Origin: Brachyspira pilosicoli
Lineage (GTDB): Bacteria > Spirochaetota > Brachyspiria > Brachyspirales > Brachyspiraceae
Direction: 5' to 3'
Assembly: GCF_008016535.1 (NCBI RefSeq)
Contig: NZ_SAXY01000030.1
Coordinates: forward strand, 62,001-126,000
Length of the DNA stretch: 64,000 bases
Shown: positions 1-64,000 of the stretch, in pieces
How the letters are laid out: each line of letters starts with the position of its first letter
Numbering within the stretch: position 1 is the first letter of the stretch
The notes under the pieces: generated by a model
The model's input: the letters and a program-made list of their open reading frames with translations, nothing else
What the model was told of the DNA's origin: nothing
Databases searched by the model: none
Position numbers and translations under genes: made by a program

Positions 1-343
1 TTCTCTCTTTCTTTGATATTCCTCTAGCCCTAGGACCAAACTCCACATTCTCCATAACAGTCAAAAAAGGAAATAAAGCAGTAGTCTGATATACAACTCC
101 CCTTTCAGGGTGAGGTTCGGTTACCTTTTTTCCATTAACTTCTATATCAGAATTCTCTGTTGTTTCAAGCCCAGCTATCAAATTAATTAAAGTAGTTTTT
201 CCGCATTGTCCTGGTCCAAATAATACAACAAACTCATTTTCTTTAACCTCAAGACTTATATCTTTAATAACTTCTTTATAACCATGTTCACTAAAAAATA
301 CTTTATTAACATGATTCATTTTTATAATATTTTTATTTTCCAT
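1..343 (-). CDS. ABC transporter ATP-binding protein, sulfonate/taurine/nitrate type (partial)
   Basis: N-terminal 114 codons of an ABC ATPase; the rest lies beyond the left edge. The Walker A loop GPGQCGKTT sits near residue 42 and the Q-loop glutamine in VVYQTTALFPF near residue 86. The start is the ATG at 343, with a strong GAGGTGGG site at 351-360. By family it would energise import together with the two permeases and the binding protein encoded upstream, as the SsuB/TauB/NrtD-like subunit. The gap to the preceding permease gene is 23 nt, so co-transcription is expected. The substrate cannot be read from this fragment. Confidence 0.9.
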   Translation of the reverse strand, partial: MENKNIIKMNHVNKVFFSEHGYKEVIKDISLEVKENEFVVLFGPGQCGKTTLINLIAGLETTENSDIEVNGKKVTEPHPERGVVYQTTALFPFLTVMENVEFGPRARGISKKER

Positions 344-366
344 AAATTATAACCCACCTCAATTAA

Positions 367-1167
367 TTAAATACTAGTAGAATTCCATATTGTTAATCTC
401 TTTTCTATATATCTCATTAAAGAAGATAATAATAAACCAACTAATCCTATAGTTATCATACCAGCTAAAACCTGAGGTATATTTGCCGTATCATAACCTC
501 TTATTATAACCCAACCTACACCAGCAAAAGAACTCACCATCTCTGCCGCTAATACTCCCATCCAACTTACAGAAAAACCAACCTGCATCCCATTAAATAT
601 CTGAGGCACAGAAGCAGGCAATATAACATGCAAAAATATATCCGTATCATTAGAACCCAACATCCTAGCAGCCCCTATAAGAGTAGGATTAACTTGAGAA
701 CTTCCAGCATAAGAGTTTAAAGTAACATTAACAAAAGTACCAATAAATATTATAAACACCTTAGGCACTTCCCCTATTCCAAACCAAAGTATAGCCATAG
801 GTATCCAAGCTATAGGAGGAATTTGCCTAAATACTTCAAAAAATGGTCTTACTATAGCCCTTGCATATTTATTAACTCCCATAGATATTCCTAATATAAT
901 ACCGCTCACAGCACCTATAGCAAAACCAGTTAATACTCTAAATATACTTATTAATATATGACCTAATATAGTTTGCTGACCTATATCATTAGTCAAGCTC
1001 CATATTAAAAACTTAAATACTTCTAACGGTTTAGGAGTAGTAATTTTAATAGGGGTATAAGTTGTTAATAATTGCCATACAACAAGAAACCCTATAATGG
1101 AAATAACCGCCCAAATAGGTTTTTCAAAATCAGATAATTTAACTCTTTTTTTATCTTTATTTTTCAT
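367..1167 (-). CDS. ABC transporter permease (SsuC/TauC-like), first of two
   Basis: A 266-residue inner-membrane permease of the BPD_transp_1 fold with about six hydrophobic segments. The cytoplasmic coupling (EAA) loop is visible as GAARMLGSNDTDIFLHVILP around residues 165-185, and an IPPIAWIPMAILWFGIGE segment typical of sulfonate/nitrate permeases lies near 115-132. It follows a second, paralogous permease gene by 14 nt and precedes the ATPase gene by 23 nt, so the transporter probably uses a heterodimeric membrane domain. The ATG at 1167 has an AGAGGTT site. Sulfonate, taurine, nitrate and thiamine-precursor importers share this family, so specificity is open. Confidence 0.9.
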   Translation of the reverse strand: MKNKDKKRVKLSDFEKPIWAVISIIGFLVVWQLLTTYTPIKITTPKPLEVFKFLIWSLTNDIGQQTILGHILISIFRVLTGFAIGAVSGIILGISMGVNKYARAIVRPFFEVFRQIPPIAWIPMAILWFGIGEVPKVFIIFIGTFVNVTLNSYAGSSQVNPTLIGAARMLGSNDTDIFLHVILPASVPQIFNGMQVGFSVSWMGVLAAEMVSSFAGVGWVIIRGYDTANIPQVLAGMITIGLVGLLLSSLMRYIEKRLTIWNSTSI

Positions 1168-1181
1168 AAACTAACCTCTAA

Positions 1182-2012
1182 TTATCTTTTAACATATTTC
1201 TTTTCTAAATAACCTAAACCAACAGATAAAATTGCTCCAACAGACCCTATTGTAAGCATACCTACTATTATTAAATCAGCTCTAGCTAACTGTCTGTTTA
1301 ATTGTATCATAAATCCCAACCCTCTGCTTGCAGTAAGCATCTCAGCAGCACACAATGAAGTCCAAGAAGCTCCTAATGACACTCTAAGACCTGTAAATAT
1401 ATAAGGCAAAGCCGTTGGTATGGCTACTTCTTTAAGCATCTGTCTTCTTGATGCCCCAAAAGTTTGTGCTACCCATAAATGCACTTGAGTAGTGGCTTTT
1501 ATTCCGCTGTAAGTATTAATTACACAAGGTACAAATGCTGACATAAACACTATTGCAGATTTTGCTCCTAATCCTATTCCAAACCATAATATCATCATAG
1601 GTATCCAAGCTATTGTAGGTATTGGTCTTATAAGGTCAAATAATGGTGTTGCTACTAAATTAAATTTTCTAAACCAAGCCATACATATTCCAATAGGTAT
1701 ACCTATAAAAGCTCCTAAAAAATAACCTGTTAATGCTACCTGTAAAGAAGCAAATATATGTTGAAACAATGTACCATTATCTGGTGCTTTATTTGTAAGT
1801 TTATAAATAAAAGATTTAAAAACAGTATAGGGACTTGGAAGAGAATATGAAGGAAATAATTTAAATACATCTGTTATTAATTGCCATATTATAAGAAATA
1901 CTATGACAGATATTACAGATATAATAAAAAACTTATTTCTCTCTTTCTTTTTGGATGCTATGACAATTTTTTCTTTTTCTTCTAATGAAATATTTATCAT
2001 ATTCTCTTCCAT
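1182..2012 (-). CDS. ABC transporter permease (SsuC/TauC-like), second of two
   Basis: A 276-residue permease with a charged N-terminal extension of about 28 residues and then about six membrane segments. It is paralogous to the neighbouring permease and shares the RPIPTIAWIPMMILWFGIG segment (about 128-146) and an EAA-type loop (VAQTFGASRRQMLKEVAIP). The start at 2012 has an AAGGGGAA site 7 nt upstream; an internal ATG four codons later is an alternative. Two different permease genes beside one ATPase and one binding protein suggest a heterodimeric channel. It is part of the operon with the binding protein and sulfatase. Confidence 0.9.
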   Translation of the reverse strand: MEENMINISLEEKEKIVIASKKKERNKFFIISVISVIVFLIIWQLITDVFKLFPSYSLPSPYTVFKSFIYKLTNKAPDNGTLFQHIFASLQVALTGYFLGAFIGIPIGICMAWFRKFNLVATPLFDLIRPIPTIAWIPMMILWFGIGLGAKSAIVFMSAFVPCVINTYSGIKATTQVHLWVAQTFGASRRQMLKEVAIPTALPYIFTGLRVSLGASWTSLCAAEMLTASRGLGFMIQLNRQLARADLIIVGMLTIGSVGAILSVGLGYLEKKYVKR

Positions 2013-2072
2013 AATGTTCCCCTTATATTTATGCTTAATTTAAGCGAGTATCATTGTCTATTAAATTATTTA

Positions 2073-3112
2073 TTAATTTAAAGCTTTTGACAATAATTCT
2101 GTATCTACGTTTTTATCTACAACTGGTAATTTATCTTCTGTGATAAGTGATTGGCTTGCAAAGAAATCGGCTGTTATTCTAACAGAATCTCCTATTTTTA
2201 TATTTTTTATCTCTTCAGTTGTAACAAAAGGACGAGTTTTAACTTCAGACTGACAAGCCTCTATAGTAGATGTTGAACCGTTTTTTGTGTACCAATTCAA
2301 TAATTCTTGAGCAGCCATATTAGGGTCAGCTTGTAATGCATCGCATGATTCTAAAAATGCTTTAATATATAAAACTATAGTATCTTTTTTATTTTTAAAA
2401 GCTTCATCAGATACTATTATTGAGTCGTACTGAGGTATATTTAAAGTTGTTAAACTAGAAACTATTTTCATTCCATCAGCTTCGGCAGAGAAAGAAGTTG
2501 GAGGATTTAATGCAGCAGCATCTATTTTTTTAGCTTTTAAAGCCTGATATGCTTGAGGGAATTCCATATGAACTATATTAACTGTATTAGGATCAACATT
2601 TATAGCTCTAAGCCAATGTATAACATTTAAATGTGATATTGTTCCAGTAGGCACAGCTATAGTTTTACCTTTTAAAGTAGCAGCATCTCCATAAACTTCT
2701 GGAAAATCTTTATTAACGCCTTTAACTGTTAATATATCAGAATCAGGATTAACTAATACTTCTATACCGCCTTCAGAGTGTCCTATATCTGCAACTACAT
2801 GAGCATTATAATTAGCCAAAGAATATACAGAAGCAGCACTTAATGTACCAACCTCCCATAAACCAGCACCTAATGCTTCATTCATAGGACCGCCTGATGG
2901 AAAATATACTGTTTCAATCTTAAAACCATATTTTTCATCTAATTTGTTATTAATCATATACTCAATAGGTACTGAGTTTAAAAAAGGCATTACAGCCACT
3001 TTTAATGTTTTTGCATCTCCAGAAGATGATGCACCTTTATTAGCACATGAAGCTAATAAAAACAAACATGTGATTAAAACTAATGAAGTAATAATTTTCC
3101 TGATTTTCTCAT
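2073..3112 (-). CDS. ABC transporter substrate-binding lipoprotein (NrtA/SsuA-like), start region frameshifted
   Basis: Periplasmic binding protein of the NMT1/SsuA/NrtA type, about 330 mature residues. The lipobox LLASC places the acylated cysteine just after 3054. The frame is open upstream but has no ATG: the only in-frame start near the lipobox is TTG at 3065, which would leave almost no signal peptide. The ATG at 3112 (4th to 11th nt after an AAGGGG site) is one base out of frame; adding one A to the AAAA run at 3104-3107 would give a normal lipoprotein signal, MRKIRKIITSLVLITC. I therefore start the gene at 3112 and flag a homopolymer indel, either a sequencing error or a real inactivating change. 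It probably feeds the adjacent permeases. Confidence 0.82.
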
Positions 3113-3171
3113 TTTGATATCCCCTTAAAATTATTTATTTAAAAATTACTAATTTACCATATAAAAAAGAA

Positions 3172-4593
3172 TTACCAATTAGCATATCTTTCGTTTAGAG
3201 GATCACTGCACTCTATCATCTTATGACACATCTCTAATAATAATTTATTCTTTATTCTATCATAATCTTTATTAAAAAATAAATTATTTTCTTCATTAGG
3301 GTCATTCTCTAAATCATAAAACTCTCCATATCCCTCATTTAAAAATATTGAAAGTTTATATCTTTTAGTTCTATAAGTTTTAATAAATATACCTATGTCA
3401 TGAGCATCATAAGTAATAATAGCCCCTTTCTCATAGGTTTTATTCTTACTCTCCCCAGTTAAAATATTCTTTAAACTATATCCCTGTATACCATAAGGAA
3501 TTTCTTTTCCTAACATATCCAATATTGTTGGTACTATATCAATATTTTCTATTATCTCATCACTTCTGTTTTTTACTATACCCTTACCATAAAATAATAA
3601 TGGAACTTTTATCAAACAATCATACATAAAAGGTCCTTTTCTTAAAAGTCCATAATCTCCTAAATATTCTCCATGATCGCTTGTAAATATTATTATTGTA
3701 TTATCAAGTTCATTTTTCTCTTTTAACTTATCTATTATTCTTCCTACTTGGGCATCTATAAAACTTATCATTCCATAGTAAAGTTTTTTTATCTCTTCTA
3801 TCTCTTCTTCACTATGAGCATGTTCTTCTCCGCCGCCTGGCCAATATCCCCTATCTCCCTGTTTAGTTAAATGTTCTGGTCTGTTTTTATCCAATTTTAA
3901 TTTACTATTAAGGTCTTTAGGTTTTATGTTTTTATAAATATCATAATATTTTTTTATAGGGTCGAATGGATGATGCGGATCAACAAAACTAACCCACATA
4001 AATAAAGGCTTTTCAAAATTAAATTTATCTATCTCTTCTATACCCTTTTGTGCAGTCCAATATGTTTGATGAAATTCCTCTTTTATAGGATTAATTCCAT
4101 TAGTTCCTTTACCTGTTTCTAAATTGCACCCGTAACTGTTAGCAAAATCTAAATATTCGCCTTGTTTATCATCTTCTGTTATATGAGTTATATCAAATCC
4201 GTAATATGTATTATCTCTTTCTCTTACTCTATCCCTTTTTGCTACATCCTCGAATTCCCAATTAAGGTTCTTTAACTGTGGTCTAAAATGCATTTTTCCT
4301 ACAGCTATATTGAAATAACCCTCTTTTTTTAAATAATCTGCCAATGTTATTTCATCTTCATTTAATTCTGTACCTATATTCCAAGCACCTATATTCATAG
4401 GATATCTTCCTGTAAAAATAGATGCTCTTGAAGACGTACATACAGGACTTGTACAAAAAGAATTCTCAAATATAGTTCCGTTTTCTGCTAATTCATTTAA
4501 TACTGGTGTTTTCACTTCATCATTGATATAGCCTATAGAATCAGCCCTCATTTGGTCTGCGGTGATTAGCAATATATTCGTTTTTTTATTCAT
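3172..4593 (-). CDS. Sulfatase family hydrolase (arylsulfatase-like)
   Basis: A 473-residue alkaline-phosphatase-superfamily sulfatase. It has the metal-binding start NILLITADQMRADS (residues 6-19), the nucleophile region SPVCTSSRASIFTGRYP with Cys52 and Arg56, and the C-terminal metal motif FTSDHGEYLGD (about 304). No signal peptide is visible, so it is probably cytoplasmic. The canonical C-x-P/A-x-R maturation motif here reads C-T-S-S-R, with serine at the proline position. Cys52 would need conversion to formylglycine by an anaerobic maturase, which is not in the window. As first gene of an operon with a sulfonate-type importer, a role in releasing sulfate or phosphate from an imported ester is likely; phosphonate monoester hydrolase activity is an alternative. 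Confidence 0.88.
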   Translation of the reverse strand: MNKKTNILLITADQMRADSIGYINDEVKTPVLNELAENGTIFENSFCTSPVCTSSRASIFTGRYPMNIGAWNIGTELNEDEITLADYLKKEGYFNIAVGKMHFRPQLKNLNWEFEDVAKRDRVRERDNTYYGFDITHITEDDKQGEYLDFANSYGCNLETGKGTNGINPIKEEFHQTYWTAQKGIEEIDKFNFEKPLFMWVSFVDPHHPFDPIKKYYDIYKNIKPKDLNSKLKLDKNRPEHLTKQGDRGYWPGGGEEHAHSEEEIEEIKKLYYGMISFIDAQVGRIIDKLKEKNELDNTIIIFTSDHGEYLGDYGLLRKGPFMYDCLIKVPLLFYGKGIVKNRSDEIIENIDIVPTILDMLGKEIPYGIQGYSLKNILTGESKNKTYEKGAIITYDAHDIGIFIKTYRTKRYKLSIFLNEGYGEFYDLENDPNEENNLFFNKDYDRIKNKLLLEMCHKMIECSDPLNERYANW

Positions 4594-4606
4594 AATTTAC
4601 CTATGC

Positions 4607-4620
4607 GTGTACTGTTACAC
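4607..4620. promoter_or_regulatory. Candidate operator, GTGTA-4 nt-TACAC palindrome
   Basis: A perfect inverted repeat GTGTA/TACAC with a 4-nt centre lies between the sulfatase start codon (4593) and its -10 box, about where transcription should begin. Position and symmetry fit repressor binding; the GTnTA half-site resembles GntR-type operators. No regulator gene lies beside it. Confidence 0.5.
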
Positions 4621-4625
4621 TTGAT

Positions 4626-4654
4626 AGTATGGTAAATAAATATATGCTTGTCAA
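4626..4654 (-). promoter_or_regulatory. Promoter of the sulfatase-ABC operon
   Basis: A perfect -35 TTGACA (4654-4649) is followed after 17 nt by CATACT (4631-4626), four of six matches to TATAAT. It reads toward the sulfatase start at 4593. Confidence 0.6.
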
Positions 4655-4815
4655 TTTTTAAGTAAATAATATTTATATTTTTTAATATTTTTACTATGGA
4701 TTTTATATATAAATATAAAATAATTATTATGAATATATAATTAATCTTGTATATGTATAATAGTATGCTCATTATTTTAACTAAAGTATAATAATTAATA
4801 AATTTTATAATGCAC

Positions 4816-5888
4816 GGGAGCCAAACATATTGCAGTTAGGAATTCCTTAATTTATTAAAGAAAACAAAAGGTGTATCATAATTTAAAGCAGAGTGTATTC
4901 GTTTACGCATCTGCGGGCATTCGCCTAATTGAAAAAATGATTATATTTTTGTATGTTTTTATTTGCTTTCTGTAAAGTTAGTTCTTTAGTACAAAAATCA
5001 TAAAATTCTTTTTGGTCTTGTCCTTGTGTACTCTCTACTACACCATTATACCAAGTGGAGGCTACTGGGCTGTAAACTCTCTTAATATAGTTCTTCTTAC
5101 AAAATATATCTAATGGATGTTTGGTATTAAATGAATGTTTACGGTAAGTAAATTCTGTACCATTATTACCACAGGCACTTCTTTCGGTCGCACTTTGAAT
5201 ACAATGTATTCTAAAAGGAAAATAATCTACAAGTCGTTTCATAAAATCAATGGTACTGTAAGGACTTTTTTCATCATATAAATATCTGAAGCTCATTCTC
5301 GTTGCTATATCTACAGCAGTAAACTGATAATAACGTATTTCACCAAAGAAAGCATATGACGAAGTCCGCAGAGCGTGACATCTATTTGTATCTTTTCTCC
5401 TGCTTCTTTAAAGTTTTGTGCATGTTTTCCATTATGCTTCCTCTTAATTTTTTTCTTTTTGCTCCTATACAAATTATTTTCTTTTAGAACAGTTTCTATA
5501 GCTGTTGTTCCTACTTTAATGTATTCTAACTCTAATTGTTTTTTTATTTTAAATTTACCATAACCATATAATTTTCTTATTTCAATTATTCTTTTAATAA
5601 TCTTTTTATTTTTCAATTTATTCTTATTAGTTTTAGGTTTAGTAGATTTAGGTTTTATAATAGAACAAGTTTCTAATTGTCTTTTCCAATAGTAATATGT
5701 TCTAATACTAATCTTATGTTTTAAAGCTAATATTTCTTTATTCTTAACTTTATTAATTTTTATAACTATCTTTTTTCTTTGATTTGAAGTATATTCTTTC
5801 ATAGGTATTCCTTTAAATTTAAACTATATATATTATAAGGAATACCTACTTTTTTAAACTAAAAAAACGTGCAATATCTGTGGCTCCT
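4816..5888 (-). mobile_element. Decayed insertion sequence with imperfect terminal inverted repeats
   Basis: The ends are related inverted repeats. The left end reads GGAGCCAAACATATTGCA from 4817. The right end, read on the minus strand from 5887, is GGAGCCACAGATATTGCACG. Both continue inward to a GGAATTCCTTA / GGTATTCCTTATAA block. Between them lies one broken DDE transposase gene on the minus strand. Length is about 1.07 kb. A second remnant of the same element is at 23493-23965 and a short piece at 41109-41160. Confidence 0.75.
4925..5802 (-). pseudogene. Transposase (IS481/IS3-like, rve-type DDE), frameshifted
   Basis: The N-terminal part (5802-5311) has a helix-turn-helix region (RTYYYWKRQLE) and a Lys-rich linker, then reaches the first catalytic block KIQIDV. 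The frame breaks there; the other frame continues with the second block YQFTAVDIATRMSF and runs to 4925. The usual TDNGTEF motif is disrupted: about eight extra residues precede NGTEF and the aspartate is lost (GNNGTEF). The final glutamate block NGVVESTQGQDQ remains. With a frameshift and a lost catalytic Asp it should be inactive. Parts of the disrupting sequence match the GC-rich repeat words found near 55.1 and 55.5 kb. Confidence 0.8.
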
Positions 5889-6010
5889 AAACATTATAAT
5901 TAAATTTGTTGACTTTTTTACTTATTACTATAAAATAAACTATATTTTAATATATCTACAAATTTCATTTATTGTATATAGGATTATTTTATTTTTATAT
6001 AGAGGATACT

Positions 6011-6727
6011 ATGCAAGTTTCTAAAGAGTGGCTTGAAAAATATTCTAAAATAAAAAATATGCTAAAAGCACAAGATAATTTAGAAGAAGCATTCACAAAA
6101 AAAGAAATAAATGATGCAAAATTAGAAATATTAGATTTAGGCGAAGTTAATATAGAAAGCGGAAAAATTGTAGTATGCGATCCCTTGGCTTATTTAGATA
6201 AAGAATCCTTATCCTTTATACAAGAAATTAAACCAAATAAATATAAAGTGTTTGCTGGTGTGTTAGAAGATGAAGAGAGATATGCTATTGTAAAACTTCA
6301 AATATCAGACAAAGCCCCTAAATATTATGATTTGGCATTAACTGGCGTAGAAGAGTTAAAACATGTAGAAGATGGGGATTTTTTTGGTTTTCCTGTAGAT
6401 GCGGGTATGGCTTGTATATGCGATTATAATGCTCTTAATGATTTTATAAAATTTGAAGATAAATTAATAGAATCAAAAGGAGATGATTATAATAGGTATG
6501 ATGATTTATTTGCAGATTTATTAGAAGATAATGCTAAAAAATATCCTAAATACCAAAGTGAATATGGCGATTGGCTTAATTTTGATATACCAGAAAGTAA
6601 ATATAATATAGTTTTGTTTCAAAGCGGATATGGTGATGGTTTTTATCCTTCATACTTTGGTTATGATGATAATGATGAAATTTGTGCTTTATATATTGTT
6701 TTTATAGATTTATTTGCTGATGATTAA
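6011..6727 (+). CDS. DUF4241 domain protein
   Basis: An acidic protein of 238 residues, read from the ATG at 6011, which has AGAGGA just upstream; the frame is open to a TTG at 5972 but that has no site. The segment FPVDAGMACICDYNA (about 124-138) and the C-terminal QSGYGDGFYPSYFGYDDN resemble the DUF4241 family, whose function is unknown. No signal peptide or membrane segment is present. It sits just inside the right flank of the decayed insertion sequence, upstream of an unrelated unknown gene 64 nt away. Confidence 0.75.
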   Translation: MQVSKEWLEKYSKIKNMLKAQDNLEEAFTKKEINDAKLEILDLGEVNIESGKIVVCDPLAYLDKESLSFIQEIKPNKYKVFAGVLEDEERYAIVKLQISDKAPKYYDLALTGVEELKHVEDGDFFGFPVDAGMACICDYNALNDFIKFEDKLIESKGDDYNRYDDLFADLLEDNAKKYPKYQSEYGDWLNFDIPESKYNIVLFQSGYGDGFYPSYFGYDDNDEICALYIVFIDLFADD

Positions 6728-6791
6728 CAGTTTTATGAAATCTTGTAATAAATATTTTATTTAATAGAACATTAGGAGTATATAAAATAAT

Positions 6792-8309
6792 ATGAACGTT
6801 TTAGATTATATAAAATACAATTTTTTTAATATAAGAACTCCGAGCTTGGTAGAAAAGGTACGTTTACAGGAATATGCTGCTAGAATACAAAATAATAAAT
6901 ATCATTTTGTAGATTTAAAAACAGGTGCTTTAACAGATACACTAGCTAAGTTTGTATTTGATATGTATAAAGTCGTTGGTCCGCTTCTACATTCTTTAAA
7001 AGAAGAATTTATTATTAAAGACGGTAAACAATTTTCATATTATTTAATAGAAGTATCTTTTAATGATGAAATAAAAAATCTATATCTCACGCTTAATAAA
7101 GAATATATGACAGAAAAACTTAATAGCGGAGAGAAAATTAATGATGTATTTAATGATGTGAAGAACAATTTCAGTAAGTTCAAAAAGTTTATTAGCAGCG
7201 ATAATGGAAGGGAAATAAATTTAACATTTAATTTGCTTAAAGATTTTGCTACAATATCAAATTTTGACTTCTTTTTATTTTTAAGAGCTTTTTGTCCTTC
7301 TTTTGTAGACGGAGCATATAATTCTAATCCTACATTTAAAAATACATCAAATATTCAGGTAGTGGATGATTTAATAAGGCTAGATGAAGCTGTAAAAAGC
7401 ATAGTAATAAGAAAAGAATTAGCTACTGCTTTAAAAATATTTCAAAAATACATAGGTGTGCCAGAAATACCTGAAAATAATATAAAAACTTTTTTGGCTA
7501 GAGTAAAATATTTGCAAACCCCAAATTTATTAAGTGATATCATTGTTTATTTATTAAAAGATTTCACATATAAATCTCCATCAAACTCATCTAATGTGAA
7601 TATCTTTGTAAATTATATTACAGATTGTACAAATAATTTAAAAAGAGATATGAATGAAATAGTTTCCGAAATAAAAGCTAATAAAATTACTAGTATGAGA
7701 GAAAAGACTTTCAGCGGAATTGAAATAATGAAGATGAGTAATATTAATGATGATAAAAATGAGCTTTTAGAAAAATATGAATGCAACACTTTTACTTGTA
7801 TAGAGCCTTTAGAATATATAAAAACTTTTGTTGTAGAGATATTTGATATAAAATATAAAGCTCCTTTAAATGATATGTTTTTGGGAGTAGATTTTGTTAA
7901 TAAAGAGAGAAACTCTATGGGGCTTGATGCTTTCTATACTTTAAACGATTCTAATACAGAAATTGTTAATTTTGATGCACAATTAAGCCCAGAATCTGAA
8001 AACTTCAAAAGATTTAAGGGCTGGACTATCACAAAAAATAAAGCCCTAACAAGCAGAGAATTAATAGAAGTTATGGTCAAAAAATTAGATGAAGAGGGAA
8101 ACAAAATTATTATTAATGCTTATAATTCTGTACTAGATTTAACAAGTATAGTAAAAAATGTTATAGAAGACTATAATAATGGCAGTAAAAATGAAATTCT
8201 TAATGCTAATAAAATACCTACTTTAGAAAGATTCAATTTAAATATAGCTAAAGAAATGCTTGATGATTTTGAAAACTTTATATCATTATTAAAAAACTTT
8301 GTAAGATGA
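6792..8309 (+). CDS. Hypothetical protein, 505 residues
   Basis: I do not recognise this protein. It is soluble-looking, rich in Lys/Asn/Asp, mostly predicted helical with no obvious signal peptide, membrane span or repeat. The coding frame is clean over 1.5 kb with codon use like its neighbours, so it is a real gene. The start ATG at 6792 has AGGAG some 13 nt upstream, which is long. It is followed 23 nt later by the flippase-like membrane protein gene, suggesting one transcript. Confidence 0.75.
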   Translation: MNVLDYIKYNFFNIRTPSLVEKVRLQEYAARIQNNKYHFVDLKTGALTDTLAKFVFDMYKVVGPLLHSLKEEFIIKDGKQFSYYLIEVSFNDEIKNLYLTLNKEYMTEKLNSGEKINDVFNDVKNNFSKFKKFISSDNGREINLTFNLLKDFATISNFDFFLFLRAFCPSFVDGAYNSNPTFKNTSNIQVVDDLIRLDEAVKSIVIRKELATALKIFQKYIGVPEIPENNIKTFLARVKYLQTPNLLSDIIVYLLKDFTYKSPSNSSNVNIFVNYITDCTNNLKRDMNEIVSEIKANKITSMREKTFSGIEIMKMSNINDDKNELLEKYECNTFTCIEPLEYIKTFVVEIFDIKYKAPLNDMFLGVDFVNKERNSMGLDAFYTLNDSNTEIVNFDAQLSPESENFKRFKGWTITKNKALTSRELIEVMVKKLDEEGNKIIINAYNSVLDLTSIVKNVIEDYNNGSKNEILNANKIPTLERFNLNIAKEMLDDFENFISLLKNFVR

Positions 8310-8332
8310 TAATAAATATTTAGAGAGTTCGT

Positions 8333-9325
8333 ATGTATAAAAAATATAAAACAGCTATTAACATTACTATTGGTATAATTATAAGTATTATTTGTTTATA
8401 CTTTGCTTTTAGAGGCATTGATATAAAAGGGTCTATTGAAGTAGTAAAAAATATTAATGTAACATATTTTATTATATCTTTAATATTAAGTGTGGCTATA
8501 ATTACATTAAGAGGTTTAAGATGGGAATGCTTTATACCTTTAAATAAGCCTATTAAAAAGAGAACTATTGTAATGGCTACCTATATAGGTTTTATGGCTA
8601 ATAATATACTTCCAGCTAAACTTGGTGAGGTTGCACGAGCTTATATATTAGGAATTAAAGAGGACGTTAGTAAATCTGCTTTAATAGCTTCTGTTGTTAC
8701 AGAGAGATTATTTGATGTTATTGTTGGAGGAGTTATACTTACTATTTCAGTGGCATTTATTCCAAATCTTCCAAAAACTGTAACTTATGCTGCTACTCTT
8801 TTATTTGTTGTATCAATTGTTGGTTTTTTGGTATTAATGTTTTTAGTATGGCAGAGAGAGTTTGCTCATAAAGTTTTTCATAAAGTGTTTGGTATACTGC
8901 CTCAAAAAATTGCCTCTAAGCTAATAGAGTTCTCTTGTAACTTTATAGACGGCATAGGGTTAAAAAATGATCCTAAACATATATTTTTGATATTTTTATA
9001 TACAATTCTTTATCTTATAGGTCAGATACTTACTATAGGTTTCCTTTTAATGTCTTTTAATATAAAATCTTCTCCAATTATAGCATTATACGTATTTGCT
9101 ATGGGAGGCTTTGGATTTGCTGTACCTTCTGCACCTTCTGGAATAGGACCTTTTGAATGGGCTATTATTTTTGGGCTTTCATTAATAGGAGTAGAAAAAA
9201 CTGTAGCAGCTCCTTATGCTTTGGTTTATCATATGATGGGTATTGTACCTATTACTATAGTGGGATTTATATTCCTATTTATTATGGGTATTAACTTAAA
9301 AGATGTTACATCACAAAAGCAATGA
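8333..9325 (+). CDS. Lysylphosphatidylglycerol synthase TM-region / flippase-like membrane protein
   Basis: A 330-residue integral membrane protein with about eight hydrophobic segments, matching the LPG_synthase_TM (UPF0104) family. Family-like features are LRGLRWECFI (about 63-72), the GFMANNILPAKLGEVARAY block (about 85-103), the SVVTERLFDV block and the C-terminal GFAVPSAPSGIGPFEWA segment. Members lacking a catalytic aminoacyl-transfer domain, as here, are thought to translocate lipids or glycolipids. The substrate is unknown. Start ATG at 8333 has GAGAG upstream. Confidence 0.85.
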   Translation: MYKKYKTAINITIGIIISIICLYFAFRGIDIKGSIEVVKNINVTYFIISLILSVAIITLRGLRWECFIPLNKPIKKRTIVMATYIGFMANNILPAKLGEVARAYILGIKEDVSKSALIASVVTERLFDVIVGGVILTISVAFIPNLPKTVTYAATLLFVVSIVGFLVLMFLVWQREFAHKVFHKVFGILPQKIASKLIEFSCNFIDGIGLKNDPKHIFLIFLYTILYLIGQILTIGFLLMSFNIKSSPIIALYVFAMGGFGFAVPSAPSGIGPFEWAIIFGLSLIGVEKTVAAPYALVYHMMGIVPITIVGFIFLFIMGINLKDVTSQKQ

Positions 9326-9707
9326 TTTTTGAGTTTTAATATAAAAATATAATATATATGTTATTTTAATTGTATCTATATTATAAAATTTATAGAAAAA
9401 TTAATAGTTTATTTTTTATATAATGCTTTTTATAAACCTAAAGATAATAAAATCTTAATTACTTGAAACAAATAAAAAATTTTAAATACTATAATTCAGT
9501 ACATAATCAAAAAACTAAATATTAATTATAGTTTTAAAAATATTATATACTTTTTATATATTAAAATATTTACATAAAATTTTATATATAAGATTCTAAA
9601 CTTGAAAAATACATATAAAATATTTAATAATTATATGTTTTATATACAATTTTAACACAATATGAGAGTTGTATTATATTATAATTATTAAATATATTAC
9701 AATATAC
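9326..9707. other. AT-rich gap without gene
   Basis: About 380 nt of very AT-rich sequence between the flippase-like gene and the alcohol dehydrogenase promoter. I see no open frame with a ribosome site, no strong hairpin and no copies of the hairpin repeats found elsewhere in the window. Confidence 0.6.
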
Positions 9708-9735
9708 TTGACATAGTATATATAAATGTTATAAT
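9708..9735 (+). promoter_or_regulatory. Promoter of the iron alcohol dehydrogenase gene
   Basis: TTGACA (9708-9713), 16-nt spacer, TATAAT (9730-9735): consensus in both boxes. Transcription should start near 9742, with AGGAGA at 9758-9763 before the ATG at 9771. Confidence 0.8.
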
Positions 9736-9770
9736 TTGGCACAATAAAACATATTTTAGGAGATAAAAAA

Positions 9771-10940
9771 ATGTCAAGATTTACAATTCCTAGAGATTTA
9801 TACTATGGCGATAATGCTATGGAAGAGTTAAAAAATTTAAAAGGTTATAAAAAAGCTATAATAGTTACAGGCGGTTCATCTATGAAAAGAGGTGGATTCC
9901 TTGATAAATGTGAAAAGATATTAAAGGATACTGGTTTAGAAGTTAAAATATTTGATGGTGTAGAACCTGACCCTTCTATAGAGACAGTTTATAGAGGAGC
10001 TGAGGCTATGAGAGAGTTTAATCCGGATGTAATAGTGGCATTAGGCGGCGGTTCTGCTTTAGATGCTGCTAAAGCTATGTGGGTGTTTTATGAATATCCT
10101 GAGAAAAAATTCGATGATATTAAAACTCCTTTCACTATGCCTAAACTTAGAAAGAAAGCTATTTTTGCTGCTATTCCTTCTACAAGCGGTACAGCTTCAG
10201 AAGTTACTGCTTTCTCAGTTATCACTGATTATTCTACAAACATTAAATACCCTTTAGCAGACTTTGAGATTACTCCAGACATTGCTATACTTGATTATTC
10301 TATTCCTATGACAATGCCTGAAACAGTTTCTGCCGACACTGGTATGGACGCTTTAACTCACTCTATAGAAGCTTATGTAGCAGGACTTAGAACTGACATA
10401 ACAGATGCTTTAGCTATGAAAGCAATAGATATGATTGTTCATAATATAGAAAAAGCAGTTAAAGGCGATAAAGAAGGAAGAGCTAAACTACATGTTGCTC
10501 AATGTTTAGCTGGTATGTCTTTCTCTAATGCTTTACTTGGTATAGTACACAGTTTAGCTCATAAAACAGGGGCTGAGTTTCATATAACTCATGGCAGATG
10601 TAATGCCATACTTCTTCCTTATGTTATAGAGTATAACTCAAAAGTTTGTGCTGACAGATTTGCTGATATAGCTAGAATGCTTAAACTTTCTGGAAATACT
10701 GATGCAGAACTTACTGCTGCTTTAGTAAATAAAGTTAAAGAATTGAATGTTAAATTAGGCATTAAACAAACTTACAAAGATAACGGCGTAACTGAAGATC
10801 ATTTCAAACAAAAATGCGATGATATAGCTAAGAATGCAGTTGCTGACCCTTGTACTGGTTCTAATCCAAGAGAAACTGATGCTGCTAATATGAAAAAAGT
10901 ATTAGAAGCTGCTTATTATGGTAATGCTGTTAACTTCTAA
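9771..10940 (+). CDS. Iron-containing alcohol dehydrogenase
   Basis: A 389-residue group III Fe-alcohol dehydrogenase, full length for the family. The N-terminal Rossmann half has the GGGSALDAAKAMW nucleotide loop (about 93-105). The metal site is built from DTGMDALTHSIEAY (about 190-203) and the histidine-rich GIVHSLAHKTGAEFHITHG (about 260-278). It reduces aldehydes to alcohols or the reverse with NAD(P)H, fitting a fermentative gut anaerobe; butanol/ethanol dehydrogenase is plausible but the substrate is not fixed by sequence. It is monocistronic, with its own consensus promoter and terminator. Confidence 0.93.
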   Translation: MSRFTIPRDLYYGDNAMEELKNLKGYKKAIIVTGGSSMKRGGFLDKCEKILKDTGLEVKIFDGVEPDPSIETVYRGAEAMREFNPDVIVALGGGSALDAAKAMWVFYEYPEKKFDDIKTPFTMPKLRKKAIFAAIPSTSGTASEVTAFSVITDYSTNIKYPLADFEITPDIAILDYSIPMTMPETVSADTGMDALTHSIEAYVAGLRTDITDALAMKAIDMIVHNIEKAVKGDKEGRAKLHVAQCLAGMSFSNALLGIVHSLAHKTGAEFHITHGRCNAILLPYVIEYNSKVCADRFADIARMLKLSGNTDAELTAALVNKVKELNVKLGIKQTYKDNGVTEDHFKQKCDDIAKNAVADPCTGSNPRETDAANMKKVLEAAYYGNAVNF

Positions 10941-10963
10941 TTAATATATTTAAATCATAGTTT

Positions 10964-11001
10964 TCCCCCGAGTATTATTTATATAATGCTTGGGGTTTTT
11001 A
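10964..11001 (+). terminator. Rho-independent terminator after the alcohol dehydrogenase
   Basis: CCCCCGAGTATTAT pairs with ATAATGCTTGGGG across a short loop and is followed by a T run. It lies 24 nt after the stop codon. Confidence 0.85.
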
Positions 11002-11085
11002 TTTTTAAATTATATTATAAAGATTTGAATTTTAACATTTTTTACATATACTTAATTATGAATATTAATATGAAGGAATTTATTT

Positions 11086-11493
11086 ATGGAAGACAAAATA
11101 AAAACAGAAGAGTTTCAAAAGATTATGGCTGATATACTTGAAGGATATGAGAAATTAGAGAATAAACAGGATTTAGACACATATTTACAGGAAAAACTAA
11201 AAGAGTATGGAGTTGGAGAAAGCGATGAAGAAAGGAATTCTATAATATCTAAATTTGGTATTACATTAAGAGGAATTGCAGATAAATTCAAAAGCCTCAT
11301 TAGTTTTAAAAATAAAGGAAAATCAAATGCCCAATGGCTTAATCAGGATTTAGAAAAAAGCATGGAAGGTTTAGAAGAAGAGGATAAAACTATCATACTA
11401 GGAAGTGTCAATAAAGCTTTAAAAGAAGCTAAAAACGAGCATTTAAAAATACTTGAAAAATCTAAAAAAATGAAAGAAGAAAATAATAATTAA
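11086..11493 (+). CDS. Small acidic helical protein, first gene of the glycine-zipper/AAA cluster
   Basis: A 135-residue charged protein rich in Lys and Glu, with long predicted helices and no signal peptide or membrane span. I do not recognise a domain. Start ATG at 11086 has an AAGGAA site. It ends 13 nt before the start of the glycine-zipper protein, so the two are almost certainly co-transcribed, and the cluster continues to an AAA ATPase at 14768. A partner or immunity/chaperone role for the next protein is only a guess from position. Confidence 0.75.
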   Translation: MEDKIKTEEFQKIMADILEGYEKLENKQDLDTYLQEKLKEYGVGESDEERNSIISKFGITLRGIADKFKSLISFKNKGKSNAQWLNQDLEKSMEGLEEEDKTIILGSVNKALKEAKNEHLKILEKSKKMKEENNN

Positions 11494-11506
11494 ATTGGGG
11501 GATAGT

Positions 11507-12298
11507 ATGTCAGAAGAAATAAAAAATAATGAATATGATTTAACTACAGAGGAAGGAAGAAAAGCATTATTACAAGATACAGCTAATGATATAAGAGATA
11601 ATTCTCTAATAGGTGCTATTGAGTTTTCGGATGGATATGACAAAATAAAAATAAATACGGATCATAAAGAAATAAAAGAACTTAAGGAATATATAACATC
11701 AAATATAGATGATGAAAAAGATGAAGATGTAAAAAAGGTTGTAAGTACAGCAACATATATAGCTTCTCAAAAGGGATATTTAGGCGATAAAATGAAAGAT
11801 AAAAAACCTGACGATATTGCCCGTATAGTTGATAATTCTTTAACAACTACGAAGGTTGCATACAAAGTTGCTACTGGAGAAATAGATGCAGAAGAGGTAA
11901 TTGATTATACAGTTGATAGAACCACTGCACAAGTTGGCGAGATAGTGAGTACAAAGATAGAAGAAGCGACAACAACTACAGGAACGGTTATAGGAACTAA
12001 TATAGGAACTGCTGCTGGAACGGCGGTTGGAACAGTAGTAGGAACTGCAGTTGGAAAATATGCAGGCAGTGCAATAGGAGACTCAATAGGAAGTGTTTTA
12101 GGACCTATAGGAGCTGCAGCTGGTGCGGTTGTGGGAGCAGTTGCAGGAAGTTCTATAGGAAAAGCTATAGGCGGAGTAGTTAAAAAAGGAATTGAGATAG
12201 TAGGCGGTGCAGTAAAAGCAGTAGGACGAGCTATAGGCGGAGCTGTGAGAGCTGTGGGCAGTGCTATAAGAAGGGTTGCATCTTTCTTTGGTTTTTAA
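11507..12298 (+). CDS. Glycine-zipper protein with amphipathic C-terminus
   Basis: 263 residues from the ATG at 11507, which has GGGGG 6 nt upstream; the frame is open to a TTG at 11495. The N-terminal half (about 1-150) is charged and soluble-looking. The C-terminal third is a long run of G/A-x3-G spaced small residues (GTVIGTNIGTAAGTAVG and GAAAGAVVGAVAGSS are two stretches), ending in a cationic amphipathic tail with repeated GGAV-K/R-AVG units and a final FFGF. Glycine zippers of this kind pack membrane helices and occur in pore-forming or membrane-inserting proteins. No signal peptide is seen. Function is unknown; context with a Ycf46-like AAA ATPase suggests its membrane insertion or assembly is regulated. 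Confidence 0.75.
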   Translation: MSEEIKNNEYDLTTEEGRKALLQDTANDIRDNSLIGAIEFSDGYDKIKINTDHKEIKELKEYITSNIDDEKDEDVKKVVSTATYIASQKGYLGDKMKDKKPDDIARIVDNSLTTTKVAYKVATGEIDAEEVIDYTVDRTTAQVGEIVSTKIEEATTTTGTVIGTNIGTAAGTAVGTVVGTAVGKYAGSAIGDSIGSVLGPIGAAAGAVVGAVAGSSIGKAIGGVVKKGIEIVGGAVKAVGRAIGGAVRAVGSAIRRVASFFGF

Positions 12299-12327
12299 TA
12301 TTTAGATAAAATTAAGGAGTTCATTAA

Positions 12328-12978
12328 ATGTTGAAAAGAATTAAATTTAATCTTTTGCTTGGAAACAAGTACTGCAAAAATATTGATGAGGTAAAAAATA
12401 ATTTTAATATTCATGATATATTAGATTATTTTGATAAGGGTATTTTAGAGAAATGGCTTACAGCACAGAATTTAAATGATATTAATGAAAAAGTATCAGC
12501 TATTGATAAAAATGCAGATATTTATAAAAGAGTTAATAGCTTGATGGAAATATTTTATGAAGATGAAAACAATATAAAAGAAATGTCAAAAGAAGCTACC
12601 TACATGATAGAGTTTGAAAATAAAAGAAAAGACGATTTAGAAGTTTTCAGCAAAAATAATTTTAAGGAAAAAGAAGTAGTTGATAATTATTTTAAAAATT
12701 ATGAAGACATAATTAATCTTATAATGGAAAAAAAAGAAGATTATGAATTTATAAAATCATCTGTAAAAAATATCAGTGATAATTTTATGAATGCATTTAA
12801 ATATAATTATTTTGATTTATTTTTAAATCTTTATAAAGAAGATAATTATTTTTCTATACTATCAATATTATCAAACAAAAAAACTAGAGAATATTTTACA
12901 GAAGATAAGGATGTAATGAAAAATCTAAATGAAATGTTTTCACATTCATATTCAGTTTCAGGTACAAAAAAAATCTAG
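12328..12978 (+). CDS. Hypothetical protein, N-terminal part of a probably frameshifted gene
   Basis: 216 residues, Lys/Asn/Asp-rich, predicted helical, no recognised domain. ATG at 12328 with AAGGAG upstream. The frame stops a few codons after a run of eight A at 12966-12973. Immediately past the run the next frame stays open to 13252 without a start of its own. Loss of one A would join both parts into a protein of about 307 residues. Whether this is a sequencing error, a decayed gene, a slippage-controlled gene or two products cannot be decided here. It belongs to the cluster with the glycine-zipper and AAA proteins. Confidence 0.65.
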   Translation: MLKRIKFNLLLGNKYCKNIDEVKNNFNIHDILDYFDKGILEKWLTAQNLNDINEKVSAIDKNADIYKRVNSLMEIFYEDENNIKEMSKEATYMIEFENKRKDDLEVFSKNNFKEKEVVDNYFKNYEDIINLIMEKKEDYEFIKSSVKNISDNFMNAFKYNYFDLFLNLYKEDNYFSILSILSNKKTREYFTEDKDVMKNLNEMFSHSYSVSGTKKI

Positions 12979-13252
12979 GTTTGGATTGTATGAAAATAAA
13001 TTGGATAATGATAGTTATTTGTTAAAAAAAATACAAATTTACTCACAAAATACAAAAAAACATTTCTCTACAGTTGTTGAAAATAAAAAATGTTTAATAC
13101 TTCATATAGATAGCGGGTGTAATGTAACTAGTTTTAAAGACAAGAGCAAAGAATATTCTTCTGATGATATTAATAATAAGTTTTTAATATTAGACGGTAT
13201 TACTTATATGGGTACTAGCGATTCTGCACAATTAATATATATGGAGATATGA
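12974..13252 (+). pseudogene. C-terminal part of the frameshifted unknown gene
   Basis: An open frame of about 92 codons (SRFGLYENKL...QLIYMEI) that continues the preceding gene in another frame after the A8 run at 12966-12973. An in-frame ATG at 12929 overlaps the upstream gene and lacks a ribosome site, so independent translation looks unlikely. It contains ENKKCLILHIDSGCNVTSF, a beta-rich looking segment, but no domain I recognise. Its stop TGA lies one nucleotide before the start of the AAA ATPase gene. Confidence 0.55.
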
Positions 13253-13253
13253 T

Positions 13254-14768
13254 ATGGAAAATAATGATATAAAAGAAAAATTAGCTTCGTATATATATGC
13301 TTTAAGACCAATAATTTATATTAATCATTTTGATTTTGAAAAGATTGATAAAATTATATTTGATGTTTCAAATGGATATAAAGTTTATGAATGGGTAAAT
13401 ACTAATCTCACTTATAAATGGGAGAAAGATAAAGAAACTGGAGAATTAATTAAAAAATTTTCCACTTCCAAAGATATAACAAGTTTTTTAAAATTGGAAC
13501 ATGACAATGACGGCAATCATTTTATAGTTTTTAAAAATATTAACAACCATTTAAAAGATAATGAAGTTTTATCATGGCTTACAGATATAGCCCATAAAAA
13601 TATGAAAGATAATGATTATAATGTTACTATATTTATAATCTCTTCTTCTCTTTACATACCTAATGAAATAGAGAAATATACTACAATTCTTGATATACCT
13701 TATCCTAAATATGATGATATTTCAAAAATATTAGATGAATATATAGAAAATTTTAATCTTACTCTTGAAAAAGAAGTTAGAGATGAGATAACAGCTTCAT
13801 TAAGAGGATTAAGCGAATTTGAAATTAAGCAAATATTAAATTTGGCTTATCAGCAAAAAGGATTTATATCTTTAGAAGACCAAAGTTTAATATTAAAGGA
13901 AAAAGAGCAGACTATAAAAAAATCTGGCATTATAGAGATAGTAAATTATAAAGGCGGACTTGATAATATAGGAGGACTTGATAATTTAAAAGATTATATT
14001 ATAGATAAGGCTCATATATTCCAAAGTTTGGGGAAGGCAATGAAGTTTGGAGTGGATATTCCAAAGGGTATTTTGCTTGTAGGGCTTCCGGGCTGCGGAA
14101 AATCTTTAGCTTCCAAATCAATAGCTAATATTTTTAAAACACCGCTTTTAAGGCTTGATATTGGTAAATTAATGGGTAAATATGTGGGTGAGAGTGAGGA
14201 GAATTTAAGAAAGGCAATAAAAATAGCTGAGGCAGTTACTCCATGCGTTTTATGGATTGATGAGATTGAAAAGGCTTTTGCTGGTATAGGCGGAACAGGA
14301 GGTGCAAGCGATATAACAACTAGGCTTTTAGGCTATATACTTACTTGGCTTCAGGAGAAAGATTCTACTGTTTATGTGGTTGCCACTTCAAATGATATAA
14401 CAAAACTTCCTGCTGAGTTTTTTAGAAAGGGGAGATTTGATGAATTATTTAGAATAGAGCTTCCTAATTCAAAAGAAAGAAAAGAGATTTTTGAACTTCA
14501 TTTGAAGAAAAGAAATCAGGATATTTCAAAATTGGATATTATTAGCTTACTTGATAAAACAGAAGGTTATTCAGGTACTGATATTGAGTCTATTATTCAG
14601 CATGCTATAGAGAAATGTTTTATAGAAGATTGCAAAAAAATGGAAACTAAAGATTTAGAAGATGCTATGGAAGATTTCAAATGTATATCAGTAACATTCA
14701 AAGATAAACTTGAAAATATGAAAAAGAATTTAGATAAATATGATATGAAATATGCTTCTAAAAAATAA
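13254..14768 (+). CDS. AAA ATPase, Ycf46-like
   Basis: A 504-residue protein with an N-terminal half (about 1-225) typical of Ycf46-type proteins and a C-terminal AAA module. Walker A is GLPGCGKS (about 279-286), Walker B LWIDEIE (about 333-339), sensor 1 VVATSND (about 373-379), and the arginine finger region FFRKGRFDELF (about 388-398). The C-terminal small domain contains TEGYSGTDIESII. Such proteins remodel or extract partner proteins using ATP. The start at 13254 is one nucleotide after the preceding stop, with GGAG upstream. It closes a cluster with the glycine-zipper protein, which is its obvious candidate substrate by position only. Confidence 0.88.
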   Translation: MENNDIKEKLASYIYALRPIIYINHFDFEKIDKIIFDVSNGYKVYEWVNTNLTYKWEKDKETGELIKKFSTSKDITSFLKLEHDNDGNHFIVFKNINNHLKDNEVLSWLTDIAHKNMKDNDYNVTIFIISSSLYIPNEIEKYTTILDIPYPKYDDISKILDEYIENFNLTLEKEVRDEITASLRGLSEFEIKQILNLAYQQKGFISLEDQSLILKEKEQTIKKSGIIEIVNYKGGLDNIGGLDNLKDYIIDKAHIFQSLGKAMKFGVDIPKGILLVGLPGCGKSLASKSIANIFKTPLLRLDIGKLMGKYVGESEENLRKAIKIAEAVTPCVLWIDEIEKAFAGIGGTGGASDITTRLLGYILTWLQEKDSTVYVVATSNDITKLPAEFFRKGRFDELFRIELPNSKERKEIFELHLKKRNQDISKLDIISLLDKTEGYSGTDIESIIQHAIEKCFIEDCKKMETKDLEDAMEDFKCISVTFKDKLENMKKNLDKYDMKYASKK

Positions 14769-14826
14769 TATATTTTTATTTTAAAATGATAATTAAAAAG
14801 GTTATATATAATTTATAAAAAATGAC

Positions 14827-14854
14827 TTGACAAAAAAAAGTATTGTATTATGAT
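14827..14854 (+). promoter_or_regulatory. Promoter of the Asp-rich protein gene
   Basis: TTGACA (14827-14832), 16-nt spacer, TATGAT (14849-14854). GGAG at 14877-14880 precedes the ATG at 14886. Confidence 0.7.
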
Positions 14855-14885
14855 AGCCTTAAAATTACTATAAAATGGAGTAAAT

Positions 14886-15251
14886 ATGGAAAAATTAGAA
14901 TGTTTTAGTTTTTTTAATATTATAGAGATATTAAATGGATATTTTGCTAAATTTGATGATGATTTCGATGATGATTATGACGATGAAGAAGATTATGATG
15001 ATGACGACTATGATGATGATTATGATGATGATTATGATGATGATGACTTTGATGATGACTTTGATGATGACTTTGATGACGATTTTGATGATGATTATGA
15101 TGATGATTTAGATGATGATGATTATTATGATGATGATGACGACTATGATGATGACGACTATGATGATGATGATTTTGATGATGACTTTGATGACGATGAT
15201 TTCGATGACGATGATTTCGATGACGATGATTTCGATGATGATGAAGATTAA
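14886..15251 (+). CDS. Extreme aspartate-rich repeat protein
   Basis: 121 residues. After a short mixed N-terminus (about 1-22, MEKLECFSFFNIIEILNGYF) the rest is almost only Asp, broken every three to five residues by Phe or Tyr (units FDDD, YDDDD). The gene is a GAT/GAC/TTT/TAT triplet repeat from about 14950 to 15250. It has its own promoter and ribosome site, and no stop in the frame, so it is likely expressed. No known fold applies; such polymers are expected to be disordered and could bind Ca2+ or other cations, or basic proteins. The triplet repeat should be length-variable between strains. Confidence 0.7.
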   Translation: MEKLECFSFFNIIEILNGYFAKFDDDFDDDYDDEEDYDDDDYDDDYDDDYDDDDFDDDFDDDFDDDFDDDYDDDLDDDDYYDDDDDYDDDDYDDDDFDDDFDDDDFDDDDFDDDDFDDDED

Positions 15252-15314
15252 TAATATATTATTAAGCAATATTAATAGTGAATATTAATATTGCTTGTAA
15301 TTGCAGGTTTTTTA

Positions 15315-15800
15315 ATGGCTGAAAGAAATAATAATAGATTTAAAAATTATAATAATTTCCATAACAAGAAAAAAAAAGATAATTCCTATAATAATAGAAA
15401 GAAAAATAACCATAATCAATATAGAAATAAAAAAACTATAGAAGAATATGAAAAAATATATCTTAGTAATAAGATGAAAGATAAATCAGAGAAATCTATA
15501 TGCCCTATATGTAATGAGCCTATATATATACCAGAAGAAGCTATAACACATAATACTACAAATAAACTAGCACATTTTGAATGTATATTAAAAGAAATAA
15601 AAAGCAGTAATGAAGAAGAAATGGAAGAAAATGATAAAATAGTTTATTTAGGCTCTGGTACTTTTGGAATCATACAAGAGAGGAAAAATTCTAAAGGCAC
15701 TAAACTTTTTGTAAGAAAGAGAATAAATTACGAAAATAGAAAAGTTAAAAAGGTAGAAGACGATTCCGATCCTGAAGAGGAGGATTTATTTAATGTATAA
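15315..15800 (+). CDS. Putative zinc-binding protein with Asn/Lys-rich N-terminus
   Basis: 161 residues from the ATG at 15315; the frame is open to a TTG at 15291 and no start has a good ribosome site. The first 45 residues are Asn, Lys and Arg-rich and probably disordered. A CPICNEPIYIP segment and HFEC about 30 residues later give a C-x2-C...H-x2-C pattern likely to hold zinc. The tail is acidic. The basic N-terminus suggests nucleic-acid binding, but this is an inference. It overlaps the start of argJ by 8 nt, so the two are translationally coupled. Confidence 0.7.
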   Translation: MAERNNNRFKNYNNFHNKKKKDNSYNNRKKNNHNQYRNKKTIEEYEKIYLSNKMKDKSEKSICPICNEPIYIPEEAITHNTTNKLAHFECILKEIKSSNEEEMEENDKIVYLGSGTFGIIQERKNSKGTKLFVRKRINYENRKVKKVEDDSDPEEEDLFNV

Positions 15801-16977
15801 TATGCCTAAGGGATTTTCCTCAGCGGCAATAAAAGCAGGTCTAAAAAACAATGATTATGACCTTGCTATAATAAAAAGTGAATTACCAAGCACTATATCT
15901 GCATTATATACACAAAACAAATTACAGGCAGCTCCTATACAATTTTCTAAAAATAATGATAAAAATAAAATTGAATTATTAATAGTAAATAGTAAATCCG
16001 CTAATTCTCTCACTGGTAAAAAAGGCTATCAAGATGTTTTAGATATTGCTAAACATTCTAGTAATATTTTTAAGTGTAAAAAAGAAAATATGATGATGGC
16101 TTCCACTGGTATTATAGGCATTCCTTTGGAAGTAGAAAAGATAAAAAATGCTATTAGTAATGCTATATTAAATACAGGCTTTGATGAAAACATCATAAAA
16201 GCAATTCAAACTAGAGATAGAATAGATAAAGTATATAAAACACAACTTCAAATAGAAGATAAAACTGCAAATTTTTTAGCAATAGCTAAAGGAAGTTCAA
16301 TAGTTCATCCTAATATGGCTACTGTGTTATTGTTTATATTTACAGATTTGAATATAGAGAAGAAGAGTTTAAATAAAGCTTTTAAATATGCAGTAGAGCA
16401 TACATTAAATAGAATATCAATAGACGGAGAAACATCAACTAATGATATGGCTTTAATAATGGCAAACGGAGCATTAGAAAATAAAGCTATTAATGAAAAA
16501 AACAAAAAGCTATTTTTGGAATTACAGCAAAAATTAGAAGAGATATGTGCCGTTATATCTAAGATGATACTATTAGATGGTGAGGGAATGAGTAAAACTA
16601 TTATGGTATCTGTAAAAAAGGCTAAAACTCAAAAAGATGCTTTGGAAATAGCAAGACAAATATCAAATTCTAATCTTGTAAAAATTTTATTTATATCAAA
16701 TGAAATAGATTATCGTAAGCTATTATCAACTATAGGTAATATGAACGTTAATATAGATAAAATGTCTATAACAGTAGATAATATTAATATTTGTAAAAAT
16801 GGTAAAATAAATGAAAATCAAGATGAATTAAAAATATTAAATAATAGTTTAAATAAAGATAAAAACGAACATCATATTATATTAGAGTGCGGATATAATA
16901 CAAAGTTTGAAGACTATTATTATTTTACAGATATAAGTCAAGAATATATATCAATACATTCAAGTTATAATATTTAA
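15793..16977 (+). CDS. argJ: Glutamate N-acetyltransferase / amino-acid acetyltransferase ArgJ
   Basis: A 394-residue ArgJ-family protein, which transfers acetyl from N-acetylornithine to glutamate in the cyclic arginine pathway. The family's self-cleavage site is recognisable as HPNMATVLLFIFTD (about 171-184), where Thr becomes the N-terminal nucleophile of the beta chain. MMASTGIIGIPL (about 98-109), ISIDGETSTNDM (about 210-221) and LLDGEG (about 258-263) also match. The C-terminal third is more divergent than usual. No other arginine gene is adjacent; the gene overlaps the preceding zinc-protein gene by 8 nt. Confidence 0.88.
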   Translation: MYNMPKGFSSAAIKAGLKNNDYDLAIIKSELPSTISALYTQNKLQAAPIQFSKNNDKNKIELLIVNSKSANSLTGKKGYQDVLDIAKHSSNIFKCKKENMMMASTGIIGIPLEVEKIKNAISNAILNTGFDENIIKAIQTRDRIDKVYKTQLQIEDKTANFLAIAKGSSIVHPNMATVLLFIFTDLNIEKKSLNKAFKYAVEHTLNRISIDGETSTNDMALIMANGALENKAINEKNKKLFLELQQKLEEICAVISKMILLDGEGMSKTIMVSVKKAKTQKDALEIARQISNSNLVKILFISNEIDYRKLLSTIGNMNVNIDKMSITVDNINICKNGKINENQDELKILNNSLNKDKNEHHIILECGYNTKFEDYYYFTDISQEYISIHSSYNI

Positions 16978-17132
16978 TTTATACACAAATCATTTTATTA
17001 ACTTATGCAGATTATATATATACAATCTACTTTTTGTTGCACTTTACATATACTTCTTATATACACATATATTGGTTAATAAAACAATATTAAAAAACTA
17101 GCTTTCTACAAATTTTTAAATTTTTAGAAATA

Positions 17133-19466
17133 TTAACTTCTTATATTGCCAACAGTAGGGTCGTATATTACTTCTTCTGGAAGAGTATATATATTGTTAT
17201 TTTGATTATTTCTTTCATTTGTATAAACATTATTTTCATCTAACGGAGCATAATAATAATCTTCTTCTTCATCTGCCATATTAGTTATATCATTATTATT
17301 ATTTCTTCTAGTACCGCTTCTTATATGGTCAATATTACATTGAGTGCTAAGGTCAATATTTCCTCCAACAGTAAGAGGAGTAGTATTAATACAAGTATGA
17401 TTTCTAGGAAGTCCAGAATCCTGACAAATCTCTACAATAAAAACATCTTCTGGCACTTTCCAATGAAACTCTCTTTTATCTAGAGGCGTAATAGCATCTA
17501 AATATTGAAATGTAGCCAAAGCAGTAGTAGCTCCTCCTGTAACATTATTAGGAAGAACATCATTTCTATCGCTTCCAATCCAAGCAACAGTTACAATCTC
17601 ATCATTATAGGCAACAAACCAGTTATCTCTATGCTCACTTGTAGTACCTGTTTTAGCAGAATATGAAGGACTTTGAAAACCATATGTACTAGCACTTCTA
17701 TATGCTGTGCCTCCGGGAGCTATTACTTTTTGAAGAGTGGAGTTTAAAAAATAATATGATGCTTGTGAAGTTGAGCTTATTTTTTTTAGAGTTCTATCTG
17801 CAAGAGCTGTTACACTTAATTCATTTCCATCTATATCTATTACTTTATCTACTATATAGTTATTGTATCTTACGCCATTATTAGCAAGCCCCCCATAAGC
17901 AGTAGCTAAATCTAAAGGACTCATCTCTATAGTACCTAATCCAATAGACAATGCATTTGGTATATATGCATCATCTCCAAAAAACTCTCTCGCATGATCA
18001 ACAAAATAAGTAAGCCCAATATCATTTAATAATTTAACAGCAACAGTGTTTATAGATTTTGTTAAAGCAGTTTCTAAAGTAATTTCGCCCATATATCTTC
18101 TATTAAAGTTTCTAGGAGAATATGCAGGCTTACCCGGTCCTTGCGGGTAACTGTAATTTGTATCAAGCATAGTAGAAAAAGGCTGAGCACCTCCTTCAAA
18201 TGCATACAAATATATAAAAGGCTTTATTACACTTCCTATTTGTCTTTTTGCCTGCACTGCCCTATTAAACTGGTTTTGCAAAGTGTATCCGTCCCCTCCT
18301 ATCATTACAAGTACACCGCCTGTTTTAGGGTCTATAGAAACCATTGCACCTTGATAGCTTCTGTTTGAAGCAGATGCTTGAAGATTTCTTATTTTTTCTT
18401 TCATCACAGCATCTGCCACTCTGTAATATCTTTCATTTATTGTTGTATATATTTTAAGCCCAGATAAAGCAAGCTCATCTTTGTTAAAATAATTTAAAAG
18501 CTCTTGCCTAACATATTCATTAGCATAGGGTGTTCTGTTTACAGTCATTTTCCACTGAGCACCTTTTACCTGTTTGCTAATGTTTGTATATTTTTGGTCG
18601 AATAATTCTAATTCTGCATTTTTAGTGTTTTCATCTATCACTTTATTTTTAACGAGTCTTGATAAAATTTGTTCAACTTTTTTTCTGCTGTTGTCTGGAT
18701 TATTTACTATAGAATAATATGTAGGGTTTGGAAGCATACCAACCATTATGGCAAATTCTAATAATCTGCATTGCCTTAAAGGTTTCTGAAAATAATAATT
18801 AGCAGCTGCCTCAAAACCATAATTTCCATCTCCCAAATAAACAGTATTAAAATACATAGCAAGTATTTCTTTTTTTGTATATTTAGCCTCTATTTCTCTT
18901 GCCGCAAACATTTCAAATAATTTTCTCTCTATTGTTCTTTCACTTTTTGTAAATAATAATTTTGCTAATTGCTGTGTGAGAGTAGAACCTCCTCCAACTA
19001 TCTTTCTCGTTAGAATAGTCTGTATTGCTAAATATGCAGACCTAAAATAGTTTATACCCTTATGCGAATAAAATTTTTGGTCTTCCATTAAAAGAAGTGT
19101 TTTTTCTAATAGTGGATTAATATCATCAACATTTACAACCTCATAAGCAGGAGGCATATATTCCCCTATGAGTATATTGTTTTTATCATAAATCTTTGTA
19201 GGAGGAGAATCACCAAAAGGGTTTAGAGGATTAAAATATCTTATTCTCTTTTCATTTCCTCTTATTACTATTATATTGTAATATTCCTCAAGCATAGCCA
19301 TACTTTGATCTCTTTTAGAACCCCAATCTTTATAAATATTTCCTACATACAAACTAACTATTATGCCGCCAACAGCAGAGATTAAAAGTACAACAATGAA
19401 TATGCTTATTAAAAATTTTTTAAGTTTTGATTTTTTCTTTTTTATAGTTTTATCTTTACTAATCAT
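17133..19466 (-). CDS. Class A penicillin-binding protein (PBP1A-like)
   Basis: 777 residues: an N-terminal cytoplasmic basic stretch and one membrane anchor (about 17-40), a glycosyltransferase family 51 domain (MEDQKFYSHKGINY about 127; GGGSTLTQQLAKLLF about 157), and a transpeptidase domain with the SxxK motif as GSVIKPF (about 412), SxN as KSINTVAV (about 468) and the KTGT box SAKTGTTSE (about 605). It polymerises and crosslinks peptidoglycan on the periplasmic face. The C-terminal tail is Asn/Glu/Tyr-rich. It is transcribed alone, behind the transketolase terminator. Confidence 0.93.
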   Translation of the reverse strand: MISKDKTIKKKKSKLKKFLISIFIVVLLISAVGGIIVSLYVGNIYKDWGSKRDQSMAMLEEYYNIIVIRGNEKRIRYFNPLNPFGDSPPTKIYDKNNILIGEYMPPAYEVVNVDDINPLLEKTLLLMEDQKFYSHKGINYFRSAYLAIQTILTRKIVGGGSTLTQQLAKLLFTKSERTIERKLFEMFAAREIEAKYTKKEILAMYFNTVYLGDGNYGFEAAANYYFQKPLRQCRLLEFAIMVGMLPNPTYYSIVNNPDNSRKKVEQILSRLVKNKVIDENTKNAELELFDQKYTNISKQVKGAQWKMTVNRTPYANEYVRQELLNYFNKDELALSGLKIYTTINERYYRVADAVMKEKIRNLQASASNRSYQGAMVSIDPKTGGVLVMIGGDGYTLQNQFNRAVQAKRQIGSVIKPFIYLYAFEGGAQPFSTMLDTNYSYPQGPGKPAYSPRNFNRRYMGEITLETALTKSINTVAVKLLNDIGLTYFVDHAREFFGDDAYIPNALSIGLGTIEMSPLDLATAYGGLANNGVRYNNYIVDKVIDIDGNELSVTALADRTLKKISSTSQASYYFLNSTLQKVIAPGGTAYRSASTYGFQSPSYSAKTGTTSEHRDNWFVAYNDEIVTVAWIGSDRNDVLPNNVTGGATTALATFQYLDAITPLDKREFHWKVPEDVFIVEICQDSGLPRNHTCINTTPLTVGGNIDLSTQCNIDHIRSGTRRNNNNDITNMADEEEDYYYAPLDENNVYTNERNNQNNNIYTLPEEVIYDPTVGNIRS

Positions 19467-19592
19467 TATACACCAATTAACATAATATTTTTTTAATATA
19501 ATACTATGATATAATTAACTTTGCAAGCTAATATACATCAATTTTTTGTATCTTATAAAAAACAAATCCTTAATAAATATAGTAAAAAATAC

Positions 19593-19634
19593 AAAAAAAG
19601 CATCAATAATAATAATATTATATGATGCTCTTTT
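19593..19634 (-). terminator. Terminator of the transketolase operon
   Basis: Read on the minus strand, GAGCATCA pairs with TGATGCTT over an AT loop and is followed by a T run. It lies just after the stop of the C-terminal transketolase gene; the plus strand also carries a T run, so it may work in both directions. Confidence 0.75.
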
Positions 19635-19660
19635 TTATTTTACATAAAATTTAAGAATAA

Positions 19661-20608
19661 TTATTTAATTACTTCTTTTACTCTGCTTAAAACATTTTCT
19701 CCAGATACACCATATTTTACTTTTAATTCTGTAGATTTACCAGATTCAGTGAAAGTGTCTCTGCATCCAACTATTTTTAAAGGAGCAGCATCTTTATACT
19801 CAGCAAGCACCTCAGCTACAGCACTTCCCAAACCACCTATAACGCTATGATTCTCTAAAGTTACAACACATTTAACTTGTTTAGCATTTTCTACTATATT
19901 TTTAGTGTCTAAAGGTTTTAAAGAACGAACATGTATTAAACGATAAGTGATGTTATTTTTCTCTAATAAATTAACAGCATCCACTGCCTGTTCAAAAGAA
20001 GAACCATCAAAAAATAATGCAACATCATCACCAGTTTTAGCTATTTCTTTATTTGTAATATCAAAATTAGCCTCTTCAGGAGAGTTATAAATAATAGGTA
20101 CAGGCTCTCTTGATACTCTTATATAATAAAGCCCTTTATTATTGAAAGCATAATTAATAGCAGATTTAACATCATTTTCATCAAGAGGAAGAAGTACATT
20201 CATATTTGGTATACAACGTATTATAGCCATATCCTGTGTAGCTTGGTGGCTTGCACCGTCAGGACCAGCATCTAAACCTGGGTGAGTAGCTATAATTTTA
20301 AGATTAGCTTTAGTGTAGGCAGCCTGTCTAATTTGAGTCCATACAGTACCGCTTGCAAATATAGCAAAATTAACATATACAGGATACATTCCTTCCAATG
20401 CTAAACCAGTAGCAGCACTTAAAGAACTTTGCTCACCAATACCCAATTCCCAATAATTTTTTGGAAAAGTTTTAGTTACATCATAAGCAGATGTTGATGT
20501 ACCTAAATCATTATCTATTACAATTATCTTATTATTTTTTTCTATTAAACTAGTTAAATGTTTACCTATTACCGCTCTAGGAGCAGAAGTTTTTTCTATG
20601 TTTATCAT
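19661..20608 (-). CDS. Transketolase, C-terminal subunit
   Basis: 315 residues holding the pyrimidine-binding and C-terminal domains of transketolase. ELGIGEQSSLSAATGLALEG (about 55-74) carries the catalytic glutamate that activates thiamine diphosphate, and the HPGLDAGPDGASHQ segment (about 108-121) matches the family. With the N-terminal subunit encoded 21 nt upstream it forms the split enzyme typical of many anaerobes, moving two-carbon ketol units in the non-oxidative pentose phosphate pathway. The ATG at 20608 follows an AAGGGG site. Confidence 0.92.
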   Translation of the reverse strand: MINIEKTSAPRAVIGKHLTSLIEKNNKIIVIDNDLGTSTSAYDVTKTFPKNYWELGIGEQSSLSAATGLALEGMYPVYVNFAIFASGTVWTQIRQAAYTKANLKIIATHPGLDAGPDGASHQATQDMAIIRCIPNMNVLLPLDENDVKSAINYAFNNKGLYYIRVSREPVPIIYNSPEEANFDITNKEIAKTGDDVALFFDGSSFEQAVDAVNLLEKNNITYRLIHVRSLKPLDTKNIVENAKQVKCVVTLENHSVIGGLGSAVAEVLAEYKDAAPLKIVGCRDTFTESGKSTELKVKYGVSGENVLSRVKEVIK

Positions 20609-20629
20609 AAATATTATTCCCCTTTTTTA

Positions 20630-21436
20630 TTACATATCTAAATCTTTTTTTGCTTGCTCAAAATCTTTATCATTTATAGTTAAAGAATGGCAATTAGGGT
20701 TATTTTCCAAGAAAGAAACACCTTTACCTTTTACAGTTTTCATTATAATAGCAACAGGTTTTCCGCTTAATGTATCTAATTTGTCTAATGCTTCAACAAC
20801 ATCTTTCATATTGTTTCCGTCTTTTACTGTTATAACATTCCAATTAAAGCTTTTGAATTTATCTTCTAAAGAGCCTAAATTAATAACTTCATTAACAGGG
20901 TCATGTGAAGATAGTCCATTATTATCTATAATAGCAACTAAATTGTCTAATTTAAAATGAGCAGCTTGTTGGGTAGTTTCCCAAATTTGTCCTTCATGAA
21001 GTTCAGCATCACCACATAAAGCAAATATCTTATTAGGGTTATTGTTAAACTTTCTAGCATAAGCCATACCCATAGCCACAGCTAACCCCTGACCTAAAAG
21101 ACCAGTATTCATCTCTGTTTCTGGTATCTTATTGATATCTGGGTGTCCTTGAAGATGACTGTTAATATGCTTTAATGTTTTTAGCTCTTCCATAGGTATA
21201 ATTCCTAGATTAGCTAATATAGCATATTGCATAACAACAACATGTCCTTTAGATAATACAAAACGAGATCTGCCGCTTTCTTTAAAATTAATATATTTGT
21301 CATATACAGCAACAGCCATATCCATAGCAGATAAAGATCCGCCTATATGTGCAACACCTTTTGCATCATACACCATTTGAAGAAATATTTGTCTGCATTT
21401 TTTTGCTTTTTTTTCTAATTCTTCTATAGAACTCAT
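20630..21436 (-). CDS. Transketolase, N-terminal subunit
   Basis: 268 residues carrying the thiamine diphosphate-binding domain. VLSKGHVVVMQYA (about 62-74), TGLLGQGLAVAMGMAYA (about 111-127), the GDAELHEGQIWE metal/diphosphate block (about 142-153) and IDNNGLSS (about 170-177) are diagnostic. It pairs with the C-terminal subunit gene 21 nt downstream. GGAGG precedes the ATG at 21436. The operon ends at the terminator at 19593-19634. Confidence 0.92.
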   Translation of the reverse strand: MSSIEELEKKAKKCRQIFLQMVYDAKGVAHIGGSLSAMDMAVAVYDKYINFKESGRSRFVLSKGHVVVMQYAILANLGIIPMEELKTLKHINSHLQGHPDINKIPETEMNTGLLGQGLAVAMGMAYARKFNNNPNKIFALCGDAELHEGQIWETTQQAAHFKLDNLVAIIDNNGLSSHDPVNEVINLGSLEDKFKSFNWNVITVKDGNNMKDVVEALDKLDTLSGKPVAIIMKTVKGKGVSFLENNPNCHSLTINDKDFEQAKKDLDM

Positions 21437-21560
21437 TAAAAATCCTCCAATTTAATACTAAAATTGAATTATTAAAACTAAATAATTAGTTTATACTTCA
21501 AATGTAATTATATAGATTTACTAAAAAAAATTCAATATGATATATTTTCATAATATAATA

Positions 21561-21598
21561 AAAGAACCCCATAATAATAAATATCAAAGGATTCTAAA
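21561..21598 (-). terminator. Terminator after the NhaC-family gene
   Basis: On the minus strand AGAATCC pairs with GGGTTCT around an AT-rich loop, followed by TTTTATT. It lies about 23 nt beyond the antiporter stop. Confidence 0.6.
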
Positions 21599-21620
21599 AT
21601 TTTTTAATATTTAAAAATAG

Positions 21621-23255
21621 TTATTTTTTTAATGCATTAGACATTTTTTTATTATAAAATTTAGGAGCTAATATTGCCATTATACACATTATTACAAAAC
21701 CTGTTAACAAAGAGAAGAAAGGATTTAAAGTGATACCTCCAACTATAACTCCCACAAATGAAGCAATAGCTACCAAACTTGCATAAGGAAGCTGTGTGCT
21801 AACATGTTCAAGTAAAGGGCAGTTACTTCCAGTAGAAGAAAGTATTGTAGTATCAGATATAGGAGAACAGTGGTCGCCAAATACAGCACCAGAAACTAAA
21901 GAACCTACACTAATGAGTAGTACATTCAAAAGCTGATCTCCTGTATAACCATTAGCATTAGCAAGACCTGTAGCAATAGGTATCACTATAGGAATAAGTA
22001 TAGCAAAAGTACCCCAGCTTGTTCCAGTAGAGAAAGCTATAACACATCCAAGCAAATAACCAATAGCAGGAAGCAGCCAAAGCGGGAAACCGCCACCTTT
22101 AACCACCTCAGATAAGAAAGAAGCTAATCCTAAACCGCCTTCTTCTGGTGATGATTTTATAACATTACCAATAGTCCAAGCCAAAGCTAATACAACCAAA
22201 GCAGGCACCATAGATTTTATACCTTCCATTATGGCATTACCAGCAGAACGAACACTTAAAAGTTTTCTTGCAACATAATAAATATACATTATCATAAGCG
22301 AAATAACTGCTCCATAAAATAAAGCCTTAGAAGCATCTGTTTGTATAAAAGCATTTGTAACAGTAGTGCTGTTAAAAGCTTGAGATAAAGTTTCTATACC
22401 GTCAGAGCCAATTAAACCCATATATGTAGTAATAGGGAACATTGCTATACAAGCCAATATTAATACCAATATAGCTATAACCATATCATACCACTTAGCA
22501 CTGTCGCCTGAAATAGTCTCTAAATTACCAGGACAAGAACCATACAAATCCTCATTAAATAATTTGCCGTTAGCCGCATCATCTTCACTTCTTTTCATAG
22601 GGCCGAAATCTTTAAAAAACAAAGATATAAGAACTACAAAAGCCAAAGCTAAAAGAGGATAAACAGAATAAGGTATCATCTTTATAAAGAATATAAACTC
22701 ACTCATATTCAAAGATTCAAACCCATTAGAATCTCTAATATAACTCATCACCGTTACAACCCAAGTAGATATAGGGGCAAGTATACAAACAGGAGCAGCA
22801 GTAGAATCTAATATATAAGCAAGTTTAGCCCTAGAAATCTTTTTTTCATCGAAAGCAGGACGCATTACAGTACCCACAGAAAGACTATTAAAATAATCAT
22901 CTATAAATATAATAAGCCCAAAAAACCAAGTAAATATTAATACACTCTTTTTAGTTTTAAGGTATTTGCTAGCCCATAAACCAAAAGCCTTAGTAGCACC
23001 TGTTTTTGAAAGCATGCTAACAAATGCACCAAGCAAAGCACAAAATAAAAGTATTCTCACATTCCAAGAATCCCCAGTCATAGCAGCAACTTTATCGGTA
23101 AATATAGTGATAGCAGTAAATATGTTTCCATGTGAAAGTATTAAAGTACCAGAAAGTATACCAACCGTTAAAGAGATTATTACCTCTTTTGTAAGAAGGG
23201 CGAGTATTATAGCCAAAAGCGGCGGTATAATACCAAATAAACCGTAATGTTCCAT
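21621..23255 (-). CDS. NhaC-family Na+/H+ antiporter-like transporter
   Basis: About 544 residues from the ATG at 23255, chosen because AGGAG lies 11 nt upstream and the 13 codons before it overlap the leader terminator region. It has about 12 hydrophobic segments. Family signs are GLIIFIDDYFNSLSVGTVMRP (about 115-135), FSTGTSWGTFAI (about 407-418) and VFGDHCSPISDTT (about 453-465). Members exchange Na+ for H+, and some relatives carry amino or organic acids instead (for example lactate/malate or tyrosine/tyramine-type exchange). The gene sits behind a promoter, a 17-residue leader peptide and a terminator that look like an attenuator, which would suit an amino-acid-linked substrate better than Na+/H+ alone. 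Confidence 0.88.
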   Translation of the reverse strand: MEHYGLFGIIPPLLAIILALLTKEVIISLTVGILSGTLILSHGNIFTAITIFTDKVAAMTGDSWNVRILLFCALLGAFVSMLSKTGATKAFGLWASKYLKTKKSVLIFTWFFGLIIFIDDYFNSLSVGTVMRPAFDEKKISRAKLAYILDSTAAPVCILAPISTWVVTVMSYIRDSNGFESLNMSEFIFFIKMIPYSVYPLLALAFVVLISLFFKDFGPMKRSEDDAANGKLFNEDLYGSCPGNLETISGDSAKWYDMVIAILVLILACIAMFPITTYMGLIGSDGIETLSQAFNSTTVTNAFIQTDASKALFYGAVISLMIMYIYYVARKLLSVRSAGNAIMEGIKSMVPALVVLALAWTIGNVIKSSPEEGGLGLASFLSEVVKGGGFPLWLLPAIGYLLGCVIAFSTGTSWGTFAILIPIVIPIATGLANANGYTGDQLLNVLLISVGSLVSGAVFGDHCSPISDTTILSSTGSNCPLLEHVSTQLPYASLVAIASFVGVIVGGITLNPFFSLLTGFVIMCIMAILAPKFYNKKMSNALKK

Positions 23256-23299
23256 TTTTTGAGTAACTCCTATTTTTTTATATATTACATTCAAATAAA

Positions 23300-23326
23300 A
23301 AAGCCCCCTATATTTAAGGGAGCTTT
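23300..23326 (-). terminator. Attenuator terminator upstream of the NhaC-family gene
   Basis: AAAGCTCCC (23326-23318) pairs with GGGGGCTTT (23308-23300) across TTAAATATA, followed by a T run. It lies between a short leader ORF and the antiporter start, with no other gene to terminate, so it should gate transcription into the antiporter gene. Confidence 0.8.
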
Positions 23327-23371
23327 TAAATTGCTAAACCACGAATAATGAATAAATAATTTAACACTCCC
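23318..23371 (-). promoter_or_regulatory. Predicted antiterminator pairing in the NhaC leader
   Basis: GGGAGTGTTAAATT (23371-23358), which spans the last leader codons and stop, is complementary to AATTTAAAAGCTCCC (23332-23318) except for a small internal loop. The second strand contains the whole 5' arm of the terminator, so the two structures are mutually exclusive. A ribosome reaching the leader stop would cover the first strand and favour the terminator. Confidence 0.65.
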
Positions 23372-23414
23372 AAACGATAAGAGGTTTATTTTGTTTCTTA
23401 AATTTATTCATCAT
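23361..23414 (-). CDS. Leader peptide MMNKFKKQNKPLIVWEC
   Basis: A 17-codon ORF with an AGTAGGAAA site directly before its double ATG at 23414. It lies just downstream of a promoter at 23442-23470 and just upstream of an intrinsic terminator. The end of the peptide holds Pro-Leu-Ile-Val-Trp-Glu-Cys, and its last codons form one strand of a predicted antiterminator. This is the layout of ribosome-mediated attenuation. Which residue is sensed is not obvious: stalling at the Leu/Ile/Val codons would leave the antiterminator strand partly free, while stalling at Trp would cover it. A nascent-peptide sensor is an alternative. Confidence 0.65.
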   Translation of the reverse strand: MMNKFKKQNKPLIVWEC

Positions 23415-23441
23415 TTTCCTACTTTCTTTTTATAGTAACTG

Positions 23442-23470
23442 ATTCTACTACAAAATATTAACTTTGTCAA
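23442..23470 (-). promoter_or_regulatory. Promoter of the leader peptide / NhaC-family gene
   Basis: TTGACA (23470-23465), 17-nt spacer, TAGAAT (23447-23442). Transcription should start near 23435, about 20 nt before the leader ATG. Confidence 0.75.
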
Positions 23471-23492
23471 TAACAAAAAATAATATAATATG

Positions 23493-23965
23493 TTTAGGAG
23501 CCACAGATATTGCACGTTTTTTAGTTTAAAAAAGTAGATATTCCTTATAATTTAAATTACTAGAAATAAACAAAAATTAATATCTATAAAATAATGTACT
23601 ATAAATCATAAAAAAGCTAATATTAATTATTAATATAGTAAAAAATAAAAAACTATAAGATTTAAAATTTAATATCGGTATTAAAAATTATTCTTAATGT
23701 AAGAAACAATTAAAAGAAATAGGTAAAATAAAAAATAAAACCAAAAAACCTAAAAATAATACAAAAAATATATAAAAATTATATTAAAGAGTTTATATTC
23801 CAGTGGCTTCACTTTGTTATAAGTTGTAGTATAAAGCAGACAAAGACAAGACCAAAAAGAATTTTATAACTTTTGCAATCAAGAATTAACTTTAAAGAAA
23901 TTTAATTTGAAATAAAAAATATGATGATTTTTTTCAATTACAAACGAATACATTATACTTTAAGA
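23493..23965 (+). mobile_element. Internally deleted remnant of the insertion sequence at 4.8 kb
   Basis: Begins with the same terminal repeat (GGAGCCACAGATATTGCACG from 23497), continues through the GATATTCCTTATAA block, then decays into an A-rich stretch. From about 23845 it matches the 3' end of the transposase (ACAAGACCAAAAAGAATTTT, catalytic-Glu region) and the following AAACGAATACA segment. Most of the transposase and the far inverted repeat are gone. Orientation is plus. It fills the gap between the antiporter promoter and the V-ATPase terminator. Confidence 0.75.
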
Positions 23966-24011
23966 AATTAAGTAGTATTTAAATACAATAATAACTCACT
24001 CTTGTGTAATA

Positions 24012-24052
24012 AAAAATCCGCAAGAGCTTGTATATAACTCCTACGGATTTTA
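24012..24052 (-). terminator. Terminator of the V-ATPase operon
   Basis: AAAATCCG pairs with CGGATTTTTT around a 24-nt loop that itself contains complementary GGAGTTATA / TACAAGCTC pieces. It lies about 25 nt after the subunit K stop. T runs on both strands suggest bidirectional action. Confidence 0.8.
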
Positions 24053-24076
24053 TTTATTCACTTTTATTAATTAATA

Positions 24077-24565
<489 letters not shown>

Positions 24566-24610
24566 TTATTTTCTTTTTTAATTATTAAATATTTATATAT
24601 AAAAAACTAA

Positions 24611-26470
24611 TTAAGCTACCTTTTTAAGTGGCTTATACTCTTTTCCGCCGCCCTCAAAACCAACATTATTGTAGAACTCTACAAATGTTAATCTCAAAGG
24701 GTGTACCAAAGCACCAAGTATGTTTAATGCGAATATTGCTATGTGTCCAAATACTAGGAATACAACCATTATAACAGCACCAACACCCGGTATAGCTTTG
24801 AAACTCATGCCTATTTGGTTTATTACTAATGCCAATATAGAACCAGAAGCACCTAAAGCAAACAAACGAATATAAGAAAGTGTGTCCCCCATTATACCAG
24901 TTGCCGCAAAATAAACACCAAGTATAGAGTTTAATACATCTGGCTTTTTACCAACATTAGAAAGTATTACTAAGAATACCAAACCAACAATCATAGCTAT
25001 ATAATATATAGAGCTGAATTGTTTGATAACTTGCATTTTCTGCATATCACCCAAGAACCATAAAACAAGGCTTGGTATAAATAAAAGTTTACCAATAGCT
25101 CCAAATATATCACCTATAGAACTAGTTTTAATTCTATCTATAACACCAACTACTAAAGCAAAACATATATGAAGTACCCCTATAAGTAATGCTGTATTAA
25201 ATGGAGTTAAGAACCAATTTTCTTTTATGTCTGTAATTATTAAATACTTACTTAAAGTAGCAAATAAAGGTATTTGAGTATTAGAAGGTATGCTCACACC
25301 AAAGAAACTACCTCCATTTATAATACCCATAATAGTAGTACATATTCCAAGTGTTAAAGCAAGTATACCAATACCTCTTAATTGTCCCTTTAACACAGTA
25401 AATAATCCTACTAAAGCTACTATAGTTAATACTAAACCATAACCAGAGTCCCCAAAACAATAAGCGAAAAATAACGGATAGAAAACTGCTATCATAGGAG
25501 TTAAATCTATCTCGAAATAATTAGGCAATTGGAACAACTTTGTAATAAGCTCATAAGCAGAAGAATACTTATTGTTTTTAAGCTCAACAGGTACATTATC
25601 ATCTTTTGTAGGCTCTTCCATTATGTAAGCTATTTTTTTGCTGTCGAGTAAAGTTTTAACTTCGCTCTCTTTATCTTTAGGTACATAAGCTTCAACATAA
25701 AGTATCTTGCCTTCAGTAACCTCACTAGCTACAAAACTCTCTTTAGCCTCTTCAAAATGATTCTGCAAATTAAGACTATCAACTTCTTTATTAATAGCTT
25801 CTATATATACCTGATTTTTTATTATATCATTTTCAATATCTTCTATTTTTTTATCAAGTTCAGATATTTGAGTTTTTAATTCATCATAAGATTTATTAGG
25901 CATATTAATAATGTCAAAAGCAATTGCCTCTTCGCTGCCCTCTTTTTTAAAAGCAACAAAATAAACCTTACCAGCCTCTTCTTTTATAGCATAAGTAAAT
26001 ATGCCGCCAAAATTATAAGCTTCATACTCTTTTATAGGAGCATTAAAAAATGATATATCATAAGAAGTTTTTTCTTTTAAGTTGTTAATCTTATCAAAGC
26101 TAAAACTTCCAAAAGGAGCTATAATAGATAATTCTTTTTTAAGATTATCTCTTTCAGCTTTTAATTTATCAGAAGATTGAGATAACTGTAAAATATTGTC
26201 TATTACATCAGATGCTTTTTTATTAGTATCAGCTGCTTTTAGGCTAGATATATCTTTTTTAGCTTTTTTAGCATCAGATAAAGCATTATTTATAATAGTT
26301 TTAGCTCTATTAGCATCATTTTTTTGAGCGGCAATATTTTCTATATTTTCAGATGAAACGCCGTTAGCAATTTCTATATGCACAACTCCAAGAGAAGCTA
26401 AATCATTTAGAGTTTTTTCCCTATCCTCATGAAAGACAAAGAGAGAGAGTTTCTTCATTTTTCTAATCAT
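24611..26470 (-). CDS. V-type ATPase subunit I (a-type stator)
   Basis: 619 residues: an N-terminal cytoplasmic half (about 1-320) with long coiled coils, and a C-terminal half with about seven membrane helices. The LSYIRLFALGASGSILALVIN segment (about 535-555) carries the conserved arginine needed for ion release from the rotor. It forms the stator ion channel beside subunit K. Its start overlaps the end of the subunit D gene by 4 nt (ATGA), indicating translational coupling. Confidence 0.93.
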   Translation of the reverse strand: MIRKMKKLSLFVFHEDREKTLNDLASLGVVHIEIANGVSSENIENIAAQKNDANRAKTIINNALSDAKKAKKDISSLKAADTNKKASDVIDNILQLSQSSDKLKAERDNLKKELSIIAPFGSFSFDKINNLKEKTSYDISFFNAPIKEYEAYNFGGIFTYAIKEEAGKVYFVAFKKEGSEEAIAFDIINMPNKSYDELKTQISELDKKIEDIENDIIKNQVYIEAINKEVDSLNLQNHFEEAKESFVASEVTEGKILYVEAYVPKDKESEVKTLLDSKKIAYIMEEPTKDDNVPVELKNNKYSSAYELITKLFQLPNYFEIDLTPMIAVFYPLFFAYCFGDSGYGLVLTIVALVGLFTVLKGQLRGIGILALTLGICTTIMGIINGGSFFGVSIPSNTQIPLFATLSKYLIITDIKENWFLTPFNTALLIGVLHICFALVVGVIDRIKTSSIGDIFGAIGKLLFIPSLVLWFLGDMQKMQVIKQFSSIYYIAMIVGLVFLVILSNVGKKPDVLNSILGVYFAATGIMGDTLSYIRLFALGASGSILALVINQIGMSFKAIPGVGAVIMVVFLVFGHIAIFALNILGALVHPLRLTFVEFYNNVGFEGGGKEYKPLKKVA

Positions 26471-27066
26471 AAAGACGCCTCCTTAGCTCTGTTTCTTTCT
26501 TTTACTATCTTTTGAGAAGACTTACTTAAATTTTCTTCATCTTCCATATACCTTTTAATTTTGATTATAGCTGTTTTATACTCAGGAATTTGTACTTTCT
26601 CATAAAGGTTAACTTTCTGAGTAGTTTTTTTCCTAGCATAAGCCAAAGCATTAAGCCTATTTTCTGTCATTTCAATTTTTATTTGTAATGTCATAAGCAG
26701 CTCAAACATATTAATGGCAAGCCTAATCCAAGAAGGCATATTAAACATGCTGACATTTTCAATATCAAAGTCTATTCCTGTTAATATAGAAACCTTAACA
26801 CCCGCAATATTTTTTTTCTCAGAGTTTACATTTCTAATCTTAACAATCTCAGGAAACTCAGTCCAAAAACCATTATAGTTTTGATTTTGTTTCACAAGGG
26901 CTTGATATTCTTCTTTAAGTAATTCAATCTCAGCGGTAATCTTTCTCACCTCAAGACGAAGTGCTGCCTCTTTACTTTTCAAAGTAGGCAAAGCTTTCTC
27001 ACGAATGGAAAGCTGGCGTCTTAGGTTTTGAAGAGCCGTTTTATTGTATTGAAACTTTAATGCCAT
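26467..27066 (-). CDS. V-type ATPase subunit D (central stalk)
   Basis: 199 residues, almost entirely two long coiled-coil helices at the ends (about 10-70 and 125-195), as expected for the rotor shaft inside the A3B3 head. NALAYARKKTTQKVN (about 138-152) fits the conserved NALE-type region of the family. It lies 23 nt after subunit B and overlaps subunit I by 4 nt. Confidence 0.92.
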   Translation of the reverse strand: MALKFQYNKTALQNLRRQLSIREKALPTLKSKEAALRLEVRKITAEIELLKEEYQALVKQNQNYNGFWTEFPEIVKIRNVNSEKKNIAGVKVSILTGIDFDIENVSMFNMPSWIRLAINMFELLMTLQIKIEMTENRLNALAYARKKTTQKVNLYEKVQIPEYKTAIIKIKRYMEDEENLSKSSQKIVKERNRAKEASL

Positions 27067-27089
27067 ATTTTTTAACCTACTTTTAAAAA

Positions 27090-28415
27090 TTAATTATTTG
27101 TCCATTTACCGTATTGCTCTACTAAGGATTCTTTTATACCAACTTCTGCTTTACTAAAGTATTTGGACATTAATTCCCAGCCTGTTTCTAACATCTCATC
27201 AATTTTAATGTTAATGTCTATTGCAAGTAATCTTTCAGAATATTCAGCAGCATATTTCAAACATCTTTCATCATATTCAGTTAAGTCGAAACCGTTTTCT
27301 TTCTTCATTTTAGCATTAGCAGCATCTGAATAAAGACGAACTAAAGTGTTCATTACAGCAGGGTGGTCTTCTCTAGTTTTCTTACCTATAACCAACTGTT
27401 TCAAACGTGAAAGACTTCTGAATGGGTCAATGATTGTTTTACCTATGTCAGAGTCACGTCTTAAGTAAAGCTGACCTTCAGTGATGTAACCAGTGTTGTC
27501 TGGTACAGCATGAGTAATATCACCTTCGTTAAGAGTAGTAACAGCGATAATAGTAATAGAACCGCCGTCAGGGAACTGAGCTGCTTTTTCGTAGATTTTA
27601 GCAAGGTCAGAATATAATGAACCTGGCATAGAGTCTTTAGAAGGAATCTGGTCCATTTTGTTTGATACTATAGCTAAAGCGTCAGCATAAAGAGTCATGT
27701 CTGTAAGAAGTACAAGAACTTTTTGCTTATGCTCAACTGCGAAATATTCTGCAGCTGTACAAGCCATATCAGGTATCAAAAGTCTTTCTACTGGAGGGTC
27801 ATCAGTAGTGTTGATGAAACATATAATTTTATCTAATGCTCCAGCTTCAGTAAATGTATTTTTAAATGATAAATAGTCATCGTTAGAAAGTCCCATACCG
27901 CCAAGGATAATCTTGTCAGCTTCAGCTCTCAAAGCAACCTGTGCAAGTACTGCGTTATAAGGCTGGTCTGGGTCTGCGAAGAATGGGATTTTTTGTCCTG
28001 TTACAAGTGTGTTGTTAAGGTCAATTCCGGCAATACCAGTAGCAATAAGTTCAGAAGGCTGTTTTCTTCTAACAGGGTTTACTGAAGGTCCTCCGATTTC
28101 TACCTCTTTACCTTCAACTTCAGCACCTCCGTCTATAGGCTCGCCATAAGCATTAAAAAATCTTCCTGCAAGAAGTTCGCTTACTTTAAGTATAGGAGGT
28201 CTGCCTAAAAATACAACTTCAGCGTTTGTAGGTATACCTTCAGTACCTTGGAAAACCTGAAGCGTAACAATATCTCCAATCATTTTTACAACCTGAGCAG
28301 GTCTGCCGGCTACTAGAGCCATCTCATCGTTACCAACATTTTCTGCTCTTAAAGATACAGTTGCTTTAGTAATTTGTACTAATTTTGTATATACTTTTTG
28401 AAATGCTTTAGGCAT
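27090..28415 (-). CDS. V-type ATPase subunit B
   Basis: 441 residues, the non-catalytic nucleotide-site subunit of the A3B3 head. Family markers are GPSVNPVRRKQPSELIATGIAGID as an interrupted block (GGPSVNPV and PSELIATGIAGID, about 110-133), KIPFFADPDQPYN (about 144-156) and a C-terminal helical domain. The P-loop is degenerate, as is normal for B subunits. Its start overlaps the end of subunit A by 8 nt. Confidence 0.94.
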   Translation of the reverse strand: MPKAFQKVYTKLVQITKATVSLRAENVGNDEMALVAGRPAQVVKMIGDIVTLQVFQGTEGIPTNAEVVFLGRPPILKVSELLAGRFFNAYGEPIDGGAEVEGKEVEIGGPSVNPVRRKQPSELIATGIAGIDLNNTLVTGQKIPFFADPDQPYNAVLAQVALRAEADKIILGGMGLSNDDYLSFKNTFTEAGALDKIICFINTTDDPPVERLLIPDMACTAAEYFAVEHKQKVLVLLTDMTLYADALAIVSNKMDQIPSKDSMPGSLYSDLAKIYEKAAQFPDGGSITIIAVTTLNEGDITHAVPDNTGYITEGQLYLRRDSDIGKTIIDPFRSLSRLKQLVIGKKTREDHPAVMNTLVRLYSDAANAKMKKENGFDLTEYDERCLKYAAEYSERLLAIDINIKIDEMLETGWELMSKYFSKAEVGIKESLVEQYGKWTNN

Positions 28416-30171
28416 GTGTTATACTCCTTTCAGCAAATATTGATTCCATCTCAGCTGTGTATTTTTTATGTTCTTCAGACTTATATATAGAATAATTCAT
28501 CTGTTTAAATGCGTTAATAAGTCTTTTGAAATAAGTACCTACTTCACTGTAATCATCAAATCTGTAATCAGCTTCTACAACTTTCATAACTTGATTTAAT
28601 AATTCTTTTTGTCTCTCTATTGGACAGTTTTTATCTACTTTATCGAAAGCATCTTGCTGTAATAATACAAAGTCTATAAGTTCCGCCTTCCATAAACGTT
28701 GATGATATTCAAGAGGTACTGCGTCATCACCTAAAATGCTTATTTGGTCATTAGCTTCCTGACCTCTCCTAGCAATATCTTTCGCTCTAATAACTTTATC
28801 AGCCCAACCTTTTTCTATATAAGTATCTGAAAACTCTACAAACTCTGGATATTCTATATATTTAGAATAAGAATCTAATGGGTCAACAGCAGGATATCTT
28901 TTACTGTCAGCACGTTTTTGTGATAATGCGTAGAAACATCTAGCTGCTTTACGAGTAGATTCTGTTACAGGCTCTTTCAAGTTACCGCCTGCAGGTGATA
29001 CTGTACCTATGAATGTAATAGAACCTGTTTCTCCATTATTTAAGTATACGAAACCTGCTCTAGCATAGAAACTAGAAATAATAGCAGGCAAGTCGATAGG
29101 GAATGCATCCGGTCCTGGCAGCTCTTCAAGTCTGTTAGACATCTCTCTTAAAGCTTGTGCCCAACGAGAAGTAGAGTCAGCAAGAAGAAGTACTTTAAGT
29201 CCCATTGACCTATAATATTCAGCTACTGTCATACCTACATAAACTGAAGCTTCACGGGCAGCAACAGGCATGTTTGAAGTGTTACAGATGATTGTAGTTC
29301 TTTCCATCAAGCTTCTTCCAGTTCTTGGGTCAATAAGCTCTGGAAATTCTGTAAATATTTCTACTACCTCATTAGCCCTTTCACCGCAAGCTGTCATTAT
29401 AATCAAGTCAGCATTAGCGTTAGTAGCCAAAGCGTGCTGCAATACTGTTTTACCTGCACCGAATGGTCCCGGAATAAATCCTGTACCGCCTTCAGTAATA
29501 GGGTTAAATGTATCTATAGTTCTGACACCAGTCTCTAACAATTTGAATGGTCTTGGCTTTTCTTTGTAAGCTTTAATAGTAAGTTTTACAGGCCAAGTTT
29601 GAACCATTGTTACATTAACTTTTTCGCCTTTAGAATCTTTTATAACAGCAAGTGCATCCTCTAAACCATAATTTCCAGCAGAAACTACGCTTTCAACAAC
29701 ACCTTTACCTTCAAATTTGAAAGGAACCATTATTTTGTGGTCAATCCAACCCTCTTTAACAGCACCAATCCAATCTCCTGCCTCAACTTCTTCACCAACT
29801 TTAGCTATAGGTGTAAAGTCGTATCTCGCATCTTTATCTTCAGTAAGATTGTTATATTTACCTCTCTCTAAGAATACACCCTTTAATTTATCAAGGTCAT
29901 TTTGAAGTCCGTCAAAGTTTTTACCTAAAAGTCCAGGTCCTAATTCAATCTCTAACATTGAACCAGTAAACTCTACGGCATCGCCTAATTTCATTCCCCT
30001 TGTAGATTCAAATACCTGAGCACTAGCACTAGTACCTGATATTTTAATAACCTCTGCCATTAGTTTGGCTTCCCCACAAGATACAAAACATATCTCGTTC
30101 TGTGAAACGGGTCCGTCTACCTCTATTGAAATTAGGTTTGATATAATAGCAGTTACTTTACCTTTAGTCAT
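28408..30171 (-). CDS. V-type ATPase subunit A (catalytic)
   Basis: 587 residues, the catalytic ATPase subunit. Walker A is GPFGAGKTVLQ (about 237-247). The catalytic glutamate block is CGERANEVVEIFTEFPEL (about 262-279). The characteristic non-homologous insertion region follows the N-terminal barrel (about 115-185), and STSRWAQALREMSNRLEELPG (about 331-351) is strongly conserved. With B it hydrolyses or makes ATP, coupled to ion flow through I and K. The gene starts 25 nt after the DUF2764 gene. Confidence 0.95.
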   Translation of the reverse strand: MTKGKVTAIISNLISIEVDGPVSQNEICFVSCGEAKLMAEVIKISGTSASAQVFESTRGMKLGDAVEFTGSMLEIELGPGLLGKNFDGLQNDLDKLKGVFLERGKYNNLTEDKDARYDFTPIAKVGEEVEAGDWIGAVKEGWIDHKIMVPFKFEGKGVVESVVSAGNYGLEDALAVIKDSKGEKVNVTMVQTWPVKLTIKAYKEKPRPFKLLETGVRTIDTFNPITEGGTGFIPGPFGAGKTVLQHALATNANADLIIMTACGERANEVVEIFTEFPELIDPRTGRSLMERTTIICNTSNMPVAAREASVYVGMTVAEYYRSMGLKVLLLADSTSRWAQALREMSNRLEELPGPDAFPIDLPAIISSFYARAGFVYLNNGETGSITFIGTVSPAGGNLKEPVTESTRKAARCFYALSQKRADSKRYPAVDPLDSYSKYIEYPEFVEFSDTYIEKGWADKVIRAKDIARRGQEANDQISILGDDAVPLEYHQRLWKAELIDFVLLQQDAFDKVDKNCPIERQKELLNQVMKVVEADYRFDDYSEVGTYFKRLINAFKQMNYSIYKSEEHKKYTAEMESIFAERSITHA

Positions 30172-30196
30172 TTCTATCTCCTAATTAATTTACATT

Positions 30197-31030
30197 TTAT
30201 AATGACGCTTTGCTTTTTAATGTTTCTACAAGCGTCTCTAAATGTTTCTTACCTTCCTCTTCATCTCTTCCGTTGATACTAACGGCATAGTTAAGATTTA
30301 TATAATAAGCAAAAATATTATCTGTTGTGAAAGATTTTATAGATGTTAACTTATCCAAAAACTCCCCTACCAAAGAACATTCTATATTTTCCATATTATA
30401 TGGATCAGCCTTATCTGATGAGTTAAATGTCTCTATAATAGTGTTAATATAAGGTATCTCTCTACCTACACCAAAATCGGAAGCTGTAGATTTGCTTAAT
30501 GCAGATATTAAAGAATAATCGCCTATAAGCTCTTTAGCTATCTTATCACTATTAAAACCTAAAGCCCTGCAATTTAAAGCTGCTAAAACATTCTTCATAT
30601 CTCTCATAAATAATGCATAATTCTTTATAAAATTATTACCGCTATTTATCATCTCTTCATAATACAAATTCAATAAACTGTTTTCTATATGTCTAACACT
30701 TTCCCATTCAACATTCTTATTATCTTCTAAAAATTTGCTCATATATGTTGGTAAATTAGATATATTATTGTATTTTTGTATCTCCTCTTTACTAAATATA
30801 CAAGGCTCTAAATGCTTTGTATAAGGGCTGAATAATCCCTTTTGTTTTGCTATAGCATTTACTAAATTTTTATTGTCATTTTGATAAATAAGATATTTAA
30901 AAAACTTAGCATCTTTAGCACTTAAACTAGATAATATACTTTGAGTAATTTCATTAATATCATACTTAGCCTTAGCATCAGATAATTTAACTTCTGGAAG
31001 ACCTGAGATAAGATAATAATATGATCCCAT
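30197..31030 (-). CDS. DUF2764 protein, V-ATPase-associated subunit
   Basis: 277 residues, helical, starting MGSYYYLISGLPEV, the signature start of DUF2764. This family is found in V-ATPase operons of spirochaetes, Bacteroidetes and chlamydiae at the position where other operons have subunit C. It probably serves as the C-like adapter between stator and rotor. No separate C gene is in this operon, which supports that assignment. The start at 31030 lies 11 nt after the subunit E stop. Confidence 0.85.
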   Translation of the reverse strand: MGSYYYLISGLPEVKLSDAKAKYDINEITQSILSSLSAKDAKFFKYLIYQNDNKNLVNAIAKQKGLFSPYTKHLEPCIFSKEEIQKYNNISNLPTYMSKFLEDNKNVEWESVRHIENSLLNLYYEEMINSGNNFIKNYALFMRDMKNVLAALNCRALGFNSDKIAKELIGDYSLISALSKSTASDFGVGREIPYINTIIETFNSSDKADPYNMENIECSLVGEFLDKLTSIKSFTTDNIFAYYINLNYAVSINGRDEEEGKKHLETLVETLKSKASL

Positions 31031-31041
31031 ACTCGCCCCTT

Positions 31042-31656
31042 TTATTTACTAAATATTACTTCTTCTGTTTTAGCTTTGATATAATCACTGAAAAACTCTA
31101 CAAAATCCTCATCTGTAAATTGTAGTTGATAATTGCCATTATTTGGTACTATTTTAAATCCATTTGATAATTTCTTATCAAAGTTAATACTAGCATTATT
31201 AATAGCAGATTTTATAGATTTCTCAAATGCTGCATCTATATCTGCTTTCTTTGATTCTGGGAAATATACTGTTACATCAGAGTTACCTGAAGCTATATCC
31301 CATTTTTTTACTACCTCTAAAATTAAATCTTTTAAAAATGCAGTATCAGCAAAAGCTCCCTTTAATCCTTCTTCCAATACTTTAGAGGTAACCAATTCTT
31401 TTACTCTTTGCTTTAAAGCACTTATTGACTGCTCACCTGCCATACGAACATCAGTTATAGTGTTCTTATTAAGCTCTTCTGATTTTCTTTGTGCTTCTTT
31501 AATAATTTCTTCTGATTTTGATTCTGCTTCTTTTATAATTCTGTCAGCTTCATTTTTAGCGTTAGAAATTATTTCATCAGCTTTCTTATTAGATTTTTCA
31601 ACACCGTCTTGATATATACGTTCTAGAAGAGAGTCAAGTTTTTTATCTTCAGCCAT
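31042..31656 (-). CDS. V-type ATPase subunit E (peripheral stalk)
   Basis: 204 residues: a long N-terminal charged coiled coil (about 1-95, with repeated KNEADRIIKEAESKSEE-like heptads) and a globular C-terminal domain, as in the E subunit of the peripheral stalk. First gene of the operon; the ATG at 31656 is preceded by AAGGAGA. A partner G/H subunit gene was not seen. Confidence 0.85.
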   Translation of the reverse strand: MAEDKKLDSLLERIYQDGVEKSNKKADEIISNAKNEADRIIKEAESKSEEIIKEAQRKSEELNKNTITDVRMAGEQSISALKQRVKELVTSKVLEEGLKGAFADTAFLKDLILEVVKKWDIASGNSDVTVYFPESKKADIDAAFEKSIKSAINNASINFDKKLSNGFKIVPNNGNYQLQFTDEDFVEFFSDYIKAKTEEVIFSK

Positions 31657-31710
31657 GATATCTCCTTAACTTATAAATTATGTAATTATAAACATTTACG
31701 ATATTTGACT

Positions 31711-31739
31711 ATTGTAATCAATTATGAAAAAAAATGCAA
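31711..31739 (-). promoter_or_regulatory. Probable promoter of the V-ATPase operon
   Basis: TTGCAT (31739-31734), 17-nt spacer, TACAAT (31716-31711), about 50 nt before the subunit E start. A TATAAT at 31690-31685 without a clear -35 is an alternative. Confidence 0.5.
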
Positions 31740-31940
31740 GCAAAATACAAAAAATATAATTATCTGTATTATCTATGGAACTTATTTAATATGGTATTTA
31801 TACATACATATAAATTATAGCATTGCATAATATACTACATATTATAGAAGAAATAAGTAATTATTGAATACAATATATTTTTTTGAAATACATTTTTAAT
31901 TTATAAGTTAAACAAAAAGTTATTTTTCTCACATTATGAA

Positions 31941-31969
31941 TTGATTTTTATAAAAAAATGTATTATAAT
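31941..31969 (+). promoter_or_regulatory. Promoter of the CoA-transferase/butyrate operon
   Basis: TTGATT (31941-31946), 17-nt spacer, TATAAT (31964-31969), followed by AAGGTG before the ATG at 32011. The remaining divergent gap (31740-31940) is AT-rich with no other feature visible. Confidence 0.7.
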
Positions 31970-32010
31970 CAAATGAGAACTAGTTCAATTATTTTTAGAA
32001 GGTGATGATT

Positions 32011-33570
32011 ATGGATAATGTAAAATTTATAAAAGCAAATCAAGTTGGTGAACTGATTGCTAATAACTCTTTCATAGGGTTATGCGGATTTGTTGGTATC
32101 GGCTCTGCTGAAGAAATTTTAACTCAAATTGAAAAATCCTTTTTAGAAAAAGGAAGCCCTAATAATTTAAGCATCATTTTTGCTGCTGGAATTGGGGATA
32201 GTAAAGGAAGAGGAGCAGGACATTTTGGTCATAAAGGTCTTGTAAAAAGAGTTGTTGCAGGACACTGGGGATTAGCTCCAAGTCTTGGCGAATTAGCAAA
32301 CAACAATGAAATCGAAGCTTATAATCTTCCTCAAGGTGTTATTTCCCAAATGTTTAGAGAAATGGCAGCAGGAAAACCTGGAGCTCTTTCACATGTAGGT
32401 CTTGGAACTTTTATTGATCCTGAACTTCAAGGTGGAAAACTTAATAGTGTAACAACTGAAGATATTGTTGAAAGATGTAAATTTAGCGGTAAAGATTTAT
32501 TATTCTATCATGCTCCAAAACTAGATTATGCTATATTAAGAGGTACTTCTGCTGATGAAGATGGAAACATATCTTTTGAAGAAGAAGCACTTACACTTGA
32601 AGCTTTATCCGTAGCAACTGCCACTAAAAATAATGGGGGAAAAGTTTTTGTACAAGTTAAAAGAAAACTAAAAAGAGGAACTATTCCTCCAAAAGAAGTA
32701 AAAATACCTGGCATTTTGGTAGACTATGTAGTTGTAGCTGAAAATCCTGATAACCATATGCAGACATTTGGTGAATATTTTAATGAAGGATATGTAAAAA
32801 ACAACTTCGTTGTAGAAGGAAGCCTTAAAGAAGTAAAACTCGATGAGAGAAAAATTATTTCAAGAAGATGTGCAATGCTTCTAGATAAGAGCAAAAAAAT
32901 ACTTAATTATGGTATAGGAATGCCAGAAGTTATAGCAATGGTAATTAATGAAGAAGGTCAGGAACAATATTTCACACCTACTGTTGAGCCAGGAGCAATT
33001 GGAGGTACTCCTATGGGAGGACTTAGCTTCGGAGCAACATTTAATGCAACAGCAATAGTTGATCAGCCATATCAATTTGATTTCTATGACGGCGGCGGTT
33101 TGGATATGGCATTTTTGGGACTTGCACAATGCGACCAATATGGAAATATAAACGTTTCTAAATTTGGACCAAAAATTGCAGGATGCGGAGGATTTATTAA
33201 TATCACTCAAAATGCAAAAGAAGTAGTATTTTTAGGAACTTTCACAACTGGAGGATTAAAAATAGGTGTTGAAAATGGCGAACTTAGAATTCTTCAGGAA
33301 GGAAAAGTTAAGAAATTTGTAAAAGATGTAGAACAAGTTACATTCAGCGGTAATATTGCTAATAAAAACAATAAAAAAGTTACCTATATAACTGAAAGAG
33401 CTGTTTTCACTCTTGTTAAAGAAGGATTAAAACTTGTAGAAATAGCTCCGGGCGTAGATCTTCAAAAAGATGTGTTGGATCAAATGGAATTCAAGCCTAT
33501 AGTGCCTAAAGACTTGAAGAAAATGGATTCAAAAATATTTATTGATAAGAAAATGGGATTAGTATTTTAA
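32011..33570 (+). CDS. Acyl-CoA:acetate / 3-ketoacid-type CoA-transferase
   Basis: 519 residues from the ATG at 32011, chosen for its AAGGTG site; GTG at 32002 and ATG at 32005 are in frame upstream. Both CoA-transferase halves are fused. The N-terminal half has GFVGIGSAEEIL and the GAGHFGHKGLVKRVV glycine-rich block. The C-terminal half has TVEPGAIGGTPMGG, which carries the catalytic glutamate, and NYGIGMPEV. This is the YdiF/Pct architecture, moving CoA between acetyl-, propionyl-, butyryl- or hydroxyacyl-CoA and a free acid. First gene of an operon with a GntP permease, MaoC hydratase, acyl-CoA dehydrogenase and EtfBA. Confidence 0.92.
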   Translation: MDNVKFIKANQVGELIANNSFIGLCGFVGIGSAEEILTQIEKSFLEKGSPNNLSIIFAAGIGDSKGRGAGHFGHKGLVKRVVAGHWGLAPSLGELANNNEIEAYNLPQGVISQMFREMAAGKPGALSHVGLGTFIDPELQGGKLNSVTTEDIVERCKFSGKDLLFYHAPKLDYAILRGTSADEDGNISFEEEALTLEALSVATATKNNGGKVFVQVKRKLKRGTIPPKEVKIPGILVDYVVVAENPDNHMQTFGEYFNEGYVKNNFVVEGSLKEVKLDERKIISRRCAMLLDKSKKILNYGIGMPEVIAMVINEEGQEQYFTPTVEPGAIGGTPMGGLSFGATFNATAIVDQPYQFDFYDGGGLDMAFLGLAQCDQYGNINVSKFGPKIAGCGGFINITQNAKEVVFLGTFTTGGLKIGVENGELRILQEGKVKKFVKDVEQVTFSGNIANKNNKKVTYITERAVFTLVKEGLKLVEIAPGVDLQKDVLDQMEFKPIVPKDLKKMDSKIFIDKKMGLVF

Positions 33571-33595
33571 TAAAAAATAAAAAAGGAGTATCCAT

Positions 33596-34987
33596 ATGGT
33601 ATTTGGAACAATTGGTATTATATTATCGCTAATACTTTTAATGTATTTAGCGTATAGGGGAATTTCGGTTTTAATTATAGCACCTATTCTTGCTTGTTTT
33701 GCAGCAATAATGAGCGGTATTGATAGCGGAAGTATCCACATTTTAGCTACCTACACAGAAACTTTTATGAGTAGTTTAGCTGGATATGTAAGAAATTATT
33801 TCCCTATTTTCTTACTAGGAGCTATATTCGGTAAGGTAATGGACCATACAGGTTCAGCAAAAAGTATTTCATATTTTATTTGTGATAAGTTCGGTAAAGA
33901 AAAAGCTATACTTGCTATAGTTCTTGCTTGTGCTGTACTTACTTACGGCGGAGTATCTTTATTCGTTGTATCTTTTGCTATTTATCCTGTTGCAGCAGCT
34001 TTATTTAGAGAATCAAGAATCCCTAAAAGATTCATTCCTGGAGCAATCGCTTGCGGAGCTTTCACTTTCACAATGACTGGTTTGCCTGGATCACCTCAAA
34101 TTCAAAATGCTATTCCTATGCAATATTTTGGAACTGACGCTTATGCCGCTCCAGTTCTTGGTATAATTGGTTCTATAATAATGGGAACAAGCGGAATTAT
34201 GTGGTTACAAAGAAGAGCAAAAAAAGCTATGGCTAAAGGTGAAGGATATGGAGTACATCAAAATGAGCCAACAATAAATAATGAAAATTTACAAAATATA
34301 CCCCCATTCGGAATTGCTATTCTTCCTATAATATTAGTTTTAGTTGTAGGTCTTGTTACTTCTAAATTAATATTCCCTAAATTAGATTTCTCTTATCTTG
34401 AAAGTTACGGTACTACTGCTGGTAAAGTTTTAGGAAACTGGAGCTTAATCATAGCATTAGTAGTTTCTATAGTAGTGGCAATTATTGTTAACTTCAAAAG
34501 AATGGATAATGTTATTAAAACTCTTACTGAAGGTGTATCTGGTTCATTCCTTGCTGTAATGAACACAGCTTCTGAGGTTGGTTATGGAAACGTTATAGCT
34601 TCTATGGCAGCATTTGCTGTTGTAAAAGGTGCTTTATTAGGACTTTCTTCTAACCCTCTTGTATCAGAAGCAGTTTCTGTATCTGCTCTTGCTGGTATAA
34701 CAGGTTCAGCATCTGGCGGATTAAGTATAGCACTTGAAGCTCTTGCTGATACATATTTGAAAGATGCTTTAGCTGCTAACATAGACCCTCAGGTTCTTCA
34801 CAGAATAGCTTCTATGGCTTGCGGAGGTCTCGATACTATGCCTCACAACGGTGCGGTTATTACTGTTCTTGCTGTTACTGGAATGACTCACAGAGAATCT
34901 TATGGTGATATTGCAGTGTGTACAGCCATAATTCCTGTAATAACTGTTGCAATTTGTATTGTACTTGCTAGCTTTGGTGTTGTATGA
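33596..34987 (+). CDS. GntP-family permease
   Basis: 463 residues with about 12-13 hydrophobic segments. Family-like blocks are NYFPIFLLGAIFGKVMD (about 67-83), TYGGVSLFVVSFAIYP (about 116-131) and SMACGGLDTMPHNGAV (about 405-420). GntP transporters import gluconate and related hydroxy acids with protons, and some members are annotated as D-beta-hydroxybutyrate permeases. Placed 25 nt after a CoA-transferase and before an (R)-type hydratase, import of 3-hydroxybutyrate or a similar short acid is the likeliest role. AAGGAG precedes the ATG. Confidence 0.88.
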   Translation: MVFGTIGIILSLILLMYLAYRGISVLIIAPILACFAAIMSGIDSGSIHILATYTETFMSSLAGYVRNYFPIFLLGAIFGKVMDHTGSAKSISYFICDKFGKEKAILAIVLACAVLTYGGVSLFVVSFAIYPVAAALFRESRIPKRFIPGAIACGAFTFTMTGLPGSPQIQNAIPMQYFGTDAYAAPVLGIIGSIIMGTSGIMWLQRRAKKAMAKGEGYGVHQNEPTINNENLQNIPPFGIAILPIILVLVVGLVTSKLIFPKLDFSYLESYGTTAGKVLGNWSLIIALVVSIVVAIIVNFKRMDNVIKTLTEGVSGSFLAVMNTASEVGYGNVIASMAAFAVVKGALLGLSSNPLVSEAVSVSALAGITGSASGGLSIALEALADTYLKDALAANIDPQVLHRIASMACGGLDTMPHNGAVITVLAVTGMTHRESYGDIAVCTAIIPVITVAICIVLASFGVV

Positions 34988-35036
34988 TTAAAAAATAGAA
35001 TATATAATATATTATAATTTAATATATAAAAAAACA

Positions 35037-35084
35037 TTAAATATTTGGCAATATATCTGAAAAGAAATTTTGCCAAATATTTAA
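35037..35084. terminator. Intra-operon hairpin, 15-bp perfect inverted repeat
   Basis: TTAAATATTTGGCAA (35037-35051) is exactly repeated inverted as TTGCCAAATATTTAA (35070-35084) with an 18-nt loop. The tail is only weakly T-rich, so partial termination or an RNA processing/stability site between the permease and hydratase genes is possible. A TATAAT-like box follows further down before the hydratase. Confidence 0.55.
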
Positions 35085-35153
35085 AATTTAATTTATATTT
35101 TTATATTTATGTTGTATAATATATCATATAATATTTTTATAGGAGAAATAATC

Positions 35154-35558
35154 ATGAAATTTGAAGATTTAAAAGTTGGAATGAAGGCTGAAGTTGCTAA
35201 AACTATAACTGAAACCGACGTAATCCTATATGCAGGAATTACACTTGATACAAATCCAGCTCACTTAAATGAAACTCATGCACAGCAAACTATGTTCAAA
35301 CATAGAATAGCTCACGGAATGCTTACTGCAGGACTTGTATCTGCTGTATTAGGAACAAAACTTCCAGGTGAAGGAAGTATTTATATGGGGCAAGAGTTGA
35401 AATTTACAGCTCCTGTATATTTTGGAGATACGATTACAGCTACTGCTGAAATCATAGAACTTATCCCTGAAAAAAACAGAGTAATTCTTTCTACTACTTG
35501 TACAAATCAAGATGGAAAAGTTGTTTTAAGCGGAAAAGCTACTATAATGAAAAAATAA
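35154..35558 (+). CDS. MaoC-like (R)-specific enoyl-CoA hydratase
   Basis: 134 residues, single hot-dog domain. The start is the ATG at 35154 with AGGAGA 7 nt upstream; the frame is open to a TTG at 35109. The hydratase motif is present as YAGITLDTNPAHLN (about 24-37, catalytic Asp) followed by RIAHGMLTAGLVSAVLGTKLPG (interrupted here as RIAHGMLTAG and LGTKLPGEGSIY), with the catalytic His in AHG. These enzymes interconvert crotonyl-CoA and (R)-3-hydroxybutyryl-CoA. In this operon it would supply crotonyl-CoA to the acyl-CoA dehydrogenase downstream. Confidence 0.9.
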   Translation: MKFEDLKVGMKAEVAKTITETDVILYAGITLDTNPAHLNETHAQQTMFKHRIAHGMLTAGLVSAVLGTKLPGEGSIYMGQELKFTAPVYFGDTITATAEIIELIPEKNRVILSTTCTNQDGKVVLSGKATIMKK

Positions 35559-35617
35559 CAAAAATAATTTATAATAAATAAAAAAAATTGATAAAGTAAT
35601 TATCAGGAGGATTAGAA

Positions 35618-36763
35618 ATGGAATTTAGTTTGTCTAAAACACATGAACTTTTCAGACAAATGATCAGAGAATTTGCTGAAAAAGAGGTAAAACCTTTAGC
35701 AACAGAGCTTGACGAGGAAGAAAGATTCCCTGTTGAAACTGTTAAGAAAATGGCTGAAATTGGACTTATGGGCATACCTATTCCTAAAGAATATGGCGGA
35801 GCTGGCGGAGATAATTTAATGTACGCTATGGCTGTTGAAGAATTATCAAGAGTTTGCGGTACTACTGGCGTTATTCTTTCTGCTCACACTTCTCTTGGAA
35901 CTTGGCCTATATTACAATTCGGTACAGATGCTCAAAAACAAAAATATGTACCTAAATTGGCTAGCGGTGAATGGCTTGGTGCATTCGGACTTACTGAACC
36001 TAATGCCGGTACAGATGCTGCAGGTCAGCAAACAGTAGCTGTATTAGATGAAGCTGCTCAAGAATGGGTTATCAATGGTTCTAAAATCTTCATAACAAAT
36101 TCAGGATATGCTGATGTATATGTAATATTTGCTATGACAGACAAATCACAAGGACTAAAAGGTATTTCTGCTTTCATAATAGAAAAAGGAACTCCAGGAT
36201 TTACTGTTGGTAAAAAAGAGAAAAAATTAGGTATTAGAGGTTCTGCAACTTGCGAATTAATATTTGAAAATGCAAGAATACCAAAAGATAATTTATTAGG
36301 CGAATTAGGAAAAGGTTTTAAAATTGCTATGATGACTCTTGACGGAGGAAGAATAGGAATTGCTTCTCAGGCATTAGGACTTGCACAAGGAGCTCTTGAT
36401 GAAACTGTTTCTTATGTAAAAGAAAGAAAACAGTTTGGAAGATCTATAGCTAATTTCCAAAACACTCAATTCCAATTAGCTAACCTTGAAGTAAAAGTGG
36501 AAGCTGCAAGACTTTTAGTTTACAAAGCAGCATGGAGAGAAAGCAACCATCTTCCATATTCTGTAGATGCTGCAAGAGCTAAATTATTTGCTGCAGAAAC
36601 TGCAATGGAAGTAACTACTAAAGCTGTTCAGCTTCACGGCGGATACGGATATACTAGAGAATATCCTGTTGAAAGAATGATGAGAGATGCTAAAATTACT
36701 GAAATCTATGAAGGTACATCAGAAGTTCAAAGAATGGTAATAGCAGGAAACCTTTTAAGATAA
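35618..36763 (+). CDS. Short-chain acyl-CoA dehydrogenase (butyryl-CoA dehydrogenase-like)
   Basis: 381 residues, full-length FAD acyl-CoA dehydrogenase. GLTEPNAGTDAAG (about 127-139) is the first signature; the C-terminal signature QLHGGYGYTREYPVERMMRDAKITEIYEGTSE-type block is near 333-365, with the catalytic-base glutamate expected in the IYEGTSE segment. Followed directly by EtfB and EtfA, its electron partner, as in bcd-etfBA clusters of butyrate formers, where crotonyl-CoA reduction can be bifurcated to ferredoxin. CAGGAGG precedes the ATG. Confidence 0.93.
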   Translation: MEFSLSKTHELFRQMIREFAEKEVKPLATELDEEERFPVETVKKMAEIGLMGIPIPKEYGGAGGDNLMYAMAVEELSRVCGTTGVILSAHTSLGTWPILQFGTDAQKQKYVPKLASGEWLGAFGLTEPNAGTDAAGQQTVAVLDEAAQEWVINGSKIFITNSGYADVYVIFAMTDKSQGLKGISAFIIEKGTPGFTVGKKEKKLGIRGSATCELIFENARIPKDNLLGELGKGFKIAMMTLDGGRIGIASQALGLAQGALDETVSYVKERKQFGRSIANFQNTQFQLANLEVKVEAARLLVYKAAWRESNHLPYSVDAARAKLFAAETAMEVTTKAVQLHGGYGYTREYPVERMMRDAKITEIYEGTSEVQRMVIAGNLLR

Positions 36764-36800
36764 GCCAATTAGTAAATAAAATATTTATGGAGGAATAGAA

Positions 36801-37586
36801 ATGAAAATAGTAGTTTGTATAAAACAGGTTCCAGATACAACTGAAATTAAACTAGACCCTGTAAAAGGTACATTAATAAGAGATGGAGTTCCTAGTATAA
36901 TGAACCCTGATGATAAAGGCGGATTAGAAGAAGCTCTAAAATTAAAAGATAAATACGGTGCCCATGTAACTGTAATAACTATGGGACCTCCTCAAGCTGA
37001 AGCTATATTAAGAGAAGCTTATGCTATGGGAGCAGACAGAGCTATCCTTATAACAGATAGAAAATTCGGCGGTGCTGATACTTTAGCTACTTCTAATACA
37101 TTAGCTGTTGCTTTGAAATCTTTAGAATATGATATTATTATTTCAGGAAGACAAGCTATAGACGGTGATACTGCTCAAGTTGGTCCGCAAATAGCTGAAC
37201 ATTTACAAATACCTCAAGTTTCTTATGCTAAAGAAATTCAATATAATGATGCTGATAAATCATTAACTATAAAAAGAGTAATAGAAGACGGATATTATTT
37301 ATTAAACGTTCAATTACCTGCATTAGTAACAGTATTATCAGAAGCTAACAGCCCTAGATATATGAGAGTTAAAGGAATAGTTGAAGCTTATGATAAAGAA
37401 ATTGAAATCTGGTCTTCAGAAACTATAAAAATTGACCCTTCTTTAATAGGTCTTACTGGTTCTCCTACAAAAGTTAAAAAATCATTTACTAAAGGAGCTA
37501 AACAAGCTGGTAAAGTATTTGAAGTGGATACAAAAGAAGCTGTTAATATCATAATTGAAAAATTAAAAGAAAAATTTGTTATTTAA
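36801..37586 (+). CDS. etfB: Electron transfer flavoprotein subunit beta
   Basis: 261 residues starting MKIVVCIKQVPDTTEIKL, the typical EtfB N-terminus. The AREAYAMGADRAILITD region (about 72-88) and SGRQAIDGDTAQVGPQIAE (about 116-134) match Etf beta; the second block resembles the nucleotide loop of bifurcating Etf proteins. Forms a heterodimer with the EtfA encoded 47 nt downstream and passes electrons to the acyl-CoA dehydrogenase encoded upstream. Confidence 0.93.
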   Translation: MKIVVCIKQVPDTTEIKLDPVKGTLIRDGVPSIMNPDDKGGLEEALKLKDKYGAHVTVITMGPPQAEAILREAYAMGADRAILITDRKFGGADTLATSNTLAVALKSLEYDIIISGRQAIDGDTAQVGPQIAEHLQIPQVSYAKEIQYNDADKSLTIKRVIEDGYYLLNVQLPALVTVLSEANSPRYMRVKGIVEAYDKEIEIWSSETIKIDPSLIGLTGSPTKVKKSFTKGAKQAGKVFEVDTKEAVNIIIEKLKEKFVI

Positions 37587-37633
37587 TTTTTAATTTTTAA
37601 TTAACAAAAGAACCTTAGAAAAGGAGATAGATA

Positions 37634-38653
37634 ATGAATTTAAGTGATTATAAAGGAATATTAGTATTTGCAGAGCAAAGAGACGGTGTAATTCAAAACG
37701 TAGGTTTAGAATTAATCGGCGAAGCAAAAAAACTTGCTGCTAAATTAAATGTATCTGTAACAGCAGCTTTAATAGGAAATAAAATAGAAGCTTTAGCTCA
37801 AACTTTAGTTGAATATGGTGCTGATAAAGTAGTAGTTGTTGACAATGAACTTTTAAAGCAATATGATACTGAAGCTTATGCTCAAGCTTTAAAAGCAATA
37901 ATAGATGCTAAAAAACCTGAAATAGTATTATTAGGTGCTACTACTTTAGGAAGAGATTTAGCTCCTAGGGTATCTTCAAGACTTGCTACAGGACTTACTG
38001 CTGACTGTACTAAACTAGACATAGATGACGAAACAAAAGTTTTCGGAATGACAAGACCTGCATTCGGTGGAAACTTGATGGCTACTATTGTTTGTCCTGA
38101 CCATAGACCTCAAATGGCTACTGTAAGACCTGGTGTAATGCAAAAACTGCCTAAAGAAGAAGGTAAAAAAGGAGAAGTTGAAGTATTACCTGTAACAATA
38201 GATGCTTCTAAAATTAAAGTGAAAATCCTAGATGTAGTAAAAGAAACTGCTAAAAAAATTGACATCACTGAAGCTAAGATATTGGTATCTGGCGGTAGAG
38301 GTGTTGGTTCTAAAGAAAACTTCAAAAATCTTGAGGCTGTTGCTTCTAAAATAGGTGCTATAGTTTCTGGTTCAAGAGCTGCTGTTGATGCTGGATTTAT
38401 AGAACAATCTAGACAAGTTGGACAAACTGGTAAAACTGTAAGACCTAATATATATTTCGCTTGCGGTATATCTGGTGCTATTCAGCACATGGCTGGTATG
38501 GAAGAATCTGAATACATTATTGCTATAAACAAAGATAAAGATGCTCCTATGTTTGGAATCGCTGATTTAGGTATAGTAGGTGATGTTAATAAAGTACTTC
38601 CTCTATTAGCTGAAGAGATAGCAAAAGCAATAGAAGCTAAAAAAGCTAATTAA
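37634..38653 (+). CDS. etfA: Electron transfer flavoprotein subunit alpha
   Basis: 339 residues. The C-terminal FAD domain shows ILVSGGRGVGSKENF (about 216-230), GSRAAVDAGFIEQSRQVGQTGKTV as two blocks (GSRAAVDAG and RQVGQTGKTVRP) and ACGISGAIQHMAGM (about 276-289), all EtfA hallmarks. Last gene of the operon; AAGGAG precedes the ATG and a strong terminator follows. Confidence 0.94.
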   Translation: MNLSDYKGILVFAEQRDGVIQNVGLELIGEAKKLAAKLNVSVTAALIGNKIEALAQTLVEYGADKVVVVDNELLKQYDTEAYAQALKAIIDAKKPEIVLLGATTLGRDLAPRVSSRLATGLTADCTKLDIDDETKVFGMTRPAFGGNLMATIVCPDHRPQMATVRPGVMQKLPKEEGKKGEVEVLPVTIDASKIKVKILDVVKETAKKIDITEAKILVSGGRGVGSKENFKNLEAVASKIGAIVSGSRAAVDAGFIEQSRQVGQTGKTVRPNIYFACGISGAIQHMAGMEESEYIIAINKDKDAPMFGIADLGIVGDVNKVLPLLAEEIAKAIEAKKAN

Positions 38654-38680
38654 TTCAATTTAACTTTTAATTAAAAAATA

Positions 38681-38724
38681 AAGCCAATAGATAGAACATA
38701 TTTTTATCTATTGGCTATTTTTTT
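38681..38724 (+). terminator. Terminator of the butyrate operon
   Basis: AGCCAATAGATA pairs with TATCTATTGGCT around an 11-nt loop and is followed by a T run, 30 nt after the etfA stop. Confidence 0.88.
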
Positions 38725-38884
38725 AATAATATAATTAATTTTGTATTCCCAATTTTATTAAAAAACTTTCTAAATATTATAAAAAATTTTTAATTATATA
38801 AAAGACAATGAAATTTAATTTAATCATTATTTATATACGATAATATATAATAAAAAATTATTAAAATAAGTTAAGGAATAATTT

Positions 38885-39409
38885 ATGAAAAAAGAGGAAA
38901 ATATATCAAAGGTACTTATATCTGAAGAAAATATAAATAAAAAAGTTAAAGAATTAGCACAAAAAATAAATAATGACTATAGAGATAAAACACCTTGTTT
39001 AATAGGGCTTCTTAAGGGTTCTTTTGTATTTATTGCAGATTTAGCAAGAGAAATTGAAACAAATATAGAAGTTGATTTTATGATAGTATCTAGTTATGGA
39101 AATGATAAGATAGGTTCTGAAATTAAAATACTTAAAGATGTTGACATACCTCTTACAGGTAAAGATGTTATTATAGTAGAAGATATTATTGATACTGGTT
39201 ATACTTTAGAGAAGATTTGCGAAATTTTAAAAACAAGAAATGTGGCTTCATTAAAAATATGCACACTTCTTAATAAGCCGTCAAGAAGAAAAGTTGATAT
39301 AAAAATTGATTACAACGGCTTTGATATAAAAGATGAGTTTGTTGTAGGATACGGCATTGACTATGCTCAGAAATACAGGAACTTGCCTTATATTGGAGTA
39401 GTTGAATAA
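38885..39409 (+). CDS. hpt: Hypoxanthine(-guanine) phosphoribosyltransferase
   Basis: 174 residues. The PRPP loop VIIVEDIIDTGYTL (about 97-110), the GLLKGSFVF loop (about 41-49) and FVVGYGIDYAQKYRNLPYIG (about 150-169) define the hypoxanthine phosphoribosyltransferase family. It salvages hypoxanthine and guanine to IMP/GMP in the cytoplasm. It stands alone between the butyrate operon terminator and a repeat-rich gap. AAGGAA precedes the ATG. Confidence 0.93.
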   Translation: MKKEENISKVLISEENINKKVKELAQKINNDYRDKTPCLIGLLKGSFVFIADLAREIETNIEVDFMIVSSYGNDKIGSEIKILKDVDIPLTGKDVIIVEDIIDTGYTLEKICEILKTRNVASLKICTLLNKPSRRKVDIKIDYNGFDIKDEFVVGYGIDYAQKYRNLPYIGVVE

Positions 39410-39437
39410 ATTTTAGAGTTAAAATAATTTTTACTCA

Positions 39438-39518
39438 CCGCACGCAGAATTAAATTAACAACATAAATAAATTTACAATTCTAATTTTATTAGATAGTAA
39501 ATATGCATTAACCGTGCG
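39438..39518. repeat. Hairpin C-type repeat, long-loop copy
   Basis: CCGCACG (39438-39444) and CGTGCG (39513-39518) face each other over an AT-rich loop of 68 nt. The arms match the compact C hairpins at 46230, 54923 and 55028, but the loop is longer and diverged. Confidence 0.55.
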
Positions 39519-39662
39519 TTAAACAGATTTTAAAACTAATAAAAACTTGGGTGGGGAAGCTAAGATAAAATTATAATTTTAAATATTAATAAAATTATAA
39601 TTTCAAAAAAAGCATAAAAAATAAAGGGCGGGAATGTGAATAAAATTCAAAGGTTATTTTAT

Positions 39663-39853
39663 CAACTTTTTCCCGTAGCAAAAAGTTGCAAAAAGTACAA
39701 ATTATTTCGCTTATTCGTATACATTTCGCGAAAGTGCAAGTATTTAAAATATATATGAATAATACCATATATTTTTAGCTATACTTCATAAAAATGTAGT
39801 CTTTTTGCTTCTTTGGGTCACCAAAAGAAGTGGGGTGCGGGGCAAAGCCCTGC
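39663..39853 (+). repeat. Composite hairpin element E1 (B hairpin - spacer - A hairpin)
   Basis: Starts with hairpin B, CAACTTTTT-8 nt-AAAAAGTTG (39663-39688), then an AT-rich spacer with the word TCGCGAAAGTGCAAG (39726-39740). It ends with hairpin A, CTTCTTTGG-TCA-CCAAAAGAAG (39808-39830), and a GGGGTGCGGGGC tail. The same order and spacing recur at 43.4, 60.1 and 60.3 kb. A partial B-like hairpin (TTCTTTTTCCC...AAAAAGAA) follows at 39892-39908. The rest of the 39410-40006 gap is AT-rich with no gene. Confidence 0.75.
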
Positions 39854-40006
39854 AAACAATAAAAAAGATAAAAATCTTATTATTCTTTTTCCCACAGCAA
39901 AAAGAACCAAAAAGTGCAAGTTAAGAAAGTAATACTAACTATATTTTACATACTAAATATTAAAACAATATAAATATTTATTTAGAAATAAATTTTAAAA
40001 AAATTA

Positions 40007-40924
40007 TCACTCTCTGCTGAAATTTTGGTATATAAACTTAAAAGGTATATATATTTTACCGTTTTCTGCATAATCACGTACCAAACCCTGTGGAGGCGGT
40101 TTTAATTTCTTAGCATATTCTATAGCCTTTGAGCATGAATTGTCTAAACTGCTTTGACCCAATTTTGAATTACTTAAAAACTTCTCAAAAATAATATTTC
40201 CGTCCAAATCTATTGATATAAGCACTTCCACTTCATCGCTTCTTAAAAGACCCAAAAAATGTGCCTGATTTGGAATAGTTAAATACCAAGAATCTCTTAT
40301 AGAGCCAACTAAAGTATAAAAATACCAAAAATATTCTTGTGCCTTTGTGCCGAGTTGTATGCTTCCTGTTTCACTGGATAATACTACCGCCCTGTCTGCT
40401 CCATCTTCAAATGATGCAGGTATCTTTGTATCGCCTTTAAGACCGGGATTTTTGGGCTTGTAAGGAACTATATCTTCTCTGCTTATATCATTACCTAAAT
40501 CATTTTGTTTTTGTAAATTGTTATTATTATTTGGAGTTATATTATCTCGTCTTTCAACTATTGGGCTGTTAGCTCCGTCCCCCAAAAAAGAAAACACTGA
40601 AGCATCTGAAAATACTTTTGAAGGTGTTACATTTACTTCCCCTCTTGATACTAATGACTTGTCTGAAGCAAATGGAGTATCTTCGTTGTTTTCCTCTTCT
40701 TCTACATCTGGAGTTTCTACTAAAAACATATAATCATCTTTTTTATTTTTCTCTTCTTCTAAAATCTTTTTTAATTCATCATTATACGCAAACAAAGATT
40801 CCATTATATAAGTATTTACCAAACTCCATAAAAATATATGAAGTATAAATGCAACTATTACTGCGAATATAGTATCTTTCTTTTTAACTATTATAGTTTT
40901 TAATTTACCTAAAAAATCTTTCAT
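40007..40924 (-). CDS. TonB-like / energy-transducing protein
   Basis: 305 residues: a short cytoplasmic basic start, one membrane anchor (about 19-40), an acidic and Asn/Pro-containing periplasmic linker (about 60-180) and a C-terminal domain (about 200-300) with the TonB-type pattern VEVLISIDLDGNIIFEKFL...SCSKAIEYAKKLKPPPQGL. Such proteins connect inner-membrane energy (ExbBD-like complexes) to outer-membrane or envelope functions; exbB/exbD are not adjacent. It is read alone on the minus strand, divergent from the lipoprotein locus. Confidence 0.75.
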   Translation of the reverse strand: MKDFLGKLKTIIVKKKDTIFAVIVAFILHIFLWSLVNTYIMESLFAYNDELKKILEEEKNKKDDYMFLVETPDVEEEENNEDTPFASDKSLVSRGEVNVTPSKVFSDASVFSFLGDGANSPIVERRDNITPNNNNNLQKQNDLGNDISREDIVPYKPKNPGLKGDTKIPASFEDGADRAVVLSSETGSIQLGTKAQEYFWYFYTLVGSIRDSWYLTIPNQAHFLGLLRSDEVEVLISIDLDGNIIFEKFLSNSKLGQSSLDNSCSKAIEYAKKLKPPPQGLVRDYAENGKIYIPFKFIYQNFSRE

Positions 40925-41060
40925 AATATGTTTTATAATAAAAAGCTATATGTTCAATTATAAATTAAAACTCTAAAAATTTGAATATAGTCAAATGATT
41001 TAATATTTACTAAAGTGATTATATTTTATCAAAAACTTAATTTTTTATTTTTAATACTTA

Positions 41061-41108
41061 CGGGGACTAGCCCCACCCTTCGAAGCGTACCCATAGGGTA
41101 AAAACTTT
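41061..41108 (-). repeat. Repeat words (A tail and D) without complete hairpins
   Basis: CGGGGACTAGCCCC (41061-41074) is the G/C-rich tail of repeat A, and the following stretch, read on the minus strand, contains TACCCTATGGGTACGCTTCG, the D word. It abuts a fragment of the insertion sequence. Confidence 0.6.
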
Positions 41109-41160
41109 GACGAAGTCCGCACAGCGAACATCTATTTGTACCTTTTCTCCTGCTTCTTTA
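41109..41160 (-). mobile_element. 52-bp fragment of the insertion sequence
   Basis: Matches 5358-5410 with few changes (GACGAAGTCCGCA..., CATCTATTTGTA, CTTTTCTCCTGCTTCTTTA), including the transposase KEAGEK-IQIDV coding block on the minus strand. Confidence 0.75.
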
Positions 41161-41170
41161 ATATAAGGTA

Positions 41171-41199
41171 TTGACATAAAATTATAGATTTGCTATAAT
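41171..41199 (+). promoter_or_regulatory. Perfect consensus promoter (extended -10) reading into the heptamer repeat
   Basis: TTGACA (41171-41176), exactly 17 nt, TATAAT (41194-41199), with TGC immediately before the -10 (extended -10). Transcription should start near 41206, at or next to the ATG at 41207, and runs through the repeat toward the lipoprotein gene. Confidence 0.85.
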
Positions 41200-41206
41200 T
41201 TTCTAT

Positions 41207-41341
41207 ATGATTAAGAGTAAATTATTTAGTATTTCATCAATGAGCTTAACTCTCACAGCTCACAGCTCACAGCTCACAGCTCACAGCTCACAGCTCACAG
41301 CTCACAGCTCACAGCTCACAGCTCACAGCATAATTCTCTAA
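41207..41341 (+). CDS. Short ORF interrupted by a heptamer repeat; candidate phase-variable gene in OFF frame
   Basis: From the ATG at 41207 (possibly leaderless, as the promoter predicts a start at about 41206) the frame runs into an 11 x 7-bp repeat and stops at 41339-41341, giving 44 residues. The repeat encodes LTAHSSQ in any frame. After the repeat another frame is open without a stop from 41329 to a TGA at 41521-41523 that overlaps the ATG of the lipoprotein gene. With 9 or 12 repeat units the two would join into a protein of 100 or 107 residues with a hydrophobic C-terminal segment (AILFAFSSFAISIS). The third frame stops at once (41331). No known domain; non-coding leader is the alternative. 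Confidence 0.5.
   Translation: MIKSKLFSISSMSLTLTAHSSQLTAHSSQLTAHSSQLTAHSIIL
41252..41328 (+). repeat. Tandem repeat, 11 copies of CTCACAG
   Basis: Eleven exact 7-bp units. Seven is not a multiple of three, so each unit gained or lost changes the reading frame. The tract sits 53 nt after a perfect promoter and 191 nt before a lipoprotein start codon. Confidence 0.95.
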
Positions 41342-41519
41342 AAAAATATTATCAATTATTAAATACACTTTTATATTTTGTATTGCAATCTTTTGCTAGG
41401 TTAATCAATTCTATTAAGACAATTATTCACACTAAAGCAATTTTGTTTGCTTTTTCAAGTTTTGCAATAAGCATTAGCAATAATGTTTATAATAAAAAAA
41501 TAAATAATGAGAGTTCTAT

Positions 41520-42044
41520 ATGAACAAAAAGATTTTATCAATATTTGTAATGATAATGGCTTTATCATTATTCGGCGTAAGTTGTAGTAATGAGAATTCT
41601 ACAGGAACAGGAGGAAACAACTCAGGCACTACAGACGGATCAGGTACACCTACACCTAAACCTACACCTACACCGCCAACAAAAGAAGAAGTTAAGTTTC
41701 AAGGAACATGGAGGGGAGAATTAGTAAAAATAAGCGGTGATGCTATTATGCCAGAATCAACTAGATCAGAGTTTACAATTAATGCAGACGGCAGTATAAA
41801 AGATAACGATACTCAACAAACAATAACTTTAGATAAAATTAATAAAGTATCTGATAATGTATTTCAATTTACTTCTAAAAGAGTAAAAGGTAGAACAATA
41901 ATGACTTTAAAACATAAAGTTGATTTTACAGATAATAATGCTCCTAAAGATACTTTAGTATGGACTAGGGAAGTATTTACTCTGGATAATCAAGTGCAAT
42001 TATATTCAGCTACTTATGAAGGAACATTAGCAAAAGCACAATAA
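41520..42044 (+). CDS. Secreted lipoprotein of unknown function
   Basis: 174 residues with a lipoprotein signal peptide (MNKKILSIFVMIMALSLFG) and lipobox GVSC (Cys at about 22). A Gly/Ser/Thr and Pro-Thr-rich linker (PTPKPTPTPPT, about 45-55) tethers a beta-rich domain starting FQGTWRGELVKI, reminiscent of small lipocalin-like or META-like lipoprotein domains. Its start overlaps the stop of the upstream repeat-controlled frame (ATGA), so its translation may be coupled to that frame. Surface exposure and phase variation are inferences. Confidence 0.85.
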   Translation: MNKKILSIFVMIMALSLFGVSCSNENSTGTGGNNSGTTDGSGTPTPKPTPTPPTKEEVKFQGTWRGELVKISGDAIMPESTRSEFTINADGSIKDNDTQQTITLDKINKVSDNVFQFTSKRVKGRTIMTLKHKVDFTDNNAPKDTLVWTREVFTLDNQVQLYSATYEGTLAKAQ

Positions 42045-42052
42045 TATATTAA

Positions 42053-42093
42053 TAAAAGCCTGTCTTAATATTTATTAGGGAGGGCTTTTTATT
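42053..42093 (+). terminator. Terminator after the lipoprotein gene
   Basis: AAAAGCCTGTC pairs imperfectly with GGGAGGGCTTTT and is followed by T residues, just after the stop at 42044. Confidence 0.65.
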
Positions 42094-42161
42094 AGACTTA
42101 TTTCAGAAGAGCTTAATAAAATTAGTTATATAATTTTAAGTATAATTTTAGTATATAAAAT

Positions 42162-42245
42162 TGCAGTTCTTTTGCTTCTTTGTGCCAACAAAAGAAGTGG
42201 GGGTGTGTACCCTAAGGGCACGCTTCGCAGGAGATAAAGCCCCGC
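42162..42245 (+). repeat. Hairpin A repeat with D word
   Basis: TGCAGTTCTTTTG leads into CTTCTTTGTGCCAACAAAAGAAG-type hairpin (arms at 42175-42197), a GGGGG run, and then TGTACCCTAAGGGCACGCTT (D word). No B hairpin accompanies it. It lies between two convergent genes. Confidence 0.7.
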
Positions 42246-42268
42246 AGATATATTAATTTACAAAATTA

Positions 42269-43282
42269 TCAAAAACTTTCGTTAGTTGCTATATATAAAT
42301 CACCATTAGAATCAACTATATAGGCTTCTCTGTAATTATAATTCTCATTAGTGAAAAAATTAGTGCCCATAAGAAAAGCAGTTGTAGATAAAGCATCAGC
42401 CTCCTCTGCATTGGTGTGTACAATGGTAGCTGATATTGCATTATAAGTAGGGGAGCCTATTTTAGCATCTATTATATGATGATAATTAGTGCCGTTTTCT
42501 GTAAAAAATCTCTCATAATCGCCGCTTGTTACTATAGTATAATTTGTTGCCTGTATTAAAGCTAAATATCCATCTTCATCATTTCTTGGATTCCTTATTG
42601 CTATCACCCAAGGATTGCCCTTAGAGTTTACTCCATTAGCATAAGTATCTCCGCCATAATCTATTAAATAGTTTTTTATATTGTAATTTTTAAATATATC
42701 TATTAGCTTTGTAACAATATAACCTTTTCCGTAGGAGCCAAAATCAAAAGTTAAATTATCCCTAAGCTCTATAAACTTTTTACCGTTGTTAGTTATAATG
42801 CTCACTTTAGAATAATCTATTTTTTTTAATGCACTTTCAATCTCTTCTCTCTTTGGTACAGTCTGATTTTCTTTAACACCAAAACCCCAAAGTTCAATTA
42901 ACGGCCTCACACTTATATCAAAAGAAGGATTTATTTTAGAATATCTCAACCCCGTTTCAAATAAATGTGCCATATCCTCAGAAACTTCTACTTTGAGAAC
43001 ATCTTCTTTATTTTCTAAACTTTTTTTATTGATAATTGCTATTTCACTCTTTTCATTATACGGATTTAATATATTATCCATTCTGTTAATTTCATTTGTT
43101 ATAGAAGCAACCAAATCATACATTTTTTTTTCTGTAGTTTGAGCTGTGATGTTTAATATGGTGTCGCTTATTGCTATTGTTGTAGATATATATTTTTCTT
43201 TATTTCTATAAATAAAAAGTGTAACAATTAATGCCGCTGCTGCAACTAAAATTAATAGATAATATTTTTTCTTTGATGTCAT
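42269..43282 (-). CDS. ApbE-family FAD:protein FMN transferase
   Basis: 337 residues with an N-terminal membrane anchor (about 7-24) and no lipobox cysteine. The ApbE fold is indicated by DISVRPLIELWGF (about 119-131), FDFGSYGKGYIV (about 175-186), YLIDYGGDTYANG (about 200-212), the GDYERFF and HHIIDAKIGSPT blocks (about 250-275) and EEADALSTTAFLMG (about 293-306) with the metal-binding Asp. It attaches FMN covalently to Thr of partner flavoproteins such as Rnf/Nqr subunits in the periplasm. No such partner is adjacent. Confidence 0.93.
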   Translation of the reverse strand: MTSKKKYYLLILVAAAALIVTLFIYRNKEKYISTTIAISDTILNITAQTTEKKMYDLVASITNEINRMDNILNPYNEKSEIAIINKKSLENKEDVLKVEVSEDMAHLFETGLRYSKINPSFDISVRPLIELWGFGVKENQTVPKREEIESALKKIDYSKVSIITNNGKKFIELRDNLTFDFGSYGKGYIVTKLIDIFKNYNIKNYLIDYGGDTYANGVNSKGNPWVIAIRNPRNDEDGYLALIQATNYTIVTSGDYERFFTENGTNYHHIIDAKIGSPTYNAISATIVHTNAEEADALSTTAFLMGTNFFTNENYNYREAYIVDSNGDLYIATNESF

Positions 43283-43390
43283 AAAATCTTCTCTCTATGC
43301 TAATTATTCTTTTTAATAAACTTATTAAATTATAATATAGTTAAACAACCATGTTTTGTCAAAAATAAATTTTTTATTTTTAGATATTTA

Positions 43391-43574
43391 CGGGGACTAG
43401 CCCCTTGCGAAGCACACACCGTGCAGCACCCCCACTTCTTTTATTGGTATAAAAGAAGCAAAAGAACTGCATTTTAGTCTAAATATAAATATTGTTTTTT
43501 ATTAAAATATATTGATAATATGTAAAAATCTAGTATTTGTACTTTTTGCAACTTTTTGCTACGGGAAAAAGTTG
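43391..43574 (-). repeat. Composite hairpin element E2 (A - spacer - B)
   Basis: Reads on the minus strand as hairpin B (43574-43549, CAACTTTTT/AAAAAGTTG arms), an AT-rich spacer of about 90 nt, hairpin A (arms within 43458-43435) and the GGGGCTAGTCCCC-like tail (43404-43392). It fills the apbE-ispG gap (43283-43591), in which I see nothing else. Confidence 0.75.
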
Positions 43575-43591
43575 AATAAAATAAATTTATA

Positions 43592-44626
43592 CTAAAACTC
43601 TTCTATCTTCTTTGTAATAAAACTTATAATATTTTCTTTTGATACTTTTATAGGCTCATTGTCTTTTTCAAAATATATAAAGTTTCCGTCTGTACTTCCT
43701 GCCACACCAAAATCTGCATGCTTAGCCTCTCCCGGACCATTAACTACACAACCCATTATAGCAATAGTGATATTTTTCTTTATATTTTGTACATGCTTTT
43801 CTATAAAACTAGCAACCTCCTCCACATTCACCTGACATCTTCCGCAAGTAGGGCATGATATTATCTCAACAGAAGACTCTTTTCTTAAACCCAAAAACTT
43901 AAGAAGCATCTTTCCTGCCATCACTTCCTCAACAGGGTCCCCAGTAATAGAATATCTTATAGTATCCCCAATCCCTTGCATAAGCAAATATGATAAAGCA
44001 CTTGTACTCTTAATTAAAGAACTTCTTAATGTACCTGCCTCTGTAACACCTAAATGTATAGGATAATCAAATTTCTCTCTAAATAATGTATTTGCTTCTA
44101 TTGTTGTTTTTATATCAGATGCTTTTAATGATACTTTTATGTTTGTAAAGTTTAAGTCTTCCATTAGTTTTATATGGTCAGATGCACTTTTTACCATATT
44201 TTGAGCATTTACTTCTTTGTATATAGCTCTATCTAAACTTCCGCCATTAACACCAACCCTTATAGTTAAATTTCTGTCTTTTGCCTCTTTTATAACCTCT
44301 TTTACTTTATCTTTATCTTTTATATTACCGGGATTAAGCCTCAAAGCATCAATACCGCTTTTCATACTCTCTAAAGCAAGCCTATAATCAAAATGTATAT
44401 CTGCGATTAAAGGAACTTTAGTTTGTTTTTTTATCTCTTTTATAGCTTTAGCAGCCTCAATATCAAGTACAGCAAGCCTCACAATATCAACGCCAGCCTC
44501 TTCTAAAGACTTTAATTGAAGTACAGTTTCTTTAATATTTCTAGTGTCTGTATTTGTCATAGACTGCACACTAACAGGATTTCCGCCGCCTATTAATATA
44601 TTTCCAACTTTAACTATCTTACTCAT
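43592..44626 (-). CDS. ispG: 4-hydroxy-3-methylbut-2-en-1-yl diphosphate synthase
   Basis: 344 residues from the ATG at 44626, chosen for GAGGAAA 6 nt upstream; the frame is open further to 44689. It has the TIM-barrel start KVGNILIGGGNPVSVQSMTNT and the C-terminal iron-sulfur domain with CPTCGRC (about 249-255) and GCVVNGPGEA (about 294-303) providing the [4Fe-4S] cysteines. It makes HMBPP from MEcPP in the MEP isoprenoid pathway, using reduced ferredoxin or flavodoxin. Confidence 0.95.
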   Translation of the reverse strand: MSKIVKVGNILIGGGNPVSVQSMTNTDTRNIKETVLQLKSLEEAGVDIVRLAVLDIEAAKAIKEIKKQTKVPLIADIHFDYRLALESMKSGIDALRLNPGNIKDKDKVKEVIKEAKDRNLTIRVGVNGGSLDRAIYKEVNAQNMVKSASDHIKLMEDLNFTNIKVSLKASDIKTTIEANTLFREKFDYPIHLGVTEAGTLRSSLIKSTSALSYLLMQGIGDTIRYSITGDPVEEVMAGKMLLKFLGLRKESSVEIISCPTCGRCQVNVEEVASFIEKHVQNIKKNITIAIMGCVVNGPGEAKHADFGVAGSTDGNFIYFEKDNEPIKVSKENIISFITKKIEEF

Positions 44627-44795
44627 CATTTTCCTCATAAACTTATAAATACAATATTGTATTTTATAACCTAATAACAAAATTGTCAAAATATTTTTAT
44701 ATAATAAGTTTTATTTTAATTGCATAAATAATTATATTGAAATTATAATTAAAAATTTATATAATATTTTAATAACAAAATATTAGGATTATAAA

Positions 44796-46088
44796 ATGAT
44801 TAAAAGATACACTAGAAAAGAGATGGGAGAACTTTGGAGCTTACAAAATGAGTTTCAAGTAATGCTTGATGTAGAGATAGCAGCTTGCGAGGCTATGGCT
44901 GAAATTGGAGAGATACCTCAGGAAGCTGTAAAAAATATTAAAGAAAAAGCTACTTTCACAGTTGAAAGAATTGCTGAAATAGAAAAAGAAACTAATCATG
45001 ATATAATATCATTTGTAACAGCTGTTCAAGAAAATGTAGGCGAAGGCGGACAGTATATACATAAAGGTTTAACTTCAAGTGATGTAAAAGACACTGCATT
45101 AGCTGTGATGATGAAAAAATCTGCTGAAATTATATTAGATGATTTAAAAAGATTATCAGAAGTATTATTAAGAAGAGCTAAAGAGCATAAATATACTCCT
45201 TGTATAGGAAGAACTCACGGTATACATGCTGAGCCTATGACATTAGGTTTAAAATTCATTTTATGGTATGATGAAAATGAAAGAAATATTAAAAGAGTAG
45301 AAGAAGCAAAAAAACAAGTATCCGTTGGTAAGCTTTCTGGTGCGGTTGGAACATACAGCAACATTGACCCTCGCATAGAAGAGATAGTTTGCAAAAAATT
45401 GGGAATAGAAGCTGACAGAGTTTCCACTCAAATAATACAAAGAGATAGACATGCACAATATCTTACCACTTTGGCAATAGTTGCTAGTTCATTAGAGAAA
45501 TTTGCTACAGAAATTAGAAACCTTCAAAGAACTGACATTAGAGAAGCAGAAGAGTATTTCAGCGAAAAACAAAAAGGCTCATCTGCTATGCCTCATAAAA
45601 GAAACCCTATCACTTGCGAGAGAATATCTGGTTTAGCTAGACTTGTAAGAGGAAATGCATTAGCTTCTATGGAAGACATCACTCTTTGGCATGAGAGAGA
45701 TATTAGTCATTCATCAGTAGAACGCGTTATACTTCCAGATTCTACAATTGCTGTAGATTATGCTATTAATAAATTTATTGATATAGTGGACAAACTTTTA
45801 ATTTACCCTGACGCTATGAAAGCTAATATTGAAAAAACAGGCGGTTTAATTTTCAGCCAAAGAATATTAATAAGTTTAGTTAATAAAGGCATAGATAGAG
45901 ATAATGCTTACAGATGGGTGCAGAGAAATGCTATGAAAAAATGGCTAAACAATGAAGACTTTAGAGAGAATGTTCACAAAGATGAAGATATAACAAAATA
46001 TTTAAGCTCTAAAGAAATTGATGACTGTTTTGACTATGCATATTATTTGAGAAATATTGATGTGATAATGAAGCGATTTGGAATATAA
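44796..46088 (+). CDS. purB: Adenylosuccinate lyase
   Basis: 430 residues of the fumarase/aspartase superfamily. TNHDIISFVTAVQE (about 68-81), GLTSSDVKDTA (about 91-101), the GRTHGIHAEP block with the catalytic His (about 138-147) and the signature loop GSSAMPHKRNPITCERI (about 262-278) with the catalytic Ser assign it to PurB. It releases fumarate from SAICAR and adenylosuccinate in purine synthesis. Monocistronic; the ATG at 44796 follows TTAGGAT. Confidence 0.95.
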   Translation: MIKRYTRKEMGELWSLQNEFQVMLDVEIAACEAMAEIGEIPQEAVKNIKEKATFTVERIAEIEKETNHDIISFVTAVQENVGEGGQYIHKGLTSSDVKDTALAVMMKKSAEIILDDLKRLSEVLLRRAKEHKYTPCIGRTHGIHAEPMTLGLKFILWYDENERNIKRVEEAKKQVSVGKLSGAVGTYSNIDPRIEEIVCKKLGIEADRVSTQIIQRDRHAQYLTTLAIVASSLEKFATEIRNLQRTDIREAEEYFSEKQKGSSAMPHKRNPITCERISGLARLVRGNALASMEDITLWHERDISHSSVERVILPDSTIAVDYAINKFIDIVDKLLIYPDAMKANIEKTGGLIFSQRILISLVNKGIDRDNAYRWVQRNAMKKWLNNEDFRENVHKDEDITKYLSSKEIDDCFDYAYYLRNIDVIMKRFGI

Positions 46089-46145
46089 TTTTTTATTATA
46101 CTAAAAATTTTTTGGTTTGTGCTGGCTTTGCTCCTATACCCCTAT

Positions 46146-46278
46146 TTCTTTTATTGGTATGAAAGAACCAAAAGAACTGCATTTTTATTATAAATTTTAT
46201 AATTTAATTGTACATTAAAATGCACTCCCCCGCACGACTAAGAAGTTATAATTAAAGCATAGCATTACCGTGCGGAAA
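46146..46278 (-). repeat. Hairpin A plus hairpin C, inverted copy of 55025-55141
   Basis: 46162-46278 is the reverse complement of 55025-55141 over 117 bp with two mismatches. It contains hairpin C (CCGCACG 46230-46236, CGTGCGG 46269-46275) and the start of hairpin A (TTCTTTTATTGGTATGAAAGAA at 46146-46167). Further downstream a piece of repeat B (CGCGGGAAAAAGAACAAC) is seen near 46297-46314. The rest of the 46089-46501 gap is AT-rich. Confidence 0.8.
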
Positions 46279-46501
46279 GGTGGTACAGCTCTTACGCGGG
46301 AAAAAGAACAACAAAAAATTGATATAGAATAATTGTTTTACTATATACTACAAATTTTTAACTTTTTTTGTTTTAATTGTTTGCATGGATTGTTTCTATT
46401 TTAAGAAACTATTTTTTTACATAATTTATAATTAATTTATGAATTTGCTAATTTTTAAAAATAGTATATAATCGTACTAATTCCATATAAGGATTAAGCC
46501 T

Positions 46502-47071
46502 ATGATTATCAAATTAATAGAAATGAAAAATGATATAAAAAATAAAAACAAATATCATCAAATTTTTAATGAAGCATTCCCAATAGAAGAGAGATGGAAC
46601 TTTGATATGATACTTGAAAACAAAAACAACTCAAGTTATAAATTTTATTCTATTTTTAATGATGATAAACCAATAGGCTTAACTATGATTTGGAATTTTG
46701 AAGAGTTTTATTACGGAGAGTATCTTGCTATAGATAAAAACCTGAGAGGCAAAAATTACGGCTCAGAAGTATTAACTAAAATATTTAATATGCATAATGA
46801 TAAATTAATCGTTATAGAAGTAGAGCCTTATGATTTGAATGATATAGCAAAAAGAAGAATTGATTGGTATAAAAGATTCGGACTTATATTATCAGATTAT
46901 GATTATGATATGCCTTGTATAAAAGACGGCAAAAAAGATACAATGAAAATGCAAATCATGACAAACAGAGAAATAAAATCAAAAGATGAATATAACAATA
47001 TAATTACAACATTATATAATAAAGTTTATAGTCCGAGATTAGATAATATTAATAATTGGAAAGAGATTTAA
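46502..47071 (+). CDS. GNAT-family N-acetyltransferase
   Basis: 189 residues with a GNAT core: an acetyl-CoA-binding loop LAIDKNLRGKNYGSEVLTKIF (about 78-98, R/Q-x-x-G-x-G/A type), followed by IVIEVEPYD and a C-terminal YKRFGLIL strand. Substrate unknown. Its 3' end overlaps the convergent signal peptidase gene by 23 nt. AAGGATT precedes the ATG. Confidence 0.85.
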   Translation: MIIKLIEMKNDIKNKNKYHQIFNEAFPIEERWNFDMILENKNNSSYKFYSIFNDDKPIGLTMIWNFEEFYYGEYLAIDKNLRGKNYGSEVLTKIFNMHNDKLIVIEVEPYDLNDIAKRRIDWYKRFGLILSDYDYDMPCIKDGKKDTMKMQIMTNREIKSKDEYNNIITTLYNKVYSPRLDNINNWKEI

Positions 47072-47570
47072 AATTATTAAATAGTTTAAATCTTCTTTTT
47101 GGGCTAAATATTAATATGATATGCCCTACTATATCTTTTTTATTTATAAGTCCAAAATGCCTACTGTCTTCGCTTGAAGCTATATTATCCCCCAAAACAA
47201 AATATTCTCCTTTGCCTATATTATATACTGCATTATCTTCTTCACTAAATATATAATATTTATGCCTTATAAGCTCATCATTTAAATATAGCCCACCTTC
47301 AAAAATCTCTACTTTATCACCTTCTTTTCCTATAACACGCTTCACTAAATTATTAGTCCCCCTTCTAAAAACAATAACATCAAAGTTTTTAATCTTATTA
47401 AAAAGAAAATTGTTTTTTAAAAGTAAAATCTGATCGCCTTCATAAAAAGTAGGCTCCATAGACTTGTTGCTTACTATATAAGTATCAAAGAAAAATACTC
47501 TAATAAAGCCTGCCAAAAATAAGGCAAGCAAAGATGCTAATATTATCTCTAAAATCTGTTTTTTATTCAT
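47049..47570 (-). CDS. lepB: Signal peptidase I
   Basis: 173 residues, one N-terminal membrane anchor (about 5-27). The catalytic serine is in SNKSMEPTFYEGDQILL (about 35-51), the lysine base in LVKRVIGKEGDKVEI (about 75-89), and GDNIASSEDSRHFG (about 127-140) is the conserved box E. It removes signal peptides on the outer face of the inner membrane. It starts 12 nt after mutS, so the two form an operon. Confidence 0.93.
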   Translation of the reverse strand: MNKKQILEIILASLLALFLAGFIRVFFFDTYIVSNKSMEPTFYEGDQILLLKNNFLFNKIKNFDVIVFRRGTNNLVKRVIGKEGDKVEIFEGGLYLNDELIRHKYYIFSEEDNAVYNIGKGEYFVLGDNIASSEDSRHFGLINKKDIVGHIILIFSPKRRFKLFNNFKSLSNY

Positions 47571-47582
47571 AAAAATTATTAA

Positions 47583-50297
47583 TTAATTTAAATCTCTCTT
47601 CCATTTGTTAATTAAATTAAGTGCCTCTATTGGAGTGATATCATTAATATTTAAGTCTTTAATTTCTTTTTCTATTTCGCTTTCTATTTTTTCTTCAGAG
47701 TTTATTTTCTCTTCTTTTTTCTCATCAAATTTAGCATTAAAAGGAAGAATGTCTGGAGATTTTTTATTGTTTATCTCTATATTTTCAACTTGTATACCCG
47801 CTTCATTTTCAAGCTTTTTTAATATCTCTGAAGCTCTTTGTATAACCTTATTCGGAGTACCTGCAATTTTTGCTGCATATATACCATAACTAGATTCAGC
47901 AGCCCCTTCAATAACTTTTTTCATAAATATTATTTCATCTTTATACTCTTCAACTAATACTTTATAATTCTTAACACCCTCCAAATCTTCAAGCATAGTA
48001 AGTTCATGATAATGCGTAGCAAATAATGTTTTTGATTTTTTATTCTCTTCATTTACTAAATACTCAACTATAGCCCAAGCAATAGAAAGCCCATCATAAG
48101 TGGAAGTACCTCGCCCTATTTCATCCATTATAACAAGACTTTTATCAGTACAATGATTGAGTATATAAGCAGTTTCATTCATCTCTACCAAAAATGTACT
48201 CTCACCCTTCGCTATATTATCACTCGCCCCAACCCTCGTAAATATTCTATCAACTATAGATATTTTAGCACTCTTAGCAGGCACAAATGAACCAATCTGT
48301 GCAAGAAGAACTATTAAAGCAGTTTGCCTCAAATATGTACTTTTACCGCTCATGTTAGGTCCTGTAATTATTAACAAATGCTCATTTTTATTATCTAAAT
48401 ATGTATCATTTGCTATAAAGCTTTCGTTTTTTAAATTCGCTTCAACTACAGGGTGTCTTCCTTCTTTTATGTCTATTATTCCATCATCGGTTATAATAGG
48501 TTTTGTGTAGTTTTCTTCTGCAGCAAGGCAAGCTAAAGAAGCATAAACATCTATTACTGATATTATCTTTGCCATTTTTAATATAGAGGCTAAATATTCA
48601 TTAACCTTATTACGAACTTCTATAAATATCTCATATTCTAAAGCATAACTTTTTTCATTGGCTTCGTTTATAGTCTTCTCATATTCCATTAATTTGCTTG
48701 TTGTGTATCTCTCGCTTCCTACCAATGTTTGTCTTTTTATAAAATCTTTCGGCACTAATGATATATTAGATTTTGTTATCTCTATATAATATCCTATAAC
48801 ATTATTGTATCTTATTTTAAGATTGTTTATTGTAGTAATTGATTTATATTCATTTTCTAATTCACTTATCCAAGTTCTTCCCTCTCGCCTTGCTTCATTA
48901 TATTTTTTTAGCTTTTCATCATAATCATCTTTTATAATGTCGCCTTCGTTTAAAACAATTTTAGGATCTTCTAATATGGCTCTTTCAATTAAATCTGTAA
49001 TAATTTTTATATCGTTTATCTCTTCAAAGTTTACATCATCAAAATTATTAAGCACAAGTTCTGTAATTATCTCTAAAGAAGAAAATAAAAATCTCTTTAA
49101 AGATACTAATTCTTTAGGATTAATTCTTCCAAGTGCTAATTTTGAAGCAAGCCTCTCTATATCTCCAACATCAGAAAGCATATCCATTATTATATACATA
49201 AACTTCTGATTCTTATAAAAATATTCAACATTATTAAGCCTTTTATTTATCTCATCAATATTAAGCAAAGGCTCTACTATTATTCGCTTTAAATATCTTG
49301 CCCCCATAGATGTTTTTGTTTTGTCTATGGTGTCGAATAATGTCATTTTATTATTGTCATTTCTTATAGTTTCCAAAATCTCTAAACTAGATATTGTAGC
49401 ATAATCTAATGTCATAGAGTCTTTTCTGTTGTAGAGTTTTATGTTTGATATATGCTCTAATGATGTTTTTGATAATTCTTGTAAATAATATATTAAAGAG
49501 CCTAAAAGTGAAATAATTAAATGCTTATCTTCTATGCCGAAACTTTTTAATGATATTGTCTTAAAATGATTAGTTAATAATTTATATGCATAAGAATATT
49601 CTGCTGTATAATTTGGGGTAGTGCTGAAAAATATATTTGAAAATCTGTTTTGTATTTCTTTTATTATCCTACTTTCTTTTACAGATTCTATAGTCATTAT
49701 CTCTTTTGGAGAAAACCTTATAATTTCTTCGCATATTTCACCCAAAAAGTCTTTTATGTTGTTGTTATTATTCTCAATTTCTGTAACACACAATTCACCA
49801 GTAGATATATCGCATATACCAATAGCAATATTATTCTCACTTTTAGAAACTATTATAGAAACTAAATAATTATTGCTCTTTGATTCCAAATATTTATTTT
49901 CTGCAATAGTACCCGGTGTTATCACTTGAGTAACTTCTCTTTTTACTATTCCTTTTGCCGTTTTAGGGTCTTCCATTTGGTCGCATATTGCTATTTTTCT
50001 GCCGCTTTTTACTAGTTTTGACAAGTAATTATCTATGGCATGATATGGAACACCTGCCATCGGAACATTTGCCCTCTTTGTAAGGGTAAGCCCCAAAAGA
50101 TCTGAAACTATCTTAGCATCTTCAAAAAATACTTCGTAAAAATCTCCCATTCTAAACAATAATATACTATCGCTATATTTATTTTTAATCTCTTTATATT
50201 GCCTCATCATTGGTGTGAGCTTTTCTTCTTTGTTTAAATTTTCTGATGATTCTTCTGATGAAAAAAAAGTTTCCTGCATATTTTTTATTAAATCCAT
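47583..50297 (-). CDS. mutS: DNA mismatch repair protein MutS
   Basis: 904 residues. The mismatch-recognition motif is in LLFRMGDFYEVFFEDA (about 45-60, Phe-x-Glu), followed by connector and lever/clamp domains and the C-terminal ATPase with GPNMSGKSTYLRQ (about 652-664), DEIGRGTSTYDG (about 734-745) and FATHYHEL (about 769-776). It recognises mispairs and small loops. The acidic/lysine-rich tail (about 830-890) is somewhat long. MutS status matters for the stability of the tandem repeats noted in this window. Confidence 0.96.
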   Translation of the reverse strand: MDLIKNMQETFFSSEESSENLNKEEKLTPMMRQYKEIKNKYSDSILLFRMGDFYEVFFEDAKIVSDLLGLTLTKRANVPMAGVPYHAIDNYLSKLVKSGRKIAICDQMEDPKTAKGIVKREVTQVITPGTIAENKYLESKSNNYLVSIIVSKSENNIAIGICDISTGELCVTEIENNNNNIKDFLGEICEEIIRFSPKEIMTIESVKESRIIKEIQNRFSNIFFSTTPNYTAEYSYAYKLLTNHFKTISLKSFGIEDKHLIISLLGSLIYYLQELSKTSLEHISNIKLYNRKDSMTLDYATISSLEILETIRNDNNKMTLFDTIDKTKTSMGARYLKRIIVEPLLNIDEINKRLNNVEYFYKNQKFMYIIMDMLSDVGDIERLASKLALGRINPKELVSLKRFLFSSLEIITELVLNNFDDVNFEEINDIKIITDLIERAILEDPKIVLNEGDIIKDDYDEKLKKYNEARREGRTWISELENEYKSITTINNLKIRYNNVIGYYIEITKSNISLVPKDFIKRQTLVGSERYTTSKLMEYEKTINEANEKSYALEYEIFIEVRNKVNEYLASILKMAKIISVIDVYASLACLAAEENYTKPIITDDGIIDIKEGRHPVVEANLKNESFIANDTYLDNKNEHLLIITGPNMSGKSTYLRQTALIVLLAQIGSFVPAKSAKISIVDRIFTRVGASDNIAKGESTFLVEMNETAYILNHCTDKSLVIMDEIGRGTSTYDGLSIAWAIVEYLVNEENKKSKTLFATHYHELTMLEDLEGVKNYKVLVEEYKDEIIFMKKVIEGAAESSYGIYAAKIAGTPNKVIQRASEILKKLENEAGIQVENIEINNKKSPDILPFNAKFDEKKEEKINSEEKIESEIEKEIKDLNINDITPIEALNLINKWKRDLN

Positions 50298-50546
50298 TAG
50301 TTTTTTTATTAAAAAATAGTATATTATATTTATTTAGTTTTATCAAATAAAATTATGTATAAGAAGTATATTATAATAATTTTAATATAATTTTTGCAAA
50401 ACTATTATGTAAATACCACTTTTATATTGCTTTTTTATATTAAATATTGTATATTATCTATATTGTTTCATACAATATTGCTTATAATTATTTTTATTAA
50501 ACTTAGTATATATAAAAACACAATATATATAAAAAATACCATTATA

Positions 50547-50587
50547 GAGAGGATTGAGTAACATGCTTAGTCCTCTCGCTTTTTTTA
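50547..50587 (+). terminator. Orphan terminator-like hairpin
   Basis: AGAGAGGATT pairs with AGTCCTCTCG across an 18-nt loop, with a T7 run on the plus strand. The genes on both sides are on the minus strand; it may end the eis-like gene with reduced efficiency, or a short plus-strand RNA. The rest of 50298-50608 is AT-rich with nothing recognisable. Confidence 0.55.
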
Positions 50588-50608
50588 AACAACATTTTTT
50601 TGATTTAA

Positions 50609-51874
50609 TTAAAAATAATCAGAGAAATAAACTTGTTCTTTAGGTATGATGCTTTCTAATAATTTAATTGCTTTAGCTGTTGCTTCTATTCTTCCAATTT
50701 TATAAAGGTATGAAGGGCTTTTATAACTCATAAGCATAGCAGTTAGAGTTTTTATGTCCATTTTTATAATATATCTGTCTTTAGAGTTTCTTTTATATTC
50801 TTTTGCTATTCTTTTACATACTGTTTTTTTATCCTCATTACTATTATTCCAATAAATCATAAAACTCGCATTATTCCATTTAGCCATATCATCTTTAATT
50901 ATTAAATTAATTTTTTTGTTTTTAGGTTTTCTTAAGAAAGGATAATTATTAATAAACCCTTTAACATCTGTAATTCTTGCCATAATATATGGTCTTATAG
51001 TTTCTTTTATTTCGCTGTCTTCAAGGAGGAATGCTATAGGTTCATTTGTATAGTTATATCCTTTAACCTCATCAACCATAGAAAAATGTGCAGATATATA
51101 ATTCCAAAGCCCAAGCCTAGCCTCAAAATTAATATAAACCATCTCCTTTACATGAAACACATCATTTTCAATAACATAAACCAAATAACCTTCAGCCTCA
51201 TTTTTATCATTATAATATAAAGCAACTATAGTGTCATCAACTTCCCATCTCCAATACTCTTCCCACTCCAAATCGCCCCTAATTAAAGCACCATGCCTAG
51301 CATAAGAAAATTTATTATAAAGCTCTTTCAAATCTTCACTGTCTGTAGAAACTCTCTCCACTCTCCCTTCGCTTGTCATAGTTTTAGGAAGCTGAGTGTC
51401 TTTTATAGTAAAGCTCATTTTGTCGGATATTATTTCCCATCCTTTTCGCCTGTAAAAAGGAATAGAGTAGGGATATAATACAGATATAGTCTGACCCTAT
51501 TTTTTCATATTTTCAATACTTTTTATCATCAAATCATTCATAAGTCCAAGATTAGAATATTCTGGGTATGTGGCAACTCCTGTAACACCTGCCATTTTGT
51601 AAATAACGCCATGTATATTCATTTTTATAGGGTATACTGCTATTTGAGAAGCGAGTTTTTGTCCGTCAAACCATCCTAAAACTTTTGCCTTGCTTAATAC
51701 TGCCGATTTTGCCTGCTTTATTTCATCAACCTCATAGCCTAAAGTAATAAGCTCATTATTGCTCACTTGAAAAGCGTATCTTAATAAATTATTGAAATCA
51801 TCTAAATCTTTAAGAGTTAAATATCTAATTTTGAATTTCTTTTTTTTCTTATTTATTAAATCTTCATCAATCAT
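50609..51874 (-). pseudogene. Eis-like GNAT acetyltransferase interrupted by an amber codon
   Basis: A single continuous frame of about 421 codons with one internal TAG at 51499-51497. The N-terminal part has ATYPEYSNLGLMNDLMIKSI, the GNAT acetyl-CoA loop. After the stop the frame continues GQTISVLYPYSIPFYRRKGW, typical of the Eis/GNAT_acetyltr_2 family, then the second acetyltransferase-like and SCP2-like parts to 50609. The frame is otherwise intact, so the stop looks recent, or is read through. Truncated, the first part (125 residues) would lack the catalytic C-terminus. An internal ATG at 51418 is not supported by a ribosome site. Confidence 0.8.
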
Positions 51875-52048
51875 ATAAAACCTAAACTTTACATAATTTA
51901 TAAATAATATTAAATCAAAACTTTATAATTGTCAATTTATACTATATATAAGATACAAATTTACTAAAGTAATAAATTATTATATCGATAAGTTTTACTA
52001 TAATATATATTAATAGTTTTATAATTATTATCTTATAGAGGTGTTCTT

Positions 52049-52612
52049 GTGTATAATTCTGTAGTAGGCTATGCTCTTAAAATTATTAAAGGTAATATCT
52101 TATTTTCTATTATCATCTTTATAGCAATGTCGCAATTAATGACTATTACTTCTATTTTCGCACTCATGTGGAAATATGAAATACTACTAAACGAAAATAT
52201 TCCTTTCTTTAGGGCTTTCTCTATATATTCGCTTCTTATTGTGTTATTTATCGTAGTGCTTTTAATTGCTATTATCACTATTATATATATATTCTCAAAA
52301 AACAGCCGTATGTTTTCTACTTTGAGAATCTTTGGGGCTGCTAAATTATCTTTAAAAAGGCTTTCTTTATCTTTAAGCTTTTTATACCCTCTTATCTCTT
52401 ACATCATTTCAAGTTTAGAAATTATTATTATTTATATTAGATACCGCTCTTATATCTTAACTATTATAAACACAGCTGAAGTCTTAAATAATGCTTTTAC
52501 TATATTTTGTGCTAATGTAGTATTGTTTTTAATATTTATGTTTGGTGCTTTTATTACTAATGCTGTACTTCTAAAAAGAGACCCTTATGAAGATTTGAGA
52601 GGAACACTATGA
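52049..52612 (+). CDS. Small FtsX-like membrane protein (ABC permease candidate)
   Basis: 187 residues, GTG start at 52049 with AGAGGTG just upstream. Four hydrophobic segments (about 15-38, 58-82, 108-128, 147-170) and a C-terminal KRDPYEDLRGTL resembling the end of FtsX-type permeases. It is far shorter than FtsX (about 300) and MacB/LolC permeases, lacking an extracytoplasmic domain. The stop overlaps the ATPase start (ATGA), so it is the obvious membrane partner of that ATPase. A minimal FtsX-like half-transporter is the best guess. Confidence 0.75.
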   Translation: MYNSVVGYALKIIKGNILFSIIIFIAMSQLMTITSIFALMWKYEILLNENIPFFRAFSIYSLLIVLFIVVLLIAIITIIYIFSKNSRMFSTLRIFGAAKLSLKRLSLSLSFLYPLISYIISSLEIIIIYIRYRSYILTIINTAEVLNNAFTIFCANVVLFLIFMFGAFITNAVLLKRDPYEDLRGTL

Positions 52613-53283
52613 ATATAAAAATTATTAACATTTCTAAAACCTTTTCTATAGGTGTAAATAAATTAGATGCTTGTAAAGATATTAGTTTAGATATTAATCA
52701 AGGCGATTTTATAAGTTTTGTGGGGCATACTGGAAGTGGTAAAAGCACTCTATTAAGTATTATAGGCGGTATATTAAAGCCTACAAGCGGTTCTATATAT
52801 TATGACTCATACAAAATTGATAACCCTTCAGAAGAAGTATTATCAAGCTTTAGAAGAGAATATTTTTCTTATATATTTCAATACCCTGTTATTATACCTA
52901 CAATCAATGTACTAGATAATATTTTAATACCTTTAGCTTTTAAACATAAAATTACAGATGAAAAAATAAATCAAACCAAAGAAAATATAGAACTATTCGG
53001 ACTAAAAGATAAAATGCACCTAAAAGCAGCACATCTATCAGGCGGTGAAATGAAAAAAGTAGCTATACTAAGAGCTTTAGCCTATGGATGTAAATGTCTA
53101 ATAGCAGATGAACCCACAAGCGATTTAGACCCAGAAACAACTACTTTACTAATGGAAATATTAACTACTATCAATAATCAAGGAACTACAATCATTATGG
53201 TAACGCATGCCCATAATATAGCAGCACATGCTAAAAATGTATATGAAATGTCTGACGGAAAGATTGTTAGATGTCTTAAATAA
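52609..53283 (+). CDS. ABC transporter ATP-binding protein (LolD/FtsE/MacB-like)
   Basis: 224 residues. Walker A GHTGSGKST (about 43-51), Q-loop YIFQYPVIIP (about 84-93), signature AHLSGGEMKKVAILRALAYG (about 139-158), Walker B CLIADEPTSDLDP (about 163-175) and the switch His in MVTHAH (about 201-206). Best fit is the LolD/FtsE/MacB mechanotransmission group, in line with the FtsX-like partner. The signature GGEMKKV differs slightly from the common GGEQQRV. Confidence 0.92.
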   Translation: MNIKIINISKTFSIGVNKLDACKDISLDINQGDFISFVGHTGSGKSTLLSIIGGILKPTSGSIYYDSYKIDNPSEEVLSSFRREYFSYIFQYPVIIPTINVLDNILIPLAFKHKITDEKINQTKENIELFGLKDKMHLKAAHLSGGEMKKVAILRALAYGCKCLIADEPTSDLDPETTTLLMEILTTINNQGTTIIMVTHAHNIAAHAKNVYEMSDGKIVRCLK

Positions 53284-53369
53284 CTATGTAATTTTACAAA
53301 AAATATGCACTTTTTTTAAAAAAATATTACTTCTTATGATAATTTTATGCTATCACTATCAAATTACTA

Positions 53370-53398
53370 TTGACAATAATACTGTTTAGTAGTATAAT
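53370..53398 (+). promoter_or_regulatory. Consensus promoter of gdhA
   Basis: TTGACA (53370-53375), 17 nt, TATAAT (53393-53398): a perfect match, consistent with high expression of glutamate dehydrogenase. Confidence 0.85.
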
Positions 53399-53413
53399 AT
53401 TTTCAACAAATAA

Positions 53414-54790
<1,377 letters not shown>

Positions 54791-54810
54791 TTACTTAATA
54801 GTTAAACGAA

Positions 54811-54838
54811 TAAGGGGCTTAAAAGCCCCTTATTTTTT
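54811..54838 (+). terminator. Terminator of gdhA
   Basis: AAGGGGCTTAAAAGCCCCTT hairpin with a T run, 20 nt after the stop. Confidence 0.92.
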
Positions 54839-54922
54839 GTCAATTTTTTGTTGTTCGTTTTCCCGCGTACGATCTGTAACCACTACTCGCCTATCTGGGC
54901 ACTCCCTACGGTCGGCGGCTTG

Positions 54923-54968
54923 CCGCACGAAAATACTCTGTTTTAATCATAACCTTCTACACGTGCGG
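54923..54968. repeat. Hairpin C repeat, first of a diverged pair
   Basis: CCGCACG (54923-54929) and CGTGCGG (54962-54968) flank a loop ending in AATCATAACCTTCTACA. The adjacent CGGAGGAGTGCTTTT matches the flank of the next copy. Upstream (54840-54920) lie related words such as GGCACTCCCTACGGTCG. Confidence 0.7.
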
Positions 54969-55024
54969 AGGAGTGCTTTTTTATTCACAATTATTTTTTT
55001 CTTTGAAGTATTCGCCATATTAGT

Positions 55025-55141
55025 TTTCCGCACGGTAATGCTATGCTTTAATTATAACTTCTTAATCGTGCGGGGGAGTGCATTTTAATGTACAATTAAA
55101 TTATAAAATTTATAATAAAAATGCAGTTCTTTTGCTTCTTT
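55025..55141 (+). repeat. Hairpin C plus leader of hairpin A, inverted copy of 46162-46278
   Basis: 117 bp, two mismatches to the reverse complement of 46162-46278. Hairpin C arms are CCGCACG (55028-55034) and CGTGCGG (55067-55073). It runs directly into the A repeat below. Confidence 0.85.
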
Positions 55142-55250
55142 GGGTCATACCCACACCTAAAGGTACTTCTTTCAGTCGCAGGCATTTCCTACTGTCGCTA
55201 AAAGAAGTGTGGGTATGTACCCTACAGGCATGCTTCGCGAAAGTGCAAAC
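55121..55250 (+). repeat. Hairpin A repeat interrupted by a nested inverted repeat, followed by D word
   Basis: The A arms TTCTTT (55136) and AAAAGAAG (55200-55207) are separated by about 55 nt that contain a nested word ACTTCTTTCAGTCGCAGGCA. TACCCACAC (55148-55156) pairs exactly with GTGTGGGTA (55207-55215). TGTACCCTACAGGCATGCTT and CGCGAAAGTGCAAAC follow (D). Confidence 0.65.
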
Positions 55251-55314
55251 ATCTTAACTTTATATGTTGGAATATGTATAAACTATATTGTAATACCAAC
55301 ATTTCAAGCTAAAC

Positions 55315-55374
55315 AATGCAGCCTTTTTGCTTCTTTGCGGCGGCAAAAGAAGTGGGGGATTGGGGGCTAGCCAC
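55315..55374 (+). repeat. Hairpin A repeat
   Basis: CTTCTTTGC-GGC-GGCAAAAGAAG-type hairpin at 55330-55352, followed by GGGGG and GGGGGCTAGCC. With the D word at 55220-55250 upstream it has the spacing of the composite element, D standing in for hairpin B. Confidence 0.7.
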
Positions 55375-55474
55375 CAAAAGCAATAAAAACATAAAAAATG
55401 AATTTTTACAGACTTAAAATTTTTAGTGTATTTTAAACAATTTTAAAACTATTATTTTATATGATTTTTTTATT

Positions 55475-55549
55475 CAACTTTTTCCCGCCTTCGCGGTGCG
55501 GACTTCGTCAAAGTTTTCGCCCTTCGGGCACGCTTCGCGAAAGTGCAAG
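55475..55549 (+). repeat. Half hairpin B with GCGGACTTCGTCA and D words
   Basis: CAACTTTTTCCCGC (55475-55488) lacks its second arm. It is followed by TGCGGACTTCGTCA and CCCTTCGGGCACGCTTCGCG, then AAAGTGCAAG. The same GCGGACTTCGTCA word is found inside the decayed transposase (minus strand near 5370) and at 41109. The remainder of 54840-55655 is AT-rich filler with no gene. Confidence 0.7.
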
Positions 55550-55655
55550 TACTATGGCTTTATATATTGGAATATCTATTAGATATAAAATGATATTTCT
55601 AATGCAATTCATTTAAAGCAAACCATAAAACTAAAAACTTTTCAATATTAATTTA

Positions 55656-56726
55656 TTATTTAGTAAGGTGTATATATTCTCTATTCTTTTTAGTTACTCT
55701 TCCGACAATAACCGCACAGTCTATACCCTCACGCCATAAGTCAGCAAGCATATTCTCAGCATTATCTTTATCTACACATATAAATAATCCGCCAGCAGTT
55801 TGCGGGTCAAAAGCAAGCATTTTTAAACTATAATCCACATTCTCATCAACTAAAATATTCTCACCCACATAACGCATATTTGTAAAAGCAGCTCCCGGTA
55901 TGCATCCCATATCCAACACTTCATAAGTTTTGTTAAACATAGGTAAAGCAGATGTACTTATCTCTATAGTTACATCGCTAGCCTTAGCCATTTTAAACGC
56001 ATGTCCAGAAAGTCCAAAACCTGTTATATCTGTAGCACATTTTGCATTATATTTGTTCATTACAGCACAAGCCTTTTTATTTAAAGTACTCATAGCATTA
56101 AATACATCTGTAATAGCACTTTCTTTTATTAGTCCCTGTCTCATAGCAGCCAAACAAGCACCAGTGCCAAGAGGCTTTGTAAGTATTATAATATCTCCAT
56201 CTTTAGCAGCGGAGTTTGTAGTAATATTATTAGGATTAGCAAAACCAATAACAGCCATACCATATTTAATTGCTGTATCTGTAATAGTATGCCCTCCTAC
56301 AACCAATACTCCTGCTTCTGTAGCTTTATCTTGACCGCCTTTTAATATTGTAGCAAGTGTATTAAGAGAATTTTCTTTTGGATACATTGTAATATTTAAA
56401 GCTAATTTTGGCTCTCCTCCCATAGCATATATATCGCTTATAGAATTACAAGCAGCAATCTCTCCAAACAAATAAGGGTCAGCCACAACAGGTGGAAAAA
56501 AATCTACTGTAAATATAATAGCATTATCTTCTGAAATCTTATAAACACCCGCATCATCACCTATATCAACATCAGATAAAAGATTAGAATCTACTTTTGT
56601 TTTTAATAAAGGCGATAATGTTTTTTCAAGCAAATCAGGAGGAATTTTTGCAGAACAGCCTCCCTCTAAAGCACATGATAATAACTCTATTTTATCTTCA
56701 TTATTGTTTTCAATATCATCTTTCAT
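55656..56726 (-). CDS. selD: Selenide, water dikinase
   Basis: 356 residues. The N-terminal catalytic loop is LEGGCSAKIPP (about 20-30): the catalytic Cys and Lys are kept, and the second Cys of the usual C-G-C-K is an Ala. DDAGVYKI (about 61-68), a glycine-rich VVGGHTITDTAIKYG block (about 142-156) and the TDITGFGLSGHA block (about 234-245) match the family. It makes selenophosphate from selenide and ATP. No selA, selB or selenouridine synthase is adjacent, so the user of the selenophosphate is not in the window. Confidence 0.93.
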   Translation of the reverse strand: MKDDIENNNEDKIELLSCALEGGCSAKIPPDLLEKTLSPLLKTKVDSNLLSDVDIGDDAGVYKISEDNAIIFTVDFFPPVVADPYLFGEIAACNSISDIYAMGGEPKLALNITMYPKENSLNTLATILKGGQDKATEAGVLVVGGHTITDTAIKYGMAVIGFANPNNITTNSAAKDGDIIILTKPLGTGACLAAMRQGLIKESAITDVFNAMSTLNKKACAVMNKYNAKCATDITGFGLSGHAFKMAKASDVTIEISTSALPMFNKTYEVLDMGCIPGAAFTNMRYVGENILVDENVDYSLKMLAFDPQTAGGLFICVDKDNAENMLADLWREGIDCAVIVGRVTKKNREYIHLTK

Positions 56727-56946
56727 AAATAATACTTTATTCCTTACAAAATAGTTAATTGTTTATAATTATATTTAAACGACTAAAAATGTCAAATTAA
56801 GGTTTTTCAGCATATTTATCAACAAATGCATAATAATCGCATAAAAAATTATAATAAATAAAATATCTATATTTTTTAATTTAAAAGTTTACATTATTTA
56901 ATTTATATATATAATATACTAAAAATAATTTTGTTTTGGTAAATCT

Positions 56947-57531
56947 ATGAAAACTGCTAAATCTACTCTCAAGGTAAATAAGACAAAGAAAACATTGGAA
57001 GACGCTTTAGGTGCTCTACTTGAAGAAAAACCTTTTGAAGAAATTAGAGTTATAGATATATGTTCAAAAGCTAATATGCATAGAAGTACTTTTTATACTT
57101 ACTTTAATGATAAATACGAGCTTTTAAAATCAAAATTAGATGAGTATGAAGCAAAGTTTTTAGAAGATTTACAAAGATATAAAATAGAAGATAAATTAAA
57201 AGATTTTCACATAGATATAATGATAAATATTTTGCAGTATTTTTATTTTAATAGAAAGTATTTAAAAATTATTTTTCAAAATAATAAAGATAATAGCATT
57301 ACAAAGATATTGCAAAAATATTTAGAAGCTTATGTTGTAGAAGGTGTAAAGGATATGAAGCTTGCTAAACCTGATAAGCCTTATTTCTTTAATGTAATAG
57401 TTGCTTTTTATTCTGGAGCTTTTATTACTGTAATTAGCGAATGGATTTTAAATGACTGCACTATTAAACCTGAGGAGCTTGCTGAGTGCATATCTGATAT
57501 TATTATGCAAAGAATATTTGTATACGAATAA
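56947..57531 (+). CDS. TetR-family transcriptional regulator
   Basis: 194 residues. The N-terminal DNA-binding domain (about 10-60) reads TLEDALGALLEEKPFEEIRV then IDICSKANMHRSTFYTYFNDKYELL, a typical TetR helix-turn-helix. The C-terminal domain resembles TetR_C_8-type ligand domains. Targets are not evident; it is divergent from selD and upstream of the small exported protein genes. Confidence 0.9.
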   Translation: MKTAKSTLKVNKTKKTLEDALGALLEEKPFEEIRVIDICSKANMHRSTFYTYFNDKYELLKSKLDEYEAKFLEDLQRYKIEDKLKDFHIDIMINILQYFYFNRKYLKIIFQNNKDNSITKILQKYLEAYVVEGVKDMKLAKPDKPYFFNVIVAFYSGAFITVISEWILNDCTIKPEELAECISDIIMQRIFVYE

Positions 57532-57646
57532 ATTCTATATTTTTTAATAAATAAGCAAATAATTTACGATAATATTTACATAATATTTTTACTTTTACTA
57601 ATTTTATTTATTTTTATTAATATGAGTATATTATGGAGTATGTATT

Positions 57647-58177
57647 ATGAGAAAAGTATTATTTTGTTTATTATTCTCTATTAGTTTTTTTAGTTTATTA
57701 AACGCCCAAAATATTACAAAAGACAGTGACTATTCTAAGAATTGGGTTAGTTTTATTAACAGAAAAACTATAGATATGCAAGGTGCTTTATATGAAGGAA
57801 TACCTGGAGGAAATTTGGTATTAGTTTCAGGAAGGTCTCCTTTTTCACTAATAAAAGAATATCATTTTTTGGGTGCTAGATCATACTCTCAAGTTTATTA
57901 TACACATCAGGTGCCTTTAAGTCATTTCTATCAAAGTGCTCCTAGTCTTGGAGTGGTATTAGTTGAAGGATATGCTTTAAATGGTTCTAAATTAACTAGA
58001 TATTTAAATTACATAGATAGTTATCAATCAAAATTAAAAAAATGGGAAGATAATAATATTATATCAAGTAACAATACAAAAATTGCAAAACCAGATGCTA
58101 AATGGACAGAATACCCTATACCGCAGCCTGAAGATGTTAACTGGGCAGAGGGTTCTTATGCAGGAGAATTGTATTAA
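57647..58177 (+). CDS. Exported protein of unknown function (paralogue of next gene)
   Basis: 176 residues with a cleavable signal peptide (MRKVLFCLLFSISFFSLLNA, cleavage after about residue 20). The mature part is mixed alpha/beta with a C-terminal pattern W-x2-YPIPQPEDVNW-x-EG. The downstream protein shares this tail (WKTFPSPRENDINW), the VEGYALNGSKL-type block (EGYIIDNNKL there) and similar spacing, so the two are diverged paralogues. I do not recognise the family. Confidence 0.75.
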   Translation: MRKVLFCLLFSISFFSLLNAQNITKDSDYSKNWVSFINRKTIDMQGALYEGIPGGNLVLVSGRSPFSLIKEYHFLGARSYSQVYYTHQVPLSHFYQSAPSLGVVLVEGYALNGSKLTRYLNYIDSYQSKLKKWEDNNIISSNNTKIAKPDAKWTEYPIPQPEDVNWAEGSYAGELY

Positions 58178-58189
58178 GGTTTTAGCATA

Positions 58190-58711
58190 GTGCAATATAT
58201 ATTTATTATAGCTGTAATAATTGCTGTTACTACTGTTTTATTTTTTATTACTAATAATAAAATTATTTCTTATGATAAAGATTGGATTAAAACAATTAAG
58301 AAGAGAGTTGTAAATGCTGATAAGAAATATGTATTTGAGGATAACGGTGATATTCTTATAGATAATAAAAAAAAACTTACTCTAATAAAAGCTAAAAATA
58401 ATAAAATGGCTATTTATAGCAATAGTGATTTTATTAATAAGTTTATGCTTGTATTTTCTGCTTATACTTCTGTAAAAGTTACATTTATGGAAGGATATAT
58501 TATAGATAATAATAAGCTTTATTACACTTATGCTTATAAATCATCATATTATAAAAAGCTAAATGATTGGATGAATAATAATGGGGTTTTTGAATCTAAA
58601 GAAGTATGGGTAGCAAATAAGAAAGTTAATTGGAAAACATTTCCTTCTCCAAGAGAAAATGATATAAATTGGGAGAAAAAGGTTTTGATAGGAGATATTG
58701 TAAAAATATAA
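58190..58711 (+). CDS. Membrane-anchored protein of unknown function (paralogue of previous gene)
   Basis: 173 residues, GTG start at 58190 with AAGG about 10 nt upstream. One N-terminal membrane segment (about 3-22) without a clear cleavage site, then a domain related to the preceding exported protein: EGYIIDNNKLYYTY and the tail WKTFPSPRENDINW. It begins 12 nt after its paralogue, so a local duplication kept in one operon is likely. Function unknown. Confidence 0.72.
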   Translation: MQYIFIIAVIIAVTTVLFFITNNKIISYDKDWIKTIKKRVVNADKKYVFEDNGDILIDNKKKLTLIKAKNNKMAIYSNSDFINKFMLVFSAYTSVKVTFMEGYIIDNNKLYYTYAYKSSYYKKLNDWMNNNGVFESKEVWVANKKVNWKTFPSPRENDINWEKKVLIGDIVKI

Positions 58712-58775
58712 AAAATTTATGGTATAGCTATAGCATTATTGTTAATAGTATTGTATAATACAGAAAATTTTATTT

Positions 58776-59981
58776 ATGGATATATTTATGAAATTAAGAT
58801 TATCTAAAAGAGCATTGCAAGAAGATTTTCAGGGCGATTTTGTTAAGATGATGCTTGAGGTTGCTGCGAAGGGTAATTTAATATCATTTGCAGGAGGACT
58901 TCCTAATCCTTCATCATTTCCTGTGGAGGCTGTAAAAGAGGCTTGTATCAAAGTGCTGTCAAATAATGGAACTGCTGCTTTACAGTATAATAGTGTTGAT
59001 GGCTATTTACCTTTAAGAGAGTTTATAGCTAACAGGTACAAAAAGAGAGGTATTAATTTAGAGGCTAAAAACATTATTATTACAAATGGTTCTCAGCAGG
59101 CATTGGATATTATAGCTTCTGTACTAATTGATGCTGGAGATAATATTATGCTTGAAGACCCTTCATATTTGGCAGCTTTGCAAACTTTTCACTTATATAA
59201 TGCGAATATTCAAACAGTAAATCTTAAAGAAGATGGTGCTGATGTTGAAGAAGTTAAAAATGTAATAGAAAAATACAACCCTAAATTCTTTTACTCTATT
59301 TCTACTTTTCAAAACCCAACAGGAATAACATATACTAATGAAGTTAGAGAAAAAATAGCTAATATAGTGAAAAAGAGTGATACTTTCTTGGTAGAAGATA
59401 ATCCTTATGGAGAATTAAGATTTAAAGGCGAACATCAAACTTCTTTTGGAAAGTTATTAGGAGAGCAGGCTATACTTCTTGGTACTTTCTCAAAAACAGT
59501 TGCTCCGGGTTTAAGATTAGGCTGGATTGCTTCACCTGTAGAAGAGCTTCTTACAAAAATGAAAGACTATAAACAGCTTGTAGATATGCATACTAATATA
59601 TTTTCTCAGATGGTTGTTGCTGAATATTTAAAAGATAATGATTATGATGAGCATATAAAAACTATTATAGATTTATATGGCAAGCAATGTAATTGTATGC
59701 TTGAGTGTTTAGATAAATATATGCCTAAGGATATGCATTGGACACACCCTGAAGGCGGTATGTTTATATGGGCTACTTTGCCTAAAGGTTTGGATGCAAT
59801 AGAATTGGGTAAGAGAGCTGCAGAAGCAGGAGTTGCAGTTACAGCAGGAGAGCCTTTCTATGAGAGAAAGAGAGGAGAAGGTACTTTTAGATTAAATTAT
59901 ACTAACTCTTCTTTTGAAAATATAGATAAAGGTATTTCAATACTTGGTAAAGTAATAGAAGACATGAAAAAATCTCAATAA
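58776..59981 (+). CDS. PLP-dependent aminotransferase (class I, LysN/2-aminoadipate-like)
   Basis: 401 residues. ISFAGGLPNPSSFP (about 36-49) and LQYNSVDGYLPLREFIANRYKKRG (two blocks, about 68-91) are typical of the MocR/LysN-type subgroup. The PLP lysine lies in GTFSKTVAPGLRLGW (about 236-250), with the Asn and Tyr contacts in FQNPTG and VEDNPYG. The likely role is transamination of 2-oxoglutarate/glutamate with an aromatic, branched or aminoadipate-type amino acid. ATG at 58776 or 58788; neither has a strong ribosome site. Confidence 0.9.
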   Translation: MDIFMKLRLSKRALQEDFQGDFVKMMLEVAAKGNLISFAGGLPNPSSFPVEAVKEACIKVLSNNGTAALQYNSVDGYLPLREFIANRYKKRGINLEAKNIIITNGSQQALDIIASVLIDAGDNIMLEDPSYLAALQTFHLYNANIQTVNLKEDGADVEEVKNVIEKYNPKFFYSISTFQNPTGITYTNEVREKIANIVKKSDTFLVEDNPYGELRFKGEHQTSFGKLLGEQAILLGTFSKTVAPGLRLGWIASPVEELLTKMKDYKQLVDMHTNIFSQMVVAEYLKDNDYDEHIKTIIDLYGKQCNCMLECLDKYMPKDMHWTHPEGGMFIWATLPKGLDAIELGKRAAEAGVAVTAGEPFYERKRGEGTFRLNYTNSSFENIDKGISILGKVIEDMKKSQ

Positions 59982-60007
59982 TTTTCCTTATTATTATAAT
60001 ATATTTT

Positions 60008-60036
60008 AAAGGGCGGCATTAAAGCCGCCTGTTTTG
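60008..60036 (+). terminator. Terminator of the aminotransferase gene
   Basis: GGGCGGC and GCCGCC(T) form a stable hairpin with an ATTAAA loop, followed by a T-rich tail. Confidence 0.8.
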
Positions 60037-60105
60037 TTTTAAAGTAAATATATATAACTAAAAATTTTTAAGTTTATCAAAAATATTTTTATGTTTTTTA
60101 TTCTT

Positions 60106-60270
60106 GGGGGCTGCCCCCACACCCCTACTTCTTTTGTTGCAACAAAGAAGCAAAAATGCTGCATTGTTTAGCTTAAAATAAATGTATTATTTTATACTTA
60201 ATACATATTCCTAAAACATTAGCTATAGCATGTGCGTTTTTTGCAACTTTTTTGAGCGACAAAAAAGTTG
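60106..60270 (-). repeat. Composite hairpin element E3 (A - spacer - B)
   Basis: GGGGGCTGCCCCC (60106-60118), hairpin A (CTTCTTTTGTTGCAACAAAG..., 60128-60150), spacer with ATTCCTAAAACATTAGCTATAG, and hairpin B (60244-60270, CAACTTTTTT/AAAAAAGTTG). It is the first of two tandem diverged copies in this gap. Confidence 0.8.
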
Positions 60271-60344
60271 AATAAAAAAATATAGTTATTTTAAAAGATA
60301 TTGATTTTAGTTTGTCAGAAAATATTTTTTAAGTTTTTTATTCT

Positions 60345-60505
60345 CGGGGGCTAGCCCCCGCACCCCCAGTTCTTTTATTGGTATAAAAGAACCAAAAGAA
60401 CTGCAATCTTTAGCTAAAATATTACTATTATCTTTTTAATATATTCCTAGGATATTAGCTATAGTAATCGCACTTTTGGCAACTTTTTGCTGCGGGAAAA
60501 AGTTG
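60345..60505 (-). repeat. Composite hairpin element E4 (A - spacer - B)
   Basis: CGGGGGCTAGCCCCCG (60345-60360, perfect palindrome), hairpin A (GTTCTTTTAT/ATAAAAGAAC arms, 60369-60392), spacer with ATTCCTAGGATATTAGCTATAG, and hairpin B (60480-60505). Same layout and spacing as the copy at 60106. The rest of 59982-60612 is AT-rich; a clear flgB promoter was not found. Confidence 0.8.
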
Positions 60506-60612
60506 AAAAAAATTAAAGATATTCTTAATTAAAAAAATACTAAAAAATTACTAAAGCCTTTTTTTATTAAACCGAAACTTAACATAAGTATTATTTTATT
60601 AGGATTATAATT

Positions 60613-61041
60613 ATGAGCATGTTTACAGATACAACTTATGCCAAAACTATGACTATTGCTAAAAAGCTGTTAAATGTTTATGGGCTTAGAGCAGAAGTGA
60701 TAGCAGATAACATAGCCAATGTTTCTACGCCAAATTTCAAAAGAAGCGATGTTACTTTTGAATATCAATTAGCAAGAGCTTTGGATAGTGAGAAATATGA
60801 CGGTATTGAGGCAAAAAGAACTGACCCAAGACATTTTCCTTTTAATATGCCTATGGATTATAAAGAAGTATCTCCTACTATTACAGTAGATTATGATACC
60901 AACTATAGAAATGATAAAAACAATGTTGATATAGATAAAGAAATGGCTGAAGAGGCTAAAAACACTTTACGTTATCAAATGTTTTCTCAAATAGTGAATG
61001 CTCAATATAGAGATATTAGAAGAATGATAGGCAATGCTTAA
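60613..61041 (+). CDS. flgB: Flagellar basal-body rod protein FlgB
   Basis: 142 residues. The N-terminal rod signature is LRAEVIADNIANVSTPNFKRS (split: LRAEVIADNIANVS and TPNFKRSDVTFE, about 24-48), and the C-terminus (NTLRYQMFSQIVNAQYRDIRRMIG) is the conserved helix. It builds the proximal rod of the periplasmic flagellum. TTAGGAT precedes the ATG. First of three rod genes in a row. Confidence 0.94.
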   Translation: MSMFTDTTYAKTMTIAKKLLNVYGLRAEVIADNIANVSTPNFKRSDVTFEYQLARALDSEKYDGIEAKRTDPRHFPFNMPMDYKEVSPTITVDYDTNYRNDKNNVDIDKEMAEEAKNTLRYQMFSQIVNAQYRDIRRMIGNA

Positions 61042-61088
61042 ATATTGTTAATTATTTTGATGATTAATCATTTTGAAGGAGTGAGTAA

Positions 61089-61550
61089 ATGGGAATATTT
61101 TCAATAATTAATACATCTGGAAGCGGATTAACTGCTCAAAGAACAAGACTTGATGTTATAGCAGACAACATAGCTAATGTTAATACAACACGCACTACAG
61201 AGGGAGGAGCTTTTAGAAGAAGCAGAGTAGTATTTAAGCCAAGAGATGACGGCAACAAATATAGAAGCCCTTTTTTACCGGAAGCTTTGCAGCCTAATGT
61301 TGGTACGGGGGTAAGAGTATTCAGCATAGAAAAGGATATGGAAACTGCAACAAGATTTGTATACGACCCTTCACACCCTGATGCTATTAAATATGGTGAG
61401 AAGGCAGGATATGTAGAGATGCCTAATGTTAATCCTGTTACAGAGATGGTTGATATGATGGAGGCTTCTAGGGCTTATGAGGCTAACTCTACTATGATTC
61501 AATCGGCTAAAACTATGTTTGGAAGTGCTTTGAATATTATTAGATATTAA
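61089..61550 (+). CDS. flgC: Flagellar basal-body rod protein FlgC
   Basis: 153 residues with SGLTAQRTRLDVIADNIANV (about 13-32) at the N-terminus and NPVTEMVDMMEASRAYEANS (about 116-135) at the C-terminus, both diagnostic. Proximal rod subunit. AAGGAG lies before the ATG at 61089; gap to flgB is 47 nt. Confidence 0.95.
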   Translation: MGIFSIINTSGSGLTAQRTRLDVIADNIANVNTTRTTEGGAFRRSRVVFKPRDDGNKYRSPFLPEALQPNVGTGVRVFSIEKDMETATRFVYDPSHPDAIKYGEKAGYVEMPNVNPVTEMVDMMEASRAYEANSTMIQSAKTMFGSALNIIRY

Positions 61551-61581
61551 TTATTAAATATATATTTTTGAGGATATTTTT

Positions 61582-61941
61582 ATGGATATTAACAGTGTAA
61601 TGAGTGCTTATTCTAAAACAGGTAATGTTGGTGATAATTATGGATTTGTATTAAAGACTACAGACCCTCGTCATTATGGACCAGCTCAGATGTTGAGAAG
61701 AAGTTCTAGTAATGATTTGATAAGTAATTTTGGTACTATGCTCAGCGATGCAATAGAATCTGTTAATCAAAAGCAAGTTGATAAAGATAATATTATAGTT
61801 CAGGCAGGAATTAGACCTGATCAGGTTGATGTTTCTGATGTGATGAACGCTATTGCAGAGGCTGAATTATCACTCAGTTTTACTAGGGCAGTAGTTGATA
61901 GAGCTGTAAGAGCTTATCAGGAAGTAACTTCATATAGATAA
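61582..61941 (+). CDS. fliE: Flagellar hook-basal body complex protein FliE
   Basis: 119 residues. The C-terminal half carries DVSDVMNAIAEAELSLSFTR and AVRAYQEV (about 79-115), the FliE signature. It forms the junction between the MS ring and the rod. GAGGAT precedes the ATG; follows flgC by 31 nt. Confidence 0.92.
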   Translation: MDINSVMSAYSKTGNVGDNYGFVLKTTDPRHYGPAQMLRRSSSNDLISNFGTMLSDAIESVNQKQVDKDNIIVQAGIRPDQVDVSDVMNAIAEAELSLSFTRAVVDRAVRAYQEVTSYR

Positions 61942-61961
61942 TTTTTTTAATTAAACAAATA

Positions 61962-62732
61962 ATGGAAAAAAAGTTCTCCTTCAAAAAAGAGTTATTAAGG
62001 GCAAGCGTTTATGGTTTAATCGCCATAGCGTTTGCCAACTTAATATTCTTATCTATTTATAACAATAATAAAATATATATCACTATAATTTTAATAGCAT
62101 TAGAAATAATAACAATAATTTTTGCTTATTTATATATATCAAACATCAACAAAAGATATTTAAACTTTATTAGATACAATTCAATATTAGAACATAATAT
62201 AAAAACAACAGTTACAAAAGAGCATATTATAGAAAGACTAAAATATTTTGGATATAGTATGTATTCTATAAACTCTTCGAGGGTTTTTATTAATATAGAT
62301 GTTGTAAAAAATAAAAAATCTATAACAATATATGCCTACTATTTTTTACTTTTGGATATAGATAAAGATACAGAAGCAGTCCTTACAACTGTAAAAAACG
62401 AATTAAATGAAATATTGGATTTATATATAGATGACAATCAAAAGTTATTTAAAACAGAAAATGAGAAACAAAAAATATTAAAAGCAAAGCTATATAATCA
62501 TGCTGTATTTATTTTCTTTGGAGATAATATTTCTGAGAGAATAATTAATATTTCCAAAGAAGGATACACTAAAGAAAAACTTCTTAATTCTAATGCACAA
62601 ATATTTTCAGTTTCTTATATACCTTCAGAAAATAAATTGTATTATGCAGAAAAAGTAGAGGATGTTATAACAATTCAAAAGTTTCCAAAGCAGGATTTTG
62701 TTTATATAATAAAAGATATATTTTCTTTATAA
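61962..62732 (+). CDS. Hypothetical membrane protein
   Basis: 256 residues with two N-terminal membrane helices (about 12-29 and 35-58) and a soluble C-terminal domain of about 190 residues. No recognised domain. It starts 20 nt after fliE with a weak ribosome site and ends 13 nt before the ankyrin gene start, so it may ride on the flagellar transcript. A flagellar role is not shown by sequence. Confidence 0.72.
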   Translation: MEKKFSFKKELLRASVYGLIAIAFANLIFLSIYNNNKIYITIILIALEIITIIFAYLYISNINKRYLNFIRYNSILEHNIKTTVTKEHIIERLKYFGYSMYSINSSRVFINIDVVKNKKSITIYAYYFLLLDIDKDTEAVLTTVKNELNEILDLYIDDNQKLFKTENEKQKILKAKLYNHAVFIFFGDNISERIINISKEGYTKEKLLNSNAQIFSVSYIPSENKLYYAEKVEDVITIQKFPKQDFVYIIKDIFSL

Positions 62733-62745
62733 TTTGGATAATATA

Positions 62746-63276
62746 ATGAAAAATAAAAAGAAAGTTAAACGAAATAAAAAAACATACTATAATATTGGCT
62801 TTATAATTTTAATAGCTGTGTTATGTTATTTATTGTTTATGTTTTATAATTTGAAAAACTTTGATATAAACAAAAAAGATAATGAAGGTCTTACAGTTTT
62901 GATGCATCTTTTATCTGATAATAATTCAAACAAAAACGAAATAAAAAAAATGATATTAGACAACAGAAAAAAAATTGATTATACATTAAAAGACAGTAAC
63001 GGCAGAAACATTTTGATGTATGCTGTGTTTTATGGTAACACTGATATTATAAAAGATATTGCAAATCAAATTGAAAATATAGATGCTAAAGACAATGACG
63101 GAAGAACAGCTTTGCATTTAGCGGCACAATATGGAAAGTATGAAACCGTAGTATTGCTTGTAGAGTTAGGAGCAAACATTAATATTAAAGATAATCTTTC
63201 CTTAAAACCAATAGACATAGCAGAGTTTGAAGGTTTTGAGGATATATACAATTATTTATATAGCAAAACAAATTAA
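62746..63276 (+). CDS. Membrane-anchored ankyrin-repeat protein
   Basis: 176 residues from the ATG at 62746; a TTG lies four codons earlier. Basic N-terminus, one membrane helix (about 15-35), then three to four ankyrin repeats (NGRNILMYAVFYGN, DGRTALHLAAQYGKYETVV, LGANINIKDNLSLKPIDIAEF). Ankyrin arrays bind proteins; here the array would face the periplasm or cytoplasm depending on anchor topology. Ankyrin proteins are common in Brachyspira-type genomes. Confidence 0.85.
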   Translation: MKNKKKVKRNKKTYYNIGFIILIAVLCYLLFMFYNLKNFDINKKDNEGLTVLMHLLSDNNSNKNEIKKMILDNRKKIDYTLKDSNGRNILMYAVFYGNTDIIKDIANQIENIDAKDNDGRTALHLAAQYGKYETVVLLVELGANINIKDNLSLKPIDIAEFEGFEDIYNYLYSKTN

Positions 63277-63345
63277 TATTATTTTTATTAATATGGGCTT
63301 TGACTTAATTTTATTATAATTGACAAAACCCATATATAATAAATA

Positions 63346-63816
63346 TTATTTTTCTATCTCTCTAATTAAATTAACCATCTCAATAGCACCCATAGCAGAA
63401 TCAAAACCTTTGTTTCCAGATTTAGTTCCAGCTCTCTCAATAGCCTGCTCAATATTTTCAGTAGTAAGCACCCCAAACATTACAGGCACATCAGAATTAA
63501 GCGAAACATTAGCAATACCCTTAGATACTTCAGCACAAACATAATCATAATGACTAGTAGAACCTCTTATAACAGCACCCAAACATATAACAGCATCATA
63601 TTTCTTAGATTTAGCCATTTTAGAAGCTATTAGAGGTATCTCAAAAGCACCTGGCACCCAAGCTACAGTAATATCATCGTCTTTAATATCATGACGAGAT
63701 AAAGCGTCTAATGCTCCTCCCAAAAGTTTAGAAACAATAAATTCATTGAATCTAGCACATACTATACCGATTTTAATTTTTTTCTCACTAACGAGTTTTC
63801 CTTCAAAAGTTTTCAT
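63346..63816 (-). CDS. ribH: 6,7-dimethyl-8-ribityllumazine synthase
   Basis: 156 residues, full length. [17 protein letters not shown] (about 17-33), [16 protein letters not shown] (about 53-68), [17 protein letters not shown] (about 79-95, catalytic His) and [15 protein letters not shown] (about 110-124) identify RibH, which condenses the butanone phosphate with the ribityl pyrimidine in riboflavin synthesis. No other rib gene and no FMN riboswitch is seen upstream in the window. Confidence 0.96.
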
Positions 63817-63847
63817 AATCGTATTAATTCCTTAATTGTATTTTTTT

Positions 63848-63890
63848 CAACTTTTTCCCGCAGCAAAAAGTTGCAAAAAGTGCATATTAA
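63848..63890 (+). repeat. Hairpin B repeat, truncated composite element
   Basis: CAACTTTTT-8 nt-AAAAAGTTG at 63848-63873 followed by CAAAAAGTGCA, as in E1. No A hairpin is seen before the window ends. It lies just upstream of ribH. Confidence 0.75.
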
Positions 63891-64000
63891 AATTTTAATA
63901 TATTTTTATAATTTTATATTTCTTAATAAACCTCCTAAAGTATATAAAAACTTGTTTAATAATGAGCAACTGCCATTTCTGCAAATGGTAATCATTTACA

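Follow-up and report, generated by a model that had tools for sequence, protein, structure and literature searches.

A candidate lysine-codon attenuator in front of an NhaC-superfamily transporter gene in Brachyspira

The locus considered here raises the question of what signal controls an NhaC-type transporter gene of Brachyspira pilosicoli, and through what kind of leader. The gene lies in the window, which is the whole stretch of 64,000 nucleotides that was analysed. A sequence-only reading had described a promoter, a short leader ORF and an intrinsic terminator before the gene, and had proposed ribosome-mediated attenuation with induction when translation is slowed near Pro-Leu-Ile-Val-Trp-Glu-Cys. 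All the parts described are present. The interpretation preferred here, to which a probability of about three in four is assigned, is a trp-type ribosome-mediated attenuator that uses lysine codons and controls a LysW-like transporter.

The features described below are on the minus strand. The promoter, TTGACA-17-TAGAAT (23442-23470), is the joint-best sigma-70-like match (11/12) in the 4.5 kb scanned and is also conserved upstream of orthologues. In this 4.5-kb scan no promoter-like site was found on the minus strand in the interval between terminator and transporter gene. The predicted 5′ end of the transcript (23418-23438) carries a small hairpin or dyad, which reads TTACTATAAAAAG..AAGTAG in the window and TTACTATWAAAAGTAA in many relatives. 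The leader ORF (23361-23414) encodes MMNKFKKQNKPLIVWEC followed by a stop codon and comprises 17 codons from the first ATG or 16 from the second. The second ATG (23411-23409) is the likely start because the first position is ATA in four sister species. Leader codons were numbered from the invariant Trp codon. The intrinsic terminator (23299-23327) consists of 11 pairs followed by a U tract. Beyond it, an AGGAG at 23271-23267 precedes the ATG at 23255 of the gene for the 544-aa NhaC-superfamily protein (21621-23255), the candidate lysine transporter. Downstream of the transporter gene, transketolase is encoded by two adjacent genes, for its C-terminal and N-terminal halves (19661-21436), and V-type ATPase subunit-like genes lie upstream on the same strand (24077-28415).

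Of the 26 genomes of the genus, 25 have an orthologue of the transporter gene (75-100% identity), and the layout of promoter, leader and terminator is kept at 24 of the 25 orthologous loci, far more often than chance would give. The conserved leaders end in W-E-C/Y-stop, with W-S-stop in the most divergent one. At the remaining locus (L006, genome G001), leader and terminator have been lost, while the promoter and the hairpin at the transcript start are kept; this natural loss predicts lysine-independent expression in that species. Searching the genome of the window with a covariance model of the element returned a single copy (E = 9e-12; next match, E = 4). Because no such leader was found by eye in sister genera (L031-L033) or in about 40 other spirochaete orthologues, the element appears to be specific to the genus, having either arisen there or been retained only there. 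Orthologues without leader and terminator had been named as evidence against attenuation; within the genus they are confined to one genome, whereas they are the rule in every spirochaete genus inspected outside it.

The dyad TTACTATWAAAAGTAA at the predicted transcript start is nearly specific to the NhaC leader promoter and is retained in the leaderless L006; it was noted at L006 and L076 as well as in the window. It may serve as a 5′-end stabiliser or as an operator. A role as operator of a regulon was rejected, as matches occur mostly at the NhaC leader promoter only and the single extra match inspected adjoins unrelated genes.

With leader, terminator and antiterminator conserved genus-wide, the earlier assignment to ribosome-mediated attenuation stands, and anatomy and conservation together make a trp-type attenuator highly probable. 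A constitutive partial terminator accompanied by a chance ORF, without any regulation by translation, would agree with the genome of L006, which does without the element. It is nevertheless barely credible, given that 24 loci preserve the ORF frame, the Lys codons through synonymous change, an antiterminator in competition with the terminator, and GGGAG in frame at the stop.

The leader RNA folds better than 200 of 200 dinucleotide shuffles (z = -3.4). Region 3 (CUCCC, 23318-23322) pairs either with region 4 (GGGGGC, 23303-23308), the 3′ strand of the terminator, or with region 2 (UGGGAG, 23367-23372), the 5′ strand of the antiterminator. Region 2 lies within the Trp-Glu codons and is invariant except in one sequence. 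The complementarity of 23371-23358 with 23332-23318, pointed out earlier, does exist and forms this antiterminator, composed of GGGAG:CUCCC and an A/U helix whose sequence and length differ between species. The covariation check that had been recommended turned out to be largely uninformative, since GGGAG:CUCCC is near-invariant across leaders and hence gives no signal; in the A/U helix it yielded two double changes only.

Region 1 (CUCUUA, 23378-23383), for which region 2 and region 4 are alternative partners, lies in codons -4 and -3 and reads CUUCU in most relatives and CUCUU in the window clade. Codon -4 underwent nine amino acid changes on the gene tree (T, S, L, P, A and V occur across species), with a C kept at the third base (ACC, AGC, CTC, CCC, GCC or GTC). 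Such C-ending codons are rare here, serving 0.7-12.5% of their amino acid, as calculated from the long ORFs of the window. Because the third-base C is kept in spite of amino acid changes and by means of rare codons, region 1 is taken to be conserved as RNA. It mimics the 5′ arm of the terminator and its pairing with region 4 is compatible with 2:3 pairing. In many relatives, the minimum-energy fold contains 2:3 together with 1:4, and a reinforcement of the antiterminated state by 1:4 pairing is possible. For the window species, the terminator predominates at computed equilibrium (0.80) even when no ribosome is placed on the RNA; antitermination in this species would thus need to arise kinetically, which counts against the model.

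The effect of ribosome position was computed by folding with the RNA under the ribosome masked codon by codon, assuming a footprint that reaches 8-16 nt past the A-site. When region 4 was not yet made, 2:3 pairing had a probability of 0.97-1.00 in 24 of 24 ribosome-free leaders. Placing the A-site at tested codons between -9 and -4 left this value at 0.97 or above in every case, and it was 0 for an A-site at the stop. Over all footprints, the permissive zone always included A-site codons -9 to -5. From about codon -2 on, including Trp-Glu-Cys-stop, GGGAG is covered and 2:3 pairing is close to 0; with every footprint it was practically absent from -1 to the stop. For transcripts that included region 4, the terminator had a mean probability of 0.37 with the A-site at -8, rising to about 0.9 with the A-site at -3 or later. 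In these computations the antiterminator excludes the terminator, and a ribosome at the leader stop covers the antiterminator 5′ strand. Induction by slowing near Pro-Leu-Ile-Val-Trp-Glu-Cys, as first proposed, does not agree with this result. Among these codons of the window only P(-4), and for a short footprint also L(-3), would be suitable, and a ribosome delayed at Val, Trp, Glu or Cys (for most footprints also at Ile) would keep the gene off. The P, L, I and V residues are moreover not conserved, other species having for example T-F-C-S.

That an amino acid is the signal, as had also been suggested, is likely, and the conserved permissive codons are those of lysine. Lysine is the sole residue found in the permissive stretch of all 24 leaders. 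It occupies codons -9 and -8 in 23/24 leaders each, codon -6 in 19/24 and codon -5 in 16/24, and every leader has Lys at -5 and/or -6. In the window, the putative control codons are AAG AAA at -9 and -8 (23394-23399) and, in addition, AAA at -5 (23385-23387). Leader L018, the sole exception at -9/-8, has lost about four codons and still has Lys at -6 and -5. The gene tree shows three third-base changes (AAA/AAG) for codon -9 and four for codon -8, with one amino acid change each, corresponding to the L018 deletion; the neighbouring codons -10 and -7 underwent six and seven amino acid changes. Lys at -9/-8 is thus under selection for the amino acid, as otherwise only synonymous changes are found there while flanking codons change their amino acid. 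Lysine makes up 8.3% of residues in the genome (estimated from the same long ORFs) and leaders contain 3-4 Lys in 16 codons without a long run, so the enrichment is mild and the case is carried by register and synonymous change.

An attenuator of the same class might instead sense Phe, Tyr, Leu or Trp, as many leaders, such as MSNFFFYKKFKKSFFSWEC, are rich in F, L and Y, F(-3) is encoded by TTC in 18/24 leaders, and Trp never varies. NhaC-type transporters exist for other amino acids. However, a ribosome stalled at Trp or F(-3) blocks, or nearly blocks, the antiterminator, and the F-rich part varies freely (5-6 amino acid changes at each of codons -12 to -10) and is nearly missing from the window clade. 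Together with the lysine riboswitches on homologues described below, which have no upstream T-box, this makes sensing of another amino acid unlikely.

The C-terminus of the leader is constant as well, with W in 24/24, E in 23/24 and C or Y in 23/24 leaders and an almost fixed distance to the stop. This would suit an arrest peptide, of which the W-E-C-stop end stalls the ribosome near the stop in the presence of a small molecule, holding GGGAG so that the terminator stays on and the ligand acts as a repressor. Also invariant, though unpaired in most species, are the T of TGG and the preceding T. Against this, most of W-E is already fixed by the need for GGGAG pairing, there is wide variation at the residues expected along the exit tunnel (-7, -4, -2 and -1), and the Lys pair is left unexplained except as tunnel charge, making arrest quite improbable. 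The lysine attenuator accounts for the invariance of both Trp and Glu-Cys solely as RNA pairing.

The protein is a member of the NhaC superfamily (PF03553, E = 6.5e-45, 154 bits versus a gathering score of 23). Membership of Tet(35) was rejected, the NF000013 score of 180.6 bits being under the cut-off of 750. This sub-threshold match lends some weight to a general sensor of slowed translation, responding for example to ribosome-targeting antibiotics and governing an efflux pump similar to Tet(35); a stall anywhere at -9 to -5 would give read-through. Leader-peptide attenuators of drug-efflux genes are known (PMC4335068). Such a sensor is highly improbable, as the presence of the gene in 25/26 genomes at the identities given above suits a housekeeping role, the Lys register would be without function, and the riboswitches on homologues point to lysine.

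Scanning genomes of 84,980 species with the family alignment resulted in 80 loci, mostly from Firmicutes and of about 40% identity. The Rfam lysine riboswitch (RF00168) was detected in the upstream stretch of 28 of the scanned loci, in gene direction. The one at L138 was discarded, as another gene intervenes, which leaves 27 homologues with a riboswitch directly upstream, out of about 73 from outside the genus. The apparent gap between riboswitch and gene is largely an N-terminal extension of the protein. No T-box was found by Rfam upstream of the scanned homologues. One lysine riboswitch (L069, genome G239, 498-672, minus strand) precedes a 43% NhaC homologue in a spirochaete, the only one that Rfam found among the sister genera and about 40 other spirochaete orthologues. 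In a tree obtained by a quick method, riboswitch-bearing homologues are spread through the clade adjoining the spirochaete clade with the window gene. In the latter clade no lysine element is known outside the genus, and this, like the distance of the riboswitch-bearing homologues, counts against the lysine reading. Within the genus, RF00168 had no match in 26 genomes and none upstream of the window gene, and the T-box model RF00230 had none at the window leader.

LysW is a riboswitch-controlled NhaC-superfamily protein and a candidate lysine transporter (PMC5584792). Supported by two unrelated lines, lysine is probably the amino acid sensed here, and the protein would most likely be a LysW-type carrier for lysine. 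Import of lysine by the protein is deduced from the attenuator class and lysine sensing and would hold if both are right. As lysA is present in 26/26 genomes, lysine uptake would supplement synthesis; no leader was seen before lysA in the five genomes viewed.

From the observed anatomy, conservation, lysine register, computed exclusivity of the two structures and riboswitches on homologues, we infer how the element would function in the cell, with lysyl-tRNA charging as the signal and lysine as the substrate. A shortage of charged tRNA-Lys would slow the first ribosome at Lys codons situated 5-9 codons upstream of GGGAG. GGGAG, in the Trp-Glu codons, would then be left free to pair with the emerging CUCCC; this 2:3 pairing would remove the 5′ arm of the terminator, and RNA polymerase would continue into the NhaC-type gene. 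With ample lysine, the ribosome would reach the stop codon and cover GGGAG, upon which CUCCC would pair with GGGGG and transcription would stop. The wider picture, held with somewhat less confidence but still reasonably likely, is that the genus regulates an NhaC-type lysine transporter via ribosome stalling at Lys codons and distant bacteria do so via a lysine riboswitch, the leader acting as a four-strand switch with 1:2 and 3:4 in the off state and 2:3 and 1:4 in the on state.

No lysine attenuator or lysine leader peptide was found in the open-licence literature or in Rfam, such searches being inherently incomplete. Systems of this kind are known; amino acid, gene and lineage appear to be new, as far as found. 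If the interpretation is correct, this would be the first lysine-codon attenuator that could be found, and a clear case of a riboswitch and a translated leader serving one gene family and one signal. A substrate would be assigned to a transporter whose sole annotation is Na+/H+ antiporter, and lysine starvation and uptake would become directly testable in a gut spirochaete genus that includes animal pathogens.

Among known systems, Rfam reported no family over threshold on the window and a single sub-threshold match, to Phe_leader (RF01859). This match covers the antiterminator/terminator part at 29 bits, below the gathering score of 55, and Phe codons are not the conserved ones here. T-box leaders of amino acid genes would likewise read tRNA charging and control a terminator, but here a translated leader takes the place of a T-box. 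The lysine riboswitch (RF00168, L-box) before lysW/NhaC-type genes shares with the present element the transporter superfamily, the presumed signal and the off state with plentiful lysine; the element has no aptamer, however, and would read the signal via translation of Lys codons instead of via free lysine. The closest likeness is to trp-type attenuators (trpL, hisL, pheL, leuL, thrL and ilv leaders), with which it has in common a leader ORF with control codons, a region 2 overlapping the ORF end, mutually exclusive 2:3 antiterminator and 3:4 terminator, and a region 1 acting at the RNA level. It differs from them in its presumed control amino acid, lysine, in preceding a transporter gene and not a biosynthetic operon, in having only 2-4 control codons, in its spirochaete host and in the possible 1:4 pairing, through which both arms of the terminator could be sequestered.
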